Below are positions 1 through 59,840 of a DNA stretch of 59,840 nt, piece after piece; the first letter of the stretch is position 1, and every line of letters begins with the position of its first letter. The translations under genes were made by a program, and so were the position numbers. The notes under the pieces are model-generated. The model had not been told where the DNA came from, searched no databases, and saw nothing but the letters and a program-made list of their open reading frames with translations. Source of the DNA: Butyricicoccus faecihominis (GTDB taxonomy: Bacteria; Bacillota; Clostridia; Oscillospirales; Butyricicoccaceae); assembly GCF_024462775.1 (NCBI RefSeq), contig NZ_JANGCE010000023.1:1-59840 (forward strand). The letters are read 5' to 3'.

Positions 1-25
1 TTCAGGCTCTTTCGTTTCTCGGTGA

Positions 26-148
26 CAGCTTATTTAGTATATCAGGTTCGGAACCATTTGTCAAGAACTTTTTTCAACTTTTTTCGTTTTCAAAGTCTTG
101 CTCAGTTCCTCGCCGCCGCTCTCTCAGAAGCAGCTTATTTAGTATATC
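26..148. repeat. Two-copy AT-rich direct repeat
   Basis: An 18-base word (cagcttatttagtatatc) occurs at 26-43 and again at 131-148. Each copy is followed after about 15 bases by a TTTGTCAA run and a T-rich stretch, so the repeated unit is longer and degenerate, with a period of about 105 bases. No gene is seen in 1-239. This looks like intergenic repeat material at the window edge; its role is unknown. Confidence 0.6.
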
Positions 149-239
149 GCACACCCCTCCTTTTGTCAACACTTTTTATCATAATTTTTCCGCTATTTTT
201 CGCTTCCTCAAATTGGTTTTGATTACATGAACTTTCCAT

Positions 240-463
240 GGTATAATAGCCGCTGAAACGGCTATTATACCGTTCATTTTAACAACATTATACCACCAGC
301 GGCGCTTAATGGGATAATCGGATCTTTCTTTTCTCTGCCGCTGTGTTATAATGGCCGCTGAAACGGCTATCATACCGTTCATTTTAATAACATTATACCA
401 CCAGCGGCAATTCAGAGAAGCGCTTACTCTTTTTGTTTATCTGCCGCTGTGGTATAATAACCA
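240..463 (+). repeat. Tandem palindromic repeats each carrying a TATAAT box
   Basis: Two full units (from 240 and from 345) and a partial third (441-463) repeat with a period of about 105. Unit 1 contains a perfect inverted repeat: 13-base arms at 240-252 and 259-271 around a 6-base loop. Unit 2 has the same dyad with a few mismatches. Each unit carries TATAAT at its left edge (242-247, 347-352, 453-458), and the shared tail ends in ccaccagcggc, which is complementary to the start of the next unit. They lie just upstream of the wall-hydrolase gene and may act as stacked promoters or operators. Confidence 0.75.
450..458 (+). promoter_or_regulatory. Extended -10 promoter of the wall-hydrolase gene
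   Basis: TGGTATAAT at 450-458 is an ideal extended -10 element, 43 bases ahead of the TTG start at 501. No convincing -35 hexamer is present, as expected for an extended -10. It is the last of three TATAAT boxes in the tandem repeats. Confidence 0.5.
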
Positions 464-500
464 TGTTTTCACGAAATATACACCGAAGGGAGAACTTCTT

Positions 501-2450
501 TTGAAACGACTGCTTTTGTCCCTTGCGGCGCTGGTGGTATTCCCCGCATCGGCCCTTGCCGTATCCGCTTCTCCTGCCGCGGCGGGCGGCCAAAGCTTTT
601 CTGTCAGCACATCGCTTAGCGATACAAACGGTGTTCGCGCCGATCCTACTATATATAATATAGAAGGCAGCACCTATTTTAAGCTGCGCGACCTTGGCCG
701 CCTGCTCGATTTCGGCGTAACCTATGATTCCGCTGCGAAAGCGGTGCGCATCGAATCGGACAAGGCCTACGTGCCCGTTTCCGGGGAGAGCGGCGCGATC
801 AAGAACACCGCCACGTCAAGTGCGGCGGCCGTATCCTCCAAGCAGACCATCTATGTGGATGGCAAACGGGTCTCGCCCACCGTATACAATATAAAGGGAA
901 ACAACTATATGGGCCTGCGCGAGCTTGCCGCGTTGGTCGACTTCGGCGTGGCTTATAATTACGATACGCGCGTGATCACCGCTTACGCCGCCTACCCCTA
1001 TGCCGAAGAATCTAACTGGACGGCCGCGATGAACGATCTTGCTGTAAATCTCGGCGCGCTGCCCGCTTCCTCGTACCAAGCGACCGCTTCTCGCTATGCG
1101 CCGATCGTGACCGGTGAGAACGACGCGGACTGGCGCGTGCTGATCAGCACGCTGCGCGCGGTAAAGGATGCGCCGCCGTTTGCCGCCGGGAGCGCTTTGA
1201 GCCGCGCCAACCTATACTGGGCCAACCAGCTGACCGCGGCGATCACCAACACCTCCTTTGTTTCCCCCTCTTTATATAAAGATGCGCTGCCCGACCTTGC
1301 GGACCCCGACCTGTTTGACAACCCGGACAACTCCGCCCTGCGGAAGGACTTCGCCGCGCTGTCCGCCGCTTATCTTGGCGCGTCGCCAAAGCAAGCCGCG
1401 AGCGCCGGTGTTTCGGGCAGCATTGCTAAAGACGCGAGAGAGCGATTATCCCTCTCCACCTCTTACGCGACCGGCAAGCGCGGTACCGCGGAAGATCTGG
1501 CAAACACCAAAAAGCATTTTGGGAACGATATGACGGCCCTCTCCTCGCTGACGGACGACAACGCGCGCGTGCAAAAAATCGCGGCCCTAATTAAGGATAA
1601 CTTTCGCTCGGGCGGCTCCGCCCCATGGACGACCGCATGGCGGACCGGCGACGGCATGGACAGCTTTTCTTTTGCAGCGGCGGCGGACTATATGTTTTAT
1701 GAAGCCGGCATCCCTGCATTCATCGCACGCAGCTACAGCAGCGCGTGGAATGTGGTATATGTAAACGGCAAGTGGTCGGTTTTTGAAGCTTCCGTCGGTG
1801 CGTCGCTCCGATCGCTGGAGGACAAGCTGCTTCAGGACACGCACCCCGCCTCCACCCTGCTGCTGACGCAGGCCATGCGGCCAGGTTCATCCTATAACGG
1901 GCTAAAAACCTACACGATCGACCATTACTTTACTTATACCCCGATCACCGACACCGCCAAGGCGACCGCCGCGCAGATGCGCGCGTACCTGCTTTCGGTT
2001 AACCCGAACGCGCCGCAGTCCGTTCTCGATATGATTCCGCATTACCTGACCGAAGGCGCGGCGGAGGGCATCCGCGGCGACATAGCGTTCGCGCAATCCT
2101 GCTTGGAGACCGGCAACTTCACCTTTACAGGCAGCGCGGTCACGCTTGCGCAAAACAATTTCTGCGGACTGGGCGTGGTCACGAACGGCGTGGAGGGCGC
2201 GGTGTTTGAAACGCCGCAGCTCGGCATCCGCGCGCAGATCCAGCACCTGAAGGCGTACGCGAACCGCGCAGCGCTGAAAAACGAATGTATTGATCCGCGC
2301 TTCACCCTTGTCACGCGCGGCTGCGCGGAGACCGTGCAGCACCTAGGCATTCAGGAAAACCCGAAGGGCTACGGCTGGGCCTCCGGCGCGGATTACGGCA
2401 CAAAAATTCTGAATATTTTGGATCATATTTTGACCTATCCCGGGGCATAA
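501..2450 (+). CDS. Exported GH73-type peptidoglycan hydrolase with stalk and transglutaminase-like domains
   Basis: The 649-residue protein starts at TTG 501, behind GAAGGGAG at 485-492. An upstream in-frame ATG at 351 lies inside the repeats and gives a non-signal N-terminus. Signal peptide: KRLLL to ALA at about residue 20. Two copper-amine-oxidase-N-like 'stalk' modules follow (about 45-90 and 117-165). Residues 330-435 resemble a transglutaminase-like fold (AWNVVYVNGKW), but the expected nucleophilic Cys is replaced (GDGMDSFS), so it is probably inactive. Residues 505-649 match beta-N-acetylglucosaminidase (GH73): AAEGIRGDIAFAQ then LETGNF, the acid Glu region. The likely role is cell-wall cleavage outside the membrane. 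Family assignment is by motif only. Confidence 0.75.
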   Translation: MKRLLLSLAALVVFPASALAVSASPAAAGGQSFSVSTSLSDTNGVRADPTIYNIEGSTYFKLRDLGRLLDFGVTYDSAAKAVRIESDKAYVPVSGESGAIKNTATSSAAAVSSKQTIYVDGKRVSPTVYNIKGNNYMGLRELAALVDFGVAYNYDTRVITAYAAYPYAEESNWTAAMNDLAVNLGALPASSYQATASRYAPIVTGENDADWRVLISTLRAVKDAPPFAAGSALSRANLYWANQLTAAITNTSFVSPSLYKDALPDLADPDLFDNPDNSALRKDFAALSAAYLGASPKQAASAGVSGSIAKDARERLSLSTSYATGKRGTAEDLANTKKHFGNDMTALSSLTDDNARVQKIAALIKDNFRSGGSAPWTTAWRTGDGMDSFSFAAAADYMFYEAGIPAFIARSYSSAWNVVYVNGKWSVFEASVGASLRSLEDKLLQDTHPASTLLLTQAMRPGSSYNGLKTYTIDHYFTYTPITDTAKATAAQMRAYLLSVNPNAPQSVLDMIPHYLTEGAAEGIRGDIAFAQSCLETGNFTFTGSAVTLAQNNFCGLGVVTNGVEGAVFETPQLGIRAQIQHLKAYANRAALKNECIDPRFTLVTRGCAETVQHLGIQENPKGYGWASGADYGTKILNILDHILTYPGA

Positions 2451-2471
2451 TGGTTTGCGAGGTGAACGATC

Positions 2472-2645
2472 ATGAACCATTACCACAATTTAACGGAAAT
2501 GCTCGCATTGAACACTGCGGCGCACGCCTATTTCGACGACCTGCCCGATTATGTGCGCGAAATGATCACTTCGCGCGGCAACAACCTGCATTCCTGCGAG
2601 GAATTGCAGGGCTACGCGGAAAAGCTGCTGCGCGGCGACGATTGA
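2472..2645 (+). CDS. 57-residue hypothetical protein
   Basis: ATG at 2472 follows GAGGTGA with a 7-base gap, and the frame is open to TGA at 2645. The product begins MNHYHNLTEML and ends EKLLRGDD; it is soluble, acidic and has no membrane segment or known motif. It starts 21 bases after the wall-hydrolase stop and is followed directly by a strong hairpin, so the two genes form one transcript. I recognise no function. Confidence 0.6.
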   Translation: MNHYHNLTEMLALNTAAHAYFDDLPDYVREMITSRGNNLHSCEELQGYAEKLLRGDD

Positions 2646-2653
2646 GCGCATGG

Positions 2654-2697
2654 CAAGGCCCCCTTCTTTTGCAAGACGGCAAAAGAAGGGGGCCTTG
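2654..2697 (+). terminator. Strong 19-bp hairpin after the first operon
   Basis: Perfect inverted repeat with arms at 2654-2672 and 2679-2697 and the loop aagacg. The T run downstream is imperfect. Nearly the same hairpin recurs at 2898-2937. Confidence 0.7.
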
Positions 2698-2698
2698 A

Positions 2699-2898
2699 CT
2701 GTTAAAAAATATTTTTGACAGTCTTCGATCGAAACAAAGCCCCATTTCGATCGAGAATTCCGGCTTCTGCGCGCGCCTTACAGGCACACTTGAAGTCGGT
2801 TTGTATCAAAACCGAGATACATGCTCCCGGTTTTGATGGTTTTTGCCCCAAGTGGCAAAAACCTATTTCATGCACGCTGCGGCGTGTGGACTTTTTTG
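2699..2898. repeat. Dispersed palindromic repeat family A, copy 1
   Basis: About 200 bases, starting with a TTTTTGACAG-type end and containing TCGATCGAAACAAAGCCCCA, an inner dyad (cggttt/aaaccg) and the end GCGGCGTGTGGACTTTTTT. The same blocks, in the same order or inverted, occur at 26754-27018 and 31698-31799. It has no coding capacity and resembles a MITE or REP-type element. It is bracketed by two near-identical hairpins. Confidence 0.75.
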
Positions 2899-2937
2899 GC
2901 CCCCCTTCTTTTGCAAGACGGCAAAAGAAGGGGGGCC
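2898..2937 (-). terminator. 17-bp hairpin at the 3' end of the biotin operon
   Basis: Perfect inverted repeat 2898-2914 / 2921-2937, sharing stem and loop sequence with the hairpin at 2654-2697. It sits 10 bases past the stop of the CAT-like gene. A minus-strand transcript would read A rather than U after it, so termination may be helped by other factors. Confidence 0.55.
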
Positions 2938-2947
2938 TTGTGTATGT

Positions 2948-3577
2948 TCAGCACTCGTTTAAATCGCGCTGCAAAGCGTCGGCCAGACGGCCGATATGCA
3001 GCCCATCCACAAAGGAATGGTGCGCCTGCACGGAAAACGGCAAAAGCAGCTTGCCGTCCCGCTCGAAAAACTTGCCCCAATCGAAAAGGGGCGTGGCGTT
3101 ATCCTTTTTGCCCGCGTTCGTGTGCGAGATATGGGTGTACGATACCCACGGGAAGGGCGAAAACTGGAATACATCGTTGCCCAGCGGGCCGGTGAAGTAC
3201 GCCTGCTGCTCGCGCGCGGTTTTGAGCGCAAGGGGCACATACGCTTCCATGGAATCCTGCATCGGCACGGTGACAACTTTAAACAGCTCGGTCTCCTCGT
3301 TTAAATAGGTAAACGCGGTGTCGATCCGGTCAAACAGCACGACCTTACCATCGACAAAGCGGTAGCGAAATTCTTCGATCTTGTTTGCGCACGCGGCAAC
3401 CGCATAAATCAGCGCCATACTAAAGGAATAGCCCTTTGCCTTCACCATCCGCCGGAACCTTGTGACGTCCAGTTCAAACGTGACGCAGAACGCCGGTTCC
3501 ACACTGTTCCGAAATACCGCGCAGTGCATCGCCCGTTTCCAGTTTGCTTCGTCGATCACCTTGTACTTGCCAGCCAT
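2948..3577 (-). CDS. Chloramphenicol-acetyltransferase-like acyltransferase
   Basis: The 209-residue length is typical of trimeric CAT enzymes, which move acetyl from acetyl-CoA to a hydroxyl. The C-terminal HHSFVDGLHIGR (HH 186-187, Asp191) matches the CAT active-site HHxxxDG. FQFSPFPWVSYTHISH (residues 138-152) matches the core strand region. The start ATG follows GGGAGG with a 9-base gap. It lies 21 bases downstream of bioD on the same strand with no terminator between, so it is probably the last gene of the BirA-controlled biotin operon. Whether it confers chloramphenicol resistance or acylates a housekeeping substrate cannot be told from the sequence. Confidence 0.8.
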   Translation of the reverse strand: MAGKYKVIDEANWKRAMHCAVFRNSVEPAFCVTFELDVTRFRRMVKAKGYSFSMALIYAVAACANKIEEFRYRFVDGKVVLFDRIDTAFTYLNEETELFKVVTVPMQDSMEAYVPLALKTAREQQAYFTGPLGNDVFQFSPFPWVSYTHISHTNAGKKDNATPLFDWGKFFERDGKLLLPFSVQAHHSFVDGLHIGRLADALQRDLNEC

Positions 3578-3598
3578 TGCCGCCGCCTCCCATCCTTA

Positions 3599-4291
3599 TT
3601 ATATATAGTGTAGCACAGCCGGTTTGTCTGCACAACCGAGAAAGCTGATATCCATATTTCGGGCGTCCCGCGGGATGCAGAGCGTGGGCAGCCCGGTAAA
3701 CCGCTCGATCTGCCGCCGGTTGTCCTGATGCATCGGGTCGTGTTCGTCGAACTGGTTCAGCGCGATGGCGCGGACCGTTAAACCGCGCCGCGCCGCATAC
3801 GAAGCGGCCAGCACGGCGGCATTGATCGCGCCGAGGCCGGAGGGCGCTACAAGCAGCAGTTCAAAACCAAGCATCGCGGCCACATCGGTCAAAAGCAGCG
3901 TTTCGCCGTCCGTCCGCAGCGGGCAGAAGATACCGCCGCAGCCTTCGGCCACGATAAAGTCAAACCGGCTTTGCACGGCGCGAAAGCGCCGGTCGATCTC
4001 CGCCCGCTTGATCGGCCGGCCCGCGCGCAGCGCCGCAAGATGCGGCGAAACCGCGGGCTCGTAGCAATAGGCCACATAATCCATGGGGTCGCCCGGCAGA
4101 CCCGCCCGGGCGCAAACATAGGCGGCGTCGCCGGGAATCAGCGCGTCGCCCCGCCGCTCCGCCCCGCTGAGTGCGGGCTTAAAATACCCCGCGTTCACGC
4201 CGCCCGCGCGCAGCGAAGAGACCAGCAGGGCCGAAACATAGGTTTTTCCGATATCGGTGCCCGTGCCCGCGATAAAAATGCCGTTTGTCAC
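3599..4291 (-). CDS. bioD: Dethiobiotin synthetase
   Basis: The 230-residue cytosolic enzyme closes the ureido ring of dethiobiotin from DAPA, CO2 and ATP. The P-loop GTGTDIGKT is at residues 9-17, followed by FKPALSGAE, where family members carry the substrate lysine, and EGCGGIFCPL. The start is GTG at 4291: a GTGA overlap with the bioB stop gives translational coupling, and the longer upstream frame is only a shadow of bioB. With BioB it turns DAPA into biotin. bioA, bioF and bioW are not in the window, so the early steps are elsewhere or the cell relies on uptake of precursors. Confidence 0.92.
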   Translation of the reverse strand: MTNGIFIAGTGTDIGKTYVSALLVSSLRAGGVNAGYFKPALSGAERRGDALIPGDAAYVCARAGLPGDPMDYVAYCYEPAVSPHLAALRAGRPIKRAEIDRRFRAVQSRFDFIVAEGCGGIFCPLRTDGETLLLTDVAAMLGFELLLVAPSGLGAINAAVLAASYAARRGLTVRAIALNQFDEHDPMHQDNRRQIERFTGLPTLCIPRDARNMDISFLGCADKPAVLHYI

Positions 4292-5256
4292 GCCCGCGCC
4301 ACCTCGAATCCCAGCGACCGCAGCAGCGCAAGGTCGCGCGCCACGGTAATGCCCGAGGTTGTCAGCATATCGCCGGTAATCGCCGCGTTCGCGCCCGACC
4401 GGAAGATGCGCGCGCCCTTGTCCTCGAATTTGCCGCGCCCCGCCGCCATGCGGATCGCCGCTTGCGGCAGCACAAAGCGAAAGACCGCCGCCGTGCGGCA
4501 GACCTCGTCCTCCGTCAGCGCGGGCAGCTGCTCGAACGGCGTGCCGGGAATCGGCGTAAGCACATTGACCGGCACCGAGCGCACGCCGAGCGCGCGCAGA
4601 TCGAGCGCAAGATCGATACGGTCCGCCGCCGTTTCGCCCATACCGATGATCAGCCCGCTGCACACCGTCAGCCCGGCGCGCATCGCGTTTTGGATCACCG
4701 CGATCTTATCGTCATAGGTATGGGTAGTGCATACCTGCGGAAAAAACCGCCGCGAGGCTTCCAAATTACAATGGTACCGGGCAACGCCCGCCTGCCGCAG
4801 CCGGACAAGCTGCTCATAAGACAGCAGCCCGTGCGAGCCGCATACCGAAACGCCGCACGCTTCGCGGATCGCGCGGACCGCCGCGCACACTGCTTCGGTC
4901 TCCGCTTCGGACAGCGTGCGCCCCGCGGTGACGATGGAAAACCGCTGCACGCCCTGTTCATGATCCGCTTTGGCGCGGGCCGCAAGCTCGTCCGCCGCAA
5001 GCAACGGATACGCGCCGGTCTCCGCCGGATAGCGGGCCGACTGCGCGCAAAACCGGCAGTCCTCCGAGCAGCGACCGCATTTGCCATTTACGATCGAGCA
5101 CAGATCGAACGCGTTGCCGCAGCGGGCGTCGCGTATCTCGTCCGCCGCGCGGCAAAGGGCGGTGAGGTCGTCCGATTCAAACAGCCACAGCGCCTCGTCC
5201 CGGCTCACGCCGTCGCCTTTCAGCGCTTTTTGCTTGGCTTCTTCTAAGCGGTTCAC
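4288..5256 (-). CDS. bioB: Biotin synthase (radical SAM)
   Basis: The 322-residue enzyme inserts sulfur into dethiobiotin. The radical-SAM cluster motif C63-x3-C67-x2-C70 (CSEDCRFCAQS) is intact, and YHCNLEAS and the IIGMGE glycine motif match BioB. The start is GTG at 5256, six bases after AAGGAGGAA. The GTGA overlap with the bioY stop makes the operon tightly coupled. Length is normal for the family (about 320-345). Fe-S clusters and SAM are required, which links this gene to the iron genes elsewhere in the window. Confidence 0.93.
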   Translation of the reverse strand: MNRLEEAKQKALKGDGVSRDEALWLFESDDLTALCRAADEIRDARCGNAFDLCSIVNGKCGRCSEDCRFCAQSARYPAETGAYPLLAADELAARAKADHEQGVQRFSIVTAGRTLSEAETEAVCAAVRAIREACGVSVCGSHGLLSYEQLVRLRQAGVARYHCNLEASRRFFPQVCTTHTYDDKIAVIQNAMRAGLTVCSGLIIGMGETAADRIDLALDLRALGVRSVPVNVLTPIPGTPFEQLPALTEDEVCRTAAVFRFVLPQAAIRMAAGRGKFEDKGARIFRSGANAAITGDMLTTSGITVARDLALLRSLGFEVARA

Positions 5257-5816
5257 AGCAATTCCTCCTTTTTCAGCGCCGCGCGCAGCCGCCCGGCCAG
5301 CCCCGAACCCACGATGCACAGCAGGATATCGCCGGGCAGGTCGAGCGGAAAAGCCGAAAGGAAGATCACGGCGAGCGGCGTTTTCTGCCCCAAATGAAAG
5401 TTCAGGATCATGTACTTATAGGCAAAGCCAATCAGATATGTTACCGCCAGCCCGGCAAAGGCCGCGGGCAGAAAATCGCGGAACCGCGCGGCCTGCATTT
5501 TCTCGCACAAAAAGCCCGTCAGCGCGGCGGCGGCAATGAACCCCAGCAAATACCCGAAGCTGGGCCGGAAAATATACTGCGGCCCGCCGCCCGCCGCGAA
5601 CACCGGAATGCCGCAAAGGCCGACGGCCACATACACCCCGGCCGCGATCGCGGCGCGCTTGCCGCCCATCAGCATACCCGCGAGGATAACGAACAGAAAT
5701 TGCAGCGTGAAATAATCCATAAACGGCACGGGCACCTGTAAAAAGGCTCCCGCCGCGATCAACGCGGCAAAGAGCGCGCACAGCACCATATGCCGGGTGG
5801 AAACAGCGGTTTTCAT
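5253..5816 (-). CDS. bioY: Biotin ECF transporter substrate-binding subunit BioY
   Basis: 187 residues with about six membrane segments. GGLCGIPVFAAGGG and RPSFGYLLGF match the BioY signature for biotin binding within the membrane. The start is ATG 5816, 12 bases after AGGAGG; a longer upstream frame reads through the promoter and is not real. EcfA/A'/T energising subunits are not nearby, so it would use the shared ECF module or act alone. As first gene of bioYBD it shows that uptake and synthesis are controlled together by the BirA-type operator at 5896-5927. Confidence 0.9.
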   Translation of the reverse strand: MKTAVSTRHMVLCALFAALIAAGAFLQVPVPFMDYFTLQFLFVILAGMLMGGKRAAIAAGVYVAVGLCGIPVFAAGGGPQYIFRPSFGYLLGFIAAAALTGFLCEKMQAARFRDFLPAAFAGLAVTYLIGFAYKYMILNFHLGQKTPLAVIFLSAFPLDLPGDILLCIVGSGLAGRLRAALKKEELL

Positions 5817-5873
5817 TGTTTTCTCATTCCTCCTATACCGGACGCGGTGCGGCATGCCGCCCGCTTTTCCCAC

Positions 5874-5927
5874 ATTATAGCATGGTTCCTCTCCATTGTA
5901 AACCAATTTATGCATTTAGGTTTACAA
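5874..5927 (-). promoter_or_regulatory. BirA operator and promoter of the bioYBD operon
   Basis: TTGTAAACC-N14-GGTTTACAA at 5896-5927 is an exact match to the BirA box consensus. On the minus strand the right half-site contains the -35 TTTACA (5897-5902), 17 bases from a perfect TATAAT (5874-5879). A biotinyl-AMP-loaded BirA would therefore cover the -35. This predicts a BirA with an N-terminal HTH elsewhere in the genome. Confidence 0.93.
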
Positions 5928-5970
5928 TCTGGTTTCCCTTGGTATTCCATCTCTTTCAGCCAAGCGTTTC

Positions 5971-5999
5971 TTGCTTTTACGCGCACCAGCAGTTACAAT
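5971..5999 (+). promoter_or_regulatory. Promoter of the regulator/surface-protein/kinase operon
   Basis: TTGCTT (5971-5976), 17-base spacer, TACAAT (5994-5999). It lies 35 bases ahead of the ATG at 6034. Confidence 0.6.
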
Positions 6000-6033
6000 T
6001 ATAGTAGCAAAGGCAAGAACAGGGGGAGCCTAC

Positions 6034-6738
6034 ATGAAGCCATACCACATCCTATTGGTAGAGGATGACAAAACGATTCTGAACCACAACCGCCGCCGTC
6101 TTGAAAAAGAGGGGTACCGTGTCGCGATTGCGATGAACATAGCGGAAGCGCGCCAGCGCCTGCGCGAGCATACGCCCGATCTGATCGTGCTGGATATCCT
6201 GCTGCCGGACGGCTCCGGCCTTGACCTATGCCGCGATCTGCACGGGTTGGGTTCTGTTTCCGTGCTGTTTCTCACCTGCTTGGCGGATAGCGATCAGGTC
6301 ATACAGGGCCTGCGGGCGGGCGGGGACGATTATATCGTAAAGCCTTACCGCATGGAGGAGCTGCTTGCCCGCATCGAAGCGCAGCTTCGCCGCACGGCGC
6401 TGCTCCGGCAGTCCGCCGCCGAGGCGGGCGGCCCGCTGCGGCTGGACGAGATAAACCACCGCGCCTACTGGAAGGACCACGACCTGCTGCTCAGCCCCAA
6501 GGAATTTCAGCTGCTCGCCCTGCTGATGCGCACCCGCAACCGCTACGCCACCGCGGACGAGCTTTACACCGCGGTATGGGGCCTTGCCGTGTGCGAGGAC
6601 CCGCGCACCGTGACTTCGCACATCTATTCGCTGCGCAAAAAGCTGGAAAGCACCGCTGGCCAGCACCACGCCACCATTGAAAACATACGAATGCGCGGTT
6701 ACCGCCTGATCTTGCGAGGGGAGGAGCCCCATGGTTAA
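6034..6738 (+). CDS. OmpR-family response regulator
   Basis: 234 residues. Receiver domain: acidic pair D11/D12, phospho-acceptor D54 (LIVLDILLPD) and the lysine in DDYIVKP. The C-terminal winged helix is complete (SPKEFQLLALL through VTSHIYSLRKKL to MRGYRL). The start ATG 6034 follows AGGGGGAG; longer readings include promoter sequence. Its end overlaps the next gene by 8 bases, and the kinase is two genes downstream, so it presumably takes phosphate from that 7TM kinase. OmpR-type regulators usually pair with HisKA kinases, while this kinase is GHKL-type, so the pairing is unusual. Confidence 0.88.
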   Translation: MKPYHILLVEDDKTILNHNRRRLEKEGYRVAIAMNIAEARQRLREHTPDLIVLDILLPDGSGLDLCRDLHGLGSVSVLFLTCLADSDQVIQGLRAGGDDYIVKPYRMEELLARIEAQLRRTALLRQSAAEAGGPLRLDEINHRAYWKDHDLLLSPKEFQLLALLMRTRNRYATADELYTAVWGLAVCEDPRTVTSHIYSLRKKLESTAGQHHATIENIRMRGYRLILRGEEPHG

Positions 6739-8578
6739 ACGCTGTTTGGCGCTTTTTTTCGTCCTATTGTCGCTGCTGCCCGCGCCGGTGCGCGCCGCGG
6801 ACGAACTGCCCGCCGAAAAACAGTGCGCGACCGCCGAAGCCCTGACCGAGCTGCTCGCGCGGGACGAGGGCGGCACGATCACCGTCACGGCCGACATCAC
6901 GCTCGCCGATTCGGCTTCGTTAAAGATCGACCTTCAAAATCCCGTCACGGTGGATTTGGGTGAGCATAGCTTGATTCTTCCCGAAAACGCGGCGCTTTCG
7001 CTTTCCGGCCCGGTATCAATTACCGGCTCGGGCGCGCCGCGGCCCCTTATGCAGATCGCGGGCACGCTGACCACGGATGGCGTGACCGTTTATTCCATTG
7101 GCGAGGACACCGTGGCGGTCGCGCTTTCCGGCCCCGCGCTTTCCATACGGAATATGGAAATACGCGCGGAGGGGCGCGGCGCCTGCGCGCTGTCCCTCTC
7201 CGGGAGCAATCAGGCGGACCTGACCCTTTGCCGCGTGTCCGCTTCGGGCGAGGGCGCGGCAGCCTTGCGCGCCGACGTTCCGGTGCGCCTGATCTTCAGC
7301 GAGATACGCAGCGACGGCCTGATTGCGGACGCGCCCGCGCTGACGCTGGACTGCTCCACGGCCGATCCCCTGCCGCCGGACGCGGCGGTGATTGAGCGCC
7401 GTGCTGTGCCGGGCGACCGGCTCACGGAAAACGGGCTTTATCTGAATGCCGGCGCATCGCAGCAGGAGCTTGACGCGCTGCTCGCGAACGCCCTGAACAA
7501 CAGCGCCAGATACGCCCTGTGCGACGTGGAGGACCGCCTTTCCTCCCTCATGTTCTCCGTCCCCGCCCAATGGGAGGGCGCGCCGGACGAGCTTTCCCGC
7601 CCGGGCGTCTACCGCTTGACCGGCAAGCCGCTTGCGCGAACCGTGGGCGGCGTCGAACTGCCGGAGCGTACCGTGCCGCTTTACCTCGTCGATCCGCAAA
7701 AGCCCTACATCCGCGATATCGAGGACGCGGGCGAGGGCGTTTACATCCGTTTTTACCGCGAGATTACCGGCGCGGACCAGCTCACGCTCTACTACTCCGC
7801 GGACGAGGGACGCAGTTGGGAAAACGCCGCCGGGCTGCCCGGCGCGGCGATCACCCCGACCGGGGCGACGCTGGAAGCCCTGCCCCTGCAAAACCACGAC
7901 TATCTGTTCTGCCTGAACGTCTCCGGCGGACCGATGGCGGGCCAGTCCAACCGGATACGCTATTTACATTATGATGATTACCGCTGGAACGGCGGCGGCG
8001 ATTGGGACGGCGGCGACCGCACCGAGCAGGGCGACCTGCCGCCGGCGGATATCATTCCCCCGCCGGTGGAAGCGCCATCCTCCGGGGGGAGCGGCCACAG
8101 CCAGCATAGCGACCCGAAACCGGATTCCGCGCCGCCCTCCCCCGAAACGGAGATTGCGGAGAACATGCCGCCCGTTACCGGAGCGGCCGCCCCGGCCTCC
8201 CCCCTGCCGGACACGGCGCAAGAGCCCGCCCCGGCCCCCGCCGCCGGGGCCGCGCCGTTTGTAAAAGCGCCCGCGCCGGTGATCTTTCCGCCCAAAGCGG
8301 TGCTGGCCGCCCCCGCGCCCCTGCCCGAACCCAACCTGCGGGAAGCGCCCGCCCTGCCCCTGCCCGAACCGCAGCCCGGGCAAGACGACCCGGTGCAGCC
8401 GCCCGCGCCCGACCTGCCCGAGCAGCCGCCGCAAGACGAAGCGGCGAGCGCCCCGCCCGCCCCGGCGCAGCCTGCGCGCGCGCCCGTTCTGGCGGCGCAC
8501 GCGCTCGGCCTTTGCGCGCTGCTTGCCGCCGCCGTGTGCGCCCGCCTTGTCCGACGGAAAGGGGGACGGCGCGCATGA
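6731..8578 (+). CDS. Exported membrane-anchored surface protein with Pro-rich stalk
   Basis: 615 residues. The signal peptide ends near residue 22 (LPAPVRA). The N-terminal third is repetitive beta-rich sequence of beta-helix type (LRADVPVRLIFSEIRSDG). Residues about 325-410 look like a fibronectin-III-like module. About 420-580 is a Pro/Ala-rich stalk, and a C-terminal hydrophobic segment plus RRKGGRRA forms a stop-transfer anchor. There is no LPXTG. It is coupled to the regulator before it (8-base overlap) and the kinase after it (ATGA overlap), which suggests it is a sensory partner of the two-component system. No catalytic motif is seen. Confidence 0.65.
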   Translation: MVKRCLALFFVLLSLLPAPVRAADELPAEKQCATAEALTELLARDEGGTITVTADITLADSASLKIDLQNPVTVDLGEHSLILPENAALSLSGPVSITGSGAPRPLMQIAGTLTTDGVTVYSIGEDTVAVALSGPALSIRNMEIRAEGRGACALSLSGSNQADLTLCRVSASGEGAAALRADVPVRLIFSEIRSDGLIADAPALTLDCSTADPLPPDAAVIERRAVPGDRLTENGLYLNAGASQQELDALLANALNNSARYALCDVEDRLSSLMFSVPAQWEGAPDELSRPGVYRLTGKPLARTVGGVELPERTVPLYLVDPQKPYIRDIEDAGEGVYIRFYREITGADQLTLYYSADEGRSWENAAGLPGAAITPTGATLEALPLQNHDYLFCLNVSGGPMAGQSNRIRYLHYDDYRWNGGGDWDGGDRTEQGDLPPADIIPPPVEAPSSGGSGHSQHSDPKPDSAPPSPETEIAENMPPVTGAAAPASPLPDTAQEPAPAPAAGAAPFVKAPAPVIFPPKAVLAAPAPLPEPNLREAPALPLPEPQPGQDDPVQPPAPDLPEQPPQDEAASAPPAPAQPARAPVLAAHALGLCALLAAAVCARLVRRKGGRRA

Positions 8579-10476
8579 AAAAGACCAAAGCGCTGCCGCT
8601 TGTGCTGGCGGCGTCCGTCCTTTTCAGTTGCCTTGTTTATTACCTGTGTTACCGGCTGGACAACCGCTACACCCAGCCGCGCCCCTACGCGGCGGACGGC
8701 GTGACCGAGCTTGATATGAGCTGGTACGACAGCCACCCCCTTTTCTATCTGGCGGACGGCTGGACCTTTTATCAGGGCGCGCTGCTTACCCCGGACGAGG
8801 CCGCCGCCCGCGCGCCGGACGCGTCCCTTTATCTGGGCCAATACGGCGGCTTCGATCTGGGCGACCCGGCGGCCGATCCGCACGGCGCGGCCACCTATCG
8901 CGCGGTCATCCGGCTGGACGGAAGGCCCCGGCAATTTGCCTTGGAGCTGACCGAAATCCATTCCCGCTGGCGGCTGTGGGTGAATGGGGAGCTGATGCAG
9001 AGCGTGCGCATGGGCGACCAAAACGCCCCCGCGCCGGATAGCCGCATGGTCGCCTTCACCGCGGCGGATCAGATCGAAATCGTGGTACAGGTCGCGGATG
9101 AGACCGGCTTTTACTCCGGCATGGTCACGCCGCCCGCGCTCGGCAGCCCGGAAGCCGTGGGCCGTGTTTCCTCGGCCCGGCTGGCGCTGCACAGCCTGTT
9201 TTGCGGCGCGGCGCTGCTGCAGGCGCTGCTGTGCCTGCTGCTTGGCGCGTCGCGCGGCGCGCGCCCGCCCTATCTGGCGCTCACCCTTTTGTGCGTGTGC
9301 TTTGCCGGTTCCTCGGCTTGGCCGCTCGCGCAGGCGCTCGGCCTGCAAGGCGCCGCGTTTTCGCTGCTGCGGCGGCTGTGCTATTACGGCGTGTTCCCCG
9401 CGCTGCTCTGGGTGCAGGGCGGTTTGTGCCGTCCCCCCAAAAGGGCGCTTTATCCCGCGCTCGCGGCGGGCGGGCTGCTCTGCTTGGGCGTATTATTGCA
9501 GCCGCTGTTTCCGGTGCAAAGCGTCGCGCCGCTGTTTTGGTGGAGCCGCGTGCTCGGCGTGTGGAAATGGCTGGCCGCGGTCTGGCTGCTCGCTACCGCC
9601 GTTTACGCGCTGCGGCGCGGCGCGCGCGGTTCCGCCGCCCTGCTCGCGGGCGGGTGCGTGTTTGCCGCCGCCCTTGTGATGGACCGGCTGCTGCCCCTGC
9701 ACGAACCGATTCTGCTCGGCTGGTTCGTCGAGATCGCGGGCGGACTGCTCATTTTGCTGTATACCGCCTTGATCTGGGGCGATACCATACAGGTTTACCG
9801 GGAAGAAGCCGCGCTGCGCGCGCAAAAGCAGCTTGCGGAAACGCAGCTTGCCGCCCGCGCCGCGCACGCGCGCTTGCAGCGGGGCTATGTGGAGCGGGCG
9901 CGACGCGATCTGCACGAGACCCGCTCCCGCCTGACGCTTATCCGCCATTATCTGGACGAAGGCGCGCTGGACGAGCTGCGCGCCTATCTGGATTCGCTGA
10001 CCCCCGCCAGCGGGCCGAGCGCCGGAACCTACACCGGCAACAGCCTGATGGACGCCATCCTCTCCATCGAACTGGAACAGGCGCGGGCGCACGATACCTA
10101 CGCCGGGCTGGAGCTTTGCCCCCTGCCCGAGACCCTGCCCATCAGGGACGACGACCTGACCTCGCTTTTAATCAACCTGCTGGACAACGCGGTGGAGGCC
10201 GCCGCCCGCCTGCCCGATCCGAGCGACCGCTGGCTCTCCCTCTCTTGTGACACGGAGGGCGGCGCGCTCGTTCTGCGCTGTGTCAACGCCGCGCCGCCGC
10301 CCGACGCGGGGCGCACCAGCAAAGCCGATTTGACCGCGCACGGCTTCGGCCTTTCCATCCTGCGCGAGACCGCCGAAAAATACGGCGGCACGTTTACTTG
10401 GGAGCGCGACGCGGAAGGCTTTCTGGCGGTCCTTTCCCTACCCCTCCCCCCGGGGGCTATGTCCCCTCGAAAATGA
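8575..10476 (+). CDS. 7TM sensor histidine kinase with extracellular jelly-roll-like domain, GHKL type
   Basis: 633 residues. After a signal-anchor (about 5-22), a roughly 190-residue extracytoplasmic domain (FALELTEIHSRWRLWVNG) resembles the 7TMR-DISM extracellular beta-sandwich. It is followed by seven hydrophobic segments (about 207-405), a coiled coil (AALRAQKQLAETQLAARA) and a kinase core. The likely phospho-His is in RRDLHETRSRLTLI, the N box is LLINLLDNAVEAA, and the G box is HGFGLSILRETAEKYGG. The start ATG 8575 overlaps the preceding stop (ATGA). 7TMR-DISM proteins often sense carbohydrates or wall compounds; the ligand here is unknown. It probably phosphorylates the OmpR-type regulator at 6034-6738. 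Confidence 0.8.
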   Translation: MKKTKALPLVLAASVLFSCLVYYLCYRLDNRYTQPRPYAADGVTELDMSWYDSHPLFYLADGWTFYQGALLTPDEAAARAPDASLYLGQYGGFDLGDPAADPHGAATYRAVIRLDGRPRQFALELTEIHSRWRLWVNGELMQSVRMGDQNAPAPDSRMVAFTAADQIEIVVQVADETGFYSGMVTPPALGSPEAVGRVSSARLALHSLFCGAALLQALLCLLLGASRGARPPYLALTLLCVCFAGSSAWPLAQALGLQGAAFSLLRRLCYYGVFPALLWVQGGLCRPPKRALYPALAAGGLLCLGVLLQPLFPVQSVAPLFWWSRVLGVWKWLAAVWLLATAVYALRRGARGSAALLAGGCVFAAALVMDRLLPLHEPILLGWFVEIAGGLLILLYTALIWGDTIQVYREEAALRAQKQLAETQLAARAAHARLQRGYVERARRDLHETRSRLTLIRHYLDEGALDELRAYLDSLTPASGPSAGTYTGNSLMDAILSIELEQARAHDTYAGLELCPLPETLPIRDDDLTSLLINLLDNAVEAAARLPDPSDRWLSLSCDTEGGALVLRCVNAAPPPDAGRTSKADLTAHGFGLSILRETAEKYGGTFTWERDAEGFLAVLSLPLPPGAMSPRK

Positions 10477-10582
10477 AATTTTCTTCATTTTCGCGCCGTG
10501 GGCCAAAAACTGTGTTATACTGTGTGCGAGCAAGAAAACACCGGCTTCCCGCTATACGCGGGCGGCCGGTGCTTTCGTTTTT
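10468..10582 (+). promoter_or_regulatory. Hairpins and putative leader promoter ahead of the SLH gene
   Basis: A 10-bp dyad (10468-10493) overlaps the kinase stop. A TATACT box (10516-10521) lacks a clear -35. It is followed by a GC hairpin with outer arms 10539-10545 / 10565-10571 and a CTTTCGTTTTT tract, which looks like an intrinsic terminator. The hairpin lies between the only promoter-like box and the next start (10628), so it could be either the operon terminator or an attenuator. Confidence 0.4.
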
Positions 10583-10627
10583 CAAGGGGGCTTTTCCCCT
10601 GCCGATTTTAAAGGAGGGTACCTTATT

Positions 10628-13237
10628 ATGACACACCGATCCCATCTGTTCAAACGCTGGGCGGCGGCGCTGCTTTCCGCCTGCCTGCTGCTGACACTGC
10701 TGCCCACGGCCGCGCTGGCGGAGGATACCCCGCTTGTGGTGCACCACGGAGATACCATACAAAACGACACGGGCGAGTCCATGGAGGTGGTCTGCGGAAC
10801 GGACAACCTGCCCTACACCATCCCGGCGGGCGGCAAATTCGTCTACGTCGAGCTGGGAAGCGGGCTGCAAACCTACGAAGTTGCGGACGATGTGACATGC
10901 GTCCTCGCCACCTCGCGGGGCGAGGAGGTCAAAGGCAGGGTGACGTTCCATGGAAATGAACCTGTTGATCTGACCGCTTACAACCTAAGGCAGCGCGGAG
11001 ATGAGAATAGCGGTAATGGTAATTTTATTGCCGGTCTCGATCTGCCGCCGCGCAGCAGTTTGACTATTCAGGGCGATTGCGCGTTCTACGGCCCCACTTC
11101 CACTGACCCTAGGTTTTGGTCTGTAGGCCTTATGGGAACGTTTCTCACCCTGACTGTTGAGCCGAACGCCTCTCTGACCGCCATTGGTGGTCACAGTTCC
11201 TACGCCCACTTTGGCATGTTTATCAACGGTTCTCTTTCACTTGTCAATAACGGCAGAATCGAGTGCTATGGCTGCGATCCCGCTGCCGGCGCGGTTTGGG
11301 AAAACAATTGCGGGATCAATATACACCCTGAGGAGGGCAAGCCTGCAAGCCTAATCGTTTCCGGCTCTGGCACACTGACGTGTCTGGGTGGTCGGGGCAT
11401 AGCTATGGATGTCTTTCAACGCACGCCCGGTACGGTATCGCTGGAAGGCGGCAGCGTGACCGCAATCGGCCGTGCGAATGGCATCTCAACCAACAGCGGC
11501 GCCGTCACGGTCGCCGCAGGCGTGAACGCGCGGGTCATCGGCGGTGTGGACGGCACGGTAGAGGGCGACACGAGCGGCCTGACCGTGATCGACCAAGCGC
11601 TGGACAAGATCATTAGCGCGGAGGACGCGCTCGACCTTACCGGCGAAACAGCGGAAAAAATCTTTCTGGTCGAAATGCCGGAATACGACGGATCGCCTTC
11701 CTATCCCGGCACGGTCCATTGGACGCCCGCCGCGGACGGCGCGCACGCGAAGCTATCGGTCACCGCCTTTGCGCCGGACGATTGGAATCAGGGCCTATAT
11801 CTCGCGGGCGGCGTATCTCTGCCGGAAAACACGGCTGTCGATATCGAGCTGTCCGCGAATAGCGCCTTGGAAAACAGCGAAGGCGACGCGGTCCACGCGC
11901 CGGGCGGCGCGCTGACCTTCCATACCGATTATCTGGAAACCGACCCCGATAATTCTCTCCGGCCTTCGATCCGGGGACTGACCGCCGCGTCCGCCACGTT
12001 CACCGGCGGCGATTTTTCCACTTACGGCAAGCTGGATGCGCCCGTGACCGTCACCGGCGACGCGGGCAATGTGGCAATGCAGGGCGGAGAAACACCGGAA
12101 GGGACGGTTTCACCCGTACCGAAGGGGCTTACCATTATCCCCTCCTCGAATACGCACGCCGAGCTGTACACGCTGGACCGTGACACGGAAGCGCGCGCCT
12201 TTTCCTATAGGCACCTTGCCGGCAGCCCGTCCAACAGCACGATCACCTACGCGGGCAGCGAATCCTATTTGTTCGCCGCCATCGTCCCCGGCGCGGCGGA
12301 GGAAGAGCACCACGGCTCCTCTTCGGGCGGCGGCACGCCCACCTACGCGGTCGTCTACCACGCGAACTATGCGAACGGCCCGGCGGATGTGCGCGACAGC
12401 GGCCACCGTTCGGGCGCGTCGGTAACGCTCAAGGCGGCCGATCTGTTTCAAGCGCCGGAAGGCAAGACCTTCGCGGGCTGGGCCGAAAGCGCGAGCGGCG
12501 CGGTAAAGTACAAGGCGGGCGAAAGCATCAAAATGCCCGCGAAAACGCTCGACCTGTACGCGGTGTGGAACGCGAAGGGAACGGCCCCCGGGCTAAACCG
12601 AGAGGACCATATCGCCTATCTGAGCGGCTACCCGGACGGCTCGGTCCGGCCCGAAGCGAACATCACCCGCGAGGAGGTAGCGGCCATTTTCTACCGCCTG
12701 TTGGATGACGCGACGCGCGACGCATACCATACCACGTCCAGCCCGTTCCCGGACGTTGCAAGCAGCCGGTGGAGCGCCGAAGCGATCGCCACCCTCGCAA
12801 ACGCGGGCATTTTGAAGGGCGAAAAGGACGGTAAATTCTACCCCGAGCGCCCGATTACCCGCGCCGAGTTCGCCGCCATCGCCGCCCGGTTCGATCCCTC
12901 CGACTACGACGGCGCGGACCAATTCCCCGACATTGCGAACCATTGGGCTAAAAATGAGATAAACCACGCATATATGCGTGGTTGGGTCAGGGGTACCCCT
13001 GACGGCCGATTTGAGCCCGACCGGTACATCACCCGCGCCGAAGCGGTCACCCTCGTCAACCGCGTGCTGAACCGCGCGCCCGAAGCGGCAAGCGACCTGC
13101 TGCCCGGCATGAAAACCTTTACGGACAACACGGACGCCGCGCGCTGGTACTACCTCGATATTCAGGAAGCCGCGAACGCCCACGATTACGACCGCAAGGC
13201 CGACGGCGTTCACGAAAAGTGGACGGCCCTGCGCTAA
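10628..13237 (+). CDS. S-layer-homology surface protein with beta-helix region
   Basis: 869 residues. The signal peptide ends at about 31 (LPTAALA). The long beta-rich region contains repeated glycine/turn motifs (SLEGGSVTAIG). A Listeria-Bacteroides-type repeat (KTFAGWAES to LDLYAVW) lies at about 570-650. Three SLH domains follow at the C-terminus (about 655-855; ITREEVAAIFYR, ITRAEFAAIAAR, ITRAEAVTLVNR), which bind pyruvylated wall polymers. The start follows AAGGAGGG. A segment at about 10950-11400 is visibly lower in GC than its flanks, suggesting an exchanged module. It is adjacent to the 6034-10476 signalling operon and may be its target or co-sensor. Confidence 0.85.
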   Translation: MTHRSHLFKRWAAALLSACLLLTLLPTAALAEDTPLVVHHGDTIQNDTGESMEVVCGTDNLPYTIPAGGKFVYVELGSGLQTYEVADDVTCVLATSRGEEVKGRVTFHGNEPVDLTAYNLRQRGDENSGNGNFIAGLDLPPRSSLTIQGDCAFYGPTSTDPRFWSVGLMGTFLTLTVEPNASLTAIGGHSSYAHFGMFINGSLSLVNNGRIECYGCDPAAGAVWENNCGINIHPEEGKPASLIVSGSGTLTCLGGRGIAMDVFQRTPGTVSLEGGSVTAIGRANGISTNSGAVTVAAGVNARVIGGVDGTVEGDTSGLTVIDQALDKIISAEDALDLTGETAEKIFLVEMPEYDGSPSYPGTVHWTPAADGAHAKLSVTAFAPDDWNQGLYLAGGVSLPENTAVDIELSANSALENSEGDAVHAPGGALTFHTDYLETDPDNSLRPSIRGLTAASATFTGGDFSTYGKLDAPVTVTGDAGNVAMQGGETPEGTVSPVPKGLTIIPSSNTHAELYTLDRDTEARAFSYRHLAGSPSNSTITYAGSESYLFAAIVPGAAEEEHHGSSSGGGTPTYAVVYHANYANGPADVRDSGHRSGASVTLKAADLFQAPEGKTFAGWAESASGAVKYKAGESIKMPAKTLDLYAVWNAKGTAPGLNREDHIAYLSGYPDGSVRPEANITREEVAAIFYRLLDDATRDAYHTTSSPFPDVASSRWSAEAIATLANAGILKGEKDGKFYPERPITRAEFAAIAARFDPSDYDGADQFPDIANHWAKNEINHAYMRGWVRGTPDGRFEPDRYITRAEAVTLVNRVLNRAPEAASDLLPGMKTFTDNTDAARWYYLDIQEAANAHDYDRKADGVHEKWTALR

Positions 13238-13254
13238 CCCAAACCCGGATCAAC

Positions 13255-13292
13255 AGGGGGCTGCGATGAAACGCGTTTCGTCGCAGCCCCCT
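13255..13292 (+). terminator. Terminator of the SLH gene
   Basis: Nearly perfect 18-bp inverted repeat (gggggctgcga...tcgcagccccc) directly after the SLH stop, followed by TTCTT. Confidence 0.75.
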
Positions 13293-13300
13293 TCTTGCAG

Positions 13301-13338
13301 AAAAAACGCCCCGGCGCGTTGTATCAAAACGCGCCGGG
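13301..13338 (-). terminator. Terminator of the AbrB-like gene
   Basis: Perfect 11-bp stem 13310-13320 / 13328-13338. Read on the minus strand it is followed by GCGTTTTTT. It is head-to-head with the SLH terminator. Confidence 0.85.
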
Positions 13339-13361
13339 ACGATGATTGGTTTGCAATGGAA

Positions 13362-13604
13362 TCACGCTTCTTTTATCTTTTTCAAGCAGCGCTTGCAAAG
13401 GTACTTTCCTTTATAATGCGTCACCTTGTCCGCGTTTCCGCAAAAGATGCAGCCCGGCTGGTACTTCTTTAAAATGACCCGGTTATCATCCACGAAGATC
13501 TCAAGCGCGTCCTTGATCTCGATCCCCATGGTTCGGCGCAGCTCAATCGGCAGGACAACGCGGCCCAGCTCGTCCAGCTTTCTTGTCATTCCGGTTGCTT
13601 TCAT
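13362..13604 (-). CDS. AbrB/SpoVT-like transition regulator with zinc ribbon
   Basis: 80 residues. The N-terminal swapped-hairpin DNA-binding domain (KLDELGRVVLPIELRRTMGI) is the AbrB signature. The C-terminal 30 residues hold C52-x2-C55 and C70-x2-C73 (CIFCGN, YLCKRC), a predicted zinc ribbon not present in Bacillus AbrB but seen in many clostridial relatives. It is monocistronic, with its own promoter at 13659-13687 and a strong terminator. Likely role: global control at growth transition or sporulation; targets unknown. Confidence 0.88.
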   Translation of the reverse strand: MKATGMTRKLDELGRVVLPIELRRTMGIEIKDALEIFVDDNRVILKKYQPGCIFCGNADKVTHYKGKYLCKRCLKKIKEA

Positions 13605-13658
13605 AATCCTGTATCCCTTCTCCCAGCTAACTTTTACACTGCTTACACTATATTACAG

Positions 13659-13687
13659 ATTATACCATGCACAATCTTCCAAATCAA
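13659..13687 (-). promoter_or_regulatory. Promoter of the AbrB-like gene
   Basis: Minus strand TTGATT (13682-13687), 17-base spacer, perfect TATAAT (13659-13664), about 55 bases upstream of the ATG. Confidence 0.7.
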
Positions 13688-13742
13688 TAGCTTTTTATCA
13701 TTTCTTCGACAAAAAAATCAAGCACATCGCCGTATCACGAGC

Positions 13743-13782
13743 AACGGGACGCCGCAAATGGCGCGGCGTCCCGTTAATTTTT
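13743..13782. terminator. Hairpin between the LytTR and AbrB-like genes
   Basis: 13-bp perfect stem 13743-13755 / 13763-13775. The T run (AATTTTTTA) follows on the plus strand, although the adjacent gene ending here is on the minus strand. It may terminate both directions. Confidence 0.55.
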
Positions 13783-13788
13783 TATTCG

Positions 13789-14310
13789 TCAATCGTGCTT
13801 TTTCGTCTTTGCCGCTTTGCTCCATGCCAAGAATTCGGCATAGTATTTGCGCGAAATCGCCAAAATCGACCCATCATCCAGATGCACGCCGTCCAGCGAG
13901 ACCGAGGCGACATGCGCCATATTCACAAAGGTGGATTTGCTGATTTGGAAAAACAGGCGCCGGTCGAGCAACGGGGCCAGCGCGGCCCGCGCTGAAATGC
14001 GCATGGTGCGGCTGACCAGCGTTTCCCCCGTCGTCAGCGTTGCGTATAGGTGGTGATCCGCCGAGCGAAAATAGCGGATCTGCGGCAAGCGGAGCAGGTG
14101 TGTTTTCAGCCGCGTGCGGAATGGGAACGCATTGATACGACCGGCCACATCCCGCGCCGCCGCTCCGCAAATAGCGGCGGAAAGCTCCTGCTCGGTCGCG
14201 CAGTGTATCAAGTTGATATCCGCGCCTTCAAAGGCGTGTACCGCCTGACTGGCCAGCTCCTGTACCCGTCGTGAATCAAGCGGCGCCCCCTCGTACAGAA
14301 CAACCTCCAT
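13789..14310 (-). CDS. Orphan LytTR-domain DNA-binding protein (no receiver)
   Basis: 173 residues from ATG 14310, eight bases after GAGAGGA; a TTG nine codons upstream is less likely. The C-terminal 100 residues form a LytTR domain (YFRSADHHLYATLTTG, FFQISKSTFVNMAHV, LDDGSILAISRKYYAEF). The N-terminal 70 residues lack a receiver aspartate and resemble the short N-terminal regions of LytTR-only regulators. It is divergent from the LytTR regulator/kinase pair at 14635-16678, and the shared upstream region carries a direct repeat of the kind LytTR proteins bind. Likely a transcription factor controlled by level or by protein partner. Confidence 0.82.
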   Translation of the reverse strand: MEVVLYEGAPLDSRRVQELASQAVHAFEGADINLIHCATEQELSAAICGAAARDVAGRINAFPFRTRLKTHLLRLPQIRYFRSADHHLYATLTTGETLVSRTMRISARAALAPLLDRRLFFQISKSTFVNMAHVASVSLDGVHLDDGSILAISRKYYAEFLAWSKAAKTKKHD

Positions 14311-14365
14311 GTCTTTATTCCTCTCTTTTACCGCCAATTTTCGCGGTATTTCTCCGTTTGATTTA

Positions 14366-14430
14366 ATTGTACCGTAAAATAGCCCTTTTTTCGCATCATC
14401 TTCTGTGAAAGCTCGACATTTTCTGTGATA
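14366..14430. promoter_or_regulatory. Divergent region with LytTR-type direct repeat
   Basis: The word CATYTTCTGTGAWA occurs at 14397-14410 and 14417-14430, 20 bases apart on the same helix face, the usual arrangement for LytTR binding. A minus-strand -10-like TACAAT (14366-14371) serves the orphan LytTR gene. The 324-base divergent gap holds no gene. Confidence 0.5.
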
Positions 14431-14539
14431 TTGCGTTACTTTTCGCCATTTTCCGGTGTTTTATCATTTTTTTCGTAAAATTTTCCGACCCGAAAAGCAG
14501 CACTTTGCCCACAAAAGGCCTTGTTTACACATATCCAGT

Positions 14540-14568
14540 TTTACTTTTTTGCCAGTTCAGTGTACACT
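14540..14568 (+). promoter_or_regulatory. Promoter of the LytTR regulator/kinase operon
   Basis: TTTACT (14540-14545), 17 bases, TACACT (14563-14568), 66 bases ahead of the ATG at 14635. Confidence 0.5.
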
Positions 14569-14634
14569 ATATGCGAGAGGATTTGGCGCTTTTTTTACAG
14601 GCTGCCATATCATGAAAAGACAGGAGACCAAACC

Positions 14635-15387
14635 ATGCTACATATCGCCATATGTGAAGACACCTTGGCGGATGCCGAACGGACCCGTGGCCTGCTGACG
14701 CGCTACGGACAAGCGCGCCCCCATCTTCAGGTGCAATTTCAGCATTTCCAGACCGGCCGCGTGCTGCTCGACGCGTTGCAGCGCGGCGCGCATTTCGACC
14801 TTTACCTGCTGGACATGCTGCTGCCCGATACGGATGGTATCGATCTGGCCCGCGCGCTGGCGCGCACCGGCAAAAACCACACTGTTATTTACCTGACGGT
14901 ATCGCGCGAATACGCGGTGGAAGCGTTCAGCGTGCGCGCGGCGAACTATCTGATCAAGCCTGTCGACCAAAACACGATGTTTGCCGCGCTGGACGAGGTA
15001 GTCGCCCATCTAGGCGCGCAGATCGACACCTGCGCCACGGTGCGCGCTCTGATGGGCGATATGCGCGTGGCGCTGAGCGACATCGTTTTTGTCGAAGTGA
15101 CCGGTCACGTGTTCCACTACCATATGCAAAGCGGGGAGACGATCCAAAGCAAGGTGCTGCGTATCCCCTTCAACGAAGTGCTGGCCGAGCTGATCGCGGA
15201 CAAGCGGTTTTTGCGGCCGCACCAATCTTATTTGGTCAACGCCGCACATGTGCTGCATTTTTCGCCGCACGAACTGGTTTTGGACGATGGATCGCAGGTC
15301 CCCATCTCCCGTTTGCGGATGGGCGAAGTGCGCCGCGCCTACATGGACTTCTTAAATTCAGGGCGGGGTGCTGATGGAATCCTTTGA
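14635..15387 (+). CDS. LytTR-family response regulator (AgrA/ComE-like)
   Basis: 250 residues, ATG 14635 after CAGGAGA. Receiver residues E8/D9, D60 (LYLLDMLLPD) and the lysine in NYLIKPVD are present. The LytTR domain covers about 145-245 (LRPHQSYLVNAAHVLHF, LDDGSQVPISRLR). It overlaps the kinase gene by 14 bases. This is the AgrA-type output of a quorum- or peptide-sensing pair, but no peptide-precursor or AgrB-like protease gene lies beside it. Confidence 0.9.
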   Translation: MLHIAICEDTLADAERTRGLLTRYGQARPHLQVQFQHFQTGRVLLDALQRGAHFDLYLLDMLLPDTDGIDLARALARTGKNHTVIYLTVSREYAVEAFSVRAANYLIKPVDQNTMFAALDEVVAHLGAQIDTCATVRALMGDMRVALSDIVFVEVTGHVFHYHMQSGETIQSKVLRIPFNEVLAELIADKRFLRPHQSYLVNAAHVLHFSPHELVLDDGSQVPISRLRMGEVRRAYMDFLNSGRGADGIL

Positions 15388-16678
15388 TTTCTATGCCTTT
15401 CTTGCGCTTGCCACCATGCTGCCGCTGGCCATCCCCTTTGTCGTCATGCTGGTGGATGAATGGATCCTATCCGCGCGGCTGATCCGCTGGGCCGCCGTTA
15501 TCGTGGCCATCGCGGCGCTCGCCGCGGCGGGTGCGATCTACCACCTGTTCGGCTGCGACCGCTACGGGCGGGATCTGGTCGGCTCGGTGCCGATTCTGAT
15601 CGCGTGCGGGCTGTTTTATCTGTTTACCAAGTGCCGGGACGGACGCTTTCTTTTTACCACGGTCACGGTCGCGCTGCTCATCACCGTTTTGAACGCGGTT
15701 ATCAGCATATTCGTACCGCTCGGCACGCCCGCGTGGCTGGTCGTCAAGATCGTGGTCACCCTTATTTTGCTGCCCATTTTTTATTTTATGTGCCGAAAGC
15801 CATACCTGCGGATGCTGCATTCCGCCGCGGCCGGGTGGATGTGGCTCACGCTGATCCCGCTTTCGCTGCTTTTCGCGATCAATTCATGTTATTTGATGCC
15901 GCTTTTTCTGCACCGTGAAACGGTGGATGTGTGGACCGCCGTCGCCCTGTGCGCGATCACGCCGCTTATTTATGTCACCATTCACCATTTCCTTCAGTCC
16001 ATGCAGGAACAGTACCGCGCGCAGCAGAACGAAGCCGTGCTGGTCGCGCAGATCCACGCGTTGGAGCAGCAGACCGAACGCATCCTTTCCGCCGAGCGGA
16101 TGAACCGCATCTTCCGGCATGATCTGCGGCACTTTCTCCAATTACTGAAAAGCAGCGCGCTCGCGGGCGACGCCGCCGAGCTGCTCAAGGTGGTGAGCAC
16201 GATGGACAAGGACCTGACCCAGCTTGCCGGGATCGGCCAGCTGCACCGCTATACCGGCAGCGTGCTGATCGACACCGTGCTTTCGCTTACCGCCGCGCAG
16301 GCGGCTGATCTGGGCGTGGACTTCACCGTGAGCCTGACGGTACCGGAGGATTTGCCCGTCGATATGACCGAGTTTGCCGTGGTTCTTTCCAACGCGCTTG
16401 AAAACGCGCTCAACGCCTGTTCCTGCCTGCCGCCGGAAACGCCGCGCTGTATCCGCGTGGTGGACGGCGGGTGCATTGGCCCGTTCTTCCTCGCCATCGA
16501 AAACACGATCAGCGCGCCCGTCGCCATCGACCTTACCACCGGACTGCCCACGACCGACCGGCCGGACCATGGCTACGGCGCGAAATCCATCGCCGCTTTC
16601 GCGGAAAAATACCACGCCGTTTTAGATTACCAGCAGACCAAAAGCACCTTTGCGCTGCGCCTGCTCTTCCCCAAATAA
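15374..16678 (+). CDS. AgrC-like GHKL sensor histidine kinase
   Basis: 434 residues, ATG 15374. About six hydrophobic segments fill residues 5-215. A coiled coil follows, then the H box FRHDLRHFLQLL (the HDLRHF form typical of AgrC/GHKL kinases), the N box LSNALENALNAC and the G box HGYGAKSIAAFAEKY. It overlaps the regulator gene, so the two are co-translated. The ligand is unknown; family members sense peptides. Confidence 0.88.
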   Translation: MESFDFYAFLALATMLPLAIPFVVMLVDEWILSARLIRWAAVIVAIAALAAAGAIYHLFGCDRYGRDLVGSVPILIACGLFYLFTKCRDGRFLFTTVTVALLITVLNAVISIFVPLGTPAWLVVKIVVTLILLPIFYFMCRKPYLRMLHSAAAGWMWLTLIPLSLLFAINSCYLMPLFLHRETVDVWTAVALCAITPLIYVTIHHFLQSMQEQYRAQQNEAVLVAQIHALEQQTERILSAERMNRIFRHDLRHFLQLLKSSALAGDAAELLKVVSTMDKDLTQLAGIGQLHRYTGSVLIDTVLSLTAAQAADLGVDFTVSLTVPEDLPVDMTEFAVVLSNALENALNACSCLPPETPRCIRVVDGGCIGPFFLAIENTISAPVAIDLTTGLPTTDRPDHGYGAKSIAAFAEKYHAVLDYQQTKSTFALRLLFPK

Positions 16679-16682
16679 AAAA

Positions 16683-16727
16683 GTACCGCGAACGAAACGC
16701 ACGCGTTTCGTTCGCGGTACCTTTTTA
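16683..16727. terminator. Bidirectional terminator
   Basis: Perfect 17-bp stem 16683-16699 / 16704-16720 with A6 before and T5 after. It serves the kinase operon (+) and the convergent GTPase gene (-). Confidence 0.88.
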
Positions 16728-16757
16728 TCAAGTCGCTGCCCTTGTTTTCCCAGCCCT

Positions 16758-18617
16758 TCATTTGCAGTGGATCATCAGCGGCACTTCGTCCCACGGCACC
16801 GGGTAGCCCGCGCCTTTCTTGCAGAAAACGGAGTGCGCGGGGTTTTCCGTATCGCGCGCGGGATCATAGCCTACCGCGCCCACCGCTTGATCCTGCTCGC
16901 GCACCGGTTCGTACCCGTCAAACCTGAGACGCAGGCGGCCCGTGCCGCCGGTATCGGCGGCCAGCTCGCGCGCATACCCGGCGAGCGGCGCGGCGGGCCC
17001 CCGACCCGAAGCGCCAAACCGGCCCGCCCCCGCGTCCATGGGCGTAAAATCGCAGCCCATGCGCTGCAAAGCAGCCAGCACGCGCCCCGCGCTATCCGCG
17101 CCGCAGCGCACCGTAAAGGCGTAATACGGTTCCAACAGCCGGCTTTCCGCCTGCATCAGCCCCTGTCGCACGGCGCGCCGCGTCGCTTCGCGGAAATCGC
17201 CGCCTTCGGTATGTTTCTCGTGCGCGCGGCCGATCAATAGCGTGATACGCACATCGGTCAAGGGCGCACCGGTCAGCACGCCGCGCAGCGGCTTTTCAAA
17301 TACATGCGTGCGCACCGCGTGCTGGAACTGCGCGGGCAGCACGTCGGTCGGGCACGCGCTGTCAAACGTGACGCCGCCGCCCCGTTCGCCCGGCGCAAGG
17401 CGCAAATGCACCTCGGCATAATGGCGCAGCGGTTCATAGTGGCCGTAGCCGGTCACGGTGTTGAGAATCGTTTCGCGGTAAAGGGGTCTGCCTTCGCTGA
17501 ACGCCGCCTCTATGCCGAAGCGGGTGCGCAGCACCTCGCCCAGCACTTCAAGCTGGATCTCGCCCATGGCCTGTACCTCGAACCTGCCCGTATCCGCCCG
17601 CCAGTTCGCCGCGAGGAGCGGGTCCTCGTCGGTCAGCGTGTCCAGCGCGCGGCGCACTTCGTCGCGGTCTGCCGCGGTTTCCACCTGCGCGGTCAGCACC
17701 GGCTGTACGGTCCCCGTGGTGGGCAGCGGCATGGTCAGACCCATGGCGGCGCAGACCGCGCCGTCCTCCACCTCCGGAACGGTAACGAACTTTTCGCCAG
17801 TGTACACCCGCAGCTCGCTTATCTTTTCGCCGTTCCATACCTCCTTGGCGCGCAGGGGACCGCCCGTGACGCGCACAAACGTCAGCCGCGCCCCAAAGCC
17901 CGCCTCGTGCCGGATGCGGAACAGCGTGACCGTGCGCGTATGCGCCGGCCGCCGCTCCACCAAATACGAAAGCGCGGCAAGCAGCTCGTCCACGCCCTCA
18001 CCCCGGAGCGCCGCGCCGCAAAGCACGGGACAATACCGCGCTTCGCGGAAAAGCCGCGTGGCGGCAGGCCGCACCGCAAAGCCGCCCTGCTCCAAGTAGG
18101 CTTCAAGCAGCGCGTCATCAAGGCCCGCGAGATATTCCGCCGCGTGCTCGCTTTCCTCATACAGGCAGGCGGGCGCGCGCAGCTCCGTTTGCAGCGCGCC
18201 GATCACGCGGGCCGTGTCCGCGCCTTCTCGGTCGGTCTTGTTGATGAAAAACAGCGTGGGCACGCCCTTTTCGCGCAGCAGCTCCCATAGGGCCTCGGTC
18301 TGCGCCTGCACGCCCTCGACCGCGCTGACCACGACGATGGCCGCGTCCATCGCCGCGATCGCGCGCTCGGTCTCGGCCGAGAAATCCGCGTGACCCGGCG
18401 TATCGAGCAGCGTGAACGCCTGCCCGTCCAGCGTAAAGGGGGCCAGCCCCAGAAAGACCGTGATGCCGCGCCGCCGCTCTATCTCGTCCGCGTCAAGCAG
18501 CGCCGTGCCCTCGTCGACGCGCCCCGGCGTGCGCCGCACGCCCGCGCGGTATAATATCTGCTCGGACAAGGTGGTCTTGCCCGCGTCCACATGCGCCAAA
18601 ATACCGATCGTTTTCAC
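16758..18617 (-). CDS. Tet(M)/EF-G-like translation GTPase, ribosomal-protection family
   Basis: 619 residues from GTG 18617 (GAGGTG upstream). G motifs: AHVDAGKTT, RRGIT, DTPGH, NKTD. The domain layout matches ribosomal protection proteins that remove tetracycline from the ribosome. However, the domain IV tip where Tet(M) has YSPVSTPADFR reads AHEKHTEGGDFREA, closer to EF-G, and the C-terminus (PWDEVPLMIHCK) is not Tet(M)-like. It may be a housekeeping relative rather than a resistance gene. It is monocistronic, with an extended -10 TGCTATACT just upstream (18673-18681 on the plus strand). Confidence 0.8.
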   Translation of the reverse strand: MKTIGILAHVDAGKTTLSEQILYRAGVRRTPGRVDEGTALLDADEIERRRGITVFLGLAPFTLDGQAFTLLDTPGHADFSAETERAIAAMDAAIVVVSAVEGVQAQTEALWELLREKGVPTLFFINKTDREGADTARVIGALQTELRAPACLYEESEHAAEYLAGLDDALLEAYLEQGGFAVRPAATRLFREARYCPVLCGAALRGEGVDELLAALSYLVERRPAHTRTVTLFRIRHEAGFGARLTFVRVTGGPLRAKEVWNGEKISELRVYTGEKFVTVPEVEDGAVCAAMGLTMPLPTTGTVQPVLTAQVETAADRDEVRRALDTLTDEDPLLAANWRADTGRFEVQAMGEIQLEVLGEVLRTRFGIEAAFSEGRPLYRETILNTVTGYGHYEPLRHYAEVHLRLAPGERGGGVTFDSACPTDVLPAQFQHAVRTHVFEKPLRGVLTGAPLTDVRITLLIGRAHEKHTEGGDFREATRRAVRQGLMQAESRLLEPYYAFTVRCGADSAGRVLAALQRMGCDFTPMDAGAGRFGASGRGPAAPLAGYARELAADTGGTGRLRLRFDGYEPVREQDQAVGAVGYDPARDTENPAHSVFCKKGAGYPVPWDEVPLMIHCK

Positions 18618-18672
18618 AGGCGGCACCTCAAAGCAAAGTATGAAAAAGTCATATCGATCACCTCTACAGAAC

Positions 18673-18681
18673 AGTATAGCA
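18673..18681 (-). promoter_or_regulatory. Extended -10 of the Tet(M)-like gene
   Basis: Minus strand TGCTATACT, with no clear -35. The leader is about 50 bases. No attenuator peptide like that of tetM was seen. Confidence 0.45.
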
Positions 18682-18724
18682 CAGGTGGCCGCGCGCCGTC
18701 TAACACCGCGTTCCACGACCGGCA

Positions 18725-18893
18725 AAAACTGTTGCAAAATAGAAGAGTACCCAAATGTCATTCTGAACGAAGTGAAGAATCTCGCGCAAACGCGCGTTCC
18801 CAGTGTAAATTCCGCGCGTTCGCGCGAGATTCTTCGTCGCTTCGCTCCTCAGAATGACAAAATTAGTAGCATTCTTCGCTTTGCAACAGTTTT
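18725..18893. repeat. Palindromic intergenic element of the TCATTCTGA type
   Basis: Outer 14-bp perfect inverted repeat (aaaactgttgcaaa, 18725-18738 / 18880-18893). Inside it, a second dyad begins TGTCATTCTGA (18756) and ends TCAGAATGACA (18859), with GAAGAATCTCGCG-type arms. It is non-coding and fills the 315-base gap between the GTPase and iron genes. Confidence 0.75.
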
Positions 18894-18932
18894 CTATTCA
18901 TTTGTGATAACTTATTTCACAGCCCTCTTAAA

Positions 18933-19082
18933 TTATTTCTTTTCACCGTGGCAGGCGCACTGATGAGAGCAGCCGGCGCAGCCGCCGGGGCACTCGCCGT
19001 TCTTGACCTGACGGCGCACCTTGCGGAACGCGAAGAACACCGCCGCCAGCAGCAAGGCTGATACAATAATCGTAGGGATCAT
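18933..19082 (-). CDS. FeoB-associated Cys-rich membrane protein
   Basis: 49 residues: one N-terminal membrane segment (MIPTIIVSALLLAAVFFAF), a basic turn (RKVRRQVK) and a Cys-rich tail (CPGGCAGCSHQCACHG). This is the layout of the FeoB-associated small protein family, thought to serve ferrous-iron passage through FeoB. It lies 24 bases after feoB on the same strand; SD AGGAAG. It is too short for standard ORF cut-offs. Confidence 0.85.
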   Translation of the reverse strand: MIPTIIVSALLLAAVFFAFRKVRRQVKNGECPGGCAGCSHQCACHGEKK

Positions 19083-19106
19083 AAGGGGTCGCTTCCTTTC
19101 TATTTC

Positions 19107-21266
19107 TTAGCCCGCTTCCACGCTCATCCGCTTCAGGCCGCGCGTCGTATCCGAACGGGCCGGGCGGCGGAACAGCAGGTAAAGATAGGCAAGCAGTATG
19201 ATGATCGCCGCGACCGTGCCCGCGCCAAAGGAGAGTGCGCCGGTCAAAAGGCCGCCAAACTGATAGATCATCAGCGAAATGGTATAGGCGAACACGGTCA
19301 TGTAGCCGATCGCGAACCACGTCCACTTGGCCGAGTTCATTTCGCGCTTGATCGCGCCCATCGCCGCGAAGCACGGCGCGCAAAGCAGGTTGAACACCAT
19401 GAACGAATAAGCGGATACGGCGGTGAACCCGGCGGCCAGCGTGCCCCAGATTTCGGCGCCGTCCTCGCTCAGCTCGCCCGCGAAGTCGTAGAGCTGTCCG
19501 AAGGTCGCCACGACGTTTTCCTTCGCCACCAAACCGGTGACCGTGGCCACGGTCGCTTTCCAGTCGCCCCAGCCGAGCGGTGCGAACAGCGGCGCGAGCA
19601 GGCTGCCGACGGCGGCGAGCACCGAATGGTTCATATCCTCCACCATGCCGAACGAGCCGCCTTCAAAGCCAAAGCTCTGGCCGAACCAGATGACGATCGT
19701 CGAAAGTAAAATGACCGTGCCCGCCTTACGGATGAACGAGGAGCCGCGCTCCCACATCGAGCGGAGCACATTGCCCGCTGCGGGCACATGGTAGGCGGGC
19801 AGCTCCATAACGAACGGCGCGGGATCGCCCGCGAACATGCGCGTTTTCTTGAGCAGAATGCCCGAAACAATGATTGCAAGTATGCCGATCACGTAAGCCG
19901 AGAACGCCACCCAGCCCGCGTTGCCAAAAATCGCGCCCGCGAACAGGGCGATGATCGGCAGCTTGGCCGAGCAGGGCACAAAGCAGGTGGTCATGATCGT
20001 CATGCGGCGGTCGCGCTCCTGTTCGATGGTGCGCGAGGCCATGACGGCGGGCACGCCGCAGCCCGAACCGATCAGCATCGGAATAAAGGACTTGCCCGAA
20101 AGGCCGAATTTGCGGAAAATACGGTCCATGATAAAGGCCACGCGCGCCATGTAACCGCAATCCTCCAATACCGCGAGGAAGAAGAACAGCACCAGCATCT
20201 GCGGCACAAACCCAATCACCGCGCCAAGGCCGGACAGAATGCCATCCACCAGCAGGCCGGTCAGCCAAGGCATCAGCCCCATGCCTTCAAATAAGGACTG
20301 CGCGCCCGGAATGATCCAAGTGCCGAACAGGGTGTCGTTCGTCCAGTCGGTCAGCAGCGTGCCGACCGTGGTCACAGATACATAATACACCACCAGCATG
20401 ACAAGTGCAAATATCGGCAGCGCCAAAATGCGGTTCGTGACGATCCGGTCGATCTTGTCCGAAGCGGACTGCGCCGCTTTTTTCTTGACCACGCAGGCCC
20501 GCACCACCTCCGCGATATACTGGTAGCGCGCGTCCGTGATGATGGATTCCGCGTCGTCGTCAAGCGCGTCCTCGGTAGAGGAAACGATGCGCTCGATTTG
20601 ATCCATGGTTTCGCCCGCCAGACTAAGACGCTCCCGCACCTTCTCATCCCGTTCAAACAGCTTGACCGCGTACCAGCGCAGCTGGGCCGCGTCCACCGCG
20701 CCCACGATCAGCGCTTCGATATCGGCCACGGCTTTTTCCACAGCCTCTGGATAAGCAAACGGCGCGGGCGCCTGTCCGCTCTGGGCCGCGCGCCGCGCGG
20801 CCTGCACCAGCTCCTGCACGCCCTCGCTCTTGACCGCCGCGGTTTCCACCACCGGCACGCCGAGCGTTTTGGAAAGCTTTTTCGTATCGATCTTATCGCC
20901 GCGCTTGCGCACAAGGTCCATCATATTGAGCGCCAGCACGACCGGCACGCCCATTTCGATCAGCTGCGTGGTCAAATACAGGTTGCGTTCGATATTGGAA
21001 GCGTCGACCAAGTCCATCACCGCATCCGGCTTTTCCTCGATCAGATAATCGCGGGTGACGACCTCCTCCAGCGTGTAGGGCGACAGCGAATAAACGCCCG
21101 GCAGGTCGGTGATCGAAATCTCGCGATCCGCCTTCCAGCGTCCCTCCTTCTTTTCCACCGTTACACCGGGCCAGTTGCCCACATACTGGGTGGCGCCGGT
21201 GAGTTCGTTGAACATTGTGGTTTTGCCGCAGTTCGGGTTGCCGGCAAGCGCCAAACGAACCTGCAT
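19107..21266 (-). CDS. feoB: Ferrous iron transporter FeoB
   Basis: 719 residues. N-terminal G domain: GNPNCGKTT (9-17), DLPGVYSL and NMMD. A GDI-like linker and helical domain follow, then a membrane region of about 10 segments with two Gate motifs (including IGSGCGVPA). The start ATG lies after AAAGGGGAA. Family role: GTP-gated Fe2+ uptake at the cytoplasmic membrane. Operon order feoA-feoA-feoB-Cys-rich partner. The promoter at 21852-21880 overlaps a metal-box-like dyad, so iron repression is likely. Confidence 0.96.
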   Translation of the reverse strand: MQVRLALAGNPNCGKTTMFNELTGATQYVGNWPGVTVEKKEGRWKADREISITDLPGVYSLSPYTLEEVVTRDYLIEEKPDAVMDLVDASNIERNLYLTTQLIEMGVPVVLALNMMDLVRKRGDKIDTKKLSKTLGVPVVETAAVKSEGVQELVQAARRAAQSGQAPAPFAYPEAVEKAVADIEALIVGAVDAAQLRWYAVKLFERDEKVRERLSLAGETMDQIERIVSSTEDALDDDAESIITDARYQYIAEVVRACVVKKKAAQSASDKIDRIVTNRILALPIFALVMLVVYYVSVTTVGTLLTDWTNDTLFGTWIIPGAQSLFEGMGLMPWLTGLLVDGILSGLGAVIGFVPQMLVLFFFLAVLEDCGYMARVAFIMDRIFRKFGLSGKSFIPMLIGSGCGVPAVMASRTIEQERDRRMTIMTTCFVPCSAKLPIIALFAGAIFGNAGWVAFSAYVIGILAIIVSGILLKKTRMFAGDPAPFVMELPAYHVPAAGNVLRSMWERGSSFIRKAGTVILLSTIVIWFGQSFGFEGGSFGMVEDMNHSVLAAVGSLLAPLFAPLGWGDWKATVATVTGLVAKENVVATFGQLYDFAGELSEDGAEIWGTLAAGFTAVSAYSFMVFNLLCAPCFAAMGAIKREMNSAKWTWFAIGYMTVFAYTISLMIYQFGGLLTGALSFGAGTVAAIIILLAYLYLLFRRPARSDTTRGLKRMSVEAG

Positions 21267-21318
21267 AGATGATTCCCCTTTCTTGGGTTAGGTGTCGCTA
21301 ACCCCTATGTAAAATTTT

Positions 21319-21540
21319 TTAGTCTACCAGTATTTTTTCAGCGTCCGCCTTGCGCAAGGAAAGCTCATAGCCGCGCACCGTGACCTCTACCGGGTCGCCG
21401 AGCGGCGCTACCTTACGCACAAATATTTCAGCGCCGCGCGTAATGCCCATATCCATAATGCGGCGGCGCACCGCGCCCTCGCCTTCGACCTTGCGCACGG
21501 TCACGGTCGCGCCGCACTTTGTCGTTCTCAAATTACCCAT
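21319..21540 (-). CDS. feoA: FeoA-domain protein (second copy in operon)
   Basis: 73 residues, SH3-like FeoA fold (RRRIMDMGITRGAEIFVRK, GDPVEVTVRGYELSLRK). ATG 21540 has AAGGAGAGG seven bases upstream; a TTG two codons earlier is less likely. It lies between the other feoA and feoB. FeoA proteins assist FeoB at the membrane. Confidence 0.93.
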   Translation of the reverse strand: MGNLRTTKCGATVTVRKVEGEGAVRRRIMDMGITRGAEIFVRKVAPLGDPVEVTVRGYELSLRKADAEKILVD

Positions 21541-21554
21541 TGTCAAACCTCTCC

Positions 21555-21764
21555 TTAAACCATAATGCGGGAAGCCATCGAACTCGAAATGGCAACGCGC
21601 GAATCCTTGACCGATACGATCAAATTGCCCGCCATCGAGGAAACAATGCTGATCCTGCTCCCCTCAACAAAACCCATGTTCTGTAAAAACTGCCGGGTAC
21701 GGTCCTTGCCCCGAATCGTTTTAATCGTGGTCTCCACACCTGCGTCGAGCATCGTCAGCGGCAT
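21555..21764 (-). CDS. feoA: FeoA-domain protein (first gene of the feo operon)
   Basis: 69 residues if started at MPLTMLD (21764), the usual FeoA N-terminus. An ATG three codons earlier (21773) is only three bases from AAGGAG. The core FLQNMGFVEGSRISIVSSM and GNLIVSVKDSRVAIS is typical of the clostridial FeoA that precedes a second FeoA. It is only about 32% identical by eye to its neighbour, so not a recent duplication. Confidence 0.9.
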   Translation of the reverse strand: MPLTMLDAGVETTIKTIRGKDRTRQFLQNMGFVEGSRISIVSSMAGNLIVSVKDSRVAISSSMASRIMV

Positions 21765-21820
21765 AATGTTCATCCTCTCCTTATAATCAATCGGTAAGTA
21801 TCGTCCAAAATTTTTGTATA

Positions 21821-21914
21821 GTTAGTTTCCACTAACTCCTTTTGTATCTGTAGTTTACCATCGCTAACTCGCCTTGTCAAGCGGGTATTTGCAATTTTGT
21901 TGCATATTGCTAAC
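21821..21914 (-). promoter_or_regulatory. feo promoter with GTTAG-N6-CTAAC metal-box-like sites
   Basis: Minus-strand promoter TTGACA (21875-21880), 17 bases, TAAACT (21852-21857). A perfect dyad GTTAGTTTCCACTAAC lies at 21821-21836 between promoter and feoA. Degenerate copies sit in the spacer (21853-21868) and upstream (21899-21914). The same dyad recurs at the DUF3793/flavodoxin promoter. DtxR/MntR-family iron regulators bind sites of this general form. Confidence 0.65.
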
Positions 21915-21952
21915 TCCACTTTTCCCAGCGCGCCGTTTTTTGGCAGGAGGAA

Positions 21953-21984
21953 GCCCGCGGCTGCTGTTCCGTACAGCCGCGGGC
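21953..21984 (-). terminator. GC-rich hairpin after the flavodoxin gene
   Basis: Perfect 11-bp stem (gcccgcggctg / cagccgcgggc), about 110 bases past the flavodoxin stop, without a clear U tract. Apart from this and the feo control sites, 21765-22094 holds nothing recognisable. Confidence 0.35.
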
Positions 21985-22094
21985 CCATGCTGCAACCGGC
22001 ATACGCTGCGGGTATGCCGCCGGGCGTCGATACCCGGGCAAGAAAGGATATTGTATCATAATCGCCGGGCAGCGGCGGTTATGAGCAAAGAAAG

Positions 22095-22526
22095 TTAGTA
22101 CGCGGCAAAAGCCTCGCCTAACGCGCGGCACTTCGATAGGCCCGCCTCGTCCGGCGTTTCGTTTACCATCAGGCCTTCGTTTAAGTAAACGTCCGCGCCC
22201 GCGTGATCGGCGCGTTCGCACCAATCGCGCATCCACTGGCCGTCGCCCCAGCCGTAGGAGCCGAACAGCGCCACCTTGTGGCCGCCCAGCCTGCCCTCCA
22301 GCTCGGTAAAGAAGGGCTCGAACTCGGCCTCCTCCAACACCTCGGCGCCCATGGCCGGGCACCCTAACGCCAGCTTGCCATACCCGGCCGCATCGGCGGC
22401 GGACAGTTCGGAGACCTGCTTGAGATCGCATGCCACGCCCGCCGAGGCAATGCCTTCCGCGATCGCGTTCGCCATCATTTCGGTGTTGCCGGTCTGGCTC
22501 CAATAAATCACTGCGATTTTACCCAT
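22095..22526 (-). CDS. Flavodoxin
   Basis: 143 residues, short-chain flavodoxin. FMN-phosphate loop YWSQTGNTE (8-16), LGCPAMG (W-loop position) and FGSYGWGDGQWM (second FMN loop). It replaces ferredoxin as electron carrier when iron is scarce. It lies 45 bases after the DUF3793 gene on the same strand, with the metal-box promoter upstream of both, consistent with iron-limitation induction. Confidence 0.93.
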   Translation of the reverse strand: MGKIAVIYWSQTGNTEMMANAIAEGIASAGVACDLKQVSELSAADAAGYGKLALGCPAMGAEVLEEAEFEPFFTELEGRLGGHKVALFGSYGWGDGQWMRDWCERADHAGADVYLNEGLMVNETPDEAGLSKCRALGEAFAAY

Positions 22527-22571
22527 GATAGAAAAACCTCCTGTTGTCGTAAGAAAAAAATATAAACGCTT

Positions 22572-23138
22572 CTATGCCGCGGCGAACACGTGCAGCAGGC
22601 TTTCGCCCTGCTCCACACGCGAAACGACCGCGCGGCATACCCGCGATAAGCGGTCAAATAACCGGTTTGCCTCTTCCGCGTCGCCGTATACCTTCCAGTA
22701 GCGCGAAAGCTTGCAGCCCTTCCCGCCGTTGCGGATGAAACCTTCCACATCCTCATAAGGATAGCCCAAAAACAGGCCGATTTCGTGCGGAAAGCTATCG
22801 CACCCTGCCATACGGCGTTTCAGGTGGTATAGGAGCGCGTCCAAATCCTGCCCCGCGGGGTAACCGAAATGGTCAAGCAAGCGCGCGGCGCGTTCATCCC
22901 TCAGCTGTTTTGCAAGACGGTCCCGGTGGTAAACCAGCAGTAGGAACCGTTCCCTGCACGCGCAGACAATCTCAAATTGGAAACCGCGCGGCGCGAACGC
23001 ACGCTGGTAATCCCGAATGCGAAGCGGCAGATCGGGGTAAAGCACGCGGTCGCACGCAACCAAGCTGCCCGCCTTGATACCGGCCAGCGTCGGCGAGCAA
23101 TACGCCGCGAGCAGCCGGTCAAGCATACCTTCCATCAT
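22572..23138 (-). CDS. DUF3793 family protein
   Basis: 188 residues from ATG 23138 (AGGAGG 11 bases upstream; an in-frame GTG inside the SD is rejected). The C-terminal core FPHEIGLFLGYPYEDVEGF and SRYWKVYGDAEEA is the DUF3793 signature, a clostridial family that commonly sits beside flavodoxin. Biochemical role unknown. Cys residues (SLVACDR, VCACRER, GCDSF) are candidate metal or heme ligands. It is first gene of an operon with flavodoxin, under a promoter holding a perfect GTTAGCATATGCTAAC dyad. Confidence 0.82.
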   Translation of the reverse strand: MMEGMLDRLLAAYCSPTLAGIKAGSLVACDRVLYPDLPLRIRDYQRAFAPRGFQFEIVCACRERFLLLVYHRDRLAKQLRDERAARLLDHFGYPAGQDLDALLYHLKRRMAGCDSFPHEIGLFLGYPYEDVEGFIRNGGKGCKLSRYWKVYGDAEEANRLFDRLSRVCRAVVSRVEQGESLLHVFAAA

Positions 23139-23237
23139 CAAAAAACGCACCTCCTGTTGCCGTTAGCTTGCGCAGGCCGACGGCCTGCCATGCATCATAG
23201 AGAGGCTGCGGCGCGGTCCGCGCCGCTTATTCGTTTA

Positions 23238-23290
23238 GTTAGTCTTTGCTAACTTGTTCATATGTTAGCATATGCTAACTGCAATGTCAA
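23238..23290 (-). promoter_or_regulatory. DUF3793-flavodoxin promoter with two metal-box-like dyads
   Basis: TTGACA (23285-23290), 17 bases, TAACAT (23262-23267). The 16-bp perfect palindrome GTTAGCATATGCTAAC (23264-23279) covers the spacer and -10. A second site, GTTAGTCTTTGCTAAC, lies at 23238-23253. The arrangement predicts repression by a dimeric metalloregulator. Confidence 0.75.
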
Positions 23291-23315
23291 GTCATTTTTG
23301 AAAAAATCTCCGCGC

Positions 23316-23344
23316 TTGTTCCAGCGCTTTTCTTATGCTACACT
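23316..23344 (+). promoter_or_regulatory. Promoter of the pentapeptide-repeat gene
   Basis: TTGTTC (23316-23321), 17 bases, TACACT (23339-23344), 32 bases upstream of the ATG. Confidence 0.55.
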
Positions 23345-23376
23345 GGTAACAGAACAGGATGCTAGGAGGACCCCTC

Positions 23377-24204
23377 ATGGAACCGAACGAACGCCACGCT
23401 TTGAATGATCAGGCGCTGCGCCGCCGCCTTGCCATCGATTGTGGCAGCTGCTGCGGCCTGTGCTGTACCGCGCTTTACTTTGCCAAAAGCGAAGGCTTCC
23501 CTGCCGATAAATCGGCGGGGAAGCCCTGTAAAAACTTATTGCCCGATCACCGCTGCGCTATTCACAGCGCGCTCAAAGCGCGCGGCCTCAAGGGCTGCCT
23601 TGCGTACGACTGCTTCGGCGCGGGGCAACGGGTGGCGGCGCGCACCTTCGGCGGCCAAAGCTGGGCCGACCTGCGCGAGGACCGCGAAACGATGTTCGCC
23701 GCTTTTCTCTCGGTCTATGGGCTGCACCAAATGCTTTGGTACCTGCTCGAAGCCGCCTCGCTGCGCCTGCCCGACGCGCTACGCGCGCAGATCGACGGCA
23801 TGATCGGCGAAATAGACCGGCAAGCCGACGCCCCTGCCGCGGCGCTCGCCGCGCTCGATCCGGACGTATGGCGCGGCAAGGTCAATCCGCTGCTGCATGC
23901 CGCGTCGGAAACGCTGCCGGTCAATCCCGGCAAACCGCTGCCCCGCGACCTGTTCGGCCGCGATCTGCGCCGCTTTGATCTTTCGGGCCGCGACCTTTCC
24001 ATGGCGCTGCTGATCGCCGCCGACCTGCGCGGCTGCACATTGCGCGGCAGCAACCTGCTGGGCGCCGACCTGCGCGACGCTTGCCTGCACGGCGCTGATC
24101 TATCGCAGGCTGTCTTTCTAACGCAGGCTCAACTGAACGCCGCCGCGGGCGACGGCAAAACAAAACTGCCCGCTTCTCTGCGCCGCCCCGCCACATGGAC
24201 TTGA
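23377..24204 (+). CDS. Cys-rich pentapeptide-repeat protein
   Basis: 275 residues, ATG after AGGAGG. The N-terminal 80 residues carry a cluster of cysteines (DCGSCCGLCC at 21-30, C51, C60, C74, C79), a layout that suggests metal or Fe-S binding. The middle is helical. Residues about 190-245 form a short pentapeptide-repeat helix (FDLSGRDLSMA, ADLRGCTLRGSNLLGADLRDACLHGADL). It lies beside the iron genes but reads divergently from its own promoter. Function is unknown; the mix of domains recurs in clostridia. Confidence 0.75.
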   Translation: MEPNERHALNDQALRRRLAIDCGSCCGLCCTALYFAKSEGFPADKSAGKPCKNLLPDHRCAIHSALKARGLKGCLAYDCFGAGQRVAARTFGGQSWADLREDRETMFAAFLSVYGLHQMLWYLLEAASLRLPDALRAQIDGMIGEIDRQADAPAAALAALDPDVWRGKVNPLLHAASETLPVNPGKPLPRDLFGRDLRRFDLSGRDLSMALLIAADLRGCTLRGSNLLGADLRDACLHGADLSQAVFLTQAQLNAAAGDGKTKLPASLRRPATWT

Positions 24205-24229
24205 CCGAGCGCGGCGGACGGACGATCTG

Positions 24230-25444
24230 TCACCGCGCGACCGGGAACCGCAGGATAAACGACGTGCCCTCGCCGGGCGCGCTTTCCACGCGGATGCCGC
24301 CTCCATGCTTTTCCACGATATCCTGCACCAAACTCAGTCCCAGACCGGAACCGCCGACCGCGCGGGAGCGCGAACGGTCCACCCGGTAAAACGGCTCGAA
24401 AATATGCGGCAATTCGGCTTCCGGAATGCCGATGCCCGTATCGGTCACGCGCACCTCGACCGCGTCGTCCTCCCGCTTTGCGGAAAGCGTGATCGAGCCG
24501 CCCGCGCGGTTGTACTTTACCGCGTTTTCCGCCAGATTAAACAGCGCGCGGTAGAGCATGGTGCGGCTGCCGGTCAACTGCGCCTCCGGCTCCGCTTCAA
24601 TGGAAACGGAAAGGCGGTTCGCCTGAATCTGCGGCAACAGCTCTGCTTGTATTTCAGTGAACAGCTCGCGCAGCGGTATGGTATCGCACATTTCGCCGGT
24701 CTCATCGGAAGACAGGCGCATCAGGTCGTCCAATAGGTGAATCATGCGCTCGGTGTTGGTTTTTGCCACGGCGAGCGTTTTTTCCATGCGTTCGGGCGAG
24801 GGCTGCGCGTCCAGCTCCAGCACCTCCAGCCCTACCTGCATGGTGGCAAGCGGCGTTTTCAGCTCATGCGCGGCCGAAGCGGAAAACCGCTTTTGCCGCT
24901 CGAACGAGGCGCTCACCTTGTCCATCATGCTGTTAAAGGAGTGCGCGAGCCGCCCGATCTCGTCCTGCCTGCCATGCATCTCCACACGGCGCTTGAAGTT
25001 GCTGTCGCCCACTTCCTCAATGGCGGAGGAAAGCTCGCGCACCGGCCCCAACGCGCGGCCAGCCATCAGCCAAGTCGCGCCCGTGCCCAACAGCAGCACG
25101 AGCAGCAGACCCGCAAGGCCCCATAGGTTGAATTGGCGGCTGGCCTTGGCAAGCGATACCTGAATCACGGCAGCGTCCATGGCTTCACCTTTTTCGCCTG
25201 TTTGCGCGGAGTACGAAACATCGGCTTCCGGCTGCGTCAAGCTGACCTCGCCGCTGCGCATGGATTGGCTTTTCACTGCAGTCGTGGAAAGAGTCGTTTT
25301 CATGCCCAGATCCTGCGGCAGGTTCTGCACAAAAATATGGTCGGCGCTGAACATGGACACGGCGGTCAGGATGATGGCCGCCCCGGTCATGACGAGCGCC
25401 GACAAAAGCGTCAGCCGCACGCGAAGAGACAGCTTTTTCAGCAT
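24230..25444 (-). CDS. HisKA sensor histidine kinase
   Basis: 404 residues from ATG 25444; longer readings are frame shadow of the regulator. Membrane segments at about 10-32 and 105-128 flank a 75-residue extracytoplasmic loop. Then HAMP, HisKA with His193 (SAAHELKTPLATM), N box NLAENAVKYN, DTGIGIP, FEPFYRVDRSRSR and G box GGSGLGLSLV. It overlaps the regulator gene by 7 bases (ATGCTGA). It pairs with the OmpR regulator upstream, and the acidic exported protein next to it could be its ligand, inhibitor or target. Confidence 0.93.
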   Translation of the reverse strand: MLKKLSLRVRLTLLSALVMTGAAIILTAVSMFSADHIFVQNLPQDLGMKTTLSTTAVKSQSMRSGEVSLTQPEADVSYSAQTGEKGEAMDAAVIQVSLAKASRQFNLWGLAGLLLVLLLGTGATWLMAGRALGPVRELSSAIEEVGDSNFKRRVEMHGRQDEIGRLAHSFNSMMDKVSASFERQKRFSASAAHELKTPLATMQVGLEVLELDAQPSPERMEKTLAVAKTNTERMIHLLDDLMRLSSDETGEMCDTIPLRELFTEIQAELLPQIQANRLSVSIEAEPEAQLTGSRTMLYRALFNLAENAVKYNRAGGSITLSAKREDDAVEVRVTDTGIGIPEAELPHIFEPFYRVDRSRSRAVGGSGLGLSLVQDIVEKHGGGIRVESAPGEGTSFILRFPVAR

Positions 25445-26121
25445 GGTTTTTCCTCCTTGTCTATGATATAACCGGCGCCGCGGATGCTCCGAATCATATT
25501 CTCGCTTGTAAAGGCCGCCAGCTTGCGCCGGATCATGCTGATATAGACCTTGACCTGATTGGTGAACGGATCGGTCTCGATATCCCACACATGCTCCAGC
25601 AGTTCCTCCGCGCTGACCGCGCGGCCCATATGGGCCATCAAATATTCCAGCACGGCGTACTCGCGCCGCGACAGCTCCAGCGGCGCGCCGTCAAAGCTCG
25701 CCGTTTTGTTGTTGGTATCCAGAGAGAGGCCGCCCCGTGAAAGGACGGCCTCCTCTTGGATAAAGGAGCGGCGCAGCAGCACGCGGATGCGCGCCTCCAG
25801 CTCCTCAAAATGAAAGGGTTTTGTCAGGTAATCGCTGGCCCCGCCGTCCAACCCCAGAACTTTATCCGCAAGCTCGGAGCGGGCGGAAAGAATCAGTATT
25901 TTTGTAGGCTTATCCAGCGACCGGATGCGGTCGAGCGCCTCCATGCCGTCTAGGCCGGGCAGGTTCAGGTCCAGCACCACCAGATCGTAATCATTGATTT
26001 CGCACAGCTCCACGGCGTCCGCGCCGTCGCCTGTGGAATCCACGGCATAGCCGCATTTACGCAGGCCGTAGCACAGGGCCTCCTGCATATCCGTTTCGTC
26101 CTCGACGATCAGAAGCCTCAC
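25438..26121 (-). CDS. OmpR-family response regulator
   Basis: 227 residues. Receiver E7/D8, D51 (DLVVLDLNLPGLDG), and the lysine in SDYLTKPFHF. The winged helix runs LELSRREYAVLEYLMAH to VKVYISMIRRKL. It is encoded just after the small exported-protein gene on the same strand, whose promoter carries 11-bp-phased direct repeats of the type OmpR/PhoB proteins bind, so autoregulation of the three-gene operon is likely. Confidence 0.94.
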   Translation of the reverse strand: MRLLIVEDETDMQEALCYGLRKCGYAVDSTGDGADAVELCEINDYDLVVLDLNLPGLDGMEALDRIRSLDKPTKILILSARSELADKVLGLDGGASDYLTKPFHFEELEARIRVLLRRSFIQEEAVLSRGGLSLDTNNKTASFDGAPLELSRREYAVLEYLMAHMGRAVSAEELLEHVWDIETDPFTNQVKVYISMIRRKLAAFTSENMIRSIRGAGYIIDKEEKPC

Positions 26122-26151
26122 GTTGGTTCACATCCTTTTTGGTTTACAAGA

Positions 26152-26592
26152 TCACTCGGCGTTTTTCATCATGATATAGACGCGCGCGCCGTCTTCCATC
26201 TCGATATACCGGTCGCCGTTTTCGTCGGTCTTGACGTCCGGCAATTCTACGTTCTCGTTTGCGTCCTCGCTGTCGGACGTGGAATAGGAGATCTGAACCT
26301 CCACGCCATCGGGATTTTCAGCGCCCTTTGCGCCTTCGGCCGGCGTTGCCTGAGAGAAATAGACGCGGCTGCCGGCCTCATTTTCTAAATACTGGTTGCC
26401 GTCTTCATCGGTCTTCAGGTCAAGCTTGGGGGCGTTCGGGTCCTGCCCCTCACCGTTGTGAGCTGCAATGCTCACTGTGGCGGCAAGCATTTTATCTGCG
26501 TCGGGCTGTTCCGCGGCAAAAGCGGAAGCGGCGGTAAGCGAAGTGACGGCGGTGGCCAGAAGCAGGCCGGTTGCGATTCTCTGTTTCAACAT
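26152..26592 (-). CDS. Small acidic exported protein with two related motifs
   Basis: 146 residues. The signal peptide ends at about 26 (ASAFA-AEQ). The mature part is very acidic and contains two related blocks (KTDEDGNQYLENEAGSRVYF at about 60, KTDENGDRYIEMEDGARVYI at about 120), PepSY-like in feel but too short to assign. SD AGGAGG. It is first gene of the operon with the OmpR regulator and kinase, the layout of secreted modulators of two-component systems. Confidence 0.7.
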   Translation of the reverse strand: MLKQRIATGLLLATAVTSLTAASAFAAEQPDADKMLAATVSIAAHNGEGQDPNAPKLDLKTDEDGNQYLENEAGSRVYFSQATPAEGAKGAENPDGVEVQISYSTSDSEDANENVELPDVKTDENGDRYIEMEDGARVYIMMKNAE

Positions 26593-26657
26593 AATTGTTT
26601 CCTCCTGAAATGATTTGTTTCAAAGTTTTTGTGGTTGTTGTTTGTGATCACAAGCTC

Positions 26658-26688
26658 ATTATACAGCAGGAAGGTTAAACGAAGGTTA
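26658..26688 (-). promoter_or_regulatory. Promoter with 11-bp-phased direct repeat (OmpR-type operator)
   Basis: TATAAT on the minus strand (26658-26663). GAAGGTTA occurs at 26670-26677 and 26681-26688, an 11-bp period placed where the -35 would be. This is the classic layout of an OmpR/PhoB-type activator site. Upstream, 26689-27029 holds only a terminator and repeat family A copy 2. Confidence 0.7.
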
Positions 26689-26705
26689 GAAAACAAAATC
26701 GCGTA

Positions 26706-26750
26706 AAAAAATTGAGGCCGGAGCCACTTTAGTGGCCGCCGGCCTCAATT
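26706..26750 (-). terminator. Composite-stem terminator of the nitroreductase transcript
   Basis: Outer stem 26711-26721 / 26739-26749 and inner stem 26723-26728 / 26731-26736. On the minus strand it is followed by TTTTTTT. The repeat element 26754-27018 lies between it and the nitroreductase stop. Confidence 0.85.
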
Positions 26751-26753
26751 CAG

Positions 26754-27018
26754 CTTGTCGAAAAAGTCCTCACGCCGCAGCGTGCATAAAATAAGCTTTT
26801 ACCACTTGTGGCAAAAGCCATCAAAACCGGGAGCAGAAGGTGAATTGGCCGTAGGCCAAGAGAGGCCGGCCTGGGCCGTGTATCTCGGTTTTGATACAAA
26901 CCGACTTCAAGTGCGGCCCAGACCGGCTTCTCTTGCCCCGCAGGGGCAATTCACCTTCTGCCTGTAAGGCGCGCGCAGAAGCCGGAATCTCGATCGAAAT
27001 GGGGCTTTGTTTCGACAG
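26754..27018. repeat. Dispersed palindromic repeat family A, copy 2 (inverted, long form)
   Basis: About 265 bases, inverted relative to copies 1 and 3. The ends TTGTCGAAAAAG and TTTCGACAG form terminal inverted repeats. It shares the ATCAAAACCGGGAGC, TCGGTTTTGATACAAACCG and TCGATCGAAATGGGGC blocks with copy 1, but holds an extra 30-50-base arm on each side of the central hairpin (GCAGAAGGTGAATTG ... CAATTCACCTTCTGC). The paired arms imply conservation of base pairing. Confidence 0.8.
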
Positions 27019-27029
27019 CCTAAATTCAT

Positions 27030-27569
27030 TCATTGAAAGGAAACGAGGATGTCCACATCCTTGCGCTTCGGGATCATCGGCTCCTCCGCCGGGTGCCCAA
27101 GCGCCAGAAGCGCCGCGACCTGCTGCCCCTCGGGGATATCCAGCACCTCGGCGACCTTCTTTTCATCATAAATGCCCATGACGACCGTACCCAGTCCGTT
27201 CGCATGCGCGGCAAGGCAAAACGTCTGCGTGGCGATGCCCGCGTCGAACGATTGCCAGTGCGTGCCCTGCGAGGTGGTGAACGAGCCGTCCCGCTCGTAG
27301 CCCGAACGGCCCGTTATCATCGTCACGGCGACAATGGCGGGCGCGCCGGCGGCGGTTTTCTGGTTGGCCGTAAAGCCGAGCATGCACGCGCCCAGCCGTT
27401 CCTTTTTCGCCGGATCGGTCACGATGATGTACCGCGCGATCTGCGTGTTCTTCCAGCTCGGCGCGTAGGCGGCGGTCTCGATGATCTGGTTTACCAGCTC
27501 CTTGGTCACCGGCTCCTCGGTAAAGCGGCGCACGCTGCGGCGCGTCTTGATGCATTCGATTGCTTCCAT
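27030..27569 (-). CDS. Nitroreductase-family FMN oxidoreductase
   Basis: 179 residues from ATG 27569 (AAAGGAG upstream). RRSVRRFTEEPV at residues 10-21 is the family FMN-phosphate motif; AAYAPSWKNTQIARYIIV and GLGTVVMGIYDE also match. The subgroup carries out NAD(P)H-dependent reduction of nitro or quinone-like compounds. A promoter lies at 27613-27641 (TTGCAG-17-TAAAAT). It is monocistronic. Confidence 0.9.
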   Translation of the reverse strand: MEAIECIKTRRSVRRFTEEPVTKELVNQIIETAAYAPSWKNTQIARYIIVTDPAKKERLGACMLGFTANQKTAAGAPAIVAVTMITGRSGYERDGSFTTSQGTHWQSFDAGIATQTFCLAAHANGLGTVVMGIYDEKKVAEVLDIPEGQQVAALLALGHPAEEPMIPKRKDVDILVSFQ

Positions 27570-27612
27570 CTTAGATGTCGCTCCTTTGTCCGTTTGGTTT
27601 CTGTTCCTTTTC

Positions 27613-27641
27613 ATTTTAACAAAGCCAAACGCATCCTGCAA
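27613..27641 (-). promoter_or_regulatory. Promoter of the nitroreductase gene
   Basis: Minus strand TTGCAG (27636-27641), 17 bases, TAAAAT (27613-27618), about 45 bases from the ATG. Confidence 0.6.
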
Positions 27642-27676
27642 TCAAATACGACAAAAAGTTAGCCAAAATATACTCA

Positions 27677-28084
27677 TTAAATCGCCATATCCTCCAGCAC
27701 CTTGACCTGAAAGCGGCGGGTGCGCGGGCCGTCGAACTCGCAGAAGTATACGCCCTGCCACGTGCCGAGCAGCGGGCGGCCGTCCTCTATGAGAATGGTC
27801 TTGCTCGCGCCGACACAGCTGCTTTTCAGGTGCGCGACGGAGTTTCCCTCCGCGTGGCGGAACTCGCGCCGGTTCGGGAACGCCTCGCGCAGACCGAGCA
27901 GCAGATCGTGCCGCACATCGGAATCGGCGTTTTCGTTGATGGTGATGCCCGCCGTCGTATGCGGACAGTAAACAACGCATAAGCCGCTCTGCACACCGCT
28001 TTCGCGGATAACGGCGCAAACCTTGTCCGTCACATCGATCATACACGCGCGGTCGGTGCGCAGGGTAAATTCCCGCGTCTTCAT
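27677..28084 (-). CDS. YjbQ/UPF0047 family protein
   Basis: 135 residues. YCPHTTAGITINENAD and HAEGNSVAHLKSS and GTWQGVYFCEFDGPR are the family hallmarks; the conserved histidines and the Glu/Asp set are present. Members have weak thiamine-phosphate-synthase-like activity in some reports, but the physiological role is unsettled. The ATGA overlap with the HD gene makes it the last gene of a four-gene coupled operon. Confidence 0.93.
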   Translation of the reverse strand: MKTREFTLRTDRACMIDVTDKVCAVIRESGVQSGLCVVYCPHTTAGITINENADSDVRHDLLLGLREAFPNRREFRHAEGNSVAHLKSSCVGASKTILIEDGRPLLGTWQGVYFCEFDGPRTRRFQVKVLEDMAI

Positions 28085-28659
28085 GCTTTGTCCTCCCGGT
28101 TTTCGCATAAGTAGGTGGCCTCCAGATCGGCCAGATGCAGCTTGACCGCGAGCGGGTACTTCTCATAAGCGTGCGCGATGGCGAACGATCCCGCCTTGGC
28201 CGCGTCGTCAAAACCGCCCATATGCCAGCGGATGGCAACGGCCTCTTCGTTTTTCAGGCGCAGAAAGCGCTCGACCAAAAAGACCGACTTTTCGCCGTGG
28301 CCGTAGGGAAACTTATCATCGACCACGTAAAACGGCACCTTTTCCCACGTGCCCTGCTCGTTTTTGCGGTTGCGCATCTCCACGCTGTAGAACCCCGCCT
28401 TGCACAGATCGTGCAGCAGGGAAACGAGCGTAAAGCTTTCCAAATCGTCCGCGGCAGGGTCGTAATGCTTGGAGATCAGCACATGGTACACGTTGAGCGA
28501 GTGCTCGAGCAGCCCGCCCTCGTGCGCCGCGTGGAAGCGGGTCGAAGCAGGGGCCGTGAAAAAGTCCGTGCCCTCCATCCACGCGAGCAGCTTATCCGCG
28601 CCCGGCCGGGTGATGTTCTTATGATAGATCTCGATAAATTGTTCCTTTTCAGCGGTCAT
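28081..28659 (-). CDS. HD-domain phosphohydrolase
   Basis: 192 residues from ATG 28659. HD metal motif: H43-x-H region FHAAHEGGLLEHSLNVYHV, then LLHDLCKAGFY. KVPFYVVDDKFPYGHGEKS and IRWHMGGFD continue the clostridial HD-hydrolase pattern. It overlaps the CCA-adding enzyme (ATGA) and yjbQ (ATGA). The substrate is unknown; an RNA or nucleotide phosphohydrolase role would fit its partner genes. Confidence 0.87.
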   Translation of the reverse strand: MTAEKEQFIEIYHKNITRPGADKLLAWMEGTDFFTAPASTRFHAAHEGGLLEHSLNVYHVLISKHYDPAADDLESFTLVSLLHDLCKAGFYSVEMRNRKNEQGTWEKVPFYVVDDKFPYGHGEKSVFLVERFLRLKNEEAVAIRWHMGGFDDAAKAGSFAIAHAYEKYPLAVKLHLADLEATYLCENREDKA

Positions 28660-29984
28660 AGCCGTTCCTCCATTCGGTCGCGCGCCCAAAAGAGCAACGC
28701 GTTTCGTTCATTCGGCACAAAGCCGTCGATTACCGCGCCCAGCAGCGCGTCCAGCATATCGCCCACCGCCGGGCCTGCAAGGCCCAGCGCGATCATATCG
28801 TTTCCCTTAACGGCAAGCTGCCGCAGGGAAAAGCAAGCTTCGGCCGCGAGCACGTTTTCCAGCAGCCGCTCGGTCTCCAGAAGGGCGGCGACGTCCTCCG
28901 GGTGCGTGCCCTGCCCCACCGCGTCGCCCTTTTTGATCATCAAAAGCTCGCGAAAGCGTTTTTCACCGATCTGCGCCAAACGGCGGCGGATCAGCTTGTC
29001 GCTGTCGCCCAGCGGCCGGTCGTGATGCTCCACCAGAAAGAGCACGCTTTCCGCTTCGTCCTTGGAAAAGCGCAAACGGCGCACGATCTGTTCCGCCAAC
29101 ACCCGGCTCACGGCCGGGTGGCCGTAAAAGTGGCCCACGCCGCTTTCATCCACGGTTTTACAGGCGGGCTTGCCGCAATCATGCAGCAGCGCGGAAAGCC
29201 GCAAAACGGGTTCGGCCGGCACCTGCCCGACCGCCAGCACCGAATGCTCCCACACATTGTATAAATGGTGCGGGTTCTGCTGCGCGCAGCCCGGCATGGG
29301 CGCAAGCTCGGGCAGCACTTCGATGAGCACATCGGAAAACGCCATCAGCGCGCGGCACACAAAGCGGCCGCACAATAGCCGCGTCAGCTCTTCCCGCACG
29401 CGCTCGTGCGCAATCTGGTTTAACCGGTGCCGCTGCCGCCGCATGGCGCGGGCGGTGTCCCGCTGCACCGTGAAGCCGGTCTTCGCGGCAAACCGTACCG
29501 CGCGTAAAATGCGCAGCGCATCCTCCGCAAAGCGCGCGTCCGGGTCGCCCACCGCGCGCAGCAGGCCGTTCTTTAAATCAGCTTGCCCGCCAAAGGGATC
29601 GCACAGGCCGCGTTCCGGGTGCCACGCAATCGCGTTCACGGTAAAATCCCGCCGCGCAAGATCGGCGGTCACCTCGCGCACAAAGCGCACCTCGTCCGGC
29701 CTGCGGCCGTCCGAATACGCGCCCTCTATGCGAAATGCGGTGATCTCCACCGGCCCGGAATCGGTCAGCACGGTCAGCGTGCCGTGCTTTGCGCCGGTAT
29801 CGAGCACCCGCTCGTCCGCGAAGACCTCCCGCATTTCCGCCGGGCTGGCCGCGGTGCACAGGTCGTAATCGTGCGGTCGGCGCCCGCGCAGGCTGTCCCG
29901 CACGCAGCCGCCGACCGCCCAGGCCTCATAGCCCCGCGCTTCCAGCTTTTGCAGCGCCCGCAATACCCCCGCGGGCAAAGTCAT
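28656..29984 (-). CDS. cca: CCA tRNA nucleotidyltransferase (class II, with HD domain)
   Basis: 442 residues. N-terminal nucleotidyltransferase: AVGGCVRDSLRG, PHDYDLCT (catalytic Asp pair) and RRDFTVNAIAW. The ERxxxE-type nucleotide-recognition helix is HERVREELTRLL. The C-terminal HD domain has HHLYNVWEHS and ALLHDCGKP, as in E. coli-type enzymes, which also have phosphohydrolase activity. Function: adds or repairs the tRNA 3' CCA. The TGATG overlap with the upstream UPF0291 gene shows coupling. It could be a poly(A) polymerase instead. Confidence 0.92.
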   Translation of the reverse strand: MTLPAGVLRALQKLEARGYEAWAVGGCVRDSLRGRRPHDYDLCTAASPAEMREVFADERVLDTGAKHGTLTVLTDSGPVEITAFRIEGAYSDGRRPDEVRFVREVTADLARRDFTVNAIAWHPERGLCDPFGGQADLKNGLLRAVGDPDARFAEDALRILRAVRFAAKTGFTVQRDTARAMRRQRHRLNQIAHERVREELTRLLCGRFVCRALMAFSDVLIEVLPELAPMPGCAQQNPHHLYNVWEHSVLAVGQVPAEPVLRLSALLHDCGKPACKTVDESGVGHFYGHPAVSRVLAEQIVRRLRFSKDEAESVLFLVEHHDRPLGDSDKLIRRRLAQIGEKRFRELLMIKKGDAVGQGTHPEDVAALLETERLLENVLAAEACFSLRQLAVKGNDMIALGLAGPAVGDMLDALLGAVIDGFVPNERNALLFWARDRMEERL

Positions 29985-30196
29985 CACGTTTTGTCCTTCT
30001 TCTCGCGCAGCCGGTACGCGGTGCCGTCCGGGTTTAAAACGACCGTTGCGTCCAGCTGGTTTTTCAGGCTCTGCCGGAAGCCTGCGATATATTCCTCGCG
30101 CAGGGCTTTCTGCTCGGCTTTTTCGGTATCGGTCAGCCCTTCGGCCTTTGCCTTTTTCGCCAAAGCGTTGATGCGCGCGATCTTTTCATTTTCCAT
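29984..30196 (-). CDS. UPF0291/DUF896 (YnzC-like) protein
   Basis: 70 residues: ENEKIARINALAKKAKAEG, LTDTEKAEQKALREEYIAGF, LDATVVLNPDG. This is the conserved small two-helix Firmicutes family, of unknown role. First gene of the operon with cca, the HD gene and yjbQ; extended -10 at 30236-30244. Confidence 0.94.
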   Translation of the reverse strand: MENEKIARINALAKKAKAEGLTDTEKAEQKALREEYIAGFRQSLKNQLDATVVLNPDGTAYRLREKKDKT

Positions 30197-30235
30197 AGCT
30201 TGCGTCTCTCCGTTTTGCAGATTTTATGTATGCCT

Positions 30236-30244
30236 ATTATACCA
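30236..30244 (-). promoter_or_regulatory. Extended -10 promoter of the cca operon
   Basis: Minus strand TGGTATAAT, about 40 bases before the UPF0291 start; no strong -35. Confidence 0.6.
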
Positions 30245-30303
30245 AACTCCTCGGCCAAAGTCGACCCCCACTCTAAATTCCTGCCGCCACCTTCCGCCCT
30301 TAC

Positions 30304-30332
30304 TTGACCCTTCCCATTCCGCATGATAGAAT
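30304..30332 (+). promoter_or_regulatory. Promoter of the O-acetylhomoserine sulfhydrylase gene
   Basis: TTGACC (30304-30309), 17 bases, TAGAAT (30327-30332). The leader to the ATG at 30377 is only about 40 bases, too short for a SAM riboswitch or T-box, and none is seen. Confidence 0.65.
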
Positions 30333-30376
30333 GTTTTTATTGTCAACCGACACAAAAAAGGAGTGTTTTTCTTCCT

Positions 30377-31645
30377 ATGAAAATCGAAACCAAATGCCTG
30401 CACGAAGGCTATGAGCCCGAAAACGGCGGGGCGCGCGCGCTCCCCATTTATCAGTCCACCACGTTCAAGTTTGATTCGACCGCCCACGTCGGCGATCTGT
30501 TCGACCTGACCGCTTCCGGCCACTTCTATACGCGCCTGTCCAACCCGACGGTCGCCGCGGTGGAGGATAAGATCTCGGCGCTGGAAGGCGGCGTGGGCGC
30601 GCTGTGCACCTCGTCCGGCCAAGCCGCGACCATGCTGGCCATTTTAAACATCGCGGGCGCGGGCGACCATATTGTTTCCACCTCAACAATTTATGGCGGC
30701 AGCCTGAACCTGCTGGCCGTCACGTTTAAAAAGCTCGGCATCGACGTGACCTTTGTCGACGGCGAAGCGACGGAGGACGAGCTTGAGCAGGCGTTCCGCC
30801 CGAACACCAAGGCGGTTTTCGGCGAAACGATCGCCAACCCCGCGCTGACCGTGCTGGATATTGAAAAGTTCGCCGCGCTGGCCCACCGGCACAATGTGCC
30901 GCTCATTGTGGACAACACCTTTGCAACGCCGGTCCTCTGCCGCCCATTTGAGTGGGGCGCGGATATTGTCGTGCATTCCACCACAAAATACATGGACGGC
31001 CACGCCGTGCAGATGGGCGGCGTGATCGTCGATTCCGGCAAGTTCGATTGGACGAAGGGCAACTTCCCCGGCCTGACCGAGCCGGACGACAGCTACCACG
31101 GCCTTGTCTATACCGACGCCTGCGGCGCAGCCGCCTATATCACCAAGGCGCGCGTACAGCTGATGCGCGACATGGGCACCTGCCAAACGCCGATGGGCGC
31201 GTTCCTGCTCGATTTGGGCCTGCAAACGCTGCCGCTGCGCATTCGCCAGCATTCGGCAAACGCTATGACGGTGGCGAGCTACCTGCGCACGAGCGACAAG
31301 GTCGATTTTGTCACCTATCCCGGCCTTGCGGGCGACGCCTTCCACGACCGCGCGGTAAAGTATTTGGAAAACGGCGCGGCTTCGGGCGTTATCTCGTTCA
31401 GCCTCAAGGGCGGCCGTGAAGCCGCCGAGCGCGTGATCGACGCGTTCAAGCTGGTATCGCTCGAGGTGCACGTGGCCGATATCCATTCGTGCGCGCTGCA
31501 TCCGGCCTCCGCGACGCACCGCCAGTTGACGGACGAGCAGCTCGTCGCCGCGGGCATCACGCCCGGCCTGATCCGTCTGTCCTGTGGCCTTGAAAACGCG
31601 GAGGACATCATCGCCGATGTCGAGCAGGCGCTTGCGCAGGCCTAA
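30377..31645 (+). CDS. metY: O-acetylhomoserine sulfhydrylase (PLP enzyme)
   Basis: 422 residues, ATG 30377 after AAAGGAG. Cys/Met-metabolism PLP fold: TRLSNPTVAAVEDKISALEGG, TSSGQAA, PLIVDNTFATPVLCRP and the Schiff-base Lys204 in HSTTKYMDGHA. The length of about 420 and the inserted segment SGKFDWTKGNFPGLTEPD separate it from the shorter MetB/MetC. Role: direct sulfhydrylation of O-acetylhomoserine to homocysteine. Single-gene transcript with its own promoter. Confidence 0.92.
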   Translation: MKIETKCLHEGYEPENGGARALPIYQSTTFKFDSTAHVGDLFDLTASGHFYTRLSNPTVAAVEDKISALEGGVGALCTSSGQAATMLAILNIAGAGDHIVSTSTIYGGSLNLLAVTFKKLGIDVTFVDGEATEDELEQAFRPNTKAVFGETIANPALTVLDIEKFAALAHRHNVPLIVDNTFATPVLCRPFEWGADIVVHSTTKYMDGHAVQMGGVIVDSGKFDWTKGNFPGLTEPDDSYHGLVYTDACGAAAYITKARVQLMRDMGTCQTPMGAFLLDLGLQTLPLRIRQHSANAMTVASYLRTSDKVDFVTYPGLAGDAFHDRAVKYLENGAASGVISFSLKGGREAAERVIDAFKLVSLEVHVADIHSCALHPASATHRQLTDEQLVAAGITPGLIRLSCGLENAEDIIADVEQALAQA

Positions 31646-31690
31646 CGCCTACGCAAGTATTCACCATACGGGCGGCCCATGCGGCCGCCC
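31631..31690 (+). terminator. Terminator hairpins after metY
   Basis: A hairpin over the stop codon (cttgcg/cgcaag, 31631-31657) is followed by gggcggcc/ggccgccc (31670-31677 / 31683-31690). No clear T run, because the repeat element begins 8 bases later. Confidence 0.5.
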
Positions 31691-31697
31691 GCTGAGG

Positions 31698-31799
31698 CTG
31701 TCGAAAAACTATTTTCGACAGCCTTCGATCGAAACAAAGCCCCATTTCGATCGAGAATTCCGGCTTCTGCGCGCTGCGGCGCGAGGACTTTTTCGACAG
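31698..31799. repeat. Dispersed palindromic repeat family A, copy 3 (short form)
   Basis: About 102 bases bounded by CTGTCGAAAAA and TTTTTCGACAG, an 11-bp perfect terminal inverted repeat. It contains the TCGATCGAAACAAAGCCCCA and CCGGCTTCTGCGCGC blocks and lacks the central part of copies 1 and 2. It sits between two similar terminator hairpins. Confidence 0.85.
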
Positions 31800-31804
31800 A
31801 CTGA

Positions 31805-31833
31805 GCGGGCGACCTATGCGGTCACCCGCTTTT
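31805..31833 (+). terminator. Hairpin with T run after repeat copy 3
   Basis: 10-bp stem with one mismatch (gcgggcgacc / ggtcacccgc), then TTTT. It resembles the hairpin at 31670-31690, so the repeat may have split a duplicated terminator. Confidence 0.55.
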
Positions 31834-31865
31834 CAAATCAATTTATCATGTAAGGAGTTTTCACC

Positions 31866-32321
31866 ATGCTGATCCGCCCGATCCAAGCCGAGGACCGCGA
31901 TTACTTTCTGCGTTCGGTGCATGAATTTTACCATTCGCCCGCCGTTTGCCACGAGATACCCGAAGCAAACGCCGTGCGCACGTTCGAGCTGCTGATCCAC
32001 GGTTCGCCCTACGCCGCCTGTCTAATCGCCGAGGACGAGGACGGACGGCCCTGCGGCTATTGCCTGCTCGCCCTGACCTGGTCGAACGAAGCGGGCGGGC
32101 TGACCGTCTGGCTCGATGAAATATGGATCGACGAGCACATGCGCGGCAAGGGCCTTGGCAGCAAGATCATCGCCGCGGTGCACGAGCGATACAATACCGC
32201 CGCCCGCTACCGTTTGGAAGTGACAGACGACAACCCGCGCGCCGCCGCGCTGTACCGTTTGCGCGGCTTTGCCGATCTGCCTTACCGGCAGATGGTGCTG
32301 GACACGCCGAACGCGCTTTAA
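31866..32321 (+). CDS. GNAT-family N-acetyltransferase
   Basis: 151 residues, start after TAAGGAG. The acetyl-CoA-binding motif A ([19 protein letters not shown]) and the C-terminal [16 protein letters not shown] are clear. The substrate is unknown. It is followed within 10 bases by a DUF1905 gene. Confidence 0.88.
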
Positions 32322-32328
32322 GTCACGC

Positions 32329-32598
32329 ATGAACGAAACGCTATACGAGTTCGACGCGGTGCTGCGCAAGGTACCCGATCTGGACGGGGCCTATATCGAG
32401 TTCCCGCACGATGTGCGGCGGGAGTTTCACAAGGGCCGCGTCAAGGTGCGCGCCACGTTTGACGGCGTGCCGTACGACGGCAGTCTGGTGCGCATGAAAA
32501 CGCCGGGCCACATCCTCGGCGTGCGCAAGGATATCCGCGCGCGGATCGGCAAGCAGCCGGGGGATACCGTGCACGTCACCCTGCGCGAGCGCGCCTAA
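32329..32598 (+). CDS. DUF1905 family protein
   Basis: 89 residues from ATG 32329. [40 protein letters not shown] and [18 protein letters not shown] are typical of DUF1905, a small beta-barrel of unknown function. It has no good SD and starts 7 bases after the GNAT stop, so translation is probably coupled. Confidence 0.85.
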
Positions 32599-32627
32599 AA
32601 CCGCTGCTTCCCCTTTCCGTTTTTTTC

Positions 32628-32685
32628 TGGTATACTGAACAAACAGAAATCTTGTTTGCTTTAGGGCGGCGTGAGCTCACGCCGC
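32628..32685 (+). promoter_or_regulatory. MATE-gene promoter and 22-bp palindrome in the leader
   Basis: Extended -10 TGGTATACT (32628-32636). The leader then holds a perfect 22-bp palindrome (ggcggcgtgag / ctcacgccgcc, 32664-32685) ending about 20 bases before the start. This could be a repressor site or an RNA hairpin near the ribosome site (GGGAGGGG). Confidence 0.55.
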
Positions 32686-32706
32686 CTCTATTGGGAGGGG
32701 ATCGCT

Positions 32707-34074
32707 TTGGCGGCAGAAGCAGAAAAGGTAGAAGCCGGACAAAAAGAAAACAAAATGGGCACCATGCCGGAGGGCAAACTCATCATCACCATGTCGTTTC
32801 CGATCATGCTGTCCATGCTGATCCAAGCGCTTTATAACATTGTGGACAGCGCGTTCGTCGCGCGTATCAGCGAAAGCGCGCTGACCGCCGTGTCGCTCGC
32901 CTTTCCGGTGCAGCTTTTCATGATCGCGGTGGCGACCGGCGCGGGCGTTGGCGTGAACGCGCTGTTGTCCCGCAAGCTCGGCCAGCACAAGCAGGACGAA
33001 GCCGACGCGGTCGCGATGAACGGCGTGTTTCTCGCCGTGGTTTGCTGGCTGGTCTTCGCCGTGCTCGGCCTATTATTCGGCAAAAGCTTTATCGCCCTAT
33101 TTACCACCGACGCCGCCGTACGCGAAATGGGCACCAGCTACGTTACCGTTTGCACCGTTGCATCGTGCGGGGTGTTCCTGCTGTTCGTGGCCGAACGGCT
33201 GATGCAGGCGACCGGCAACACCGTTTACCACATGATCACCCAGCTGATCGGCGCGCTGATCAACTGCGTGCTCGATCCGATCATGATCTTCGGCCTGTTC
33301 GGCTTTCCCCGGCTTGGCACGACGGGCGCGGCCCTCGCCACCGTGACCGCACAGATCATCGCCATGTCCATCGGCTTTTTCATCAACGTTCGCTTTAATC
33401 ACGACGTGCGGCTCAAGCCGCGTTCGTTCCGGCCAAACGGCGCGATTTTGGGCGAGGTGTTAAAGATCGGCCTGCCCGCCGCAGTCACGCAGTCGCTCGC
33501 CAGCGTGCTCACCATCGGTCTAAACCGCATCCTCATGCCATTTTCCATGACCGCCGTCGGCTTTTACGGCGTGTACTATAAGCTGCAAAACTTTTTGTTC
33601 ATGCCGGTCTTTGGCCTGAACAACGCGCTGATCCCGATGATCGGGTATAACTTCGGCGCGAAAAAGTATGACCGTATCCATCGTATCACCAAGTACGCGC
33701 TTTTGCTTTCCGTCGGGATCATGGCGGGCGGCACCGTGCTGTTCGAACTGCTGCCACGCCCGCTGCTCGCCCTGTTCAAGGCTTCGGAGGAGATGCTCGC
33801 CATCGGCGTGCCCGCGATCCGCATCATCGCGCTTTCCATCTGCTTTGCGGGCGCGTCGGTCATTCTCTGCGGCTGCATGCAGGGACTGGGACGCGGCAAC
33901 GAATCGCTTCTGGTGACGCTTTTGCGGCAGATCGTCATTTTGCTGCCTCTGGCGGTGCTGCTCGCCCGGGTAAGCCTGCACGCGGTCTGGCTGGCTTTCC
34001 CGCTGGCCGAAATCGTCGGTTGCATCGCCGCCATGCTGCTGCACCGGCGCGTTACCGGACGCATGCTGCGGTAG
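32707..34074 (+). CDS. MATE-family multidrug/Na+ exporter
   Basis: 455 residues from TTG 32707 (GGGAGGGG 6-9 bases upstream). About 12 membrane segments. PIMLSMLIQALYNIVDSAFV and GTTGAALATVTAQIIAM match the MATE halves. The charged N-terminal 25 residues before the first helix are longer than usual. Role: cation-coupled efflux of drugs or metabolites. The leader palindrome suggests it has a local regulator site, but no TetR- or MarR-like gene is adjacent. Confidence 0.9.
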   Translation: MAAEAEKVEAGQKENKMGTMPEGKLIITMSFPIMLSMLIQALYNIVDSAFVARISESALTAVSLAFPVQLFMIAVATGAGVGVNALLSRKLGQHKQDEADAVAMNGVFLAVVCWLVFAVLGLLFGKSFIALFTTDAAVREMGTSYVTVCTVASCGVFLLFVAERLMQATGNTVYHMITQLIGALINCVLDPIMIFGLFGFPRLGTTGAALATVTAQIIAMSIGFFINVRFNHDVRLKPRSFRPNGAILGEVLKIGLPAAVTQSLASVLTIGLNRILMPFSMTAVGFYGVYYKLQNFLFMPVFGLNNALIPMIGYNFGAKKYDRIHRITKYALLLSVGIMAGGTVLFELLPRPLLALFKASEEMLAIGVPAIRIIALSICFAGASVILCGCMQGLGRGNESLLVTLLRQIVILLPLAVLLARVSLHAVWLAFPLAEIVGCIAAMLLHRRVTGRMLR

Positions 34075-34135
34075 CCTTGGCCCGAATTGGACAAACTATC
34101 CAATTTGCAAACATAAATTGTTAACAATTTCCCTC

Positions 34136-34164
34136 TTGTTTTTCGCCGCGCACCGGCATACAAT
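34136..34164 (+). promoter_or_regulatory. Promoter of the HD-domain gene
   Basis: TTGTTT (34136-34141), 17 bases, TACAAT (34159-34164), 31 bases before the ATG. Confidence 0.6.
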
Positions 34165-34195
34165 GAAAGCAAGAAAACCAAAGAGGGTGAGTCCA

Positions 34196-34711
34196 ATGGA
34201 AAGTGAAATACACCGCATGGCGCGGAATATCGTCGAGCACCCGCGTTACCAGCAGCTGCGCGAATTTCAGCACCACGGTGAGGCCAACTCCGTTTACGAC
34301 CATTCGCTGGCCGTGGCCGAGTGCGCCTATGGGATCGCCCGTAAGATGCGTCTGTCGGAGGACGAAACCGCTTCCGTTGTGCGCGCGGCTCTTCTGCATG
34401 ATTTCTTCGGATACGACTGGCACAGCGACCGGTTCCGCCGGTACTTGAAACATTTCTCCGGTCTGCGCCGACTTGGGCGCATGCACGCCTTTGTGCACGG
34501 CCACATCGCGGCCGACCGGGCCCGCTTCACCTTTCGCCTGAGCGAGAGTGAATGCGAGGCCATTGCGCGCCATATGTTTCCGCTTGCCGCTATGCCGCGT
34601 ACCCGCGTGGCTTGGATCGTCACGCTGGCCGACAAAGTCGTCGCTTCCCGTGAAATGAGTATCGCGCTTGGCGGCTATATGTCCGCGTTCTACCGCAAGG
34701 TCATTGCGTAA
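34196..34711 (+). CDS. HD-domain hydrolase
   Basis: 171 residues, ATG after GAGGGTGAG. The HD metal set is VYDHSLAVAECAYGIA with ALLHDFFGYDW and MHAFVHGHIA, and the C-terminal WIVTLADKVVASREM completes the family pattern of small clostridial HD hydrolases. Substrate unknown; not part of an operon. Confidence 0.87.
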   Translation: MESEIHRMARNIVEHPRYQQLREFQHHGEANSVYDHSLAVAECAYGIARKMRLSEDETASVVRAALLHDFFGYDWHSDRFRRYLKHFSGLRRLGRMHAFVHGHIAADRARFTFRLSESECEAIARHMFPLAAMPRTRVAWIVTLADKVVASREMSIALGGYMSAFYRKVIA

Positions 34712-34725
34712 CTTCATTAAAAAAT

Positions 34726-34760
34726 GCCGCCCGGATGTGTCTGTCCGGGCGGCGTATTTT
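34726..34760 (+). terminator. Terminator of the HD-domain gene
   Basis: 10-bp stem gccgcccgga/tccgggcggc (34726-34735 / 34744-34753) followed by TATTTTTT. Confidence 0.88.
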
Positions 34761-34775
34761 TTAGGTGATGCGCCA

Positions 34776-34904
34776 CGCTCACGATTTTATGCGCGGCGGT
34801 AGCCGCGCAACGGCGGGGTGGGGTCACCCCGCCCTACCCGCATGTAGGGCCGAGTGACCCCACTCGGCCGCCCGCGGCTCCTGCCGCGCATTTTATTGTG
34901 AGCG
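34776..34904. repeat. Palindromic repeat family B (129 bp, MITE-like)
   Basis: Imperfect 22-base terminal inverted repeats (cgctcacgatttt... / ...ttattgtgagcg) enclose two perfect inner hairpins: ggcggggtg/caccccgcc (34812-34833) and ggccgagtg/cactcggcc (34848-34869). Non-coding; single copy in this window. Confidence 0.7.
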
Positions 34905-34928
34905 AAACGAACCCTCCAACAGAAATAA

Positions 34929-34964
34929 AAACCGGCAAGCAGGTGCTATCCCGCTTGCCGGTTT
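34929..34964 (-). terminator. Terminator of the membrane-protein gene
   Basis: Perfect 12-bp stem (34929-34940 / 34953-34964), followed on the minus strand by TTTTATTT. Confidence 0.88.
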
Positions 34965-34971
34965 CTTACGC

Positions 34972-35805
34972 TTATTTTTCGCCCGCTTCTCCCTCCGGCG
35001 GGCCGTCCCCATCCTCCGGCGCGGGAAGCACGACTGGGATGAGCGACGCGGCAAAGCGGCCCTTTCCGCGTTTTTTAACGTAGAAATAACCGATAAAGGA
35101 GAAGATCAGCGCGCCCACACAGTTGACGATCAGGTCCTTCATCGTATCGATCAGGCCCACATCAAGATAGCCGCCGGGGAACTCCATCCAATCCTCGCCG
35201 TTGACGACCAGACTCGTGATCGGCTCGTGTACCACCGTGTTGAGCCCGCTTGGATTGAGCGATACCGAGTTGACCGTTTGCACGATAAAATCCTTTTGCA
35301 TATCCGTTCCGAGCAGTTGATCGGAACCAAACTCAAAAAACTCCCACAGCACGCCCACGGTCATGGAGAAACAAAACGCCACGATCGCCAAAAACAGCGG
35401 CGACAGGCGAAAGGTGAACCGCTCGCTTCGATTGAATAGGTCGACCAGCGAAAAGCCGACCGCCGCGACCAGAAAGCCGTTTAGCGTGTGCAGCATCGTA
35501 TCCCAATACGGGATGATGGTGTAAAACGAATTGATTTCGCCCAAGATTTCCGCCGCGAAGATAAAGCAGTAAATAATGCCCTCCATCACGGGCGGGATAT
35601 CGATGGACAGGCGCTTTTCCAGCGCCATCGGCACGCAGAACAGGATGAGCGCCAAAACGCACACGAACACGTTCTCGTACCGCCCCATAAACGCCGCGCG
35701 GATGAGCGTGAGCACGATAAAGAAGGATAAAACGCCGCGTATGGTCATGCGCCGCCGCACCTGTACCGGCGCTTGTTCTTCAGTTTTCTTTTTACGGCCT
35801 AGCAT
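34972..35805 (-). CDS. Multipass membrane protein (DUF2238/YjdF-like)
   Basis: 277 residues, ATG after AAAGGAAC. About six membrane segments, with YWDTMLHTLNGF, GVLWEFFEFGSDQLLGTDMQK and DTMKDLIVNCVGAL. These conserved acidic and His residues within or next to helices match the YjdF-like family. The basic N-terminus and acidic Pro-rich C-terminus are cytosolic. Function unknown. TATAAT on the minus strand (35846-35851) marks the promoter. Confidence 0.75.
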   Translation of the reverse strand: MLGRKKKTEEQAPVQVRRRMTIRGVLSFFIVLTLIRAAFMGRYENVFVCVLALILFCVPMALEKRLSIDIPPVMEGIIYCFIFAAEILGEINSFYTIIPYWDTMLHTLNGFLVAAVGFSLVDLFNRSERFTFRLSPLFLAIVAFCFSMTVGVLWEFFEFGSDQLLGTDMQKDFIVQTVNSVSLNPSGLNTVVHEPITSLVVNGEDWMEFPGGYLDVGLIDTMKDLIVNCVGALIFSFIGYFYVKKRGKGRFAASLIPVVLPAPEDGDGPPEGEAGEK

Positions 35806-35934
35806 ATCAGTTCCTTTCCCAATGGTTCGTTTCTCTTAAGTTTATATTATAGCACCGATCCACCCAAAAGAAAACCATAGCCCCTTTTATTTACCTGCGC
35901 GGGGCGGTGTGTTTTTCCTTTTGACGCGCTTTCA

Positions 35935-35963
35935 TTGCAACATCCCCCAAAAGGCATTATAAT
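35935..35963 (+). promoter_or_regulatory. Promoter of the nuclease-helicase gene
   Basis: TTGCAA (35935-35940), 17 bases, perfect TATAAT (35958-35963), 34 bases before the ATG at 35998. Confidence 0.75.
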
Positions 35964-35997
35964 GAGACCAGCTTGTTTGGATAGAAGGTGTCTTTTT

Positions 35998-38900
35998 ATG
36001 TATATCGCGGATCTGCATATTCATTCCCGTTTTTCCCGCGCCACCAGCCGCGAATGCGACGCGCCCCATCTGGATTGGTGGGCCCGCCGCAAGGGGATCT
36101 CGCTGCTTGGCACGGGCGATTTCACGCACCCCGCGTGGCGCGAAGAGCTAAAGGCGCAGCTTGAACCCGCAGGGGACGGCGTGTATCAGCTGCGGGAGGC
36201 ATATCGCCTGCCCTTCGCCACGCCCGGTGAAACGCCCCGCTTTGTCGTGACGGGCGAGATCAGCTCCATCTACAAGCGGGACGGCAAGACCCGCAAGGTG
36301 CATAATTTAATTTTACTGCCCAGTCTGGAAGCGGCGAACGAGCTGTCCGCGCGGCTGGAAGCCATCGGCAATATCCATTCGGACGGGCGGCCCATTCTGG
36401 GGCTGGACAGCCGCGACCTGCTCGAATTGACGCTCGAGACCTGCCCGGAGGCCGAGTTTATCCCCGCGCACATCTGGACGCCGCACTTTTCCATGTTCGG
36501 CGCGTTTTCGGACTTCGACACCGTTTCCGCGTGCTTTGACGATATGACGCCCCACATCCACGCAGTAGAGACCGGACTCTCCTCCGACCCGCCGATGAAC
36601 TGGCGCGTTTCCGCGCTGGACGGGTTGACGCTGGTATCGAATTCGGACGCGCACTCCCCAGCCAAGCTGGGCCGCGAAGCCAATTTGCTGGAGACCGCGC
36701 GCACCTATCCTGCGCTGGTTCGCGCCATCCGCACCGGCCAAGGGTTTGAGGGCACGGTGGAGTTTTTCCCGGAGGAAGGCAAATACCATTTGGACGGGCA
36801 CCGGAATTGCGGCGTTTGCTTAACGCCCGCCGAGACCGCCGCGCGGGGCGGTCTATGCCCGGTCTGCGGCAAAAAGCTGACCGTTGGCGTGGAGCACCGG
36901 GTCGAAGCGCTGGCCGATCGCCCCGCGGATTTCCGGCCCGCAGCGGCCAAGCCCTTTGAAAGCCTTGCGCCGCTGCCCGAGGCCATTGCGGCTTCCACCG
37001 GCGGCTCGGCCACGGGCAAAAAAACGCTGGAACAGTACGAGCGCATGCTCCGCGAATTGGGGCCGGAATTTTATATTTTGCGGCAAGCGCCAATCCCGGA
37101 TATCGAACAGGTTGCGGGGCCGTGCGTGGCCGAGGGCATTCGCCGCCTTCGCATCGGTCAGGTAGACCGGCGCGCCGGCTTTGACGGCGAATACGGCACC
37201 ATTTCCCTGTTAACCCCCGCCGAGATCGAGCGGTTCAGCGGCCAGATCTCCCTATTCGGCGCGGAAGCGCCGCAGGGAAAGAAAAAGGCGGCCAAAGCGC
37301 TTGCCAAGGCCGCCCCGGCGCTGTCCGCCGCACCGGTGGACGAAGCGCCGAACCCGGAGCAGCTGGCGGCGATTGCCGCCGCGGAACAGACGGTGGCGGT
37401 CGTGGCCGGGCCGGGCACGGGCAAGACCAAAACGCTGGTCGCCCGCATCGCCCATTTAATCGAAGAACGGGGCGTGAAGCCGGGCGAGATCACCGCCGTT
37501 ACCTTTACCAACCAAGCGGCCGCCGAAATGCTCGATCGTTTGGAAAAGCGGCTGGGCGGCAAACGCGCGGTGCAGCGCATGACCATCGGCACCTTTCACG
37601 CGATCTGTCTGAACCTTTTAAAGGGCGCGCGTCTGATCGGTCAGGGCGAGGCGCTTACCGTCGCGGCGCAGGTGCTCCGCGAGCACGCGGGCAAGGGCGG
37701 CCCACGCGCGCTGCTGCAAGCGGTCTCCCGCGTAAAAAACGGCGCGTCTTTGGAGGATACCGGGCTGGGCGGCGACCTATATGAAGCTTACTGCGCGCGC
37801 CTGCGGCAAATGGGCGTTTTGGATTTCGACGACCTGCTCACCGAAGCGCTGGGGCTGGATACCGCGGGCCTAAAAAGCTTTTCCCACCTGCTGGTGGACG
37901 AATTTCAGGACATCAACGACACCCAATATGCACTGATCCGCGCGTGGAGCGAACACGGCAAAAGCCTGTTCGTCATCGGCGACCCGGACCAGTCTATTTA
38001 CGGCTTTCGCGGCGCAAGCGGCCGCTGCTTTGAGCGGCTGTTGGAGGACTGCCCGAAAGCGCGCGAAATCCGCCTACAGCAAAATTACCGCTCCGCGCCG
38101 GAAATCCTCGCTGCGGCCGCGCCGGTGATCGAGCAAAACCCCGGCGGTTCACGCGCGCTTGCCGCGCACCGCGCCCCCGGCGCCGCCGTGCGTCTGGTGC
38201 GGGCGGCGGACGGTTTCGCGGAGGGGATCTTCATCGCCAAGGAAATTGGCCGCATGGTCGGCGGCGTCGATATGCTGGAAGCGCAAAAGCTGGAGCACGA
38301 ACGGGAGATACGCGCCTTTTCCGATATCGCGGTGCTTTGCCGCACGCACCGGCAGTTAGAACTGATTGAAAAATGCCTGACGCACGACGATATCCCCTGC
38401 ATCATCAGCGGCCGGGAGGATTTTCTGGATGATGATACGGTGCGCGGCGCGCTCGCCTTCTGGCGGTCGCTCCAAGCGCCGGACGACGCGGCGGCGCTTG
38501 AGACCGCGCTTCACCTGCTGTGGCGCTGTCCGGCCGATCTGATCCAAAAGGCGCAGGCGGCCTGCGCCGCGTTGGACACGTTCGATCCCGATCCTCTGCG
38601 CCCGCTCGCGGCGGGCTACGGCCATCTGGAAGCGTGGCTCGGGCGCGCCGAGGAATGGCTGCCCCATATGAAGGAAAAGCCCCGCAAGCTGGTGGAACGC
38701 TGGGCGGAGCAGTACGGCGATTCGCCCGCCCTGACGCGCCTGCGGGACATGGCAGTGTTTTACGCCACCCTGTCCGAGCTGTGGAACGCGCTGACGCTGG
38801 GGCAGGAAGCCGACTTGCGCCGCGCCGCGGGCAAGGGCTGGCAGTCCGGCGCGGTGCGGCTGATGACGCTGCACGGCTCCAAGGGGCTGGAATTTCCCGC

Positions 38901-39138
38901 CGTGTTCGTGGCCGGTATCACCGCAGGGTCGCTTCCGCTGGAATCGCAGGCGCGCCCGGCCGACCTCGAAGAGGAACGGCGGCTGTTCTACGTCGGCATG
39001 ACGCGCGCGCGGGACGAGCTGATCCTTACCGCGGGCGGCGAGCCCTCTGTTTTCCTAAACGACCTGCCTGACCGTGTCAGGCGGGAAAACGCCGCGCGGC
39101 GGCGTGACGCTCCGCTGGAGCAGATCAGCCTATTTTAA
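35998..39138 (+). CDS. EndoQ-like PHP nuclease fused to a UvrD/PcrA-type helicase
   Basis: 1046 residues from ATG 35998. Residues 1-410: PHP fold of the endonuclease Q type (DLHIHSRFSRATS, GTGDFTHP, HIWTPHFSMFG, SNSDAHSP) with a C4 zinc motif (C271-x2-C274, C287-x2-C290, GVEHRVEALADRP). EndoQ enzymes cut 5' of deaminated bases. Residues 450-1035: SF1A helicase with Walker A GPGTGKT (471-477), DEFQD (634-638), GDPDQSIYGFRG, QNYRS, LHGSKGLEF and VGMTRAR. QISLF occurs at 416-420 in the linker and again as the last five residues; both match the bacterial beta-clamp-binding consensus. Likely a repair machine; the regulator gene follows 12 bases later. Confidence 0.87.
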   Translation: MYIADLHIHSRFSRATSRECDAPHLDWWARRKGISLLGTGDFTHPAWREELKAQLEPAGDGVYQLREAYRLPFATPGETPRFVVTGEISSIYKRDGKTRKVHNLILLPSLEAANELSARLEAIGNIHSDGRPILGLDSRDLLELTLETCPEAEFIPAHIWTPHFSMFGAFSDFDTVSACFDDMTPHIHAVETGLSSDPPMNWRVSALDGLTLVSNSDAHSPAKLGREANLLETARTYPALVRAIRTGQGFEGTVEFFPEEGKYHLDGHRNCGVCLTPAETAARGGLCPVCGKKLTVGVEHRVEALADRPADFRPAAAKPFESLAPLPEAIAASTGGSATGKKTLEQYERMLRELGPEFYILRQAPIPDIEQVAGPCVAEGIRRLRIGQVDRRAGFDGEYGTISLLTPAEIERFSGQISLFGAEAPQGKKKAAKALAKAAPALSAAPVDEAPNPEQLAAIAAAEQTVAVVAGPGTGKTKTLVARIAHLIEERGVKPGEITAVTFTNQAAAEMLDRLEKRLGGKRAVQRMTIGTFHAICLNLLKGARLIGQGEALTVAAQVLREHAGKGGPRALLQAVSRVKNGASLEDTGLGGDLYEAYCARLRQMGVLDFDDLLTEALGLDTAGLKSFSHLLVDEFQDINDTQYALIRAWSEHGKSLFVIGDPDQSIYGFRGASGRCFERLLEDCPKAREIRLQQNYRSAPEILAAAAPVIEQNPGGSRALAAHRAPGAAVRLVRAADGFAEGIFIAKEIGRMVGGVDMLEAQKLEHEREIRAFSDIAVLCRTHRQLELIEKCLTHDDIPCIISGREDFLDDDTVRGALAFWRSLQAPDDAAALETALHLLWRCPADLIQKAQAACAALDTFDPDPLRPLAAGYGHLEAWLGRAEEWLPHMKEKPRKLVERWAEQYGDSPALTRLRDMAVFYATLSELWNALTLGQEADLRRAAGKGWQSGAVRLMTLHGSKGLEFPAVFVAGITAGSLPLESQARPADLEEERRLFYVGMTRARDELILTAGGEPSVFLNDLPDRVRRENAARRRDAPLEQISLF

Positions 39139-39150
39139 AGGTGGCGCAAT

Positions 39151-39819
39151 ATGCAAAAAATCATGATCATAGAAGACGACCCGGCGATCCGGGACGAACT
39201 GGCGCTGCTGCTCGGCAACGAGGGCTTTGAGCCGCTGACCGTCACGGATTTCACACAGGTGACGGCACAGATCGCGGCGCGCGCGCCGGACCTGATCCTG
39301 CTTGATCTGGGTCTTCCCGGCAGAGACGGCTTTTCGCTGTGCGCCGAGATCCATAAGCAATCCGCTGTGCCCATCATTTTCGTGACCAGCCGCGATTCCG
39401 CGATGGATGAATTGCGGGCGCTCAGTCTTGGCGGGGACGATTACATCACCAAACCCTATAATATCCCCGTGCTTCTGGCCCGCGTCAAAGCCGTGCTGCG
39501 GCGCAGCGGCGGCGCGGCGGACACAGCGGACGTACTGGAAACAAAAGGCCTGACGCTCAGCCTCGCGGGGGGCGTCGCTTCCAAGGGGGCGCAAACCGTG
39601 GAACTGACCCGCAACGAAATCAAAATTCTGGCCCATTTAATGAACCGCCCCGACGAGATCGTTTCCCGCGCCGATCTGATCGAAGCCCTGTGGGACAGTC
39701 AGATCTATATCGACGATAATACACTGAGCGTAAATATGACCCGGCTGCGCGCCAAGCTGGAAGGGCTGGGCCTGCCCGGCTATATCAAGACCCGGCGCGG
39801 ATTGGGGTACCAGATATGA
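39151..39819 (+). CDS. BceR-like OmpR-family response regulator
   Basis: 222 residues. E8/D9/D10, D52 (LILLDLGLPGRDG), the lysine in DDYITKPYN and a winged helix with VELTRNEIKILAHLM and NTLSVNMTRLRAKL, all typical of the regulators paired with Bce transporters. SD AGGTGG. It starts 12 bases after the helicase stop, so read-through from that promoter is possible. The ATGA overlap couples it to the kinase. Confidence 0.93.
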   Translation: MQKIMIIEDDPAIRDELALLLGNEGFEPLTVTDFTQVTAQIAARAPDLILLDLGLPGRDGFSLCAEIHKQSAVPIIFVTSRDSAMDELRALSLGGDDYITKPYNIPVLLARVKAVLRRSGGAADTADVLETKGLTLSLAGGVASKGAQTVELTRNEIKILAHLMNRPDEIVSRADLIEALWDSQIYIDDNTLSVNMTRLRAKLEGLGLPGYIKTRRGLGYQI

Positions 39820-40826
39820 AGTTTGGCGAATTTTTATCCGACCGGCTGGGGCGGCTGGCCGTGCAGCTGCTGTTCATGGCGGCCGTGGCCGTATTCCTGT
39901 TGTCCACGGGCACACAGTCCGGCGTGCTTACCATTTTTCTAATCTTCTGGTTTCTGCTCATGGCTGGCACGCAAGGGTACGATTATTACAAATGCCGCGC
40001 CCATCTGAACGAACTGACCGCCATTATGGATGGGCTCGATCAAAAGCACCTGTTCGCCGCGTGCGCGCCGAAACCCAAGAGCCCTTACGAGCGCCGGCTG
40101 TTCGAGCTGATGCGCCGGTCCGGCAAGGCGATGATCGAAGCGGTATCGGACGCGGAGGCCGGCCGGAAGGAATACCGCGCCTACGTGGAAAGCTGGGTGC
40201 ACGAAATTAAAACGCCCATCACGGCGGCCCAGCTCCTTTGCCGCCATGCCGATGCGGAAACGCGGCGCAAGCTCTCCTACGAGCTTGCGCAGATCGATAA
40301 TCATGTGGAGCGCGCGCTTTTTTACGCCCGGGCCGAAAGCTCGGAAAAGGACTTTATCATCCGCCAAACCGATCTGGCGGAGATCGCGGCGCAGGCGATT
40401 GAACGCCACCGCACGCTATTGATCCAAAACGGCGTGCGCGTGCAAACGGAAGGGCTTGACCAAACCGTTTATACGGATGGCAAATGGGCCGGCTTTATGC
40501 TGGGCCAGCTGCTGCAAAACGCGGTGCGCTATCGCGGGAACGCTCCGGTCATCACGCTATCCGCGCGGCGGTTGGGGCGGCAGGTGCAGCTTACGGTGCG
40601 GGATAACGGCATCGGCATTCCCCCGCACGAGCTGTCCCGCGTGATGGAGCGGGGCTTTACCGGCAGCAACGGCCGCGCGCGCGGCGGCGCGACCGGCATG
40701 GGGCTTTATCTCTGCCGCCGGTTGGCGGGCTTTTTGCAGATCGATCTGCGCCTTGCCTCCGTCCTTGGCCGGGAGACCAGCGTCAGCCTGACCTTTCCCG
40801 CCCAAGAAAACCTTTCAAAAATGTAA
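39816..40826 (+). CDS. BceS-like intramembrane-sensing histidine kinase
   Basis: 336 residues: two membrane helices (about 13-32 and 36-54) with almost no external loop, then His129 in SWVHEIKTPI, N box LGQLLQNAVRY, DNGIGIPPHE and G box GATGMGLYLCRRL. Kinases of this design sense antimicrobial peptides through their partner ABC transporter, here the downstream ATPase/permease. Part of the four-gene Bce-type module. Confidence 0.93.
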   Translation: MKFGEFLSDRLGRLAVQLLFMAAVAVFLLSTGTQSGVLTIFLIFWFLLMAGTQGYDYYKCRAHLNELTAIMDGLDQKHLFAACAPKPKSPYERRLFELMRRSGKAMIEAVSDAEAGRKEYRAYVESWVHEIKTPITAAQLLCRHADAETRRKLSYELAQIDNHVERALFYARAESSEKDFIIRQTDLAEIAAQAIERHRTLLIQNGVRVQTEGLDQTVYTDGKWAGFMLGQLLQNAVRYRGNAPVITLSARRLGRQVQLTVRDNGIGIPPHELSRVMERGFTGSNGRARGGATGMGLYLCRRLAGFLQIDLRLASVLGRETSVSLTFPAQENLSKM

Positions 40827-40903
40827 GATAAGGCACGGTTAGTTCGATACCACAAGCTTTGCTTCTGGTGTATCCTAACATCATAAGCAAGGAGGGCACG
40901 AAC

Positions 40904-41662
40904 ATGCTGCATGTACAAAACATTGAAAAATATTACGGAAGCAAAAACAACGTGACCAAGGCGCTCGACCGCATCAGCTTTGACGTGACGGACGGTGAAT
41001 TCATCGCCATCATGGGCGCGTCCGGCAGCGGCAAGACCACGCTGCTCAACTGTATTTCCACCATCGACACGGTAAGCGCGGGCAGTATTTTGCTGGACGG
41101 CGAGGATATCGCCGACCTGCCGCAGAGCGAGCTTGCCCGCTTCCGACGGGAGAGGCTGGGCTTTGTCTTTCAGGATTTCAACCTGTTGGACACGCTGACG
41201 CTAGAAGAAAATATCGGCCTTGCCCTTACGATCAACCACGCGGACAGCCGCACCGTGCAAAAGCAGGTCATGAACGTGGCGCAAAAGCTGGGCATCGAGG
41301 ACGTGCTGGGCAAGTTCCCCTATCAGGTATCCGGCGGACAAAAGCAGCGCGCGGCCTGCGCCCGCGCCATGGTGGCCGGGCAATCGCTCATTCTGGCCGA
41401 CGAACCCACCGGCGCGCTGGATTCCAAGGCTTCCAAAAACCTGTTGGAGATTATGTCGCGCATGAACCGGGATATGGGCGCTACCATCCTTATGGTCACG
41501 CACGACGCGTACAGCGCCAGCTATGCTTCGCGCGTGCTGTTTCTGAAAGACGGGCGGCTGTTCAACGAGCTGATCCGCGCGGACCGCACCCGGACCGTGC
41601 TTTACCACGAAATACTCGACGTGCTGGCTCTGCTGGGGGGTGACGTCAGTGACGTTATCTAA
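40904..41662 (+). CDS. BceA-like ABC transporter ATPase
   Basis: 252 residues, ATG 40904 after AAGGAGGG. Walker A GASGSGKTT, Q-loop FVFQDFNLL, signature VSGGQKQRAACARAM, Walker B LILADEPTGALD and H-loop VTHD. It overlaps the permease start by 23 bases. In Bce systems the ATPase drives target-lipid release from peptide antibiotics and signals flux to the kinase. Confidence 0.94.
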   Translation: MLHVQNIEKYYGSKNNVTKALDRISFDVTDGEFIAIMGASGSGKTTLLNCISTIDTVSAGSILLDGEDIADLPQSELARFRRERLGFVFQDFNLLDTLTLEENIGLALTINHADSRTVQKQVMNVAQKLGIEDVLGKFPYQVSGGQKQRAACARAMVAGQSLILADEPTGALDSKASKNLLEIMSRMNRDMGATILMVTHDAYSASYASRVLFLKDGRLFNELIRADRTRTVLYHEILDVLALLGGDVSDVI

Positions 41663-43592
41663 GCTTTCCCTGCGCAACGCCCGGCGGCAGGCGCGCGACT
41701 ATCTGGTCTACTTTGTCACGATCGTCATGGCCGCCGCGCTGGTCTATGCTTTTAACGGGCTGGTCTTCTCGCAGGAGATCCGCACGCTTTCCAGCATGAT
41801 GGACAGCCTTCCTCTCGTGATCGTTTTGTCCAGTCTGGTGGTTATCGGTATCATCGGTTGGCTGGTGCAGTACACCACCACCTTTATGCTGGCCAAGCGC
41901 AGCCGCGAGCTCGGCACCTATATCCTGATCGGTCTGGAAAGCCGTCAGGTCGCCCGGCTGTTTTTCTTGGAAAATCTAGCCGTCGGCGGTATCGCGCTGG
42001 TTTTAGGCACGCTGCTCGGCAATCTGTTCTTTCAGGCGCTGCGCGCCATCACGTTGGCGCTGTTCGGCGCGCCCTACACGTTTAGCTTTGCCTTTTCCCT
42101 GCCGGCCATTCTGCTCACGCTATTCTATTTCGCGCTGATGTACCTGTTCGCGCTTTTTAAGAGCCGCAAGCGCATCCGCACCATGAAAATTTGCGACTTA
42201 ATTTACTTTGACCGCCAAAACGAAGGCGAGGTTATCCAAAAAAGCCGCTTAAGACGCAGAATTTTCATCGTTTCCATCGTTTGCGGCGTCATCGGCACGC
42301 TGCTGCTTCTTTTGCGCAATTTGCTATTCGGCATCATAGGCGCGGGTTTCATTATTTTTTTCCTGTTCGGCTTCTTTCTCAGCTTTTCCTCCGGCGTACC
42401 CGCCTATTTCGACAAGCGGCCGGGGAAAAAGTATAAGGGGCACACGCTGCTGATCTTCCGTTCCCTTTCGGCCAAGCTGGCCACTATGGGCGTGGTCATG
42501 GCGACGATCGCCCTGTTGTTTACCGCCACGCTGATCAGCGAGGGCACCGGCCTGCTGTTCCACACCATGTTTCAAAGCCGCACGGAGCAGACCACCTGCT
42601 TCGACCTGTTTATCGGCTCCACCGGGCGGGACGACACCCGCTTTGACGATTACCTGACTTATATCGACGCTAACATCCCGGTGCGCGATTTCCGGGAGTA
42701 TCCTATCTATCAGGGTGAAAATTTGCAGGTCACAAATTATGTCGAAAATCACGCGGACTATTGGAAGCTGTTTGACTGCGACACCCTGATGAAAGCCAGC
42801 GACTACACCGCGCTGCGCGCCATGCTGGGCTATCCCGCGGTTTCACTGGAACCGGGCGAGTATGTGGTCCACTGCATGCCCTATCTGGAAAGCGTGATGC
42901 GGGGCTATACCGAAGCCCTGACCGTGGGCGGCAAGTCTCTACTGCCGGGCGGCGTTTATACGGAAACCTTTACCCAGTCCCTCTGGGACGGCAACGGCCG
43001 CGGCTTTGTGCTCGTCGTGCCCGACGCGGTAGCCGAAGCCCGGCCGGTCAACCACAGCATCTACGCCGCTATGACGGACGCGCCGGTGCCTGCCGCCGAC
43101 TATCGCGCTCTGTCCGATATCCGCGACGCAAGGGACGAAACGATCGACGGGTACGACACGCTTTTCTCCAAGGCCGCTGTCGAGGCGGAGAACGCCTCGT
43201 CGTACGCGATCATCGTCTTTCCGCTTTTCTATCTGGCGCTGGTACTCACCATGGTGTCCGCCACCATCCTGACCATTCAGCAGCTCAGCGAGACCGACCG
43301 CTACCACCGACAATTTGAACTTTTGCACAAGCTGGGGATGGAGCGCCGTGAAATGAAGCAGGCCCTATACCGGCAGTTCGCGATCTACTATACCATGCCC
43401 GCCGTGCCGCCGCTGTTCATCAGCATCCCCTTTATTCTGGCGCTGGGCGGCGCGCTCGATCCCGGCGATCTGGCCGGGCCCGCGCAGCTTTTCCAAATCG
43501 CGGGCATTACCCTTGGCATCTTCTTTTTCATCTATTTCGTTTATATCCTGACGGCCTACGTCAGCATGAAACGAAACGTCCTGCCCGCGTAA
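41640..43592 (+). CDS. BceB-like ABC permease
   Basis: 650 residues; GTG at 41640 or 41649 (the latter has better spacing to the G-rich SD). Ten predicted membrane segments in the BceB order, with a large extracellular domain of about 200 residues between segments 7 and 8 (about 310-515). FtsX-type segments flank it. Role: peptide-antibiotic (for example bacitracin or lantibiotic-type) detoxification and sensing. The region ahead of the ATPase gene carries an imperfect dyad around GATACC/GGTATC that may be the regulator site. Confidence 0.9.
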   Translation: MTSVTLSKLSLRNARRQARDYLVYFVTIVMAAALVYAFNGLVFSQEIRTLSSMMDSLPLVIVLSSLVVIGIIGWLVQYTTTFMLAKRSRELGTYILIGLESRQVARLFFLENLAVGGIALVLGTLLGNLFFQALRAITLALFGAPYTFSFAFSLPAILLTLFYFALMYLFALFKSRKRIRTMKICDLIYFDRQNEGEVIQKSRLRRRIFIVSIVCGVIGTLLLLLRNLLFGIIGAGFIIFFLFGFFLSFSSGVPAYFDKRPGKKYKGHTLLIFRSLSAKLATMGVVMATIALLFTATLISEGTGLLFHTMFQSRTEQTTCFDLFIGSTGRDDTRFDDYLTYIDANIPVRDFREYPIYQGENLQVTNYVENHADYWKLFDCDTLMKASDYTALRAMLGYPAVSLEPGEYVVHCMPYLESVMRGYTEALTVGGKSLLPGGVYTETFTQSLWDGNGRGFVLVVPDAVAEARPVNHSIYAAMTDAPVPAADYRALSDIRDARDETIDGYDTLFSKAAVEAENASSYAIIVFPLFYLALVLTMVSATILTIQQLSETDRYHRQFELLHKLGMERREMKQALYRQFAIYYTMPAVPPLFISIPFILALGGALDPGDLAGPAQLFQIAGITLGIFFFIYFVYILTAYVSMKRNVLPA

Positions 43593-43618
43593 CACCGCTT
43601 TCTATTTGCACACAAAAA

Positions 43619-43645
43619 AGCACCGCCAAAAGCGGTGCTTTTTCT
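43619..43645 (+). terminator. Terminator of the Bce module
   Basis: 8-bp stem agcaccgc/gcggtgct (43619-43626 / 43632-43639) followed by TTTTT. Confidence 0.88.
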
Positions 43646-43649
43646 ATGC

Positions 43650-43682
43650 TACGAGTGTATGGACTTGAACCTGCGCAACTCC
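43650..43682 (-). other. tRNA 3'-end-like fragment (possible attachment scar)
   Basis: On the minus strand GCAGGTTCAAGTCC, then ACACTCGTAGCA. This resembles a T-loop and acceptor 3' half of a tRNA, but without a matching 5' half or a stable T-stem. It lies at the left edge of the 43.6-54.3 kb island. Confidence 0.35.
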
Positions 43683-43775
43683 CCCCTTTTTAGCTTGTTA
43701 TCTTGTCGAAAAACGGCATATATTTGCGCTTATGAAGTGAGAAACTTTGTAAAACCCAGTGTTTAATCCACTTTT

Positions 43776-43934
43776 TTACAACAAGGCAAAAACGATTTTT
43801 ATATTTAATAGCCACACCTTTTCCTCATTAGTCAGTTCGAAGTCATAGGGAACCGCTCTCTGGTTGATTCTTCCGTTTATTTTGTCCGCCCTGAGTCCCG
43901 GCGGGAGAGCCGTGGTGTTTTTGAGGTCCGACAT
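43776..43934 (-). CDS. 52-residue hypothetical protein at island edge
   Basis: ATG 43934 to TAA 43776. The product begins MSDLKNTTALPPGLRADK and runs through INQRAVPYDFELTNEEKVW to a hydrophobic tail (LLNIKIVFALL). The composition is protein-like and the initiating ATG falls within the flanking hairpin repeat. Possibly a remnant of a mobile-element gene; no family recognised. Confidence 0.4.
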   Translation of the reverse strand: MSDLKNTTALPPGLRADKINGRINQRAVPYDFELTNEEKVWLLNIKIVFALL

Positions 43935-43999
43935 CAAAAATCGAGGCCCTCAGCTTTTCACAGTTGAAGGCCTCGGAAGGCTTAAAACACTGGTTTTTC
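43926..43999. repeat. Island-flanking hairpin repeat, left copy
   Basis: About 74 bases starting gtccgacatc, with a 12-bp G-U-tolerant stem (gaggccctcagc / gttgaaggcctc, 43943-43954 / 43963-43974) and ending aaaacactggtttttc. The right copy is at 54167-54242, same orientation, about 85% identical by eye. Between this and 44085 nothing else is seen. Confidence 0.75.
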
Positions 44000-44084
44000 A
44001 AATCTTTCCCGTACAAATAATACGATAGATGTCATTAAACGCAATGGGAACCCGTTCTGTGGTGGAAACGCTGCATCCCCATGC

Positions 44085-47000
44085 CTACCGCTTCCGGTTT
44101 ATACATCGATCCAGCAGCTTCAGCAGCCGCTCCATTTGAATCGGCTTTGATAGGTGCCCGTTCATACCGCTTGCAATGGATTTTATGCTATCCTCGTCAA
44201 AGGCGTTGGCGGAGAGGGCAATGATGGGGACGCTGCGGGCGTCTGGTCTGCCGGATGTGCGGATGCGCCGCGTGGCCTCCAGACCGTCCATCACCGGCAT
44301 CCGAATGTCCATCAAAATAGCCTCGAACAGCCCCGGCTCTCCGGCGCAGAACTTATCCACCGCCTCGCTGCCGTCGGCGGCGCCCTCAACAATAAAGCCG
44401 TGCATTTCCAGAAGAGTCTGGGCGATCTCCCGGTTCAGTTCATTGTCCTCCACTAGCAAAACCTTGCAGCCGTTGAAATCCGGAAGAGTCTTTTCCGGTG
44501 CCTGCGCGGCAGCTTTGACGGGTTCCTGTTCCGCATAGCCGAGGGCCAGCGTAAAGAAGAATTCTGAGCCCTTATCTACCTCGCTGTATACTTCCAGTGT
44601 TCCACCCATCATTTGAACCAGCCGACTGGATATGGACAGGCCCAGACCTGTGCCTCCGCGACGGGAATCCGCAGCGGAATCCGCCTGCTCAAAAGCATTG
44701 AAAATGTGTGTGGCAGCGGACTCAGCTATGCCGATACCGGTGTCGATCACAGAGAAGCGAAGGATAGCCGCAGGTTCCGCCTCCAGTTCCTCCACGCGGA
44801 CGGTTATAGTACCCCGGTCGGTAAATTTGACAGCGTTGCCGATGATATTGACCAGCACCTGATTAAGCCGCAGGCCATCCGCCATGAGGAGACGGTTCTC
44901 TCTGCGCCCATCTTTAAAGCGAAGGGTCAAATGCTTTTCTCCGGCCTGTGCCTGAAACAGCGCTTCCAGCTCGGCGAGCAGCTGGGAGAGGTCCATAACC
45001 TCGCGTTTCAGCTCCAGCTTGCCGCTCTCAATGCGGGACATATCCAGAATGTCGTTGATGAGGCTTAGAAGGTATCCGTTGGCCGCCTCTATTTTTCTTA
45101 AACAATCCAGTATCTTGGCATGGTCGTCCACCACGCTCTTAGCGATGGTGGTCATGCCGCTGATGGCGTTCATGGGGGTGCGGATCTCGTGACTCATGTG
45201 CGAGAGAAAATCCGTCTTGGCCTGACTCACCGCGTCCGCTTTCGATTTCATGATAAAGGAGGGGACGATCTTCACCAGCTCCTTCAACAGTTTCCGCTGC
45301 TCCGGGGTCCACTGATAGTCACCCTGATCCACCTCAAAGCTCATGGAGCCCGCATATTCGCCATGATCCCAGATCGCGGCATGGAGGCAGGAGGCAATAT
45401 CAGAGATACCCTCCCGGACATTGTGGTCCGCCAGACCGTCCTCGTCGTACATGTTGGCGCAGTTATCGAAATCCTCCTCAGAGACATAGAAATTCTGGCC
45501 CAGCTGAAGGTCGGCCCTATTGCGCGCCCACTGATGGGTAAAACGATAACTCAGAAACGCCCGGTTGTTTTCAATAATTGATACCCTGTCAAAATGGAAT
45601 GATTTTCCGATGCGGGAGAGCAGCAGGAAAACGGCGTCGTCCAGATTCTTGGATTTGCCCAATAAGTCCAAGGCAAAAGACACCAAATCGTCACCTGACC
45701 GGAAGGCCTCGTGTTTAATGTCGTTGATGGGATGCTCCTCCGTGTAAAGCTTCGTCAGGAGGATACCCAACTCATCGGATGTGTCCAGATAGCAGGCGGC
45801 CCGTCCCTTGCCGTGCGCCTTGACATATTGAAGGGTACTCTCGGCGCAGCGGTAGAGTGCGCTGTAATCGCCTGCCACTTCCGTGCTGCACATACCGATG
45901 CTGACGGAGATATGTAGGCCCTTTTCCGTGTCGGCGAGGAGTCCCCGCACCGACTCCGCAATCCGCGGCCCAATCACGGCGGCATCTTTTTTGCTGCTGT
46001 GCTTGAGGAAGAGCATGAACTCATCCCCGCCCAAGCGAATCTGGATATTGTCCGCCCCCGTCTCGGTAAATAGGACTTCTCCAACCTCCTGAAGGAGCGC
46101 GTCGGCGAATATCCCGCCCTCCTCCTGATCGATCATGCCAAAGTCGTCCATGTCCAATAGCATCATCACGCCATGCTCGTCCGGCGCCCGGCGCGTCAGA
46201 TAATCCCGGACCAGTTGAATCCCGCTCTCCTTATTGTAGAGCCCGGTCAGGTTATCTCTGGATTGTGCCGCCTGAAGCGCCTTCTCCATCTCTTTCTGAC
46301 GGGTAATGTTTTCCACGATCCCAACCGCCAGCTGCGGCGCGCCGTTCTCCCCACTTGAAATTACGGACAGCGTCACTCTGCACCAAAATGTACCATTTAG
46401 ACTGCTGTACTCACAGGCCGCGGTCCGCTCGCCGCGCTGGATGCGCTCGTACATCTCATAGTAGGCGGGGCGGCATACCTCGTCCACCTGTTCCACGGCA
46501 AAGCTGCGGGGCATATCCGCATAGTGCGCCCGGCTACGGTAGATAGAAGCGGTGCGCTCCGGCACCACGCACTCCCCACTCTGGGGGTAGTAGTAAAATT
46601 CACAGGTATTGGTATGCTCCAAGGCAAGATGAAGGATCTCGTTGCTTGCCTCCACCTGCTCGGCCAGACGCCGGTTACGCTGCTCGGACAGCTTTCGCTC
46701 GGTGTTGTCCAGATAGACCCCTTGAATAATCTCTTTTCCGTCGCTGTCCAGAAGGACCTCGGTACTACCGATAATCCAGCAGGTTGTCCCATCTTTTTTC
46801 TTGCGCAGACGGTACTCAAAGCTGGTTTTATCACCCGGACGCTGTAGCTTTTTGACCGCCTTCAGGATATATGCCCGGTCCTCCTCCACGATGAGGTCGG
46901 CCAGGTTCCATTCCTGTCTGGCCCAGAATTCCTCAGGAGTGTAGCCAAAGATACGAATGGCCTCCCGGTTGGCGCTTTTGAACACCACGGTCTGGCCCTC

Positions 47001-47930
47001 CATGCGGTACTGCACGATGCCGCAGAGGACGGATTGGAGCAGGTGGTCATACTGGAGCGCCAGCCGCTTTTGCTCCGCCGCCTGCCGCTCCAGACAATCC
47101 CGGGCCTCCATCTCGGCGGAGATATCACGGACTACACTGATGCAGATCGCCCGGCCGTCCTCAGACCGCCCCTTTTTTCCGATGGCGTTGACCCAGATAT
47201 AACTGCCGTCCTTTTTCAGCAGCCGGTATTGAAATTCATAGTCCGCTCTGGAGCAGTGGTCCGCCGTTACGATGTCCGTCACCCGTTCCCGATCCTCCGG
47301 ATGGATGCAGTTGACGACCTGCCCGCCGGTGGTCGCGATAAACTCTGTGTAGGTATAGCCCAGATAGCTCAGGATGCGGTCGTTGACGTAATAGAGGGGG
47401 AATCCCGGCTCTAAATAGCCCCCCAGTATACCGCCTGGTATGCTGCTTCCGAGAATGTCCAACGCTTTGCCCGTCATCCGCGCCTCCATTTGGGACCGGT
47501 TCAGGCAGGGGGAAGGGAAGAACTCCCCCTCCTCCTGCCGGCGATCCGGCGTGGATGCGTGTATGGAGGCGATGCTGCACACGCCGTCACTGACCTCCAC
47601 GCAAGTGGCGGACACACGAAACCAAACGGCTGCCTCCTTATGCCCCTTCGGCCAGATCGTGGCGGTGAGCAGGACCGACGCCCAGTGGTTTCCGCCGTCC
47701 GCCTCCTCCATCTTTTCATATTCAATTTCGCACGGGTCCGGCATTTCAGCGAACTCCGCACGCAGGATCTCTTCCACCTGACGGCGCCCGCAGGCCATCT
47801 CTGACTTTCCCGTCCCCAGCCACTGTACTTCTTCCGTCAGGTAAGCCAATGTTTGTTTCAGGTCGCGCCGGAGCAGATAGGCGTCAAAGAAGGAGCGGAC
47901 AAAAGCAGTGGCCGTACCTGATTGCATCAT
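44085..47930 (-). CDS. Giant PAS/GGDEF/hybrid sensor kinase
   Basis: 1281 residues, soluble. Order: SnoaL/NTF2-like domain (1-130); three PAS domains (about 150-275, 295-415, 430-550; GYTYTEFIATTGG, FGYTPEEFW); GGDEF domain with intact GGDEF (634-638) and MDDF metal residues; GAF-like region (about 745-900); HisKA His914 (FLSHMSHEIRTPMN); HATPase (VNIIGNAVKFT, DTGIGIAES, GGTGLGLSIS); receiver (LLVEDNELNRE, LMDIRMPVMDG). It thus combines a likely diguanylate cyclase with a phosphorelay in one chain, with no membrane anchor and no HPt. Third gene of the minus-strand island operon. Confidence 0.85.
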   Translation of the reverse strand: MMQSGTATAFVRSFFDAYLLRRDLKQTLAYLTEEVQWLGTGKSEMACGRRQVEEILRAEFAEMPDPCEIEYEKMEEADGGNHWASVLLTATIWPKGHKEAAVWFRVSATCVEVSDGVCSIASIHASTPDRRQEEGEFFPSPCLNRSQMEARMTGKALDILGSSIPGGILGGYLEPGFPLYYVNDRILSYLGYTYTEFIATTGGQVVNCIHPEDRERVTDIVTADHCSRADYEFQYRLLKKDGSYIWVNAIGKKGRSEDGRAICISVVRDISAEMEARDCLERQAAEQKRLALQYDHLLQSVLCGIVQYRMEGQTVVFKSANREAIRIFGYTPEEFWARQEWNLADLIVEEDRAYILKAVKKLQRPGDKTSFEYRLRKKKDGTTCWIIGSTEVLLDSDGKEIIQGVYLDNTERKLSEQRNRRLAEQVEASNEILHLALEHTNTCEFYYYPQSGECVVPERTASIYRSRAHYADMPRSFAVEQVDEVCRPAYYEMYERIQRGERTAACEYSSLNGTFWCRVTLSVISSGENGAPQLAVGIVENITRQKEMEKALQAAQSRDNLTGLYNKESGIQLVRDYLTRRAPDEHGVMMLLDMDDFGMIDQEEGGIFADALLQEVGEVLFTETGADNIQIRLGGDEFMLFLKHSSKKDAAVIGPRIAESVRGLLADTEKGLHISVSIGMCSTEVAGDYSALYRCAESTLQYVKAHGKGRAACYLDTSDELGILLTKLYTEEHPINDIKHEAFRSGDDLVSFALDLLGKSKNLDDAVFLLLSRIGKSFHFDRVSIIENNRAFLSYRFTHQWARNRADLQLGQNFYVSEEDFDNCANMYDEDGLADHNVREGISDIASCLHAAIWDHGEYAGSMSFEVDQGDYQWTPEQRKLLKELVKIVPSFIMKSKADAVSQAKTDFLSHMSHEIRTPMNAISGMTTIAKSVVDDHAKILDCLRKIEAANGYLLSLINDILDMSRIESGKLELKREVMDLSQLLAELEALFQAQAGEKHLTLRFKDGRRENRLLMADGLRLNQVLVNIIGNAVKFTDRGTITVRVEELEAEPAAILRFSVIDTGIGIAESAATHIFNAFEQADSAADSRRGGTGLGLSISSRLVQMMGGTLEVYSEVDKGSEFFFTLALGYAEQEPVKAAAQAPEKTLPDFNGCKVLLVEDNELNREIAQTLLEMHGFIVEGAADGSEAVDKFCAGEPGLFEAILMDIRMPVMDGLEATRRIRTSGRPDARSVPIIALSANAFDEDSIKSIASGMNGHLSKPIQMERLLKLLDRCINRKR

Positions 47931-47977
47931 GGCTCTTCCTATCCTTTCTCTTCATTCATCTGATTGCTGTACGAAGT

Positions 47978-48064
47978 ATCAAACCATGCTTCCAGAAAAT
48001 GCAGGTGGAAAAGCAATTGGAAGCAGTGGCAGGTAATTTTTCTTTCCCTGCCTTATGGTTTGAT
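47978..48064. repeat. Inverted repeat between lipoprotein and giant kinase genes
   Basis: Perfect 10-bp arms atcaaaccat (47978-47987) and atggtttgat (48055-48064), 67 bases apart, with a smaller inner hairpin (ggcagg/cctgcc). It could be a long mRNA hairpin separating expression of the two genes. Confidence 0.4.
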
Positions 48065-48088
48065 TTTAGCATTTTAAACGGCTTCGCG

Positions 48089-49402
48089 TCAGCCCGCCAT
48101 TTGAGCCATCTGCTCCAGCTGGAGCGCGTCAAACTCGTCCATAATCTCATCCACGCTTTTCCCCGCATACAGCTCCTGCACCAAAACGCAGGTAGTACCC
48201 CATTGCTCCAGATCGATCTCCGGGTTGGAGCCCGGAATCGACCGGCCTGCCTCCACGTTTTCATAAGCGGTGGCCAGAATGTCGGGGCGGTCATAGACGA
48301 TGTCCGTTCGGGGCGAGAAGCCGCCGCTGCTTTTCACCAGATCCGCGACCACTTCTTTGGACACCATCCGTTCCGCAAACTCTCTGGCCGCCTCCATGTG
48401 CTCCGTCTCATTGTTGATGCAGATACGCTGGGCGGCGTTCATGAGATTGACCTGCCCATATTCGTCGGTGGGGAAGCCAATAAACGCCATGTTGAATTCG
48501 TGGGTGCCGTAGACCTGATTCTGGATAGCCGTGTCATAGTGAACGACGAAAGCCACCTCCTGATTTAAAAACTGGTCCTTCTCGTCCCCGGCCTCCGCCG
48601 TCTTGGCAAAGTCCACGTCAAAGTAGCCCTTGTCCATCATCTCCTGTAAAAACTCAAAGCCCGGGCGCATGTACTGACTGATGGGCGTCTTTCCACTGTT
48701 GAGGGAAGAAATTTTTTCCTCCCTGCCGTCCTCGATGTAGAGCGAGGCGAAGCCCTGGGTCAGCACGAAAGTCTCCATCCACCAGCGGTTTGCCGCCAGG
48801 GGCGTAATCCCGTTCTCCTTCAGCACCTCGCAGCAGTGGAGAAAGTCCTGGGCTGTTTCAGGCAGCTCCAGGCCGCAGCGGTCCAGGAGGTCCTGGTTGA
48901 CGAACAGGCCGTAGCAGATCATGGTCATGGGCACGGAGATCACCTTCCCATCAATCGTACACTGATTGAGTGCGTCCTTCGTCATGTACTGCACGGCCTC
49001 CAGATCGGACAGATCGGTCAGGTAGCCCTCCCGGTATAGTTCGTACGCCACGTCTGGATTCATAATGTAGAGGTCGTCCCCCAAGTGGCTGCGCACGCGG
49101 TCCCGGACGGCATCGTCATAGCTCTTCTCCTGGTAATCCTTTGGGGTGTAGGATTTATAAGAGACCCCGATGTTCGTATGATTTTTCTCAAATTCGTCGA
49201 TGGCCATCTGCATGGCATGCAGGATGCCGCCCTCCCGGACCTCGTTTCCCATAGCCGTTGGGGAATAGAAGACGAGCTCCTCCTTTTCCTCCGGCACATC
49301 CTGATCCACAATGTAAGTACCCTTCTTACCGCATCCGGTCAGGCCCAAAAGCATACCAAGCGCGAGAAGCGCCGCCACTGTGCGTCTCATTTTACAAACC
49401 AT
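48089..49402 (-). CDS. Solute-binding lipoprotein without transporter partners
   Basis: 437 residues. The lipobox LGLTGC (about 19-24) follows a basic N-terminus. The mature part is an extracellular solute-binding protein of the family-1 (sugar) type (ELVFYSPTAMGNEV, AIDEFEKNHTNIGVSYKSY, MNAAQRICINNE). It starts 6 bases after the dCache hybrid-kinase gene, and no ABC permease or ATPase lies in the island. The arrangement suggests it feeds ligand to the kinase sensor domain rather than to a transporter. Confidence 0.85.
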   Translation of the reverse strand: MVCKMRRTVAALLALGMLLGLTGCGKKGTYIVDQDVPEEKEELVFYSPTAMGNEVREGGILHAMQMAIDEFEKNHTNIGVSYKSYTPKDYQEKSYDDAVRDRVRSHLGDDLYIMNPDVAYELYREGYLTDLSDLEAVQYMTKDALNQCTIDGKVISVPMTMICYGLFVNQDLLDRCGLELPETAQDFLHCCEVLKENGITPLAANRWWMETFVLTQGFASLYIEDGREEKISSLNSGKTPISQYMRPGFEFLQEMMDKGYFDVDFAKTAEAGDEKDQFLNQEVAFVVHYDTAIQNQVYGTHEFNMAFIGFPTDEYGQVNLMNAAQRICINNETEHMEAAREFAERMVSKEVVADLVKSSGGFSPRTDIVYDRPDILATAYENVEAGRSIPGSNPEIDLEQWGTTCVLVQELYAGKSVDEIMDEFDALQLEQMAQMAG

Positions 49403-49408
49403 TCTTCT

Positions 49409-51904
49409 CTACCTCTTTACTTCAATATTCAGATACTTTTTTACCTTCTGATAGAATTCCTGCATGTCCAGCGGCTTTGCCACATGGTCATTCATACCCG
49501 CCTGCAGGCATTTTTGCTCGTCTTCCAAATAGGCGTTTGCAGTGACGGCAATGATGGGAACGTCCTTCGCGTCCGCGCGGTTCAGGGCGCGGATCTGTCT
49601 GGTGGCTTCAAGTCCGTCCCAACGGGGCATCTGCATATCCATCAGAATCAGGTCAAAATGGCGTTCGCCCGAATCACGGAACAGCTCAAAGGCGTCCACG
49701 CCGTCCACCGCGCACACCACCCGCGCGTTCGCCATGCCGAGAAATTCCACCGCGATCTCCCGATTCAGTTCGTTATCCTCCGCCAGCAGAATGACAATCC
49801 CGGTCAGATCGCAGGCCTCCCGCACAGGGGCGGCGGCCTGTACCGCCTGCTCCGCGGTCTTGCCCTTAAAGCTGACGTCTACAAAAAAGGTGGTCCCCGC
49901 GCCCTTGGCGCTCTCCACCCGGATGGAACCGCCCATAAGGGAAACCATACTCTGTACGATGGAAAGCCCCAGACCGGTCCCGGTTTGGGCATGGACTTCC
50001 GGATCGTCCTCTCGTTCAAAAGGGTTGAATAGCTTTTGCTGAAAGGCCTCGCTCATACCGATGCCGTTATCCTGAATGCGGAAGCACAGGAGGCAGTAAT
50101 CCCGGGCGGAGGGGTTCCACTCCACGGAAAACGTGATACGACCGCCCTCCGGCGTATATTTGACGGCGTTGCTGAGCAGATTCATCAGCACCTGACTCAG
50201 CCGCGTCCGGTCCGCCAGCAGCTCCATGCTGCCGGCCTGATTTTCTAAGACATACCGCTGCTTTTTCATGCCGGCCTGAACAGAAATAATATTGCTGAGA
50301 TCGTCCAGCAGGCCGTCCAGTTCAAACCACTCTTCAGACAGCGACATTTTCTGGCTCTCTATTTTGGAGATATCCAGAATGTCGTTGATGAGACTGAGCA
50401 GGTGCTGCGAGGAGGAATTGATCTTTTGCAGGCAGTCCTTGACCCTCGCCCGGTCGTCCAGCTTGGCCTCGGCGATCTGGGCCATGCCCACCACGGCGTT
50501 CATCGGCGTGCGGATCTCATGGCTCATCTGGGAGAGGAACGAGGACTTCACCCGGCTGGCGTTCTGCGCCGCCAGGGCGGAGGCGCGGAGGGATTCCTGC
50601 ATCTGTTCGTCCTTTGTAATGTCGAGGATGGACACGATACATTTTTTGGAACCGGTCATGATGATGTAGGAGGTCTCCACCTTGAGGCACTGCCTGAGGC
50701 CGGTTCTTGGGTTGTCCCATTTTACATTTTCCGAAATTTCTGCCCCCTCCAGAAATGTTTCTGGACGCAGGACTTCGGCCAACCGCTGGTTTCCTTCGAA
50801 TGTGTCAGGTGGAGCCTTTCCCGCCGCGCCGTCCAGTCTCTGCCCGTCGATGCCCAGGATGCGCTCTATATTATCAAAGGCAAGCTCCAGCTTTCCGGTC
50901 CCGCAGTCATATAAAAGCACCACGTCCTCGATGCTCTTTGCGACGCCGTTAAACAGGTCGATTTGGTATTGACGCGCTTTCCTGCTTTTGCGGCCATACC
51001 AGGAGTACAGCCAAAAGGTGATGGCTGCCGCTCCAAGAATAAGGATGCTGGCGGCGGCGATGGTCTGCGTCACCGCCTTACCCTCGCCCTGAATGCTGGA
51101 CTCCGGGATGATTCCGCAGAGATACCATTCGCCTCGGTCCACCGGCCAGAAATAGACGTAGGTGGCCTCGCCGTCCACCTGCATTCTGGCAATGGTGCTT
51201 TTCCCACCGGCAATGGCGGCGCTGATGTCCTGCTCCAGCTGGGCGTCCAGTATGCCAAAGTCCGTCAGGAAGCCGTGCAGATCGTATTTCCCGGAAATAA
51301 AGACCTTTGTGCTGGTGGGCTCATAGACGAAGCGCAGCGTCTCCGCGTCCAAAATATAAATCAGCCCATCGCCCTGATAGATCGAATTGGGCAGGATGTT
51401 GTCGTACCGCTCCATGATGATGTCCGCATAGAGGGTTCCCGCCGGCTCGCCGGTATCATAAACAGGGCACAGGACCGTATAGGTCCAGGCGCCCAGATCG
51501 CTCATATAGACGTCGGTCACCAACGAGTCCGTCTGTGCGTATATCTCCCCGGCGGGCAGGGCCGAGGGCGCGAACTCCTTGCCGTTGCTGCTGACGCCGG
51601 AATCGGAAGCGGCAGGTACGAAGGAGATCCGCGCAAACGGGCTGCTCTCATACATCCGCGCCAGTTGGGTGAGGGTATCCCCCCGCACGTCGAAAAGGTT
51701 TGCAAGCTGCGCGGCCGTGGACACATCGTTCCTCCTGATCTCAGCGATGCCGGCTTCTACGACCTGTACTATTTCCCGGACATTTTCCGTCGCCGACTGC
51801 TCCATCTGTACCCGGATGCGGGAGGACAGCCCAAAGATGATAGATCCAATAAGCGCCATCACTGCAAGCATCAGCAGTACCGCTCTGGATTTATGCCATT
51901 TCAT
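49409..51904 (-). CDS. dCache-type membrane hybrid histidine kinase
   Basis: 831 residues from ATG 51904 (AGAAGG nine bases upstream; ATG 51913 and an upstream GTG-type frame to 51952 are alternatives). Membrane helix at about 10-30, extracellular double-Cache domain (about 35-290; GTLYADIIMERYDNILPNS), second helix (about 297-317), PAS-like segment, HisKA (FLSQMSHEIRTPMN), HATPase (LMNLLSNAVKYT, DNGIGMSEA, TGTGLGLSIV), receiver (LAEDNELNRE, LMDMQMPRWDG). No HPt follows. First gene of the island operon with the lipoprotein and giant kinase. Confidence 0.9.
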   Translation of the reverse strand: MKWHKSRAVLLMLAVMALIGSIIFGLSSRIRVQMEQSATENVREIVQVVEAGIAEIRRNDVSTAAQLANLFDVRGDTLTQLARMYESSPFARISFVPAASDSGVSSNGKEFAPSALPAGEIYAQTDSLVTDVYMSDLGAWTYTVLCPVYDTGEPAGTLYADIIMERYDNILPNSIYQGDGLIYILDAETLRFVYEPTSTKVFISGKYDLHGFLTDFGILDAQLEQDISAAIAGGKSTIARMQVDGEATYVYFWPVDRGEWYLCGIIPESSIQGEGKAVTQTIAAASILILGAAAITFWLYSWYGRKSRKARQYQIDLFNGVAKSIEDVVLLYDCGTGKLELAFDNIERILGIDGQRLDGAAGKAPPDTFEGNQRLAEVLRPETFLEGAEISENVKWDNPRTGLRQCLKVETSYIIMTGSKKCIVSILDITKDEQMQESLRASALAAQNASRVKSSFLSQMSHEIRTPMNAVVGMAQIAEAKLDDRARVKDCLQKINSSSQHLLSLINDILDISKIESQKMSLSEEWFELDGLLDDLSNIISVQAGMKKQRYVLENQAGSMELLADRTRLSQVLMNLLSNAVKYTPEGGRITFSVEWNPSARDYCLLCFRIQDNGIGMSEAFQQKLFNPFEREDDPEVHAQTGTGLGLSIVQSMVSLMGGSIRVESAKGAGTTFFVDVSFKGKTAEQAVQAAAPVREACDLTGIVILLAEDNELNREIAVEFLGMANARVVCAVDGVDAFELFRDSGERHFDLILMDMQMPRWDGLEATRQIRALNRADAKDVPIIAVTANAYLEDEQKCLQAGMNDHVAKPLDMQEFYQKVKKYLNIEVKR

Positions 51905-51997
51905 GCGCAGCATCCTTCTTTCCACCGGCTTGTGATTCAAAAGGGAAATCAAATCTCAATCTTGTCCATCTATGCCTTGTTCATGTCTATTTCTATT

Positions 51998-52026
51998 ATT
52001 ATAAAACAAAGGCTGGAAAAACTCAA
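51998..52026 (-). promoter_or_regulatory. Promoter of the island sensory operon
   Basis: Minus strand TTGAGT (52021-52026), 17 bases, perfect TATAAT (51998-52003). It shares the divergent gap with the GntR-like gene. Confidence 0.7.
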
Positions 52027-52100
52027 CGGACTTCTGGCTTTCTTTAAGAGAAAATGATAAAATATTTAAAACAGGAGATGTTTAGGGCGGTGAATGACCT

Positions 52101-53567
52101 TTGCGGAACGAACAACAGTTTTCCAATTTGATCTATGAATACTTTCTTCTGCGCTTTCGGTTCGGGTATTATAAACGGGGCGATACCCTGCCGCTGGTTG
52201 AGGCCCTATGCCGGGAATTCGGCGTTGCGGAAAACACCGTGAAGTTAGCTCTGCGCCGTTTACGTGTGGAAGGCTATATTGATATGCGCGGCGGTCGATC
52301 TACAAAAGTGCTTTTTGAGCAGTCAGCGCGGGAATATCAGGACTATATTGCCTCCTTTTACGCCAAAAGGCAGGAGGCGTATTCCGACCTCTCCGCCTCT
52401 GCCGAGTTTACCTTTGTCCCGCTGCTGCTTGAGGGTCTGCGCCGCATAGACGGAGCAGAGCTCGACGCAATGTCCCAAATGGCCGAACAGGCGGAGGGGG
52501 ATGATCTTCTTCATTTTTACTGCCTGATCTTGCAGAGGCTCAAGAACCCTTTGGTCATGAACCTTCTATGGGAGACGCTTTTCTTTTGGGGCTTCCCGTT
52601 TGCAGGGCAGAAACACCGCCCTACGCCATATCCGATTGAAACTGTCCGGGAAGGGATCAAGGCGATGATAGGCGGCGCGAAATTGCAGTTCTGGGATTCT
52701 GTACGCAATACATTGCTCGAATTTCAGCGGAGCGATCTTTTTGCTGTATCCAACTATTTAAGGCGGCATGTACCAAAACGGCCAAAAGAGGAACAAATTT
52801 CGTTTGTCTGGCGGATCTACCGCGACCACCCGCAGATCTGCTTTAAGCTGTCCGTCCAGCTTTTGCATGAAATTTATCTCGGGGCATACCGTGACCAGCC
52901 GTATCTTCCCTCCTATGCGGCAATGGCGAAGCAGTACGGTGCTTCCATTAGCACAGTCCGCCGCACGATAGCGGCGCTGCATGAAATTGGAGCCGTCCAG
53001 CCCATCAACGGAACAGGCATCCGAATATGTCCGATAGGGGAGCCGTGTAAGCCCGTCAATTTTTCAAACGCTACCGTCCGCCGCAATCTCTCGTTCTATG
53101 TGCAGGCATTCGATTTGGCCCGCTATACCTGTCAGGGCGTGACCCATGACTTCGTTTTGTCGTGCTCCTCCGAGGTCCGGGAGGAATTGATCGACCTGCT
53201 GGAAAAGGAGCTCCGCTCCGGGCACCACGGCATCTCTATCTTCCATCTTTTGAATTGCATCATCAACCACCACCGGTTGCAGGCCGTCCGGCAGGTTTAT
53301 GGGGTCGTCTACAGCCTTTTTCTCTGGGCGGCGCCCTTAAAGGGGGCAAGCGGAGAGACGCCGGAGTTGGATCGGGCGGCTGAACGGTTTACAAATCTGA
53401 TGAGCCAGCATCTGAGGGGAAATGACGCCGAGGGGTGTGCGGCGGCGGTCAAGGAGCTGATTGACAGACAGTTTATCGATGCCGAGAAGTTCCTTCATCG
53501 GAAGGGGATTCGGCTGGAAGAACTTCGACTCTCTCCTACCATAAGGTTTCTTGTGGCAGATAATTAA
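52101..53567 (+). CDS. Two-winged-helix GntR-like transcription regulator
   Basis: 488 residues, TTG start at 52101 after GGGCGGTG. The N-terminal GntR winged helix (LPLVEALCREFGVAENTVKLALRRLRVEGYI) is followed at about 250-310 by a second one (LPSYAAMAKQYGASISTVRRTIAALHEIGAV). The rest is helical, with no UTRA or FCD domain recognised. A protein with two GntR heads is unusual. It is divergent from the sensory operon, so it is probably its regulator, or regulated by it. Confidence 0.75.
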   Translation: MRNEQQFSNLIYEYFLLRFRFGYYKRGDTLPLVEALCREFGVAENTVKLALRRLRVEGYIDMRGGRSTKVLFEQSAREYQDYIASFYAKRQEAYSDLSASAEFTFVPLLLEGLRRIDGAELDAMSQMAEQAEGDDLLHFYCLILQRLKNPLVMNLLWETLFFWGFPFAGQKHRPTPYPIETVREGIKAMIGGAKLQFWDSVRNTLLEFQRSDLFAVSNYLRRHVPKRPKEEQISFVWRIYRDHPQICFKLSVQLLHEIYLGAYRDQPYLPSYAAMAKQYGASISTVRRTIAALHEIGAVQPINGTGIRICPIGEPCKPVNFSNATVRRNLSFYVQAFDLARYTCQGVTHDFVLSCSSEVREELIDLLEKELRSGHHGISIFHLLNCIINHHRLQAVRQVYGVVYSLFLWAAPLKGASGETPELDRAAERFTNLMSQHLRGNDAEGCAAAVKELIDRQFIDAEKFLHRKGIRLEELRLSPTIRFLVADN

Positions 53568-53591
53568 ATGATACAAAATACCTTCCTAAAA

Positions 53592-53636
53592 GGGAACGAG
53601 ACGATGGCGGAATACCATTGTCTCGTTCCCTTTGTG
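53592..53636 (+). terminator. Terminator of the GntR-like gene
   Basis: 16-bp stem with one G-U (gggaacgagacgatgg / ccattgtctcgttccc, 53592-53607 / 53615-53630) and TTTGTGTT. From here to 53896 nothing convincing is seen; an 83-codon minus-strand frame there lacks a ribosome site and is not called. Confidence 0.8.
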
Positions 53637-53896
53637 TTCTTATCCATCACGGGGCATGTTCTCGCTTATAAAGAACCGCTTTACAATTTTCTTTAGGGGG
53701 ATTCCGTATCAATAGCGACGCAAAAAGATAGGGCAGGCCTGCTCCGGCAAGCTTCTGGGCTCGTTCCGTTTTATATTTATCAAGACAGATTTCTGGTGAC
53801 CCTTCCCAGAAATAAAGACAGCTTACGAGGGCGCTGCGGCGGGATTGCGTCCCAAACCCGGAGCCATGTGTCCCTGACGCACTCTTCAGCATACTC

Positions 53897-54106
53897 ATGG
53901 TTTCCCACGATATGCCGGAGCCAGAGGACCGCTGTTTGGCGTCACTACTGGGGCGACGAAAGCCCCTGACAAGAAAGCTGGGGCGGGACTATGCCCTATC
54001 TATGGCCCTGTACGCCACGGGCAATTACGACGCTGCCTATCTGGCCGGCCTGATCGCGGACAGCAAGGCCATGCGGGAAGCGGACTTCGAGAAATGGATT
54101 CTTTAG
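53897..54106 (+). pseudogene. Truncated DNA-alkylation-repair (AlkD-like) fragment
   Basis: 69 codons. LTRKLGRDYALSMALYATGNYDAAYLAGLIADSKAM and READFEKWIL match the middle of clostridial AlkD-like HEAT-repeat glycosylases (about 230 residues). The N-terminal and C-terminal parts are missing, and the first 25 residues read like an out-of-frame join. It lies just inside the right-hand island repeat and is probably a casualty of insertion. The assignment rests on this one block. Confidence 0.5.
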
Positions 54107-54166
54107 GCGTTCCACCGCGCCCTTCAATGGTGGGGGGGCAACTCCTGCCGGAGTGACTTTTGGGTA

Positions 54167-54242
54167 GTCTGATATCTAAAATTCGAGGCCCTCAACTTTT
54201 CTCAGTTGAGGGCCTCACTAGGCTTGAAAACACTGGCTTTTT
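54167..54242. repeat. Island-flanking hairpin repeat, right copy
   Basis: Same element as 43926-43999: gtctgatatc, a perfect 12-bp stem (gaggccctcaac / gttgagggcctc, 54185-54196 / 54205-54216) and aaaacactggctttt. The two copies bracket 10.2 kb of sensory genes. Confidence 0.78.
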
Positions 54243-54272
54243 GGACCATATATCTTTTTTGCCTTGTACTTT

Positions 54273-54301
54273 TGGAGCGGATGATGGGAGTCGAACCCGT
54301 T
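54273..54301 (-). other. tRNA 3'-end-like fragment (possible prophage/island att site)
   Basis: Minus strand ACGGGTTCGACTCCC then ATCATCCGCTCCA: T-stem-loop and acceptor-like 3' end of a tRNA with no upstream body. This is the form of an attachment-site scar at the junction between island and prophage. Confidence 0.5.
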
Positions 54302-54371
54302 CATTATTACGGTATAGCTTGCTTTAATCGTAACGTGTTGCATATTGTGTTGCATTTGTTCAAATGCGGCG

Positions 54372-54394
54372 GCCCCGATCGATAAGGCCGGGGC
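54372..54394 (-). terminator. Hairpin at the prophage edge
   Basis: gccccg/cggggc arms (54372-54377 / 54389-54394) enclosing a GATC-containing loop. Probable end of the small prophage transcript. The 54107-54479 gap otherwise holds only the repeat and tRNA-like fragment. Confidence 0.4.
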
Positions 54395-54479
54395 TTTGTC
54401 CTGTCCTATTTGACAATCAGCCCTTGCCGCGCCTGCATGGCCGCATACTCCTCGCACGTCAGCAGCGCGGTGCCGTCTA

Positions 54480-54764
54480 CTATCCTTTCGCCAGCTTTTC
54501 TTCTTTCATGCGCTGCCGTTCAGCAAGCTCTTCGATTTTTTCAAGGGTGAAGTGATCAAGCATCTCCTCATCTAGATCGTCGAACAAATGCGAGGGTTCT
54601 GTATCCGGCGTATCATCCTGCCGCTTCACGCAGTACCGGGCAAAGAGGTTAAACGTGGCATAGCACGGCTGCGCGCCCTCAATGCCTCCGTTTTCGTCAA
54701 ACAACTCATAATCCTGTAGGTTATAGCCAAATTTCAATTTCCGAATCGGCTGTTTAACACACAA
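54480..54764 (-). CDS. Hypothetical prophage protein, possibly 5'-truncated
   Basis: 94 codons from TTG 54764, with no SD and directly after a terminator, so the true start is unclear. The product contains KLKFGYNLQDYELFDENGG and YATFNLFARYCVKRQ and ends in a charged helix (LDHFTLEKIEELAERQRMKEE). The -1 frame stays open for about 24 codons past the TAG (ending MQARQGLIVK), so a frameshift mutation or a programmed shift is possible. No family recognised. Confidence 0.45.
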   Translation of the reverse strand: MCVKQPIRKLKFGYNLQDYELFDENGGIEGAQPCYATFNLFARYCVKRQDDTPDTEPSHLFDDLDEEMLDHFTLEKIEELAERQRMKEEKLAKG

Positions 54765-54767
54765 TTA

Positions 54768-54798
54768 AAAAGCAGGAGGATTTTTACCTCCTGCTTTT
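54768..54798 (-). terminator. Terminator of the 43-residue phage gene
   Basis: Perfect 12-bp stem aaaagcaggagg/cctcctgctttt. The arms themselves supply the T run on the minus strand. Confidence 0.8.
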
Positions 54799-54812
54799 AG
54801 TAGAACCTTAAA

Positions 54813-54944
54813 TTACTTATCTACTGGAATACGAAAAGCTTTCAGACCATAATTTTTTGCCCAATAGGTTACCCCGTTGCGCGTAAAATATGGACGGTAA
54901 ATGTAGTTTTCGTTTCCGCCACCACGTCTATCCGTCGTATGCAT
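54813..54944 (-). CDS. 43-residue phage protein
   Basis: ATG 54944, nine bases after AAAGGAA. Product MHTTDRRGGG...YIYRPYFTRNGVTYWAKNYGLKAFRIPV. The Tyr/Arg-rich compact pattern recurs in small prophage ORFs near the immunity region. An in-frame extension to 55115 is poorly supported. Its upstream leader lies opposite the putative plus-strand RNA at 55017-55095. Confidence 0.55.
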   Translation of the reverse strand: MHTTDRRGGGNENYIYRPYFTRNGVTYWAKNYGLKAFRIPVDK

Positions 54945-55016
54945 ATGTGCAATTCCTTCCTTTCCGACCCGGAATTGTCTCTTGCATTCTCCTATCATAT
55001 GTGTTATCATATTTAG

Positions 55017-55095
55017 TGCAATGAGGTAGCAAGAGTCGGGTATAGCCGAGTCTGTGATCCCTAAGAGATAACGTTGACAGACGTTATCTCTTTTT
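55017..55095 (+). ncRNA. Candidate small RNA antisense to the phage leader region
   Basis: Plus-strand promoter TTGCAT (54982-54987), 17 bases, TATCAT (55005-55010). It is followed about 70 bases on by a 10-bp terminator stem agagataacg/cgttatctct with TTTTTA (ending near 55095). There is no plus-strand ORF. The RNA would lie opposite the immA 3' end and the leader of the 43-residue gene. Confidence 0.35.
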
Positions 55096-55605
55096 ATATG
55101 CAATTTCTGCTGCACTCATTGAAGCGCCGCAAAAACGTGCAATCTCTTCAGGCTCCCAATTTTTAATAATATGATCGGGCATCATGAGCGCAGATGCAAA
55201 GGTATTTGCTTGCCACTCGGACTTCCTATAAGCTGGCACATCGTTTCGTTCATCTATGCGGCTTAACGCTAAATCCACATCGCGATGCATGAAAAAATGT
55301 CCTATCTCGTGCGCCAAAGTGAAACGGTCTCGTCCATTCCCACAACATGCGCCTTCATAAACGCTGTTTCGGATTTTCATTACATTTGTTGTCGGGTTAT
55401 AGTTCGCCTCATCCCTGCCCATGTCAATATCCTCGACAATTTCATAGTCAAAACCCGAAGATAAAAAGGGCAACACTTTTTCGATGACCTCAACAACTGG
55501 AAAATACGATTCTTGATCCAAGTCCAGTTTTTTGCGCACCGCGCGCGCTAATGATTTAATGTCCGCCCGGCTTGCTGGCGGCACAAGAAATTCGCTCACG
55601 CTCAT
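55084..55605 (-). CDS. ImmA/IrrE-family metallopeptidase
   Basis: 173 residues. Zinc motif HEIGH in RFTLAHEIGHFFMHRD; SEWQANTFASALMMP is the family third-ligand helix. It overlaps the XRE gene by ATGA. In integrative elements such peptidases cleave the partner XRE repressor after DNA damage, releasing lysogeny. Confidence 0.92.
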   Translation of the reverse strand: MSVSEFLVPPASRADIKSLARAVRKKLDLDQESYFPVVEVIEKVLPFLSSGFDYEIVEDIDMGRDEANYNPTTNVMKIRNSVYEGACCGNGRDRFTLAHEIGHFFMHRDVDLALSRIDERNDVPAYRKSEWQANTFASALMMPDHIIKNWEPEEIARFCGASMSAAEIAYKKR

Positions 55606-55964
55606 TCCTCCCTATTGCGATGTAAAATCGAAAGAATTTCATCTACCTGCGCAGATGATAAGCCATCAAACTGGCGAGCAAGTGCCAAACCCATGTCGCG
55701 CCGCCTACCAGACGCGCTGTTCAGTGAAATCGTAATCTCTTTTCGTGTCTCATCAAAGGCATCCCAGAGCTTATGCTGTTGATGACCATCCAAATGATAC
55801 GCCGAAATTATCCCCTCGATCATTTTCCTCTGCGGCTTCCTTTTTCCATTTTCGACAGAAGAAAGTTGAGCCGAAGAAATATTCAGCACATCTGCCATAT
55901 CCTTTAGGATTTGGCCATTATCAATTCGCAGTTTACGAAAGATTTTGCCCAGCTCCGTCACCAT
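55602..55964 (-). CDS. XRE-family repressor
   Basis: 120 residues, GGAGGTGG upstream. HTH_XRE: ILKDMADVLNISSAQLSSVENGKRKP (about 18-44). The C-terminal half is helical (LALARQFDGLSSAQVDEILSIL) and probably dimerises and carries the ImmA cleavage site. Promoter TTGACA-17-TATGCT, with TTTGTGAA direct repeats nearby. Confidence 0.9.
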   Translation of the reverse strand: MVTELGKIFRKLRIDNGQILKDMADVLNISSAQLSSVENGKRKPQRKMIEGIISAYHLDGHQQHKLWDAFDETRKEITISLNSASGRRRDMGLALARQFDGLSSAQVDEILSILHRNREE

Positions 55965-55996
55965 GCCAACTCCACCTCCTTCTATATTCTTTGCTT

Positions 55997-56060
55997 AGCA
56001 TACCATGCGCCAGCTCTATTGTCAATACATTTTTGTGAATTTATTTTACAACTTTGTGAA
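55997..56060 (-). promoter_or_regulatory. Prophage repressor promoter and operator repeats
   Basis: Minus strand TTGACA (56020-56025), 17 bases, TATGCT (55997-56002). TTTGTGAA occurs at 56032-56039 and 56053-56060, 21 bases apart just upstream: a plausible XRE operator pair. Confidence 0.65.
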
Positions 56061-56072
56061 ATGAACAAATAA

Positions 56073-56108
56073 GCCCCGGCCACTCCACCAAAGGAGCAGC
56101 CGGGGCCT
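56073..56108 (-). terminator. Terminator of the prophage late/lysis operon
   Basis: 8-bp GC stem gccccggc/gccggggc (56073-56080 / 56099-56106), just past the amidase stop, followed on the minus strand by TTATTTG. Confidence 0.7.
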
Positions 56109-56116
56109 TACCATAT

Positions 56117-56875
56117 CTATTCGCTATCAAACACCTTGTCCGTGTAGTCCTTCGCAAGGGTCAGCACACGCGCCATGTCCTCTGTCATGTCGATCCCCTT
56201 GTAGGCTTCGCTGCCGCCTTTGCCTTTCAACGTACCGGTCGCAGCCAACGCCTGCAGTTCCTTGCCGATACGGCCGGCGAAATCGTTCACGCTGCTATGC
56301 CGCTGCTCGGCCAGCACCTTCAACGTTTCGTCCCGCGCGATCTCGCGCACCTGTTTGTCTGTCATATCTTCTTCCTCCAGTTTCGCCTTAAAGGTTGTCC
56401 ATAAATTACTGTCACGCACCCACGGCTCCGGGCAGCACTTGCCGGTCACGTCATAGTGCCGTATCACTCGGCTTGCTGGGATGTTATACCGGCCCATCAG
56501 GTAGCGCACCAGATCCAACGCGCGGTCTACCGTTGCGTCCGGGATCGCGTACTTGCCATCGCGGATCACGCTGCACATTTCCACGCCGATGCTGTTGCGA
56601 TTGGTGCAGATGCCGCGGTACGGGTGATGCGCGGATTCCAGCGAGCCGCCGCAGTGCCAAGCAGCGTCGATGTCCTTGACGGATTGCACGACATTGCTTG
56701 CGTCCACAAAGTAGTGGGCCGATGTACCGATATTCGCACCGCTAAAATAGTTGCCGTTGCCTGCCGCTGTGTCGCCATTGTTGCCAGTGTAGTGCAGGAC
56801 GATGTACAGGATGCTGTTACCTGCCCGTCCTTGGTAGTGGTTGCTGGGGTGGGCGGGGATGTAGTCAATCCGCAT
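56117..56875 (-). CDS. Phage N-acetylmuramoyl-L-alanine amidase (endolysin)
   Basis: 252 residues from ATG 56875 (a GTG three codons upstream is the alternative). Amidase_2 fold: YIVLHYTGN (zinc His), SAHYFVD, AWHCGG, NSIGVEMC, RHYDVTGKCCPEPW (second His and Cys). A C-terminal region of about 85 residues with helical repeats (VREIARDETLKVLAEQR) probably binds the wall. The start overlaps the holin end. Role: lysis at the end of phage growth. Confidence 0.92.
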   Translation of the reverse strand: MRIDYIPAHPSNHYQGRAGNSILYIVLHYTGNNGDTAAGNGNYFSGANIGTSAHYFVDASNVVQSVKDIDAAWHCGGSLESAHHPYRGICTNRNSIGVEMCSVIRDGKYAIPDATVDRALDLVRYLMGRYNIPASRVIRHYDVTGKCCPEPWVRDSNLWTTFKAKLEEEDMTDKQVREIARDETLKVLAEQRHSSVNDFAGRIGKELQALAATGTLKGKGGSEAYKGIDMTEDMARVLTLAKDYTDKVFDSE

Positions 56876-57149
56876 CCTTACCACCGCCCGTCAACTGCTT
56901 GTACGCCTGATTTGCACCGGTCGCGGCAAGGCCGGACGCAATGCCGATCGCCGCAGCCGTGATGTAATCTGCGTCGGCAAAGTCCGGCATGATGTACGTG
57001 GCCGCGATGCCCAATACAGCGCCCAGTGCGCCGCAGATGACCGGAAGCCATTTGTTATCAAGGGCGGTCGCCTTGATCGCCTGCGCCGCCAGCAGGCAGA
57101 TGACCGTGATAGCAGGGATTGCGGTAACGCCTAAGTTGTTGATGTCCAT
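56865..57149 (-). CDS. Phage holin
   Basis: 94 residues, AAAGGAG before ATG 57149. Hydrophobic segments at about 10-28, 35-52 and 62-82, then a short charged tail (LTGGGKDAD). Size, topology and position directly before the amidase are typical of clostridial phage holins. Confidence 0.85.
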   Translation of the reverse strand: MDINNLGVTAIPAITVICLLAAQAIKATALDNKWLPVICGALGAVLGIAATYIMPDFADADYITAAAIGIASGLAATGANQAYKQLTGGGKDAD

Positions 57150-57165
57150 TTTATAATTTCTCCTT

Positions 57166-57423
57166 TCACTGACCGCGCTGCTCCAGCACGGTAATTCGGT
57201 GTTCGTGGTCGTCAATCGTAGCATCCTGCTCGTCGTTGTGTCGCCAGATGCGATCATGACTTTTTTCGTTTTTGGTGCTGATGTCGTCCAGACTTCCCGT
57301 CATTAAATCTATACGGGTCGTCAGCTTGACAATCGACGTATTCAGCGCAAGCAGCGGTTTTACCACGGTCACGCCAAAGCCGACGAGTGCGATCAGCACG
57401 CCGACTACGCCCCATTCGTTCAT
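57166..57423 (-). CDS. XhlA-like phage membrane protein
   Basis: 85 residues. One N-terminal membrane segment (VVGVLIALVGFGVTVVKPLL), then a coiled-coil tail (DEQDATIDDHEHRITVLEQR). This is the layout of haemolysin XhlA-type proteins, which assist holins. SD AAGGAAG; 15 bases before the holin gene. Confidence 0.8.
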   Translation of the reverse strand: MNEWGVVGVLIALVGFGVTVVKPLLALNTSIVKLTTRIDLMTGSLDDISTKNEKSHDRIWRHNDEQDATIDDHEHRITVLEQRGQ

Positions 57424-57451
57424 AAGCTCTTCCTTCCCGCCCTCGAGGGGC

Positions 57452-58315
57452 TTAGTAGATGTTTGCGTCGGCAATTACCTGCCACGCATAATTTGCATTC
57501 AAATCTGCCCCTCCGCCATCCACCCGGATTCCATTAAATCCGTTTTGGTTTAAAGTCGCGGTGTTTACAAAACATTTTCCGGTCAGCGTATCCGAGGCAC
57601 TCCCCCATTCAGACACGGTGTTTTCCGTACCGTTCATGGAAATAATCTTAACGGTCGGCGCAATTCGCATTTGGACTGGAAAATCCACGCGGCCAAGAAT
57701 CCATTCATTCACGTACATGCTGCTTTTTAGCTGACAGCCATTCGTACCCGCACCGGAAATATAGAAGTACCTTTGACATTTCGCCAGCTCTTGCTGGTAG
57801 TTCGGCGGGGAATCATATGCAAGGGTAGAGACGGGGCCGAGTTCGAGTTTTGCACGGTAGAGCTTTTTCACCTTCGTGTCACTCGAATCAATCCACACTT
57901 TAAACTTTGAGTCTGCGTTTAAAACAAATGTGTTCGTCAAAATTTGTTTTGTTTGCGATAGCGTTGCGCTCACAGTCGGTGTCCAATTAGGCTCGATGCT
58001 CAAATTCCCGCTTATTTTAAGATTGGCATCCTCGTCCGATGATGCTTCGACCGATAGCGTGTAAATTCCCGCATTCAATTCTTTTTCAAAATTTTGCACA
58101 AACCTATGTCCGCTCCACGTAATACACCCATCACCGATGGTCAACGTTCCCGACACCACATCGTTCCAGTAGTCGACCATCCAGCGATCTATACTATATT
58201 TTCCTACCGCCGCATAGCTCTCTTTTCCTCGCTGGTTGATTGGGTTCCCAAAATACCAGTTATCCAACATATTCGGATTGCTCTGCGGCATACCGCTACC
58301 ATGCACGTTAATCAT
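57452..58315 (-). CDS. Phage tail fibre / receptor-binding protein, paralogue 1
   Basis: 287 residues from ATG 58315 (AGGCGG eight bases upstream; GTG 58324 three codons earlier is possible). N-terminus MINVHGSGMPQSNPNM, INQRG, a variable beta-rich middle, KLELGPVSTLAYDSPP, then KCQRY, and C-terminus IADANIY. The framing motifs are shared with the paralogue at 58905-59750, while the interior differs. DNA GC is lower than in the neighbours. A G12 tract on the coding strand (58352-58363) and a GGCGGT/ACCGCC hairpin precede the start. Confidence 0.8.
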   Translation of the reverse strand: MINVHGSGMPQSNPNMLDNWYFGNPINQRGKESYAAVGKYSIDRWMVDYWNDVVSGTLTIGDGCITWSGHRFVQNFEKELNAGIYTLSVEASSDEDANLKISGNLSIEPNWTPTVSATLSQTKQILTNTFVLNADSKFKVWIDSSDTKVKKLYRAKLELGPVSTLAYDSPPNYQQELAKCQRYFYISGAGTNGCQLKSSMYVNEWILGRVDFPVQMRIAPTVKIISMNGTENTVSEWGSASDTLTGKCFVNTATLNQNGFNGIRVDGGGADLNANYAWQVIADANIY

Positions 58316-58363
58316 GGCGGTCACCGCCTAACGGGTAATTAGGGGTTTTTACCCCCCCCCCCC
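58303..58363 (-). promoter_or_regulatory. Homopolymer tract and hairpin ahead of tail-fibre paralogue 1
   Basis: On the coding strand: G12 (58352-58363), TAAAAACCCC, then a GGCGGT-G-ACCGCC dyad touching the ATG. The tract can pair with the CCCC downstream. A TAG codon lies in frame between tract and start, so the tract cannot be translated into this protein. Confidence 0.7.
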
Positions 58364-58383
58364 ATATTTTTACAGTTTTAGCC

Positions 58384-58539
58384 TTATGCATTGTGGTTTA
58401 CCTCCTGCTGCATCATTCCGGTCAGCTCCGCATATTCCGCTTCGGTGATCTTTTCAGCCGCAAAGAAGATATCAAGCTTCTCGGACATTCCGACGGTCTG
58501 TCCGCGTTCGATCATGCGCTTTAAAGTTCTGTACAACAT
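58384..58539 (-). CDS. XkdX-like small phage protein
   Basis: 51 residues: MLYRTLKRMIERG, SEKLDIFFAAEKITEAEYAEL. The last part is the pattern of XkdX proteins, which lie just after tail-fibre-region genes. It begins 3 bases after the upstream stop. Function unknown. Confidence 0.8.
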   Translation of the reverse strand: MLYRTLKRMIERGQTVGMSEKLDIFFAAEKITEAEYAELTGMMQQEVNHNA

Positions 58540-58541
58540 TC

Positions 58542-58892
58542 TTATACCCCCAATTCAAGCAAAGTTAATCTGTATTCATGGTCTACCAACAGCGCGTCCG
58601 CATCTTCTTGCGCGGTGGGCGCGGGGCTGGGCTTCGCCGCCACATCTGCCGCGATCTCATCGGCGCTGCGCTCCACGGCTCCGCTGCCCTCTAGCTTATA
58701 CTTGTACACACCGTCACCGGTAGTCAGGCTGTCAAAATACTGGCTCTGCGCGTGGGCGTAGTGGTCGCCGTAGCCCTCATCGATCTGCACCCAGCCGGTG
58801 GGGTCGGTAATAAAGATGCTACTGCCTACAGCGGTAATACGGGATTGGTCGTCTACTTTGACGTAGACTTTGATGGGTTTTTGTTCTGTCAT
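58542..58892 (-). CDS. Phage tail-region protein
   Basis: 116 residues, AAGGAGG before the ATG. KVYVKVDDQSRITAVGSSIFITD, TGWVQIDEGYGDHYAHAQSQYF and YKYKLEGSGAVERSADEI: a pattern common in Firmicutes prophages between tail fibre and XkdX-like genes. Probably a fibre-associated or chaperone-like protein; not assigned further. Confidence 0.75.
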   Translation of the reverse strand: MTEQKPIKVYVKVDDQSRITAVGSSIFITDPTGWVQIDEGYGDHYAHAQSQYFDSLTTGDGVYKYKLEGSGAVERSADEIAADVAAKPSPAPTAQEDADALLVDHEYRLTLLELGV

Positions 58893-58904
58893 TTTGGTTC
58901 CTCC

Positions 58905-59750
58905 TTAGTAGATTTCTGCATCTCCGATTATGGTTGCTTCATAAATTTTTCCGGGCTGAAATTCGGACACAATATCACTAATTTCTATTGACGTACGCCC
59001 ACCGAGATAGCTCTCATTCCATGACACAAGGCTTCCTTCTGCACGGCTATTGTCTTGTGAACATCGGAAATTGACATGCTGCCCTTCAGTCGCCCCATTT
59101 ACTATTACTGTTGGGGTAGTCCGTTTAGTGGCTTTCCAAGGCTGCATCACTAAACATTTATTATTATCGACACCATAAAGTGTTTTGGGGTGGTATCCGG
59201 CAGTATGAAGCGTTTCACTCGAAATCACCTCATAATACCTCTGGCATTTCAGTAACTCCGTGGCGGGGTCGGGTGGTGAGTCGTAGGCAAGCGTCGATAC
59301 TGGGCCAAGCTCAAGCTTTGCGCGCAACGGCCTAAAGCTTCCAGTACCCCAAACGAAAACACCATGCAGAACGTCGCTCACTGTAAAAGTGTACGTATTG
59401 ATTCCGTTGCGAATCCGTATGTCTCTGTGTGTTTCTGCCGTAGCGCCCGAATCAGTTAAGTACATTCCATCAGTTGTTACGTTTTCGCACTCCAGACTTA
59501 GGGTAACGGTTTGACCCGCGATTCCCGACATCTCCAAGCCTTGCGAAAACCAACTATTGTTCAAGGTTACCGTGTCAATTCCGTCTGTACGCGTTGTGAG
59601 CGTTCCACCATCTTGCACGAGCCTCCACCGGTCTACCGTATACGCATGGCCGCTATAAGTACTCTGTCCCCTCTGGTTTATCTGAAACCACGGGTTAATA
59701 AGCAAATTCGAGTTGCTCTGCGGCAGGCCGCTGCCATGTACGTTAATCAT
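58905..59750 (-). CDS. Phage tail fibre / receptor-binding protein, paralogue 2
   Basis: 281 residues from ATG 59750 (GTG 59759 alternative). It shares MINVHGSGLPQSNSNL, INQRGQ, KLELGPVSTLAYDSPPD, LKCQRYYE and the terminal DAEIY with paralogue 1, with a different interior (about 40-130 and 170-270). Upstream, the same spacer is followed by a long run of C on the coding strand, which reaches the window end. Here the frame stays open through the spacer and the tract. Confidence 0.8.
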   Translation of the reverse strand: MINVHGSGLPQSNSNLLINPWFQINQRGQSTYSGHAYTVDRWRLVQDGGTLTTRTDGIDTVTLNNSWFSQGLEMSGIAGQTVTLSLECENVTTDGMYLTDSGATAETHRDIRIRNGINTYTFTVSDVLHGVFVWGTGSFRPLRAKLELGPVSTLAYDSPPDPATELLKCQRYYEVISSETLHTAGYHPKTLYGVDNNKCLVMQPWKATKRTTPTVIVNGATEGQHVNFRCSQDNSRAEGSLVSWNESYLGGRTSIEISDIVSEFQPGKIYEATIIGDAEIY

Positions 59751-59783
59751 GGCGGGCACCGCCTTTGGAGTAATTAGGGGATT

Positions 59784-59840
<57 letters not shown>

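Follow-up and report, generated by a model that had tools for sequence, protein, structure and literature searches.

A gene on the forward strand of the window (the whole 59,840-nucleotide stretch of Butyricicoccus faecihominis DNA analysed here) encodes an endonuclease Q (EndoQ)-like nuclease and a UvrD-type helicase in one chain, with two predicted sites for binding the β sliding clamp. We consider it probable that the fusion repairs deaminated bases by alternative excision, as a single-chain enzyme tethered to the clamp. All three activities (cutting, unwinding and clamp binding) are inferred. An earlier note had proposed this clamp-tethered nick-and-unwind repair of deaminated bases; its reading is supported by the present analysis, as a set of predictions for the three activities.

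The fusion gene and its relatives

The gene is one unbroken open reading frame, with its ATG at 35998 and its stop codon ending at 39138 (35998..39138, forward strand), exactly where the earlier note placed it, and its product is 1046 amino acids long. Its two-part layout is common to 88 other proteins, and since many records carry the same fusion, an assembly artefact can be ruled out as its origin. Searches of the accessible literature turned up no paper on an EndoQ-UvrD fusion. The structure model leaves the arrangement of the domains undetermined (pTM 0.56).

The comparison set comprises 89 fusions, sharing 38-76% identity with the window protein and drawn from clostridial records, genomes of the same order or phylum and one Termititenax record; 83 sequences are left at 90% identity. 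L010 duplicates L090, and L053 and L054 have the same EndoQ half. Five of the 55 contig loci with a whole or partial fusion (L039-L093) were excluded from the counts: L064 (contig end), L087 (helicase part only) and L069, L075 and L085 (interrupted reading frame). L006, L007 and L009 are the window itself, and L015 and L016 are fragments. Counts at the C-terminus use 86 of the 89 fusions, as L163, L175 and L176, which belong to the 33 fusions from the phylum sample, end at contig edges and contribute only to the linker counts. For the structure alignment, 46 of the 89 were used.

Nested in the fusion clade are nine EndoQ-only relatives that are without the helicase half. The strict clamp motif described below is absent from eight of them, and the ninth is truncated at a contig edge. 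A split form, with an EndoQ-only protein and a separate neighbouring helicase, was considered and rejected: there was no helicase match in the retrieved flanks of any of the nine (the downstream side of L190 and L194 ends at a contig edge). L194 may be only part of a complete fusion.

The EndoQ-like half

The EndoQ-like half spans residues 1-404 (35998..37209, forward strand). The earlier note had assigned the N-terminal part to this family and had named the lack of a structural match to EndoQ as grounds for dropping its reading. The match is there: residues 4-408 align with Pyrococcus furiosus EndoQ (PfuEndoQ; 5zb8 and 7k30-7k33, phmmer E 1e-43 to 3e-44), and Foldseek gives TMt values of 0.84-0.86 against 5zb8 and the dU-bound 7k30. 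The PHP metal residues that the note had claimed within the first 410 residues are likewise present (H7, H9, E87, H102, H158, D217 and H219), and these, together with the lesion pocket residues H158, G193 and S195, are invariant in all 89 fusions. They map to H8, H10, E76, H84, H139, D193, H195, G169 and S171 of PfuEndoQ. The roles of E76, H84, H139, G169 and S171 have been reviewed; E76, H84 and H139 are essential for cleavage, and pocket residues H139, G169 and S171 are reported to exclude T and A (PMC8307549). Equivalents of the three essential residues, and of D193 and H195, are thus kept in 89/89 fusions.

The zinc site departs from the C4 motif claimed earlier. What is invariant is a His-Cys3 set, H268-x2-C271 ... 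C287-x2-C290 (36799..36867, forward strand; each residue 89/89), which aligns with the Cys-x2-Cys ... Cys-x2-Cys of PfuEndoQ. The window sequence looks like C4 because of C274, a Cys in just 67/89 fusions. The fusions therefore have the separate zinc-binding domain, with His in place of the first Cys; among standalone EndoQs this position is Cys in all 25 sequences that fit the pattern, while seven of the 32 do not fit it.

With 153.9 bits against the TIGR00375 equivalog, whose curated cut-off is 326.6, the EndoQ half is best placed in a separate EndoQ-type subfamily rather than in that equivalog; matches exceed this cut-off in only 2 of 299 genomes. Standalone EndoQs from the phylum share only 25-33% identity with it (best local segment), and a long branch separates the two groups, so that the substrate of the EndoQ half may have shifted.

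Uracil-DNA glycosylase and the choice of substrate

The distribution of uracil-DNA glycosylase (UDG) bears on this last point. The UDG superfamily is absent from 12/34 fusion genomes, in 8 families, versus 4/144 EndoQ-free genomes (Fisher p 4e-7), and Ung is present in 1/34 versus 54/144 (p 2e-5). The more frequent lack of UDG with the fusion fits a role in deaminated-base repair. The fusion is not alone in this, however: genomes with a standalone EndoQ follow the same trend (15/121 without UDG). In the whole sample 31/299 genomes have no recognisable UDG, and 27 of these 31 are EndoQ-positive. The test was made without correction for phylogeny and includes many draft genomes. Its fusion genomes are 33 among the matches listed plus that of the window (G000); ten further EndoQ-positive genomes, not among the matches listed, were counted with the other group, and some of them may carry a fusion.

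The competing possibility that survives best is that the protein is a diverged EndoQ-helicase acting mainly on AP sites, oxidised pyrimidines, ribonucleotides or flaps, and not on uracil or hypoxanthine. The sequence divergence described above leaves room for it, as does the loss of one zinc Cys to His, the pocket being built jointly by the catalytic and the zinc-binding domain; cleavage by PfuEndoQ also extends to AP sites and oxidised pyrimidines (PMC8307549), and 22/34 fusion genomes, that of the window among them, retain a UDG-superfamily gene. We nevertheless regard it as unlikely, given that the equivalents of the pocket residues never vary in the 89 fusions and that UDG is missing more often where the fusion occurs.

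The helicase half

The remainder of the chain was predicted in the earlier note to be a UvrD-type helicase, and it proves to match this family: the UvrD/PcrA-type domain occupies residues 452-1019 (37351..39054, forward strand), with matches that begin at 448-452 and extend to about 1022 (UvrD/PcrA, best E 2e-63), a Pfam UvrD-helicase score of 187.4 bits against a gathering cut-off of 23, and a Foldseek TMt of about 0.7 against UvrD/PcrA-type SF1 helicases. By motif consensus, the fusions keep helicase motifs Q, I, Ia and II-VI. The half misses the NCBIfam equivalog cut-offs for PcrA (303.1 vs 911.2), UvrD (269.9 vs 1144.45) and Rep (283.6 vs 951.45). A second UvrD-family helicase gene lies elsewhere in the window genome (G000:C19).

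The helicase half also hits the GajB models of PADLOC (best E 1e-73), and a possible antiviral role of bacterial EndoQ has been noted (PMC8307549). One could thus imagine an anti-phage enzyme in which a Gabija-like pairing of nuclease and UvrD helicase attacks uracil-containing or modified phage DNA. We give this idea little credence. The GajB models describe UvrD-type helicases and the match may be generic, and none of the four nearest neighbours in the window, two per side, is a GajA-type partner (they encode a membrane protein that matches no Pfam family, an HD-domain protein, a response regulator and a sensor kinase; a MatE gene was checked as well). Among the neighbours at 56 loci, of which many have short flanks, the most frequent family other than the fusion is seen in 7.

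The predicted clamp-binding motifs

QISLF occurs twice, as the earlier note had it: in the linker at residues 416-420 (37243..37257, forward strand) and as the extreme C-terminus at residues 1042-1046 (39121..39135, forward strand). The note's reading would have failed had neither motif been conserved among orthologues, and it had called for a survey of their co-occurrence with the fusion. Both are kept, the C-terminal one more strictly: strict QxxLF is found in 58/89 linkers and 75/86 tails, a relaxed form in 84/89 and 85/86. The strict linker motif, missing in 31/89, drifts in some branches. Both motifs sit within variable segments modelled at low confidence, yet stay conserved. The stretch that follows the first, residues 421-447 (37258..37338, forward strand), is probably disordered (pLDDT below 50, high column entropy); the Q416 column has an entropy of 0.41 bits, versus 3.15 on average across residues 421-445, and column 1042 is Q in 79/80 representatives.

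Shuffling the same stretches yields the strict motif in 0.9% (linker) and 1.4% (tail) of cases. The relaxed pattern appears in 16% and 10% of shuffles, and is weak evidence on its own. A terminal QxxLF is found in 0/47 unfused helicases, one of which (L117) ends at a contig edge, and in 0/32 standalone EndoQs (the B. subtilis protein not included), which have no strict motif in their last 80 residues and no relaxed one in their last 40. With these shuffles and the two unfused control sets, a chance origin of the motifs can be dismissed. A published remark that bacterial EndoQs bear a C-terminal clamp motif (PMC4858679) is not borne out by these 32 standalones. The standalone EndoQ L147 has an internal QxxLF at residue 85 of 397. 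Sampling bias from the search peptides does not explain the motif either: it persists in the 33 fusions recovered only via the TIGR00375 profile (strict linker 18/33, strict end 27/30), and the peptides lack QISLF, although one, EAPQGKKK, lies three residues past the linker copy.

The window genome has a β clamp gene, and its PolC ends in ...TTQISLFA. According to PMC12309361, the C-terminal QLSLF of B. subtilis PolC binds the clamp, QxxLF is the general consensus, and the affinity of QLSLF for B. subtilis DnaN is weak (KD 3.8 uM). The fusion carries the β-clamp-binding consensus QxxLF at conserved and flexible sites; binding remains a prediction from sequence, as there are no DnaN binding data. 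The motifs might instead be real but serve chiefly to hold a replication-coupled helicase in place, the nuclease being an accessory. This would suit the stricter conservation of the motif beside the helicase (75/86) than of that beside the nuclease (58/89), but it deserves very little credence given the invariant nuclease catalytic residues and the EndoQ-only relatives that kept the nuclease without the helicase (helicase-only relatives fell outside the search).

A possible mechanism

Under the favored reading, that of a clamp-tethered repair enzyme for deaminated bases, one could envision the following sequence. One or both QxxLF motifs would dock in the peptide pockets of the dimeric clamp and bring the enzyme to DNA under replication or repair. 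The EndoQ half would then nick 5' of uracil or hypoxanthine, a chemistry shown for archaeal EndoQ and not here. In nucleotide excision repair UvrD, which travels 3' to 5', strips off the excised strand (PMC7776575). At the nick the motor would, by family polarity, load onto the intact strand and pass the lesion, and the damaged strand would be peeled from its 5' end, an inference from this polarity and the position of the nick. A clamp-held polymerase might extend the 3'-OH, leaving a flap nuclease and ligase to finish. A helicase step after EndoQ has been proposed in archaea, where two routes to completion were put forward, one by polymerase displacement and one by EndoV plus a helicase (PMC4357722). 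EndoV matches occur in 4/299 genomes, none of them EndoQ-positive; cooperation between EndoQ and EndoV was set aside, as the window genome has no EndoV match.

It is tempting to go further and suppose that many Clostridia rely chiefly or solely on the fusion to start the repair of uracil and hypoxanthine, in place of UDG and EndoV, with its two QxxLF motifs bridging both pockets of the clamp dimer so that nicking, peeling and resynthesis take place on one clamp, in a glycosylase-free pathway carried by one polypeptide. This extension is tentative and may well not hold. A nuclease-helicase fusion with conserved clamp tags suggests, in any case, a testable answer to how EndoQ repair finishes; it may shed light on how certain Clostridia manage with no recognisable UDG, and might serve as a mesophilic nick-and-unwind enzyme for detecting uracil and inosine in DNA.

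Relation to known systems

The closest relative is EndoQ itself (PfuEndoQ, TkoEndoQ and the Bacillus homologues), with which the fusion shares fold, PHP metal residues, zinc ribbon position and pocket residues. It differs in its attached helicase, its His-Cys3 zinc site and its separate clade. In archaeal EndoQ, a C-terminal PIP box binds PCNA, which raises cutting (PMC4858679); the fusion, too, has a predicted clamp-binding motif after its nuclease module, although of the β-clamp and not the PCNA type, and adds a second at the far end. The proposed pathway of EndoQ, EndoV and a helicase (PMC4357722, Figure 10 legend) has a helicase remove the damaged strand after the EndoQ nick, as we propose for the fusion, whose helicase is however covalently attached and whose genome, in the case of the window, is without an EndoV match. 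With UvrD/PcrA-type SF1 helicases the fusion has helicase motifs and fold in common; it is set apart by the N-terminal nuclease, the C-terminal QxxLF and scores below the PcrA, UvrD and Rep cut-offs. Gabija (GajA-GajB) likewise pairs a UvrD-type helicase with a nuclease. GajA is an OLD/TOPRIM enzyme, whereas the nuclease of the fusion is an EndoQ of the PHP type, joined to its helicase in a single chain and encoded with no GajA partner beside it in the window.

Results

The gene at 35998-39138 on the plus strand encodes 1046 amino acids from an ATG start (N-terminus MYIADLHIHS), residues 4-408 of which are matched by phmmer to Pyrococcus furiosus EndoQ (E 1e-43 to 3e-44) and residues ~450-1022 to UvrD/PcrA helicases (best E 2e-63). 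An AlphaFold2 model built from an alignment of 46 fusions gave a mean pLDDT of 83.5 and a pTM of 0.56, with pLDDT below 50 at residues 421-447 and in the final 12 residues. Given these values, the model is good for the individual domains but, because of the low pTM, not for their mutual arrangement. Foldseek aligned the model with EndoQ structures at TMt 0.84-0.86, among them 7k30 (EndoQ with dU DNA), and with UvrD-type helicases at TMt ~0.7 at best. Upstream of the fusion gene and divergent from it, 34972-35805 (minus strand) encodes a 277-residue membrane-type protein without a Pfam match.

Among 147 genomes from this order, one of them the window's own, five others hold full-length relatives and a further two hold a fragment of the nuclease or helicase part. 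A contig scan of genomes yielded 119 relatives. We retained 80, and 55 of these (loci L039-L093) comprise all or part of the fusion. Most of their record titles name Clostridia, Oscillospiraceae and the like; Candidatus Termititenax (L088) and Tepidanaerobacteraceae (L092) stand apart. In the contigs of L069, L075 and L085, the open frame of the fusion is broken, by assembly error or real decay, and was left unmended. In a phylum-wide sample, 155 of 299 genomes had an EndoQ-family match. Fusions were drawn there from the matches listed for other genomes, with open frames of at least 600 residues; both halves were present in 33 of 33 such genomes, three of the proteins ending at contig ends. 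Fusions may be commoner than the at least 33 found among the matches listed. The comparison set comprised 89 fusion proteins, window included, with 38-76% identity to the window protein (median 57%).

The catalytic and pocket residues known from P. furiosus EndoQ are invariant in this set. P. furiosus residues E76, H84 and H139, each reported to be essential (PMC8307549), align with E87, H102 and H158 (each 89/89). H139, G169 and S171, which the same source describes as barring T and A from the pocket, align with H158, G193 and S195, again invariant (each 89/89), as are D217 and H219 (P. furiosus D193 and H195; 89/89). At the position of D193, the alignment shows N in the DNA-bound crystal chain 7k30. 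The earlier note had read a C4 zinc motif here. The zinc ribbon is borne out, but the ligand set is not C4: the invariant residues are H268-x2-C271...C287-x2-C290 (each 89/89), H268 occupying the position of the first P. furiosus zinc cysteine. The C4 appearance of the window protein comes from C274, a cysteine in 67 of 89 fusions. Of the 32 standalone EndoQs (those outside the fusion clade), 25 fit the search pattern and 7 do not; the 25 all carry Cys where the fusions have H268, and nine fusion-clade relatives lacking the helicase half have His.

The helicase half shows conservation of helicase motifs Q, I, Ia and II-VI. The window genome has a second UvrD-family helicase gene (G000:C19, an 803-residue frame, 33% identity over the matched part), which, by inference, is probably its PcrA.

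QISLF occurs in the linker (residues 416-420) and at the C-terminus (1042-1046). The strict pattern, QxxLF, was met by the linker motif in 58 of 89 fusions and by the C-terminal motif in 75 of 86 (in 56 of those 75 as exactly the last five residues), and by both together in 51 of 86; for the relaxed form, [QE]xx[LIMF][FLWY], the counts were 84/89, 85/86 and 81/86. When the same stretches were shuffled, the strict pattern arose in 0.9% (linker) and 1.4% (C-terminus) of cases, the relaxed one in 16% and 10%. Among the 33 phylum-sample fusions, for which the TIGR00375 profile was the sole means of detection, the strict motif was present in 18/33 linkers and 27/30 ends; in the other 56 the numbers were 40 and 48. 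At Q416 the column entropy is 0.41 bits (mean of the linker residues after it, 3.15), and at Q1042 it is 0.09 bits (tail ahead of it, 3.07). The Termititenax fusion has a degenerate linker motif and retains a C-terminal QLSLF. QxxLF was absent from the last 20 residues of all 47 unfused UvrD-like helicases (one cut by a contig end). Bacterial EndoQs are said to carry a C-terminal clamp motif (PMC4858679); however, none of the 32 standalones (L119-L148, L182, L183) had QxxLF in the last 80 residues, and the relaxed form was likewise missing from their last 40.

PolC of the window genome, an internal control, ends in ...TTQISLFA, and a single beta clamp match in this genome scores above cut-off. 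PMC12309361 gives QxxLF as the general clamp-binding consensus and a KD of 3.8 uM for DnaN binding by the C-terminal QLSLF of Bacillus subtilis PolC. Since a single motif is that weak in B. subtilis, we infer, without binding data, that the two motifs of one chain could act additively on a dimeric clamp.

A quick-method tree of EndoQ halves, in which the program flagged long branches, separated the 89 fusions and the nine EndoQ-only relatives from the 32 standalones (SH-aLRT 100), the nine being dispersed among the fusions. The simplest reading is one ancient fusion followed by several losses of the helicase and motifs. No helicase match was present in the fetched flanks of the nine (two cut by contig ends). 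In G147 and G428, an EndoQ-only fusion-type nuclease lies ~5-7 kb from a full fusion on the same contig (L184/L191 and L185/L192); this copy ends ahead of the linker motif.

Discussion

The UDG superfamily (PF03167) was absent from 27 of 155 EndoQ-positive genomes versus 4 of 144 EndoQ-negative ones (Fisher p 1.9e-5; 299-genome sample), from 12 of 34 fusion genomes (p 4e-7; 8 families) and from 15 of 121 other EndoQ-positive genomes (p 0.003). This fits a substitution of EndoQ-type enzymes for UDG. A UDG-superfamily gene is retained in 22 of 34 fusion genomes, the window's own included. These counts take no account of common descent, many of the genomes are drafts, and the survey did not extend to other enzymes of uracil repair, ExoIII-type nucleases for example. 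Ung was found in 1 of 34 fusion genomes (the window's own) and 17 of 121 other EndoQ-positive genomes, versus 54 of 144 EndoQ-negative ones; it is thus rarer across all EndoQ-positive genomes (18/155), not in fusion genomes alone. EndoV was detected in four of 299 genomes, none of them EndoQ-positive.

In the literature searched, which left out most subscription journals, no paper among those listed describes the fusion in its title or the opening of its abstract, nor did we find any mention in the available parts of PMC4858679, PMC4357722, PMC12309361, PMC11354406, PMC11234013, PMC8307549, PMC3820547, PMC7690668 and PMC7776575. Elsewhere it may already have been recognised, if only as an annotation. 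The nuclease family, the helicase family and the docking motif are known; for their conserved arrangement we found no description.

EndoQ nicks DNA 5' to the lesion and leaves a 3'-OH (PMC4357722), and UvrD translocates 3' to 5' (PMC7776575). The most likely mode of action, inferred from these properties, is that such a motor would load on the intact strand at an EndoQ-type nick and run towards the lesion; it would peel off the damaged strand starting at the 5' end, and a polymerase bound to a clamp would meanwhile extend the 3'-OH. The scheme in PMC4357722 has a helicase step after EndoQ, together with EndoV; in the fusion, by contrast, the helicase is built in, and EndoV was not found in the window genome. 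Archaeal EndoQ is linked to PCNA through a C-terminal PIP box and its cutting is raised by PCNA (PMC4858679), and P. abyssi Pab0431, a PHP-domain protein with a zinc ribbon and a C-terminal PIP motif, was found with PCNA (PMC3820547); we infer that it is the EndoQ orthologue. In the fusion, a beta-clamp motif follows the nuclease module, a position comparable to that of the PIP box, and, unlike in archaeal EndoQ, a second one follows the motor.
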